In this document: in pieces, positions 1 through 20,936 of the stretch
How positions within the stretch are numbered: the stretch's first letter is position 1
Layout of the letters: every line of letters starts with the position of its first letter
IMG/VR virus record: IMGVR_UViG_3300044302_000406
Location: 1 to 20,936 of that record
Direction: 5' to 3' (one strand)
Source of the DNA: a virus
DNA: 20,936 nucleotides
The notes under the pieces: model-generated
What the model was told of the DNA's origin: nothing
Database searches by the model: none
The model's input: the letters and a program-made list of their open reading frames with translations, nothing else
Made by a program: the position numbers and the translations under genes

Positions 1-1
1 T

Positions 2-610
2 GAAGATCTTGACAACATTTATGGCAGGCTTGGTCGCCCAGAAGCGCCAGATGGTTACGAGATCAAAGCAGACGGCAACGTAATTACAGAAGATGTGGCA
101 AGCCAATACGCTGATATTGCTCACAAATTACGACTAACGCCAGATCAGGCGCAAGGTGTGCTTGAGTATTATCGCTCTACTGTGTCCAACTCTGCGGAAC
201 AAATGCAGCAGGCGGTGGCAGACCAAGCGTCTAGCACTGAAGCTGAACTGCGTCGTGAGTGGGGCAACAACTACGATGCCAAGCTGAATGCTGCATCTGG
301 TGTTGCGCGTGAGTTTGCTGGCAGTGATGTCCTAGACATGCAGTTGTCAGATGGCACGCTTGTTGGCAATCACCCTGCGTTCATCAAGGCTTTTGCAGCT
401 ATGGCAGACTTTAAGTCTACTGTGACTAGCGAAGACAGCATTGATGGTGCGTCAGCAAATTACAACATGACGCCGAAACAAGCGCAGACTGAGATTGACG
501 CAATCATGAATGATAAAAGCCATGCGTATTGGGACAGTAAGAATGTCACTGCACGGCAGAATGCCATCAATCATGTTCAAGAATTAATGAGCATGATCCA
601 TGACAGATGA
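2..610 (+). CDS. Capsid assembly scaffold protein, 5'-truncated by window edge
   Basis: The reading frame is open to the left edge, so only the C-terminal 202 residues are visible; the GTG at 95 is an internal valine, not a convincing start. Near the visible N-terminus is a YGRLGRPEAPDGY segment, followed by a charged, helix-rich, Gln/Ala-rich body with no cysteine, which is the usual look of podovirus scaffold proteins (the T7 gp9 slot). Scaffold proteins direct capsid subunit assembly inside the procapsid and leave before DNA packaging. Position supports the call: a small gene and then the major capsid gene follow directly. The stop overlaps the next start (ATG at 600). The family assignment is by composition, the N-terminal motif and context, not by a search. 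Confidence 0.75.
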   Translation, partial: EDLDNIYGRLGRPEAPDGYEIKADGNVITEDVASQYADIAHKLRLTPDQAQGVLEYYRSTVSNSAEQMQQAVADQASSTEAELRREWGNNYDAKLNAASGVAREFAGSDVLDMQLSDGTLVGNHPAFIKAFAAMADFKSTVTSEDSIDGASANYNMTPKQAQTEIDAIMNDKSHAYWDSKNVTARQNAINHVQELMSMIHDR

Positions 611-836
611 GGAGCGAATTGAACTGCGTTTAGAGTGTCTTAGGATAGCGATTGAATTTGGCACACAACGTGATATTATGAATCCAGCCCACATGGCACA
701 AATGTACTATGATTGGGTGGTACAGGGTAGCGGTGAAAGCCGTCCTGATGACAGCCGGAAAGACGGCGGCTTGACGCCAGCCAAAAAGGCTAGGAGTGTC
801 CGAAAGGGTAGCACACCGCAAATTGCCAAAATGTAA
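600..836 (+). CDS. Small conserved phage protein between scaffold and capsid
   Basis: A 78-residue protein starting inside the end of the scaffold gene (11-base overlap), so probably translationally coupled to it. The N-terminal half (ERIELRLECLRIAIEF) is an amphipathic helix, followed by a second helix ending in MYYDWV. The C-terminal third is basic and disordered-looking (KKARSVRKGS). I remember similar short proteins with an LRLECL-type helix and a YYDWV-type end in the head region of other phages, but know no function. A role in head assembly is inferred only from position between scaffold and capsid. No membrane segment or enzymatic motif is seen. Confidence 0.6.
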   Translation: MTDEERIELRLECLRIAIEFGTQRDIMNPAHMAQMYYDWVVQGSGESRPDDSRKDGGLTPAKKARSVRKGSTPQIAKM

Positions 837-857
837 CTGTAGTTAGGAGGTAGGCTA

Positions 858-1736
858 ATGTCTACAAACGTCACTACGGCATTTGTGCAACAGTATTCTG
901 CAAACGTGCAGATGCTTTCACAGCAGATGGGTTCCCGTTTGCGTGATGCGGTTCGCGTTGAGAATGTTGTTGGTAAAAATGCCTTTATCGACCAGATTGG
1001 TTCGGCTACTGCTGCCTTGCGCACCAGCCGCCATGCCGATACTCCCCAGATGGACACGCCCCATGACAGGCGTCGTCTGAGCCTTGCGGACTATGAGTAC
1101 GCAGATCTCGTTGACGACCAAGACAAGGTGCGGATGCTCATCGATCCGACTTCTTCTTATGCACGCGCTGCTGCCGCAGCAATGGGTCGTGCAATGGATG
1201 ATGTCATCATCACTGCTGCAACAGGAACTGCAAGTACCGGCGAAACTGGTTCTGGCAGCGCATCGCTTGACGCAACAGCAAACTCGGTTGGTTCTTCATC
1301 GTCTAACGATGGCCTGACCCTTGCCAAGCTGCGTGAAGCAAAGCGTAAGATGGATCTCAACGACGTTGATCCGTCCATCCCGCGTTACATTGCAGTAGGC
1401 CCGAAGCAGATTGAAGATCTTCTTGGCGACACAACAGTCACCAGCAGCGACTTCAACACTGTGAAGGCACTCGTACAAGGTGAGTTGGATACCTACATGG
1501 GCTTCCGCTTCATCATGTCCAACCGTCTGTCCGTGGACTCTAACGATATTCGTAAGTGTTTTGCTTGGGCAGAAGACGGTCTGACTCTTGGTATTGGCAA
1601 GGACATCAGCGCACGCATTGATGAACGCGCCGACAAGGGATACGCAACTCAAGTCTATTACTGCATGAGCATCGGATCGGTGCGCATGGAGGAAGACAAG
1701 GTTGTTCAGATCTTCTGTGACGAAACCCCAGACTAA
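858..1736 (+). CDS. Major capsid protein
   Basis: A 292-residue protein preceded by a textbook ribosome site (AGGAGG at 845-850, seven bases before the ATG), the strongest in the window, as expected for the most abundant virion protein. The N-terminal pattern (TTAFVQQYSANVQMLSQQ, then DTPHDRRRLSLADYEYADLVDDQDKVRML split over residues about 62-92) matches what I remember of the phage capsid family Phage_capsid_2 (PF19821) rather than T7 gp10. Residues about 122-150 form a Gly/Ser/Thr-rich low-complexity loop, likely surface-exposed or the flexible loop of an HK97-type fold. It follows the scaffold gene directly and precedes a putative surface protein. Confidence in the capsid role is high; the exact family is from memory. 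Confidence 0.88.
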   Translation: MSTNVTTAFVQQYSANVQMLSQQMGSRLRDAVRVENVVGKNAFIDQIGSATAALRTSRHADTPQMDTPHDRRRLSLADYEYADLVDDQDKVRMLIDPTSSYARAAAAAMGRAMDDVIITAATGTASTGETGSGSASLDATANSVGSSSSNDGLTLAKLREAKRKMDLNDVDPSIPRYIAVGPKQIEDLLGDTTVTSSDFNTVKALVQGELDTYMGFRFIMSNRLSVDSNDIRKCFAWAEDGLTLGIGKDISARIDERADKGYATQVYYCMSIGSVRMEEDKVVQIFCDETPD

Positions 1737-1751
1737 GAGGAGAGATGAATC

Positions 1752-2234
1752 ATGACGACCAAAAACTCGACTCTTGTAGCTAACTTTGAAGCTTCACCAC
1801 AGGTCTTTAGTGACTCGCATGAGTTGCATGGCGTCCTGCGTGTGGCACAGGGTTCAATCGCGCTTGCAGCAGGTGACAGCACTGACGATGATATCGTGAT
1901 GCTGGTGCCTTTGCCAACCAACTCATCCATCACTGCCTTGCAGGTGGCGACTGATGCTTTGGGCGGTAGCTGTACGTTTAACGTAGGTTTGTACCAGACA
2001 GACGGCACAGTTATAGATGAAGATCTATATGCAACGTCCGTTGCTGATGGCACAACTGCTGTTGCGGATGTCCGCACTGAGGCTGCTGATATTAACACTA
2101 TCGGTCAGCAGCTTTGGCAAGACGCTGGCGCTAGTAGCGATCCAGGTGGATACTACTATGTAGCTGCAACTTTCAATGCAACTGGTGGCACTGGCGGCGA
2201 TATGTCGTTCATCATCCACTATGTTGTAAACTAA
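1752..2234 (+). CDS. Putative capsid decoration or head structural protein
   Basis: A 160-residue acidic protein with no cysteine except one near the middle. It is rich in beta-prone stretches and Gly/Thr/Ser/Asp, with a core pattern DDDIVMLVPLP then ALQVATDALGG then FNVGLY that suggests a beta-sandwich. The start at ATG 1752 has an AAGAGGAGAGA purine-rich site just upstream; an ATG at 1745 lies in another frame. It sits immediately after the major capsid gene and before a hairpin that closes the head module, so a capsid-surface or cement role is likely. That role is inferred from position and fold-like composition only; a head-tail connector component is the main alternative. Confidence 0.6.
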   Translation: MTTKNSTLVANFEASPQVFSDSHELHGVLRVAQGSIALAAGDSTDDDIVMLVPLPTNSSITALQVATDALGGSCTFNVGLYQTDGTVIDEDLYATSVADGTTAVADVRTEAADINTIGQQLWQDAGASSDPGGYYYVAATFNATGGTGGDMSFIIHYVVN

Positions 2235-2241
2235 TATTGAG

Positions 2242-2265
2242 GGGGCGGTACGCCGCCCCTTCTAC
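2242..2265 (+). terminator. GC-rich hairpin after head genes, probable (partial) terminator
   Basis: GGGGCGG (2242-2248), loop TACG (2249-2252) and CCGCCCC (2253-2259) form a perfect seven-pair stem with a UNCG-type tetraloop, followed by a modest T-rich run (TTCTACTT). It lies in the 48-base gap between the putative decoration gene and tail tube A. In T7 the terminator T-phi lies at the same place, after the capsid gene and before gene 11. The short T tract suggests partial termination or an RNA-stabilising 3' end, allowing head genes to be expressed above tail genes. Confidence 0.65.
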
Positions 2266-2282
2266 TTATTGAGAGGTGTGTG

Positions 2283-2879
2283 ATGCCGTCTGTCGTTGAT
2301 ATCTGTAACGAAGCTATGGATCTGCTTGGTGCAGATACGATTACGTCACTCACTGAAAATTCCAAAGAAGCACGTTTGTGTAACAGGCGGTTTGATACAG
2401 TAAGAGATACTGTTTTACGTTCACATAACTGGAACTGTGCTATTTCAAGGGCGGCACTTGCACAAGATGCAACTGCGCCATCTTTCGGCTTTACATACCA
2501 GTATACGCTGCCAACCAATCCTTTTTGTTTGCGTGTCATTTCCTTCTGGAATGCAGAGGTAAACAATGAAGTGGCGGCTTATAACAGTAATAAAATGTTT
2601 AAGATTGAAGGCCGCAAAGTGCTTTCTAACGAAAGTTCATGCAGCATTATTTATGTAGCTAGGGTTACGGATACAGAAACCTTAGACAGCCTTTGTTCAA
2701 GCGTAATAGCGCATAGATTAGCTAGTGAAACTGCGTATGCAATTACCGGCAGCAATAGCGTTGCACAAGCAACATTCCAGTTATACCAGCAACGCCTTAA
2801 CGAAGCGCGTGGTATGGATGCCGTAGAAGGTTATCCAGAAAGAATCGAAGCTGACGAGTTTATAGATGTAAGGCTATAA
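2283..2879 (+). CDS. Tail tubular protein A (T7 gp11-like)
   Basis: A 198-residue protein starting at ATG 2283, chosen over GTG 2280 because GAGAGG (2271-2276) is then spaced six bases away. The N-terminus (PSVVDICNEAMDLLG), the segment EARLCNRRFDTVRDTVLRSH followed by WN, and the YQYTLPTNPFCLRV stretch are the usual conserved blocks of T7 gp11-type tail tube proteins, which form the upper ring of the short tail under the portal. Length matches T7 gp11 (196). It is followed one base later by tail tube protein B, as in T7. It is the first gene after the hairpin at 2242, so it begins the tail transcription segment. Confidence 0.9.
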   Translation: MPSVVDICNEAMDLLGADTITSLTENSKEARLCNRRFDTVRDTVLRSHNWNCAISRAALAQDATAPSFGFTYQYTLPTNPFCLRVISFWNAEVNNEVAAYNSNKMFKIEGRKVLSNESSCSIIYVARVTDTETLDSLCSSVIAHRLASETAYAITGSNSVAQATFQLYQQRLNEARGMDAVEGYPERIEADEFIDVRL

Positions 2880-2880
2880 C

Positions 2881-5283
2881 ATGGCGCGTGTTTCTACTAT
2901 TATAACCAACTTTCGCGCCGGAGAGTTTTCGCCCCGTCTTGAAGGTCGTATAGACCTACAGAAATACAATGAGGCGGCAAAAGAACTAACCAACATGGTG
3001 AGTTTTCCGCAGGGTGGCATTACACGCCGTCCTGGATCTTACTATGCGGGTGCATCAAAGGATGGCGGCAAAGTCAGGCTGGTAAACTTTGAGTACAGCG
3101 ACGAACAGGCGTATGTGCTGGAGTTTGGTGCCAACTACATCCGGTTCTTCAAAGATGGCGGCATTCTAACAGAAGCTACCAAAACCATTACGGGAGCAAC
3201 GGCGGCAAACCCTGTTGTGGTAACGGCAAGTTCTCACGGGTATGACAACGGGGATCGTGTCTTTATCAAAGATGTTGTTGGGATGACCCAACTAAACAAT
3301 CGTGAATTTACAGTAGCCAACAAAACTACTAACACTTTTGAGTTATCAGGAATTAATGGCAGTGGTTTTACAGCATACAGTAGCGCAGGAACATCTGGTA
3401 AAATTGTAGAAGTAACAACCACTTACTCGGTTACAGAAATTTTTGAGTTAAATCATGTGCAGTCTGCTGATGTGCTGTATCTTGCGCACAAAGACCATGA
3501 GCCAGCCAAGCTGACACGCACAACGGCTACTAGCTTTACTTTGGCTGATATAGATTTTATCGACGGGCCATACCTAGATGAAAACACAACGACAACCACT
3601 ATTTATGCGTCAGCTAATACTGGCAGTGGCATTACCATAACAGCGTCTGCAAGTGTGTTTGCGTCTGCTGATGTGGGGCGTTTGATTAGGTTGCGTGAGG
3701 TTATTGAGGTTCAACACGACGAATGGGCGGCAAGCACCAATTATGCGCAAAATGATTTGGTGCGGTTTGGTAATAATGTATACAAAAAAACTGATAGTGG
3801 TACGGATGCTTCTGGCACATCGCCGCCTGTACATCTTTCCGGCTCTGAAACCTATGGTGATATAACTTGGGCATATCAGCATAGCGGTTCTGGTTATTTG
3901 CAAATCACAGGCTATACCAGCGCAACGGTTGTTACGGCTACCTTCAAAAATACTAATGGCGTTTTGCCAGCAAGTGTCGTTGGCAGCGGCACACCGACAA
4001 CCCGTTGGTCATTGGGTGCCTTTGGGGGAGATCAAAAGTTTCCGCGTGCTGTAGCATTCTATGAAGAGCGTCTGTACTTTGCTGGCACCACAGGTCAACC
4101 ACAAACCATCTTTGGGTCGGTAAGTGCTGACTTTGAAAACCATACACCAGGAACCAATGATGACGATGCTATTAACATTACTATTGCCTCAGATCGTGTC
4201 AATGTAATCAAGCACTTACTGCCAGCGCGGTTTCTTCAGATTCTGACTACAAGTTCTGAGTTTACGCTGTCTGGTGGCACTGGTGCAGAACCTGTAACGC
4301 CTACTAACGTCAACGTCTTGCGTGAGACTACGTTTGGCACATCTAATATTCGGCCAGTGCGTGCTGGCAATAGCACAATCTTGTTGCAGAAAGGTTCTGA
4401 ACGGGTCAAAGAGATCACGTTTGATCTGGATACTGATGGCCTGCTGGGCGTGGATTTAACTATTCTGGCAGAGCATGTGGCCAGTGGTGGCCTAACAGAC
4501 ATGGTTTGGCAGCAGGAGCCAGAGTTAATTCTGTGGTTTGTGCATAGTGATGGCACCCTTGTAGGGCTTACCTATGACCGCGCTAATGGCGCTGTAGGCT
4601 GGCATCAGCATCCGTTAGGCAGTAGTGGTGTTGTTGAAAGCATCACGTCAATCCCAAGCGGTGCAGAAGATCAGGTGTATGTTTCTGTAAAGAGGACAAT
4701 CAACAGTTCTGTTGTGCGCCACATCTGTTATTTGAAGCCCATTGATTTTGGTTCTGATATTGAAGATGCGTTTTTTGTAGATAGTGGCCTTACCTATACT
4801 GGCTCTGACACAACAAGCATTACTGGTCTAAATCACCTAGAGGGTGAAACTGTGCAGATACTGGCAGATGGGTCCACACATCCAGATAAAACTGTTTCTG
4901 GTGGCGCAATCACTCTTGAGCGTAGTGCTGGCAAAGTGCATGTAGGTTACAATTACAGTTCATTCGTTGAAACCCTGCGCTTAGAAGCTGGCGCAGAAGA
5001 TGGTGTTTCCCAAGGTAAAATCAAAAGAATACATGGTGTTACGGTAAGGTTGCTTAATAGCGTGGGCGTTGAACTTGGCCCCGACACAAACAATCTTGAC
5101 CGCATACCGTTCCGCGACAGCAGTATGGCAATGGATACAGCCGTGCCTATGTTTACAGGCGATAAAGAAATTTCGTTTCCATCAGGTTACGACAATGATG
5201 CGCGGGTGGTGGTACAGCAGTCCCAGCCATTGCCCATGACTATCCTTGCAGTTATGAGAAGGTCGAACACGTTTGATGCTTAG
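2881..5283 (+). CDS. Tail tubular protein B (T7 gp12-like nozzle)
   Basis: An 800-residue protein, close to the length of T7 gp12 (794). The N-terminus carries the family signature: NFRAGEFSPRLEGRIDLQKY, followed by the NMVSFPQGGITRRPG block and YVLEFG. Most of the rest is beta-rich, with Thr/Ser/Gly repeats and a segment near residues 280-345 (EWAASTNYAQNDLVRF onward) that resembles an inserted carbohydrate-binding-like or Ig-like beta module. The protein should form the nozzle of the tail, where the fibres attach. Only one base separates it from tail tube A, so the two are probably co-translated. The ribosome site is weak (GTAAGG), consistent with coupling. The insertion's identity is a guess. 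Confidence 0.92.
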   Translation: MARVSTIITNFRAGEFSPRLEGRIDLQKYNEAAKELTNMVSFPQGGITRRPGSYYAGASKDGGKVRLVNFEYSDEQAYVLEFGANYIRFFKDGGILTEATKTITGATAANPVVVTASSHGYDNGDRVFIKDVVGMTQLNNREFTVANKTTNTFELSGINGSGFTAYSSAGTSGKIVEVTTTYSVTEIFELNHVQSADVLYLAHKDHEPAKLTRTTATSFTLADIDFIDGPYLDENTTTTTIYASANTGSGITITASASVFASADVGRLIRLREVIEVQHDEWAASTNYAQNDLVRFGNNVYKKTDSGTDASGTSPPVHLSGSETYGDITWAYQHSGSGYLQITGYTSATVVTATFKNTNGVLPASVVGSGTPTTRWSLGAFGGDQKFPRAVAFYEERLYFAGTTGQPQTIFGSVSADFENHTPGTNDDDAINITIASDRVNVIKHLLPARFLQILTTSSEFTLSGGTGAEPVTPTNVNVLRETTFGTSNIRPVRAGNSTILLQKGSERVKEITFDLDTDGLLGVDLTILAEHVASGGLTDMVWQQEPELILWFVHSDGTLVGLTYDRANGAVGWHQHPLGSSGVVESITSIPSGAEDQVYVSVKRTINSSVVRHICYLKPIDFGSDIEDAFFVDSGLTYTGSDTTSITGLNHLEGETVQILADGSTHPDKTVSGGAITLERSAGKVHVGYNYSSFVETLRLEAGAEDGVSQGKIKRIHGVTVRLLNSVGVELGPDTNNLDRIPFRDSSMAMDTAVPMFTGDKEISFPSGYDNDARVVVQQSQPLPMTILAVMRRSNTFDA

Positions 5284-5698
5284 ATTTTTGCCGTTTGCTC
5301 AAGAGCATGTGCAACACATTAAGTTAATGTTTGATCTTTCTGAGGATGGCCGAAAGGCATTAGTCGAGCATAAAGATATAAGGGGCTACACACTTTTTGA
5401 GGAAGATGTTGTGCTTGGAATTGGTGGCGTACACAACATATGGCAGGGCGTGGGTGAGGCGTGGCTGCTGTTAGGCAGGGAAGCGTTTGCGCGGCCCAGA
5501 ACTGTAGCGCGACATACGGTCAATATGTTTGACCACTTGCAAGAAGAGTATAGGTATCAGCGCATCCAAGCAAGCATTGCAGTAAAAGATGTAAAGGCCA
5601 AAAGGTTTGCAGAATGGCTTGGTTTTGAAAATGAGGGTATAATGAAAAAATATGGGCCTGATGGTTCAGATTACTATCGTTATGCAAGGGTGATGTAA
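5276..5698 (+). CDS. GNAT-fold virion protein in the T7 gp13 slot
   Basis: A 140-residue protein starting at ATG 5276 inside the end of the tail tube B gene; a TTG three bases earlier is a poorer choice. The C-terminal third (AKRFAEWLGFENEGIMKKYG, then DYYRYARV) is a clear match to the last strands and helix of GNAT acetyltransferases, and the central GIGGVH fits the beta-hairpin core. The acetyl-CoA pyrophosphate loop (R/Q-x-x-G-x-G/A) is not visible: the expected site reads LGREAFARPRTVARH. Length and position equal T7 gp13 (138 residues), an internal virion or assembly factor. It may therefore be a structural protein using a GNAT fold, or a phage acetyltransferase with a degenerate cofactor site. 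The catalytic role is unproven. Confidence 0.78.
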   Translation: MLRFLPFAQEHVQHIKLMFDLSEDGRKALVEHKDIRGYTLFEEDVVLGIGGVHNIWQGVGEAWLLLGREAFARPRTVARHTVNMFDHLQEEYRYQRIQASIAVKDVKAKRFAEWLGFENEGIMKKYGPDGSDYYRYARVM

Positions 5699-6207
5699 TG
5701 AATCCAATGACGATTGCAGCAGGGGCGTCAGCAGCCAGCGCATTCCTTGGGTTCAAGGGCAACCAAGCATCAGCGCGTGCAGCGGAGGAAACAGCAGAAT
5801 ACTCGTCTGCAAAGATTTTGAATGAAGCTGTTTTGTTGCAGCGTGCAAAAATTGACCAAGAGGCTAATCTGCGTCGGTCAAATGACCGCCTCACTGCCTC
5901 CCAGACAGTGGCTACGGCAAAGTCTGGCATTGAAATGTCGGGCAGCCCGTATCTTGCTTTGGCCGATAGTTACTTTGCTATGGAGCGTGATGCACTGCGC
6001 ATCCAATACGCATCTGACATCGAACAAGCCGATGCAATGGCAGAGGCAGCTATGAGCCGCGCCAGTGGCGCAGCGCGTGCATCAGGCTTTAGAACAGCGT
6101 CTTATGTAAGTTTGCTAAACGGCGCTAGTGCAGTGGCTGGAATGCAGCAACAACAAGATTTCTTTGCACTGCAAGATCAATACAGACAGAAAACATTATC
6201 GAGTTAG
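5698..6207 (+). CDS. Internal virion protein B-like (T7 gp14 slot)
   Basis: A 169-residue Ala-rich helical protein whose ATG shares one base with the preceding stop (TAATG). Residues 1-20 are small and hydrophobic (TIAAGASAASAFLGF), followed by long helices rich in Ala, Gln and charged residues and a C-terminal QQQQ stretch. T7 gp14 (196 residues) has the same place and similar composition; it leaves the capsid first and forms the outer-membrane part of the ejection channel. The conserved segment TAKSGIEMSGSPYLALADSY resembles the middle of gp14-type proteins (GI-x-x-x-GSP). The assignment rests on order, size and this segment. Confidence 0.75.
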   Translation: MNPMTIAAGASAASAFLGFKGNQASARAAEETAEYSSAKILNEAVLLQRAKIDQEANLRRSNDRLTASQTVATAKSGIEMSGSPYLALADSYFAMERDALRIQYASDIEQADAMAEAAMSRASGAARASGFRTASYVSLLNGASAVAGMQQQQDFFALQDQYRQKTLSS

Positions 6208-6209
6208 AC

Positions 6210-8843
6210 ATGCCAAAAATCCCGTTGTACGCACAAGGCCAAGGAACCGCAGTAGAGCTTGCCACAGGGCGGCTTGGGCCTAAAGCGCCTAGCGCAGCGT
6301 TTGAAGCGCCTGGGCAGGCTGTAGCGCGTGCTGGAGAGGCTTTAGGCAGGGCTGGCACCTCTTACGCTCAAAACGCTATGAGGTTTGAAGACGCGCGTAA
6401 AAAACTGGAATTTGATTTCCAGATGAAACAAAAGCAAGAGCAAACTCGCAATTTAACTAAGAAATATGAGGCGGCAGTGTTTGCTCAAAGCCAAGATTAT
6501 ATTTTGGGGAATACTGAATCGGATCCTTTTAAAGCAGCAGAGAATCTTGCAAGAGATGTTTATACCCCTTTGACTTCTGAAATAGATGCTCTTGATGTAA
6601 CGGACAGTCAAAAAACGGCAATCAAAGGCGCTGTTTTTAGTAAGTTTGCTTATCAACATGCCGACATAAAAAAGTCTGCGCACAATCTTGGCACTTTGCA
6701 AGGTGGGCAAACCACAAACGATAGTCTTGAGGCTGGTCTTACAGAAGCTGGCACTGCATCAGAGGTAAGCGATTTGTTTGGCATTGTGTCGCGTATGAAG
6801 CAAGAAATCCGCGAAGGAAACTTTGCGGGACAGCGCGGTATTGCTTACTCCGAAAAAACCATACAGAAAGAGGCGTATCTGCGTTTTTTTTCTAACGGCA
6901 TAGCTAACTCTGACAGTGTTGCAACCTTGCAAGAACAACGCGACTTAATTGGCTCGGTGCCAAACATAGCAGAGTCCACCAAAAAGACGCTTGAGGGTTT
7001 GATCTCTGGCAGAGAAGCTGACATTAAGGCGGGTCTGCGTGATAATATTTTAGGCTCTATCCTAACAGGAGATTTTGATGAAAGTCAGATGGAGTCGGCA
7101 GCGGCGCAGCTACGCACCAGAGGCGCTACTGAGATCAGGATTGAAGGCAAGGAGGGCGAAGATGACCTCGTGATCCCATTTGGCGGCGCTGGGTTTGACT
7201 TTCTTACTAGCCTCGCCAACACGCTGGATCGCGGGATTGATGACCTTCAGAACGAGAAGAACCGTTCTCTGATTGAAGAGGTTTCGCCAACGATTGTGGC
7301 TATGAACCGCGGTGAGCTTGAAGCCTTGGTTTCGGACGCGCAGTCTGCAAGCGGACAATTTGAAGGCGCTTCACTAACGACAAGAGGTGTTCTTGAGCGG
7401 CTGGCACAGGATCGCTTGAACACTATGGATCGTGAGTTGTCGTCAACGATTGAATCTCAAAAAGAGGCGTTGGGTAACATTCTAATAGCCAACAAAGGCA
7501 TCTTCACAGAAAACGCAACAGAGTTGAGCAACCAGATCAGCGCAAATATTGATATTGTTTCTGACGAAAATGAGCAAATCGGTATCGACTTTGACAACTT
7601 TGTGAACGGCATTGCAATGGGTGGTCAGGTTTTTTCTGGCATCAAGTTCAAGTCGGCGGCAGATGGCAACAGCGCAATCCTTCAGTTGACAGAAGAGTTG
7701 AAGGGTGCTGACGCCAATGAGGCGGCAGTCCTGCAAACTGCAATCGACAGTCTCACCAAGATGGAGGCTGATAGACAGGCGCAGATTACTAATGACCCTG
7801 TAAAATTCATCCAGACAAACCGTGCGCCTGGACAAGAATTAGCCACAACGTCAGAGCTTGTAACTATACAGCAAGGCTTGGGCATAGCTCCTGTAGACAT
7901 TCGCGTGGCGTCTGATCAACAGATCAGCACGTTTCAAGGTCAATTTAGAAACCCAGAGCTAACAGCACGCGAGAAGTCAGAGCTTGGCATTGAGTTTATT
8001 ACGCGGTTTGGCGTCGAGCATGAGGGCCGCGTTATGCGCAACCTTATGAACCAAGGCGTGCTTACGCTTGCTGACACATGGATTATCGCCAACCCTGACA
8101 ATGCCGCAGGTTTTGACATCGACGCAGCTAACCGTCCTGACATTGTAAAGACGCTGAAAGCGGAGCTTGGCAATACAACAGTCAGAGAGATCATGGACGA
8201 AGTGCGCGTGCAGAACGGTGAGTACACCGGCAGTGTGATCGGTGGCATGTCAGATACCCTCATATCTCGCGGTGCCACAGGATCTCGTATGTTGCACATC
8301 ACCGCAATGAATGGCCTGATTCAGAACACCGCTATGTATTACATGCAAGATGGCAAGACGACTGTAAGCGAGGCTGTGGCAAAGGCCATTGATAATGTGG
8401 TCAATACGCAGTTTTCCTTTGCAGAAGTAAACGGCAAGCCCTTGCGTATGTTAAAGGGCCTTGAGGGGCAAGCAAAACCTATCTCTACGTTACTTTCTAG
8501 GCATGTTACAAGTGAGCCGCTGCGCGAATACATTACTAGCATTGCTCAAATACCGCCGCTTGCAGGGCAAAGTGACGAGGCTGCACGCCTTCAGTTTATG
8601 AAAGATTTATCGCAAGGCTACTGGGTTACGACATCTGATCATAAGGGTGCATACTTAGTTGACCAAACCGGCAACATGGTGCCGCGTAAGATTGATCCTA
8701 CACCGTTTGGACCGGTTGATCCAAAAGATGCCTTCATCACAGTGCGATTTGACCAGCTTATCCCAATAATGGAAACATACAATAAAATCGAACAGCTAAA
8801 TAGAAAAAGAGAAGCTATGGATAGATTGAGGCTGTTTGATTAA
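6210..8843 (+). CDS. Internal virion protein C-like (T7 gp15 slot)
   Basis: An 877-residue protein, largely helical, with a Pro/Gly-containing N-terminus (MPKIPLYAQGQGTAVELATG) typical of ejected internal core proteins, then a long charged helical region (residues about 60-110 look coiled-coil-like). T7 gp15 (747 residues) occupies the same slot and forms the periplasmic tunnel of the ejectosome together with gp16. No peptidase or transglycosylase motif could be found by eye. The gene starts two bases after the gp14-like stop and its stop overlaps the next ATG (TAATG at 8841-8845), so the four ejection genes appear co-translated. Function is by synteny and size; sequence similarity across these families is normally low. 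Confidence 0.72.
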   Translation: MPKIPLYAQGQGTAVELATGRLGPKAPSAAFEAPGQAVARAGEALGRAGTSYAQNAMRFEDARKKLEFDFQMKQKQEQTRNLTKKYEAAVFAQSQDYILGNTESDPFKAAENLARDVYTPLTSEIDALDVTDSQKTAIKGAVFSKFAYQHADIKKSAHNLGTLQGGQTTNDSLEAGLTEAGTASEVSDLFGIVSRMKQEIREGNFAGQRGIAYSEKTIQKEAYLRFFSNGIANSDSVATLQEQRDLIGSVPNIAESTKKTLEGLISGREADIKAGLRDNILGSILTGDFDESQMESAAAQLRTRGATEIRIEGKEGEDDLVIPFGGAGFDFLTSLANTLDRGIDDLQNEKNRSLIEEVSPTIVAMNRGELEALVSDAQSASGQFEGASLTTRGVLERLAQDRLNTMDRELSSTIESQKEALGNILIANKGIFTENATELSNQISANIDIVSDENEQIGIDFDNFVNGIAMGGQVFSGIKFKSAADGNSAILQLTEELKGADANEAAVLQTAIDSLTKMEADRQAQITNDPVKFIQTNRAPGQELATTSELVTIQQGLGIAPVDIRVASDQQISTFQGQFRNPELTAREKSELGIEFITRFGVEHEGRVMRNLMNQGVLTLADTWIIANPDNAAGFDIDAANRPDIVKTLKAELGNTTVREIMDEVRVQNGEYTGSVIGGMSDTLISRGATGSRMLHITAMNGLIQNTAMYYMQDGKTTVSEAVAKAIDNVVNTQFSFAEVNGKPLRMLKGLEGQAKPISTLLSRHVTSEPLREYITSIAQIPPLAGQSDEAARLQFMKDLSQGYWVTTSDHKGAYLVDQTGNMVPRKIDPTPFGPVDPKDAFITVRFDQLIPIMETYNKIEQLNRKREAMDRLRLFD

Positions 8844-10627
8844 TGGTAGACTTTTACGTCCCAGAGCAACAATTTGATAAAAACGCTTTCGATAGTTATT
8901 TCGACATATCGAAGGCTGGCACCCTTGATGTGCTTGGCGCTACGCTGGACGAAACCCTTTACTACAACCCTCTCAGCGCATTAAACCGCACGTTTGATCA
9001 GTATGCAGGGCCAGGTGCTGACGGACGCCGATTGTCTGCCGAAGAGCATCGTGAAAGCCAATACTACCGTCCTGGCATTGAGGTGGACGAAGATGGCATG
9101 ACAGAGGGTTTGGCAAATTTGCTTGCTGAACGCTATGACCGTCGTGCTGCGTTTAGATCTACGCTAAACAGATCACGCGGCGGGTTTGGTTTGGGTGCTG
9201 CGCAATTTGGCACCATGCTTGCTGGTTCTGTCATTGACCCTTTTAATATTGCAAGCGCCTTCATACCGACGATTGGTGCAGCGCGTATGGCAACGATGGC
9301 GGCAAAGTATGGGAAGACAGGCAGTCGATTAATTGGTGGTGCAATTAACGGCGCTGTTGGCGCTGTGCCTTTGGAGGCCGCTATTATCCTGCCCCAAGCC
9401 TATCGTGATCAAGATCCTGACTACGGCTTGATGGACAGCTTCCTTAACGTCACTTTTGGCGCTGTGCTTGGTGGTGGACTGCACGCTGGTTTTGGCAAGA
9501 TTTCAGACCGCATCGAAGCAAGCGCAGTGAAGCGTGAGGCATTGGCGCGTTCTATTGTTGATGCGCTAAACGACCAACCAATTAGTGGTCACAAAATAAT
9601 AGAGGCAGAAGAAGCAGCAAAAGACGCTGAGATTATTGCCGCTGCAAACGAGCGTTTGGCTAAAGATCGTTCTGTAAGGGGTGTAGAGCCTAGATTTGAT
9701 CCAAAAACAGGCGACATAGTTGAAGAAACTGTTTTCCGTGGTGATCAAGTGCCTGAGTTTGGTGAGCCGCCTATACGCAAAGGCAAAGCGCGTCCACCGC
9801 GTTTACGTGTTGAAGAGCCAAAAACATTAATACAGTACATTAGGGCAAAGGGTGGCATAGACCCCAACAGCCAAGGTGCCGCTGATTTAAAGGAAGTAAT
9901 ACCTGCTGCAAAATCCGGAAAGTTTTATGTTAGTGCCGCGAAGGGTGGCAGGTCTGTAGATGAAATGTTAACTGCCGCCAGAGAAGATGGATATCTGCCA
10001 GCGGAGATTGAGGGCGTAGCAGATGATATTGGCATCAACGATCTCATTGATGCTGTACGTGAAGACAAGGCTGGCAACAAACAATACTCCATTGCAGATG
10101 CAGATGCTGTGCGTGAATTTGAAAGCGCACAAGACATACAAGATTTCTTGGCAAGAAAGGGCATAGACCCAACCGGCATGACAGACGGAGAGCTTGATCG
10201 CGCAATATCAGAAGCTGAGTTTGTCGATCAACAATTGTCGATTGATGCCGTTGATAGAGATGTAGAGCCATCTGCGCTTGAAGGCTCACCTTTAACACAG
10301 CAAGAGTCATTAAATGCTCAGAATGAGGCATTGATACAAGACTATGATTTAGGTGTTGATATTGATGGCAAGCCTAAATTAGCTGAGTTGGAAGAATCTG
10401 GCATGAACCTGCGTGTGCAGGAGTACCAAGAAACGATTGATGAGATTGCACAGCTAGAGGAAGAGTTGACTATAGCGCGTGCGGATAGCGAAGATGAGTT
10501 ACCGCAAGATTTTATAGACGACATTGAAAGCGCAGATGCAGCGATACGGCGTGCTGACGAGTACATGCCGGAGGCTGTAAAGCGTGCAGCGGTCTGCGTC
10601 TTTGGCAAAAGTGGAGCAGCATCGTGA
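8843..10627 (+). CDS. Internal virion protein D-like, N-terminal part (T7 gp16 slot)
   Basis: A 594-residue protein. Residues about 113-155 (starting GGFGLGAAQFGTMLAG), 164-185 and 204-218 are glycine/alanine-rich hydrophobic stretches that could insert in membranes. After them comes a long acidic, helical region, with a Glu/Asp-rich stretch near residues 525-570. T7 gp16 (1318 residues) begins with a lytic transglycosylase domain, but no Glu-containing transglycosylase signature is visible here. The product ends in KRAAVCVFG plus a short tail, and its stop overlaps the GTG of the next gene (GTGA at 10624-10627). With the next gene it sums to 1434 residues, so I read it as the first half of a split gp16-like inner-membrane ejection protein. 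Two independent ejection proteins are the alternative. Confidence 0.7.
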   Translation: MVDFYVPEQQFDKNAFDSYFDISKAGTLDVLGATLDETLYYNPLSALNRTFDQYAGPGADGRRLSAEEHRESQYYRPGIEVDEDGMTEGLANLLAERYDRRAAFRSTLNRSRGGFGLGAAQFGTMLAGSVIDPFNIASAFIPTIGAARMATMAAKYGKTGSRLIGGAINGAVGAVPLEAAIILPQAYRDQDPDYGLMDSFLNVTFGAVLGGGLHAGFGKISDRIEASAVKREALARSIVDALNDQPISGHKIIEAEEAAKDAEIIAAANERLAKDRSVRGVEPRFDPKTGDIVEETVFRGDQVPEFGEPPIRKGKARPPRLRVEEPKTLIQYIRAKGGIDPNSQGAADLKEVIPAAKSGKFYVSAAKGGRSVDEMLTAAREDGYLPAEIEGVADDIGINDLIDAVREDKAGNKQYSIADADAVREFESAQDIQDFLARKGIDPTGMTDGELDRAISEAEFVDQQLSIDAVDRDVEPSALEGSPLTQQESLNAQNEALIQDYDLGVDIDGKPKLAELEESGMNLRVQEYQETIDEIAQLEEELTIARADSEDELPQDFIDDIESADAAIRRADEYMPEAVKRAAVCVFGKSGAAS

Positions 10628-13146
10628 ACACAAAAGAATGCGGCCAGCAGCTTCTAAAGTTTGCACAAGAGAAGAACATTGCCATAGCGCAAGAAGAAAT
10701 CAATGGCATCGTTAAGGTGATGGAAGAGCTTATCGAAGAGCGTGGTGGTGCCTACAAGGGTGACACTACCCTCAACGATATTACAGGCAAAGCGATTGAG
10801 TTTGCGCGGCAGTCTAAGATCAATGCAGCTATTGAGAAACGCAACCGCCTGATTAATGCGCGTCGTTACTTAGCAGTAATGAATGTAATACGCCAAGAGC
10901 CAAACAATCCTGGCAAAGCGCTGTCTGCTTTGATGGTGGGTGATGCTAGGCGCACGCTACACAGCGTTGATGCCAAGCAGCGTGGTATTATGGTGGATAA
11001 TACGCAAGCACTTGTTGTTGCTTTAAGAAACAAAGGACTATTAGATATTTTTCGTTCTAATGAGCTTGATGAAAAGATATATCAAGAGATGTTTGATGGC
11101 TTTGGCACAAGCGGTAGTAAAGAGGCGAGACAGATAGCAGAAATTGTAAAGCAAGTGCAGAAACGGTTGCTTGATCGTAAAAACCGCGCTGGCGCTAACA
11201 TTGGTGAGCTTGAAAACTATGTGGTGCGGCAACATCACGATCCGCTGTTGATCCGTGGCAAAGGCACACAAGAAGACAAGCAAACATGGATTACGTTTGT
11301 GCAAGAAAACATGGACGTTGAGAAGACGCTTGAGAACAAGCCGCGTGGCATGTCTGTCGAAGACTACCTTGGCGGTATGTGGGACAACCTTGTTAGCGGT
11401 AATCACATGAAGGCTGATGGCGTTGATGCTATGGGTGGCAGTGATCAATCCAGAGCTATGCGTCCATTGCAATTTACTGGCCCTGTCAATCTTGCCAAAA
11501 GAATGAGTGCGCAGCGTATTATCCATTTCAAAAGCGGCCAGTCTGCACTAGCTTATGCAAATAAGTATAGTCGAATGAAATTATCACAAGCGATATATCA
11601 AGGCATTTCTCATGATGCACAGGCTATAGGATTGCTTGAAACTTTTGGCACTAACCCTAGAGCCATGTTTGAACGTATCCTTACAGAGATTCGTCCCAAA
11701 GGCATAAGTAGGGCAATTAAAGAAAATCGTCTTAAAAATGAGTTTGCAGAATTAGATGGCACTACTCGCGCTTTAGGGGCTACGCAAACTATTGGCAACA
11801 CCAGCGTAACATATGCCGGAATTGCTGCTGGATTTCGCATGGTGCAATCTATGGCAAAGCTAGGCTTTGCTACCATTTCATCCTTTTCGGATATCGCAAC
11901 AAAAGCTGCGTTTATTAATTCTAATACAGAGCGTAACATTTTTGGCTCTTATGCTGTTGCTTTGCGTGATACCTTCCGGTTGTTTAATAGTGAGCAACAA
12001 AAAGAACTAGCTTATTTGGTTGGTGTTGGCATCGACAACGAGCTTGCTGATGTTCACGCTAGGTTTGGCGCTAATGACAGTGGCCCTGGAATGATGTCCA
12101 AGGCGCATCAATTATATTTTAAATTAAACGGTATGCAGTGGTGGAACAACACTCAAAAGGTTGGGGTGGCACGCATGTTGGCTGCAGATCTTGCCAACTA
12201 TTCTAATCGTGCATTTGATCAAGTCCCAGCAGAAACCCGCAGATTGCTTGCCCTTTACAATATTAACGAAGGTGAGTGGGGTCTGTTCCGTGGCTTGGAA
12301 ATGAAAGCCGCTGATGGCCGCAACTATCTTGTGCCTGACTTGGTTGAAAACATACCTGATGCTAAACTTGACCCGCTAATTGCAGAACGCGTAGGGCGGC
12401 TAGACATTACTGACAAAATGCGTCGAGATTTTCGTGATGACTTGCGCACTAGGATAGCTGCATATTATGCAGACAGTGCAGACGCGGCAATCCCAACACC
12501 AGGCGCTAGAGAGCGTGCGCTGATGAATCAAGGCTCACCACGCGGCACTGTTACAGGTGAAGCATGGCGTATTGTTATGCAACTGAAAGGCTTTCCTATT
12601 ACTTACGTTACAAAAGGTTTGGGGCGGCAAAAAGCAATGTCAGGTTATTATGGTGTTGCTAAAATGATGGTTGGAACGACGATGATGGGGTATGTTTCGG
12701 TTACTATGAAAGACATTCTCAAAGGCAAAGAGCCTATGGAAGTGTTTGGTGATGATTACACCCTTAACACAGATTTGCTTTTTCGTGCATTTACACAAGG
12801 TGGCGGTGCTGGCATTTACGGCGATTTTATTTTTGGAGAATTTAATAGATATGGACAAGGCCCACTAGAAACACTGATGGGGCCATCGCTAGGTACAGCA
12901 GCAGATGTACTAAAAATTTGGGGTAAGTTTAGGTCTGGCGACGACGCAGCGGCTGAAACTGTGCGCTTGGCTTTCCGCAACATTCCTGGTGCTAACATAT
13001 TCTATGCCAAATTGGCATTAGACTATCTGTTTATGTACGAGCTTACAGAGTTTGCAAATCCAGGCTATTTCAAGCGCATGGAACGTCGCATGGAGAAAGA
13101 CACTGGGCAAGAGTTTTACTTCCCACCATCGCAGTATGTACGATAG
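10624..13146 (+). CDS. Internal virion protein D-like, C-terminal part (T7 gp16 slot)
   Basis: An 840-residue protein starting at GTG 10624, which overlaps the previous stop; GGAG at 10613-10616 gives a ribosome site seven bases upstream, so reinitiation is credible. It is highly helical and basic, with hydrophobic stretches at about 398-430 (AGIAAGFRMVQSMAKLGFAT) and 681-700 (MMVGTTMMGYVSVTM). It ends in RMERRMEKDTGQEFYFPPSQ, a pattern I associate with the C-termini of large podovirus ejection proteins. Expected role: part of the internal core ejected with the genome to build the channel across the inner membrane. It is the last ejectosome gene; a 38-base gap separates it from the fibre gene, as in T7. 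Confidence 0.72.
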   Translation: MNTKECGQQLLKFAQEKNIAIAQEEINGIVKVMEELIEERGGAYKGDTTLNDITGKAIEFARQSKINAAIEKRNRLINARRYLAVMNVIRQEPNNPGKALSALMVGDARRTLHSVDAKQRGIMVDNTQALVVALRNKGLLDIFRSNELDEKIYQEMFDGFGTSGSKEARQIAEIVKQVQKRLLDRKNRAGANIGELENYVVRQHHDPLLIRGKGTQEDKQTWITFVQENMDVEKTLENKPRGMSVEDYLGGMWDNLVSGNHMKADGVDAMGGSDQSRAMRPLQFTGPVNLAKRMSAQRIIHFKSGQSALAYANKYSRMKLSQAIYQGISHDAQAIGLLETFGTNPRAMFERILTEIRPKGISRAIKENRLKNEFAELDGTTRALGATQTIGNTSVTYAGIAAGFRMVQSMAKLGFATISSFSDIATKAAFINSNTERNIFGSYAVALRDTFRLFNSEQQKELAYLVGVGIDNELADVHARFGANDSGPGMMSKAHQLYFKLNGMQWWNNTQKVGVARMLAADLANYSNRAFDQVPAETRRLLALYNINEGEWGLFRGLEMKAADGRNYLVPDLVENIPDAKLDPLIAERVGRLDITDKMRRDFRDDLRTRIAAYYADSADAAIPTPGARERALMNQGSPRGTVTGEAWRIVMQLKGFPITYVTKGLGRQKAMSGYYGVAKMMVGTTMMGYVSVTMKDILKGKEPMEVFGDDYTLNTDLLFRAFTQGGGAGIYGDFIFGEFNRYGQGPLETLMGPSLGTAADVLKIWGKFRSGDDAAAETVRLAFRNIPGANIFYAKLALDYLFMYELTEFANPGYFKRMERRMEKDTGQEFYFPPSQYVR

Positions 13147-13184
13147 TGTGAAAATAGGGTATAAATACCTCAAGGAGCAAGGGC
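13147..13184 (+). promoter_or_regulatory. Gap before first fibre gene: possible promoter, ribosome site
   Basis: This 38-base AT-rich gap holds AAAATAGGG (13151-13159), a short inverted repeat GGTAT-AA-ATACC (13158-13169), a TATAAA (13160-13165) and a good ribosome site AAGGAG (13172-13177) seven bases before the fibre ATG. In T7 the promoter phi-17 lies at the same place, before gene 17. The ATAGGG could be the core of a phage-polymerase initiation site, or TATAAA a host -10 box, but no good -35 box is seen and no second copy of the motif was found in the other gaps. The ribosome site is secure, the promoter is not. Confidence 0.3.
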
Positions 13185-14453
13185 ATGACGGTTAGCAGCA
13201 CCACTACAAAAAGTTCGCATTCGGGGAATGGTGTTCTTGATACCTTTGCCTATGCCTTTAAAATCTTTGCAGACGATGACTTGGTTGTTATCATCCGCAC
13301 CAACTCTACTGGTGCTGAAGCCACTAAGACAAAGACAACGCATTATACGGTTACAGGTGTTGGCAGCGCGTCTGGTGGCAACGTCGTATTTACCAGCGGC
13401 AACATTCCAGCGTCAGGTGAAACTGTTGTTATCAAAAGAAGTTTAACCCTTACGCAAGCTACCGATTATGTAGCCAATGACCCGTTCCCTGCCGATAGTC
13501 ACGAGGATGCGCTTGATCGTTTGACCATGATTGCGCAACAGCAACAAGAGGTGTTTGACCGTGCTGTTGTTTTGCCAGCGACAGACACGGCGTCAACGAC
13601 CATTCCCAATTCTGTAACCCGTGCCAGCAAATACTTGGCGTTTGATTCCAGTGGCAATCTTACTGCGGCAGCAGGAACGGCTGACGTGACTCCCATAGGG
13701 TCTGTTATGGAATCTGTGGTTGGTGCTTCTACTTTAAACACTGCTCGTACTGAATTACTTAGCGGAACAAATATTTCAGTAAACACTGCCAATACTATTA
13801 CGACTCTTAATTCTAACGGCGATCTGACTTTGACGCCTAACGGCACCGGTACTGTAATTGTTAGCACTGACCTAGATGTTGATAACATTAACATCAATGG
13901 CAATACTATCAGCAGCACTGATACGAACGGTAACATAACGTTAGACCCCAATGGCACGGGCAGTGTTGCAATAACCTCGGCTAATCTTGTCTTAACTAGC
14001 GGTAACGGAATTGATTTTAGTGCAACAGCCGACAGTTCCGGCACGGCAGCGTCTGAAGTTTTTGATGACTACGAAGAAGGTTCTTTTACGCCTACATGGG
14101 CGAGTGGTCTTACATCAATTTCATACACCAGCCAGGTTGGCAGATATGTAAAAATTGGCACTTTTGTTTATTGCCAAATACTTCTTGATGCTAGCAGTGC
14201 GACCAAGGCCAGCAGTCAGGTCAAGATTGGTGGTCTGCCGTTTACATCAGCAAATGTAACAAACTCACATGGCAGTGGTGTATGTGCAGCCACGGCAGGT
14301 GGCTTTGACATCGGCGACGGTGTTGTGTTTGAGATTCAAAGCAACGACACAGAGTTGATTTGGCATAGCCAAAGTGGTGCGGATTATGCGGGAACCTCTT
14401 TGAGCGATCAAAATGCACCTATGAAATTTACTGCCACCTACATCTCAGCTTAA
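13185..14453 (+). CDS. Tail fibre protein 1 (T7 gp17-type N-terminus)
   Basis: A 422-residue fibre. Residues 1-130 match the T7 fibre N-terminal attachment domain in pattern: FAYAFKIFADDDLVVI, the SASGGNVVF strand, and the signature DYVANDPFPADSHEDALDRL, followed by a short helix (AQQQQEVFDRAV). The middle (about 190-280) is a Thr/Asn/Gly beta-repeat shaft containing two copies of a GxxTLxPNGTGxV motif. From about residue 294 (YEEGSFTPTW) a C-terminal domain with QVGRYVKIG and a terminal FTATYISA strand resembles fibre tips common in environmental phages and is probably the receptor-binding part. Attached to the tail nozzle as a trimer is the expected state. It is smaller than T7 gp17 (553). 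Confidence 0.88.
   Translation: MTVSSTTTKSSHSGNGVLDTFAYAFKIFADDDLVVIIRTNSTGAEATKTKTTHYTVTGVGSASGGNVVFTSGNIPASGETVVIKRSLTLTQATDYVANDPFPADSHEDALDRLTMIAQQQQEVFDRAVVLPATDTASTTIPNSVTRASKYLAFDSSGNLTAAAGTADVTPIGSVMESVVGASTLNTARTELLSGTNISVNTANTITTLNSNGDLTLTPNGTGTVIVSTDLDVDNININGNTISSTDTNGNITLDPNGTGSVAITSANLVLTSGNGIDFSATADSSGTAASEVFDDYEEGSFTPTWASGLTSISYTSQVGRYVKIGTFVYCQILLDASSATKASSQVKIGGLPFTSANVTNSHGSGVCAATAGGFDIGDGVVFEIQSNDTELIWHSQSGADYAGTSLSDQNAPMKFTATYISA
13818..13968 (+). repeat. Two-copy NGTG motif repeat in fibre 1 shaft
   Basis: Two 13-residue copies, GDLTLTPNGTGTV (coding from 13818) and GNITLDPNGTGSV (from 13929), lie 111 bases (37 residues) apart, and a related NGNTISS loop lies between them. 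The period and Asn/Gly turns suggest rungs of a trimeric beta shaft. The copies differ at many third codon positions, so the duplication is old. Confidence 0.6.
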
Positions 14454-14465
14454 TACGAGGTAACA

Positions 14466-14744
14466 ATGTCATTAACAAAAGAGTTTGAATACGATTGTGA
14501 AGTACGCGGGCCTTACAAAGCTGTGCAAGTTCGCAAAACCACTATTATAAAAGATAGCGGCGCAGAGATAAGCAGGACTCACCACCGGCATGTTTTGCAA
14601 TGCCGTGATAAGTCTAGCGGATCATGGGCAGACACAGATATTTCTTCTGAAGATTCGTCTGTGCAGGCAGTATGTAATGCGGTGTGGACTTCTCAGGTAA
14701 AAACCTCTTATCAAACGTTCAAAGATTCCTTGAACAAGGGGTAA
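14466..14744 (+). CDS. Small conserved protein between the two fibre genes
   Basis: A 92-residue soluble protein with a weak ribosome site (GAGG at 14456-14459) nine or so bases after the fibre 1 stop. Visible blocks are EVRGPYKAVQVRKTT, EISRTHHRHVLQC and VQAVCNAVWTSQVKTSY. I recall this arrangement (KAVQVR, a FHRHV-like block, then AVCNAVWT) from small proteins located next to fibres in many uncultured marine phages. No function is known to me; a fibre-associated or assembly role is inferred from position. It contains three cysteines in the later part and no membrane segment. Confidence 0.65.
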   Translation: MSLTKEFEYDCEVRGPYKAVQVRKTTIIKDSGAEISRTHHRHVLQCRDKSSGSWADTDISSEDSSVQAVCNAVWTSQVKTSYQTFKDSLNKG

Positions 14745-14750
14745 TAATTA

Positions 14751-17700
14751 ATGACTGTAAGTGCAGGTTCTGTCGCTTATAAACTATACACGGGCGATGG
14801 CAGCACGCATGTTTTCGCTTACACGTTTCGCATTTTTAAAGAGACAGAACTACTTGTATTAATTAGAAATAATACAACCGGCGCTATACATATAGCAACA
14901 GACAATGCGCGTAGCGGCAGTTATGATCCTGACACGCATGTCGGCGGCCAAGGTTTGAATACAGCTTATATTCTGTCTGGCGTAGATTCGGCTAGTGGCG
15001 GCAATGTAACATTCAAGTACGATACGGGCAGCCCATCAGACGCGCATTATAGTGGCACAGATTACAGGCCGCAGTCTGGTGAAAGCGTCATTATTATCAG
15101 GTTGCCAACGGTAAGCCAGGAAACAGATTATGTAGTGGGCGGCGCGTTTCCTGCCGAGTCACATGAAGATGCACTTGATAAGCTGACATTCCATGTGCAG
15201 CGTTTAGAAGACAAGGTAAACAAAAGCATTCAAAGGTCAGAGGCTGACACTGGCGTTGTTGGCAGCAGCATAGATAAATCTTTATCAGTATTGCCTGACC
15301 ACGCTACCCTAAAGGGCAAAGTTCTATCGTTTAATTCAAGCACTGGGGCAACAGAGGCAACGATAAGTGCAGCGGATGTTACGTTGCTAACAAGTTCTCA
15401 AACATTAACAAACAAAAGTTTATCAGCACCCATTCTTAGCGGCTCTTCCAGTTCGGCTGGATCTATCCTGTTTAAAGAAGACACAGACAACGGCACCAAT
15501 GCAGTTACATTAATTGGGCCAGCGTCTACAGCAGACATTACAATAACGCTGCCAGCTAACGCAGGCACTATTGCCTTAACGTCTGACATACCTACAAGCG
15601 GCATATCTAGTGGCAATATTGCAACATTTACAAGTGGTGTAGTTGACGATGATTTCCTGCGCATAACTGGCACTGCTGTAGAAGGCCGATCAGCGTCTGA
15701 GGTTTTGTCTGATATTGGCGCACAAGCTAGTTTGACCTTTGGCATTGGTGATGCGAATGCTGTCAAAATTGACAGTGCTTCAGTAGCAGATGATGAGTAT
15801 GCACGCTTTACATCCAGCGGTTTGGAAAGCCGGTCAACATCAGAGGTTCTGTCTGACATTGGCGCTATAAGCACGTCAAGCACTGACACCCTTACAAATA
15901 AAACGCTAACCAGTGCAGTGTTGAACGACACTATTTCCGGCACCAGCATTAAAGATGAAGACAACATGGCGTCTGACAGCGCCAGTCATTTGGCCACACA
16001 ACAGTCCATCAAAGCCTACGTTGATGCAGAAATTTCTGGAGTTTCAGCAGGTGATATTACTGGCGTTACGGCTGGCACAGGGCTGTCTGGCGGCGGTTCT
16101 TCTGGTGATGTTACCCTTAATGTTGATACTGGTATATCAAACGGCCAGATAGCGGCCTTTACCAGCGGTGCTGTAGACAACGATTTCCTCAGAATAGATG
16201 GCACAGCCATCGAAGGGCGTTCTGCTTCTGAAGTGCTGTCAGACATCGGTGGTCAGGCTAGTCTGACATTTGGCATATCCAATACCAATGCCGTAAAGAT
16301 TGACAGCGGTGATGTCGCAGATGACGAGTATGCACGATTTACAGCAAACGGTCTGGAGAGTCGGTCAACCAGCGAGGTGTTGTCTGACATAGGCGCACAG
16401 GCATCACTTACCTTTGGCATATCAAATACCAACGCGGTCAAGATCGACAGCGCATCTGTTGCTGACGATGAATATGCGCGGTTTACTGCAAACGGCTTAG
16501 AGAGCAGAGCAACATCTGAGGTTCTTTCGGACATAGGCGCAATAACAGCTAGTTCCTCTGATACACTTACAAACAAAACGATAGATGCTTCCCAATTATC
16601 TGGCACAGTCGCCAACGCTAGATTGGACGCGCAACTTCAAGATGTGGCTGGCCTCGCTGTAACAGACGGCAACTTTATTGTGGGTGATGGCAGCAACTTT
16701 GTTGCAGAGTCCGGTGCTACTGCCAGAACAAGTCTGGGGCTTGGCACTGCAGCGGTGCTGGACACAGGTATATCGAATACGAATGTCCCAAAGTTTACGT
16801 CCGGTGTTGCAGACGATGATTTTCTACGAGTAAACGGAACAGATATCGAAGGTCGCTCTGCCTCTGAAGTTTTGTCTGACATAGCGGCCATGCCACTGGC
16901 TGGCGGCACGTTTACAGGCGATGTCACCTTCACTGGCGATGTTGTTGCGATTACTTCAACGGATGCCGGTACAAGTGCTGCACCTTCGTTACAGCTTTAC
17001 CGCAATAGTTCATCCCCTGCCGATGACGATGACATTGGTCAAATACAATTTTTCGGACAAAATGATGCGGGAACTCCTGAAAAAATTGAGTATGGCCGTA
17101 TAGATGTGAAAATTGAGGACGCTTCTGACGGAACAGAGGATGCCGCTCTTGACTTAGTTGCAATGCGTAGCGGTGCAGCCACTATTTATCAAAGGATGGC
17201 GTTCGGTCTAAGTCAGTTTTACAAGACAATTTATCTTGGCACTAACGTAGATATTACGTTTGAGGGTGATAATTATAACGACCACGAAACCACGTTGACC
17301 GTTGCTGACCCAACAGGTGATCGTACCATCACGTTTCCCGACGCCACCGGTACAGTAGCCCTGACCAACGGCAACGCAGTTCTTCTGAACACGACGACGG
17401 TCAGCAGTGGAGTGTCCAGCGTTGATTTTGGGTCGAGCCTAATTACTGATACTTACAACGATTATCTGCTAGTCGTATCGGGGGCAACAGTTTCGGCATT
17501 GACTAGACTGAGGATGCGATTAGGCACAAGCAACGCTCAAGACACAAGCACTATTTATGTAAGTCGTGTAGTGACGGAGGGTCGTGCTTTAGATCACACA
17601 GCGACCTCTACAGATGCTCCTTCTAGGTTTATAAACACAAATAATGCCGGACAATGGAACCTAACCGGAGACAGCACATACGAAACAAGCCCTTCTTCTA

Positions 17701-17963
17701 CCGCACAATTCAACGCTGTAATTCGTCTATCAAATTTGCGTTCAACTGCTTTTCACAAAACATTTCAAATAGAATCCATGACACACATTGTTCAAGATCA
17801 CAGCGGCGGCACAGATGATGGGCAAGACTATTATCAAACAGTAAGACTAGGAGGCGGCGTCTATAAAAGCACAACAGCCGTCAACTTTATCCGTTTTTAT
17901 GAGCATGATTTTAGCACTCAGATAGATGGCGGCACTTTCAGTTTATACGGATTACCGGCATGA
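14751..17963 (+). CDS. Tail fibre protein 2, long, with 48-residue repeats
   Basis: A 1070-residue fibre. AAGGGG at 14736-14741 serves the ATG at 14751. Residues 1-165 are a second T7-type attachment domain (FAYTFRIFKETELLVLIR, SASGGNVTF, DYVVGGAFPAESHEDALDKL) with an extra insertion of some 30 residues compared with fibre 1, followed by a coiled helix (HVQRLEDKVNKSIQR). Then come TLTNKSL modules, six repeat cores (residues about 287-711), a SHLATQQSIKAYVD helix, a GTFTGDVTFTGDV region, a segment starting DIGQIQFFGQNDAGTPEKIE, a DRTITFPDATGTVAL strand, and a tip ending in GTFSLYGLPA. These are common building blocks of fibres in marine phages. It probably carries the main receptor-binding tip. 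The stop overlaps the next ATG (ATGA), tying it to a fibre-assembly-like gene. Confidence 0.88.
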   Translation: MTVSAGSVAYKLYTGDGSTHVFAYTFRIFKETELLVLIRNNTTGAIHIATDNARSGSYDPDTHVGGQGLNTAYILSGVDSASGGNVTFKYDTGSPSDAHYSGTDYRPQSGESVIIIRLPTVSQETDYVVGGAFPAESHEDALDKLTFHVQRLEDKVNKSIQRSEADTGVVGSSIDKSLSVLPDHATLKGKVLSFNSSTGATEATISAADVTLLTSSQTLTNKSLSAPILSGSSSSAGSILFKEDTDNGTNAVTLIGPASTADITITLPANAGTIALTSDIPTSGISSGNIATFTSGVVDDDFLRITGTAVEGRSASEVLSDIGAQASLTFGIGDANAVKIDSASVADDEYARFTSSGLESRSTSEVLSDIGAISTSSTDTLTNKTLTSAVLNDTISGTSIKDEDNMASDSASHLATQQSIKAYVDAEISGVSAGDITGVTAGTGLSGGGSSGDVTLNVDTGISNGQIAAFTSGAVDNDFLRIDGTAIEGRSASEVLSDIGGQASLTFGISNTNAVKIDSGDVADDEYARFTANGLESRSTSEVLSDIGAQASLTFGISNTNAVKIDSASVADDEYARFTANGLESRATSEVLSDIGAITASSSDTLTNKTIDASQLSGTVANARLDAQLQDVAGLAVTDGNFIVGDGSNFVAESGATARTSLGLGTAAVLDTGISNTNVPKFTSGVADDDFLRVNGTDIEGRSASEVLSDIAAMPLAGGTFTGDVTFTGDVVAITSTDAGTSAAPSLQLYRNSSSPADDDDIGQIQFFGQNDAGTPEKIEYGRIDVKIEDASDGTEDAALDLVAMRSGAATIYQRMAFGLSQFYKTIYLGTNVDITFEGDNYNDHETTLTVADPTGDRTITFPDATGTVALTNGNAVLLNTTTVSSGVSSVDFGSSLITDTYNDYLLVVSGATVSALTRLRMRLGTSNAQDTSTIYVSRVVTEGRALDHTATSTDAPSRFINTNNAGQWNLTGDSTYETSPSSTAQFNAVIRLSNLRSTAFHKTFQIESMTHIVQDHSGGTDDGQDYYQTVRLGGGVYKSTTAVNFIRFYEHDFSTQIDGGTFSLYGLPA
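15609..16883 (+). repeat. Two-type 48-residue repeat array in fibre 2
   Basis: Six cores ending in SEVLSDI, coded at 15696, 15840, 16227, 16371, 16515 and 16863. Tandem neighbours are exactly 144 bases (48 residues) apart: a 36-residue core plus a 12-residue linker of the GAQASLTFGI type. There are two core types. Type A has DDFLR-I, then EGRSASEVLSDI (cores 1, 3, 6). Type B has KIDS, then ADDEYARF, then ESRSTSEVLSDI or a close variant (cores 2, 4, 5). The order is A-B, spacer, A-B-B, spacer, A. The A-B blocks both end in DTLTNKT. Confidence 0.9.
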
Positions 17964-18214
17964 GCAAACGATACTTAGATGGCGTTCTGGTTGACGCGGC
18001 AAAGGGTGACACTGCTGATGTGCCTACAGACGCAGAAAAGCTAGATGATATACGTCAGAGCCGTTGGCCTTTGTTAGAAGAGGCCGACATTGAAATCTAC
18101 AAACTGGAAGATGCTGGCGGCAACACGGCAGCTTGGCGCACTTACAGGCAGCAACTACGCGATGTAACCAAGCAATCTGATTTGAACAACATTAGCTGGC
18201 CTAGTAAACCATGA
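17960..18214 (+). CDS. Tail fibre assembly chaperone-like protein
   Basis: An 84-residue acidic protein overlapping the fibre 2 stop by four bases (ATGA). The C-terminal half (WRTYRQQLRDVT, then a WP-x-KP end) is the typical ending of the small phage tail-fibre assembly chaperone-like proteins (Phage_tail_APC type: YRQ-x-LRD followed by a tryptophan-proline tail), and RWPLLEEADIEI fits the upstream helix. Such proteins help fibre folding or trimer assembly. Position directly after the long fibre supports this. Family membership is from memory of the motif. Confidence 0.7.
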   Translation: MSKRYLDGVLVDAAKGDTADVPTDAEKLDDIRQSRWPLLEEADIEIYKLEDAGGNTAAWRTYRQQLRDVTKQSDLNNISWPSKP

Positions 18215-18381
18215 GCAAGTCAACGGTATTATCTGTGCAATCACAGCTAGACACTCACGAGGCAGTCTGCGCGGAGAGGTGGAAGGAAACCATTTTGCGC
18301 ATTAAACGTATTGAACATATCATGATAGGTGCTGCTGGCACGATTATAGTGTTGTTGCTGGGCATCATAGTGAGTGGATGA
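18211..18381 (+). CDS. Small C-terminally anchored membrane protein, XhlA-like
   Basis: A 56-residue protein in an ATGA overlap with both neighbours. Residues 10-37 form an amphipathic charged helix (TILRIKRIEHIM preceded by a His/Glu-rich stretch), and residues 38-54 are one membrane helix (IGAAGTIIVLLLGIIV). This layout, heptad-like helix followed by a short membrane segment, is that of XhlA-type holin helpers. Length is shorter than typical XhlA (about 70-90). A holin or holin-partner role is inferred from topology and the nearby lysozyme. Confidence 0.6.
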   Translation: MSKSTVLSVQSQLDTHEAVCAERWKETILRIKRIEHIMIGAAGTIIVLLLGIIVSG

Positions 18382-18566
18382 TTCATGTGTTCTTGCTTTT
18401 TGTATATTTAGGCGTTGGTAAGGATAAGAGCCTAGTTAGTAACGATATGTATTTTCGCAGTGTTGATGACTGCGTGTACTTTGCACAACGGTTGCACAGA
18501 CAGGGAAACAACATCACTGCTTATTGTTTGCCGAAGCTGGTAGATGACAAGGTAAGGGTCTACTGA
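18378..18566 (+). CDS. Small exported-looking di-cysteine protein 1
   Basis: A 62-residue protein whose first 14 residues are hydrophobic (IHVFLLFVYLGVG), then a short polar region and two cysteines at residues 32 and 50, within SVDDC and ITAYC. The ATG overlaps the preceding stop (ATGA) and its stop overlaps the next ATG (TGATG). There is no lipobox cysteine, so it is not a clear Rz1-type spanin. It resembles the protein at 19200: the first cysteine is at residue 32 in both, in a Ser/Thr-x-acid-acid-Cys-x3-Ala context. I recall homologues in marine phages but no function. Confidence 0.6.
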   Translation: MIHVFLLFVYLGVGKDKSLVSNDMYFRSVDDCVYFAQRLHRQGNNITAYCLPKLVDDKVRVY

Positions 18567-18997
18567 TGCTTGCGGAACTTGCAGCAGCCAATGCGGCATT
18601 TGCCGTTATTAAACAATGCGTTAGCAACGGTAAAGAAATAGCTGCTGCTGGCAGTGCAATCGCACAATTTGTTGGCGCAAAAGAAAAGCTACAACAAAAA
18701 GCACAGAAAAAGGGCGGCGGTTCTGATCTTGAAGAGTTTATGGCTCTTGAGCAAATCCGGCAGCAGGAAGCAGAACTCAAACAATTTATGATTTATGCTG
18801 GTCGCCCAGGTTTGTGGAATGACTGGCAACGCTTTCAAGCAAAGGCTAGGGTAGCAAGACGGGAAGCAGAACAGGAGCGTACAAGAAAACGTAAGCACCA
18901 TTTTGAGGTTGCTATCATTACGTTTCTTTTGATTGTATTTGCTTGCATATTGGCTTCTGTTGTTCTCATAATTTTGCATGTACAGGGGAGACTGTGA
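18566..18997 (+). CDS. C-terminal membrane-anchored protein in lysis region
   Basis: A 143-residue protein. Residues 1-40 are Ala-rich with a mildly hydrophobic helix (AAANAAFAVIKQCVSNG), residues 41-75 are Lys/Gln/Glu-rich and helical, then comes an MIYAGRPGLWNDWQRFQAKA block, a strongly basic stretch (ERTRKRKHHF) and a long hydrophobic helix at about 113-139 (VAIITFLLIVFACILASVVL). The basic stretch before the helix predicts the large N-terminal part stays in the cytoplasm. I have seen this YGRPGLW-type protein near lysozymes in marine phages, function unknown to me. It is not a standard spanin, which would have the membrane helix at the N-terminus. Confidence 0.65.
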   Translation: MLAELAAANAAFAVIKQCVSNGKEIAAAGSAIAQFVGAKEKLQQKAQKKGGGSDLEEFMALEQIRQQEAELKQFMIYAGRPGLWNDWQRFQAKARVARREAEQERTRKRKHHFEVAIITFLLIVFACILASVVLIILHVQGRL

Positions 18998-19203
18998 TGG
19001 AAGTAACGATGGAGCGGTTCTTGGCGTGGAAGATTTTGCCGCGCTTTATGATGTTTACGATGACGTTTATGTATATCAGGGTTATCGAATGGTTCATTTC
19101 GCTGCCGCCTAATGCAATGACTTCACAGGCTACAGCACTAACAGCTACTGTGACCGGCGCAATGACCGGCGCTTTCGCTGTCTGGCTAGGGTCTGAGAAG
19201 TGA
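18997..19203 (+). CDS. Two-helix small membrane protein, holin candidate
   Basis: A 68-residue protein. The start is set at ATG 18997, which overlaps the previous stop (TGATG) with AGGGGAG at 18982-18988 upstream; a longer reading from 18943 would be buried in the neighbouring gene. Two hydrophobic helices are seen: about 17-37 (FMMFTMTFMYIRVIEWFISL) and 43-64 (ATALTATVTGAMTGAFAVWLG). The N-terminus is basic (RFLAWKILPR) and the C-terminus is short and charged. Two helices and about 70 residues fit a class II holin. The gene lies in an unbroken run leading to the lysozyme. Confidence 0.62.
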   Translation: MEVTMERFLAWKILPRFMMFTMTFMYIRVIEWFISLPPNAMTSQATALTATVTGAMTGAFAVWLGSEK

Positions 19204-19382
19204 ACACGGTCTGGGTGGTAATATTGGTTACTGCTGTTTCGCCGTTTAACTACAACGTCGCGCCATTGATTGATGCTGATACTTTAGAAGAGTGCCACCG
19301 GAAGGCGGTTTACATAGAGCATGATATCCAACGTAGCGACAACCAAGAGATGATTTGCATTAAGGTGGATTCTTCCAAATGA
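19200..19382 (+). CDS. Small exported-looking di-cysteine protein 2
   Basis: A 60-residue protein starting with GTG 19200, which overlaps the previous stop (GTGA) and ends in an ATGA overlap. The N-terminus is hydrophobic (NTVWVVILVTAVSPF), followed by a polar region with cysteines at residues 32 and 53 (TLEEC-HRKA and MICIKV). Layout matches the protein at 18378, suggesting a distant duplicate. Export or membrane anchoring by the N-terminal helix would put the two cysteines in the periplasm, where a disulfide is possible. No lipobox is present. Function unknown. Confidence 0.55.
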   Translation: MNTVWVVILVTAVSPFNYNVAPLIDADTLEECHRKAVYIEHDIQRSDNQEMICIKVDSSK

Positions 19383-19756
19383 TACAGGCATTGATACCAA
19401 TTGTAGGCGACCTAGCGAGTGGCTGGCTCAAGGGCAAGGCAGATGAAAAGGCTGCGCAGTCTAGGGTCAAGGTAGCCAAGGCAGAGGCTGAAGCAGAGGT
19501 CATGAAAGTTGCCGCCACGCATGAAGCTGGCTGGGAAAAAATTATGGCTGAAGCCAGCAAAGATAGCTGGAAAGATGAGGCATGGACTATTTTATTTATA
19601 GTTATCATAGCCATGTGCTTCATCCCGCCGCTACAGCCCTATGTAGAACGTGGGTTTGCGGCACTAGAAACCACGCCAGATTGGTTTCAGTGGGCTATGT
19701 ATGCTAGTATAGCTGCATCATTCGGTCTTAGAGGCATAAAGGGATTGAAAAAGTGA
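19379..19756 (+). CDS. Holin-like membrane protein with amphipathic N-terminus
   Basis: A 125-residue protein. The first 65 residues are a long Ala/Glu/Lys helix (KVAKAEAEAEVMKVAATHE) ending in the SKDSWKDEAWT block. Two hydrophobic segments follow, at about 69-88 (WTILFIVIIAMCFIPPLQPY) and 101-117 (DWFQWAMYASIAASFGLRG), and a basic end. A helical arm, a SW-type motif, then two or three membrane helices resembles the holins of three-transmembrane (GTA-type) families as I remember them. It is separated from the lysozyme by one small gene, and I consider it the best main-holin candidate. The start overlaps the previous stop (ATGA). Confidence 0.65.
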   Translation: MIQALIPIVGDLASGWLKGKADEKAAQSRVKVAKAEAEAEVMKVAATHEAGWEKIMAEASKDSWKDEAWTILFIVIIAMCFIPPLQPYVERGFAALETTPDWFQWAMYASIAASFGLRGIKGLKK

Positions 19757-19914
19757 TGGCAAAGAAACCTGGCTTATATGCAAATATCCACGCAAAACGT
19801 AAGCGCATTGCTGCTGGCTCTGGAGAAAAAATGCGCAAGGTTGGTAGCAAGGGTGCGCCTACTGCTAAAGCATTTAAACGATCTGCAAAAACTGCCAAGA
19901 AAAAGAAGAAATGA
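19756..19914 (+). CDS. Lysine-rich small basic protein 1
   Basis: A 52-residue protein with TGATG and ATGA overlaps at its two ends. Nineteen residues are Lys or Arg and only one is acidic; the C-terminus is five lysines. The N-terminus MAKKPGLYANIHAKRKRIAAG is followed by a KMRKVGSKGAPTAKAFKRS stretch. I remember nearly the same pattern (KKPGL-x-ANI-x-AKRKRIAAGSGEK) from many marine phages. Nucleic-acid or polyanion binding, for example packing DNA in the head, is plausible from charge alone. No function is established to my knowledge. It is the gene directly before the lysozyme. Confidence 0.75.
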   Translation: MAKKPGLYANIHAKRKRIAAGSGEKMRKVGSKGAPTAKAFKRSAKTAKKKKK

Positions 19915-20360
19915 ACAAAGATAAGCTACGTCAAGAGCTTGCAGAGGACGAGGGCTGCAAGTACGAAGTGTACCTCGATCACTTAGCACTACCCACGTTC
20001 GGTCTGGGCCATCTAATAGTGGAAGATGATCCAGAACACGGTCAGCCTGTTGGCACACCTGTCTCTGAGGAGCGTGTGCGTCAGGCATTTTCTCTTGATG
20101 TTGCTGTCACGATTGATGAGTGCAAAGTGCTGTATCCTGACTTTGATGATCTGCCAGAAGAGTGCCAACTTATTATTGCAAACATGATGTTTAATATGGG
20201 AAGGCCGCGTCTCTCCAAATTTAAGGGTATGAAGGCTGGTGTAGATGCTAGAGATTGGAACAGGGCGGCAGACGAGATGGTGGACAGCCGCTGGCACGAT
20301 CAAGTCCCCAACAGGGCCAAGCGACTTGTCAAACGTATGAGGGCTTTGTCTGATGGCTAA
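19911..20360 (+). CDS. Endolysin, T4-type lysozyme (GH24 muramidase)
   Basis: A 149-residue protein starting in an ATGA overlap. The catalytic triad of T4 lysozyme (Glu11, Asp20, Thr26) is matched with identical spacing by Glu14, Asp23 and Thr29 (EDEG, YLDH, LPTFGLGH). The rest has the family's helical C-terminal lobe (IIANMMFNMG, then a WNRAADEMVDSRW helix ending KRLVKRM). It cuts the beta-1,4 bond between N-acetylmuramic acid and N-acetylglucosamine in peptidoglycan. There is no signal peptide, so a holin is needed for release, consistent with the membrane proteins upstream. The ending overlaps the next gene by eight bases. Confidence 0.93.
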   Translation: MNKDKLRQELAEDEGCKYEVYLDHLALPTFGLGHLIVEDDPEHGQPVGTPVSEERVRQAFSLDVAVTIDECKVLYPDFDDLPEECQLIIANMMFNMGRPRLSKFKGMKAGVDARDWNRAADEMVDSRWHDQVPNRAKRLVKRMRALSDG

Positions 20361-20670
20361 GACGCCAGCATGGCAACGTAAGGCTGGCAAGAATCCCAAG
20401 GGTGGCTTGAACCGGAAGGGCAGAGCATCTGCCAAGCGGCAGGGCATGAACCTAAAGGCACCTGTGAGGAAGGGTGACAACCCACGCAGGGCCAGTTTTC
20501 TAGCGCGTATGGGTGGCATGAGGGGGCCGGAACGAGATGCGAAGGGCAAACCTACCAGGCTCCTGCTTAGTCTCAGGGCATGGGGTGCAAGCAGCAAAGC
20601 TGACGCAAAGAAGAAGGCTGCTGCTATCTCCAAAAGAAACAAAGCCAAAAAAGGTAAGTCAAAAAAATAA
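20353..20670 (+). CDS. Lysine-rich small basic protein 2 (DUF6321-like)
   Basis: A 105-residue protein; about 34 residues are Lys or Arg and four are acidic. The N-terminus MAKTPAWQRKAGKNPKGGLN, the middle block DNPRRASFLARMGG and the lysine-rich C-terminal end match a domain of unknown function I recall as DUF6321, frequent in marine phages and some bacteria. It starts inside the last codons of the lysozyme gene (overlap 20353-20360), so it is co-translated with it. The C-terminal end of Lys/Ala/Ser repeats resembles the small basic protein upstream of the lysozyme. Nucleic-acid binding is suggested by charge; no function is known. A terminator follows at once. Confidence 0.8.
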   Translation: MAKTPAWQRKAGKNPKGGLNRKGRASAKRQGMNLKAPVRKGDNPRRASFLARMGGMRGPERDAKGKPTRLLLSLRAWGASSKADAKKKAAAISKRNKAKKGKSKK

Positions 20671-20690
20671 GGGGGCAAAACCCCCCTATT
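20661..20690. terminator. Convergent terminator hairpin between plus and minus units
   Basis: GGGGG (20671-20675), loop CAAAA (20676-20680) and CCCCC (20681-20685) form a short GC stem. On the minus strand it is followed by TTATTTTTTT (complement of 20661-20670), a classic rho-independent form that ends the minus-strand genes. On the plus strand the following run is TATTTAT, which is weaker. The minus-strand stop codon (20686-20688) abuts the stem. Confidence 0.75.
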
Positions 20691-20814
20691 TATCCCCCCC
20701 ATATTTCTCTGGGTGAAGACAGCCAAGGCATATATCCTCACCAGTGCCTAGCGTAACCCAGTTGTTTTCGAAGTAATCACATTGCTTGCCGCAGTATGCG
20801 CAGTTAAACAACAT
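20686..20814 (-). CDS. Small zinc-ribbon-like protein
   Basis: A 42-residue protein on the minus strand. I place the start at ATG 20814 (MLFNCAYCGKQC), not at GTG 20880. The extra 22 residues of the longer reading come from a stretch that is coding in another frame for the gene upstream, and the ATG overlaps that gene's stop by eleven bases. Two Cys-x2-Cys pairs (CAYC and CLGC, about 20 residues apart), plus a further Cys in GKQC, suggest a single zinc-binding ribbon. Similar small zinc proteins occur in phages with no set function; binding to a polymerase or to nucleic acid is possible but unsupported. Confidence 0.7.
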   Translation of the reverse strand: MLFNCAYCGKQCDYFENNWVTLGTGEDICLGCLHPEKYGGDK

Positions 20815-20935
20815 GGATCTTCTTGTAGATTTGTGAGTTTTTGCTTTTGTGGCTTTGCGGTTCTTCTGGGCCAAATTCACGCTCCTTCAACTCGTCAACA
20901 AGATGCTCTGCTTTTTCTAGCCAGCTTGTGAATTC
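20804..20935 (-). CDS. Partial minus-strand protein entering from right edge
   Basis: An open reading frame with 43 codons from the right edge to a TAA at 20806-20804. It is 5'-incomplete, so the start lies beyond the window. The visible C-terminus (FTSWLEKAEHLVDELKE, then a Gln/Ser/His/Lys-rich part and IYKKIHVV) begins as an amphipathic helix, followed by a polar end. The reading is supported because the next start (zinc-ribbon ATG 20814) overlaps its stop, as in the other gene pairs here. No family recognised. Confidence 0.6.
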   Translation of the reverse strand, partial: EFTSWLEKAEHLVDELKEREFGPEEPQSHKSKNSQIYKKIHVV

Positions 20936-20936
20936 T

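Follow-up and report, generated by a model that had tools for sequence, protein, structure and literature searches.

The inner-membrane ejection protein gp16 of phage T7 is the product of one gene and has an N-terminal SLT domain (Pfam match at E = 1.7e-31). Its membrane regions lie at residues 243-410 and 1119-1290, according to the available part of PMC8954989, which also states that SLT is absent in P22 and Sf6; SLT is therefore not a feature of the whole gp16 superfamily, as far as that part goes. SP6 gp37 is likewise a single gene, of 1270 aa. The closest described arrangements to the one studied here are the adjacent pairs behind the gp15 slot in epsilon15-type phages (gp16/gp17), VP5 (gp17/gp18), HTVC100P (gp45/gp44), Skadi-4 (gp11/gp12), and Ab31 (ORF15/ORF16). 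The accessible text of PMC8954989 finds the epsilon15 gp16-like proteins little similar to T7, and the portion of PMC8402733 (2021) at hand sees no recognizable relationship among the P22, T7, and epsilon15 proteins. In extracts, PMC5850374 describes epsilon15 gp17 as a core protein, PMC12391199 speaks of gp17/16, and PMC10504331 gives Skadi three internal virion proteins plus a glycoside hydrolase. Table 1 in the available part of PMC8954989 lists epsilon15 gp11, gp12, and gp13 as 229, 499, and 708 aa, sizes that misfit the NC_004775 coordinates (201, 825, and 154 aa). In the literature searched, we found no statement that the epsilon15-type pair is a divided gp16, and a text search of the Ab31 paper found no virion proteomics.

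The window, by which we mean the whole stretch of viral DNA that was analyzed, is a record of 20,936 bases. It contains a T7-type tail and ejection module on the plus strand, in which the sizes that the first-pass annotation had given for the gp11 to gp15 slots (198, 800, 140, 169, and 877 aa) were confirmed. The gp11 slot, with its ATG at 2283 (2283-2879), encodes a tail adaptor protein (phrog_394), and the gp12 slot (2881-5283) encodes a tail nozzle protein (phrog_376). The product of the gp13 slot (5276-5698) is GNAT-like and matches the internal virion protein family phrog_308 at E = 5.7e-11; its length is 140 aa counted from the ATG and 141 aa if counted from a TTG. The gp14-slot protein (5698-6207) matches the internal virion protein family phrog_418 at E = 3.1e-6, and its match to Pfam T7_gp14, at 7.6e-4, falls under the family cut-off. 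The gp15 slot (6210-8843) is assigned by position and by a weak match of its family profile to the C-terminal end of T7 gp15 (27.6, permuted maximum 22.4). PHROG and Pfam searches gave no family match for this protein, and no muralytic domain was seen among the 15 members of its family alignment. On the 3' side of the ejection genes, a long ORF at 14751-17963, for which Pfam gave no match, has an imperfect 144-bp tandem repeat at 16269-16541. A Phage_lysozyme endolysin at 19911-20360 (E = 2.8e-7) is the sole muralytic domain match among the Pfam-scanned proteins of the window.

Directly behind the gp14 and gp15 slots, two plus-strand ORFs together occupy the gp16 slot, and this layout is read directly from the DNA. 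The first, gp16-N (P0001, phrog_3003), starts with ATG and encodes 594 aa (8843-10627); the second, gp16-C (P0002, phrog_684), starts with GTG and encodes 840 aa (10624-13146). They share a GTGA stop/start overlap at 10624-10627, and GGAG at 10613-10616, seven bases before the GTG, is the likely ribosome-binding site of the second gene; on re-reading, these elements were all as first described. Residues 4-837 of gp16-C align over the full length of the phrog_684 profile (3-827 of 840, E = 2e-152), the same family as epsilon15 gp17, and the second genes of the pairs named above also match phrog_684 over their full length. gp16-N is of the VP5, HTVC100P, and Ab31 kind, whereas epsilon15 gp16 belongs to another PHROG family and is weakly matched by the P0001-type profile (4.7 bits). 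We consider it very probable that these ORFs encode a single gp16-type inner-membrane ejection protein in two parts, an N-terminal and a C-terminal module, which coupled translation yields as separate subunits.

The sequence correspondence to gp16 is observed directly in both proteins. In gp16-N, a membrane module at residues 105-229 (9155-9529, plus strand) aligns by hhalign to T7 gp16 312-419 and to part of SP6 gp37 57-205, and hydropathy places a hydrophobic stretch at residues 162-184. The P0001-family profile scored 59.9 against T7 gp16 and 55.5 against SP6 gp37, with permuted maxima of 29.6 and 28.4; the hhalign controls consisted of 40 column-permuted profiles per pair. Furthermore, residues 118-416 match the gp16 family phrog_342 (profile 311-429, E = 6.6e-15), which is also matched by 30 of the 30 members of the P0001-family alignment A1 and by the VP5 counterpart (2e-10). 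In a reversed-sequence control with 502 ORFs, the narrow profile A1 found VP5 gp17 at 20.5 bits, and T7 and SP6 gp16 were not above decoys; an HMM search of PDB sequences with the A1 and A2 profiles gave nothing relevant. The remainder of gp16-N is a variable tail, residues 247-594 (9581-10624, plus strand), with a mean pairwise identity of 0.25 compared with 0.56 for residues 1-246 and with no Pfam family at E 0.01. Pfam found no SLT transglycosylase in gp16-N, in gp16-C, or in the 30 members of A1. The pair thus differs from T7 gp16 both in being two genes and in giving no SLT hit.

The corresponding C-terminal module of gp16-C is at residues 649-802 (12568-13029, plus strand), which align by hhalign to SP6 gp37 1091-1268, so that the match reaches residue 1268 of 1270. 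The P0002-family profile scored 79.5 against SP6 gp37 (permuted maximum 28.1), the strongest fused profile match for this protein, 33.1 against T7 gp16 at the matching place (permuted maximum 24.3), and 74.4 against T7 and SP6 together (permuted maximum 24.6). The reversed-sequence control on 502 ORFs with the P0002-type profile ranked two phrog_684 proteins first, followed by SP6 gp37 at 14.4 bits and T7 gp16 at 11.0 bits, the best decoy among the matches listed being at 7.3. Five of the 31 members of alignment A4, which comprises gp16-C and relatives, match phrog_342 (best 7.6e-9), and in one of these, L079, residues 622-711 match profile positions 1057-1151; gp16-C itself gave no phrog_342 match. 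Hydropathy shows no hydrophobic 21-residue window above 1.3 in gp16-C. The stretches of T7 gp16 matched by gp16-N and by the C-terminal part of gp16-C overlap its membrane regions at 243-410 and 1119-1290, as these are given in the available part of PMC8954989.

The hhalign comparisons with narrow alignments had been weak (probabilities of 31.8% and 0.7%), and broader families were used instead. With both halves, the T7 gp15 and SP6 gp36 control families gave 18-20. When the halves were joined in silico as a test of collinearity, the same two blocks were obtained, in order, on both SP6 and T7. The earlier proposal that this is a split gp16 is therefore supported, since both halves map in order to T7 and SP6 gp16 by profiles, and gp16-C matches T7 gp16 also by structure. 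The single-gene HTVC019P fused family was considered as a bridge and dropped because it gave no usable match: against gp16-C it scored 25.3 with a permuted maximum of 26.9, which is no match, and its match to gp16-N was off the membrane module. Kinship between the gp16-N and gp16-C families was also considered, and direct comparison showed them to be unrelated.

Structure prediction against T7 gp16, which the first-pass annotation had proposed as a check, bore out the reading for one protein of the two: the gp16-C model has a gp16-like fold, and the gp16-N model gave no gp16 match. AlphaFold confidence was modest (pLDDT 66.9 for gp16-N and 64.0 for gp16-C), and Foldseek of both models against the PDB returned no hit at E ≤ 0.001. 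In VIA-align, where unrelated helical models can score as high as Z 13, the four top rows for gp16-C of 963 chains aligned were all gp16-type core proteins: T7 gp16 chains 9jyy_I (Z 10.3, rmsd 5.4, 291 aligned, model 91-615 to chain 523-1275) and 7eyb_I (Z 8.6), the E1004 core 9vvp_O (Z 7.5), and the PhiM1 core 8vb2_A (Z 7.1). The next row was at Z 5.4. The best for gp16-N among 243 chains was Z 4.3, with no gp16 row. The model (m5adb0de93bba) thus points to a gp16 core fold in gp16-C, strongest over residues 91-385 (10894-11778, plus strand), where the core chains of the three phages, T7, E1004, and PhiM1, agree. At the far end, the structure pairs model residue 615 with T7 1275, whereas the sequence pairs gp16-C residue 645 with T7 1099, and because of this disagreement only residues 91-385 are solid structurally; for the part beyond them we follow the sequence alignment. 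Since the membrane module of gp16-N ends at about residue 229 (T7 419) and residue 91 of gp16-C corresponds to T7 523, the junction would lie between about 420 and 520 in T7 terms, with about 350 extra residues in gp16-N. The likeness to T7 gp16 extends to the module slot, the N-terminal membrane module, the C-terminal motif, and the core fold. That to SP6 gp37 comprises the membrane module near the N-terminus and the matching C-terminus, although SP6 has one gene and this locus has two.

Fused forms exist among relatives. A broader search in two scans, contributing 80 loci each, together with the earlier loci gave at least 212 loci with a P0002-type ORF, 195 of which have at least 600 nt upstream; in the 195 loci listed, the P0001-type module is in a separate ORF in 159, in the same ORF in four, and undetected in 32. 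A fifth fusion, L235, is too near its contig end to count among the 195, so that five natural fusions are found among the 212 loci listed. The fused ORFs measure, from stop to stop, 2749 aa (L235), 2387 aa (L242), 1460 aa (L256), 1908 aa (L274), and 1665 aa (L280), and the fusions keep the order membrane module, variable middle, C-terminal part. Two further loci, L230 and L275, may be truncated fusions, as each begins at the end of its contig. Four fused rows on a 119-row tree need three changes, a number as low in 13 of 500 shuffles; L242 is absent from this tree, dropped by dereplication at 70% identity, and gains are indistinguishable from losses. In L280 (3391-8355), a MuF_C domain is inserted between the halves at residues 453-547 (E = 3.2e-30). 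L235 (103-8349) and L242 (1228-8388) are single ORFs with more than 1000 residues between the gp16 halves, and neither gave a Pfam match. L256 (4126-8475), from a MAG with the label Oscillospiraceae, encodes a fused protein of 1450 aa, and by eye there is presumably an HExxH-like stretch between its halves. The separate first gene of Piluca has weak SLT and strong ddrB-ParB matches, and that of the APEC phage has ddrB-ParB. These cargo-bearing relatives fit the idea of injected multi-domain proteins, as far as it is set out in the available part of PMC5512222. A cargo domain in the tail of gp16-N itself is an unproven candidate: Pfam gave no match there, and tblastn of 9797-10270 gave weak hits in eight phage records.

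What, then, is the 594-residue protein? It might be an independent fourth ejection protein with injected cargo, the 840-residue protein being the true gp16 equivalent, so that gp16 would not be divided at all. The poor conservation of the tail fits this, as do the transglycosylase-like and ddrB-ParB domains that occupy the same slot in Piluca and the APEC phage, and the different PHROG family found there in epsilon15. However, the stretch aligning with T7 and SP6 gp16 lies within the conserved residues 1-246, and the natural fusions preserve the order of the modules, and we regard this alternative as unlikely.

The divided form itself is real and conserved, which is observed directly in the relatives. 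Scanning viral contigs with the 840-aa protein gave 71 loci, which with 11 named phages made 82, and in 66 of these BLAST also detects a homologue of the 594-aa protein. The 16 left out are nine scan contigs without a detected 594-aa homologue, several of which start at or near the match, and seven named phages whose first protein was not BLAST-matched. Two genes occupy the gp16 slot in epsilon15, Tyrion, VP5, phiVC8, HTVC100P, and Skadi-4, and also in Ab31, Vibrio 1.182.O, Piluca, Acinetobacter MD-2021a, and vB_EcoM_APEC. In a phage collection, 113 records have a homologue of the 840-aa protein, and in 104 of them a single place spans 80% or more of the query. A single uninterrupted gene, as in the T7 subtype, is found neither here nor in any of the 66 BLAST-paired loci, all of which have two genes; the comparison with relatives that had been suggested to look for fused forms thus leaves the split standing among close relatives. 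The two-gene form is the usual layout in a large branch of short-tailed phages and is ordinary there. By the gene calls, 56 of the 66 loci have a 4-nt overlap and four a 1-nt overlap, and the genes of the remaining six are 1, 2, or 47 nt apart; counted over distinct 60-nt junctions, the 4-nt overlap occurs in 37 of 44. The second gene starts with ATG in 62 loci and with GTG in four, and a ribosome-site-like 4-mer precedes it in 55.

These junctions also bear on whether -1 frameshifting nearby could join both ORFs into one protein, which the first-pass annotation had thought possible in principle. The frame of the 840-aa ORF does stay open over the 66 nt that precede its GTG, in agreement with the open frame first noted from 10558. 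However, a slippery heptamer, of which none had been seen at the outset, is absent on closer inspection as well: there is no X XXY YYZ heptamer at 10500-10630, and none in frame in the 66 overlap windows. The open window, 4 to 118 nt long, is not conserved; in six loci the genes as called do not overlap; and the stop/start overlap and ribosome-site-like motif are kept in most loci. Frameshift fusion is therefore unsupported, and we consider it very improbable. A sequencing or assembly error that broke a single gp16 gene, to which the five fused relatives might lend some color, is refuted to near certainty by the relatives, since independent contigs share the split with the start codon at the same place, none of the 66 loci has the halves fused, and L016 and L017, at 85-91% protein identity, carry an identical split.

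With the divided gp16 as the preferred reading, a single message would give two subunits by translational coupling at the stop/start overlap, and these likely act together as one gp16. The first subunit would supply the N-terminal membrane module and the variable tail, and the second the helical core body and the C-terminal module. The internal core above the portal is the most likely place for the subunits to come together again; once ejected, they would most likely do so where the DNA channel ends at the inner membrane. We infer virion packaging, subunit association, membrane insertion, and stoichiometry, as well as coupled translation. The junction is just behind a fast-changing region that holds extra domains in some relatives, and the split is thus most readily understood as one form that a modular protein with a variable middle can take.

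The family of the second gene, phrog_684, is large and already known; the value of the finding is in the correspondence to T7 and SP6 gp16 and in the fused, cargo-bearing relatives. A wider reading, which we hold to be evenly balanced between right and wrong, is that the epsilon15-type pilot proteins and T7-type gp16 form one superfamily with two separable membrane modules, a middle that docks injected cargo domains, and repeated switching between one-gene and two-gene forms, in which case DNA entry would not require the covalent link between those modules. If right, the ejection proteins of T7 and epsilon15, called not recognizably related in the portion of PMC8402733 at hand, would become linked, and the gp16 middle would be a site at which phages accommodate additional injected domains. 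Furthermore, gp16 would be naturally dissected into two subunits, so that expressing these separately could test whether the two membrane regions of gp16 work jointly or independently.
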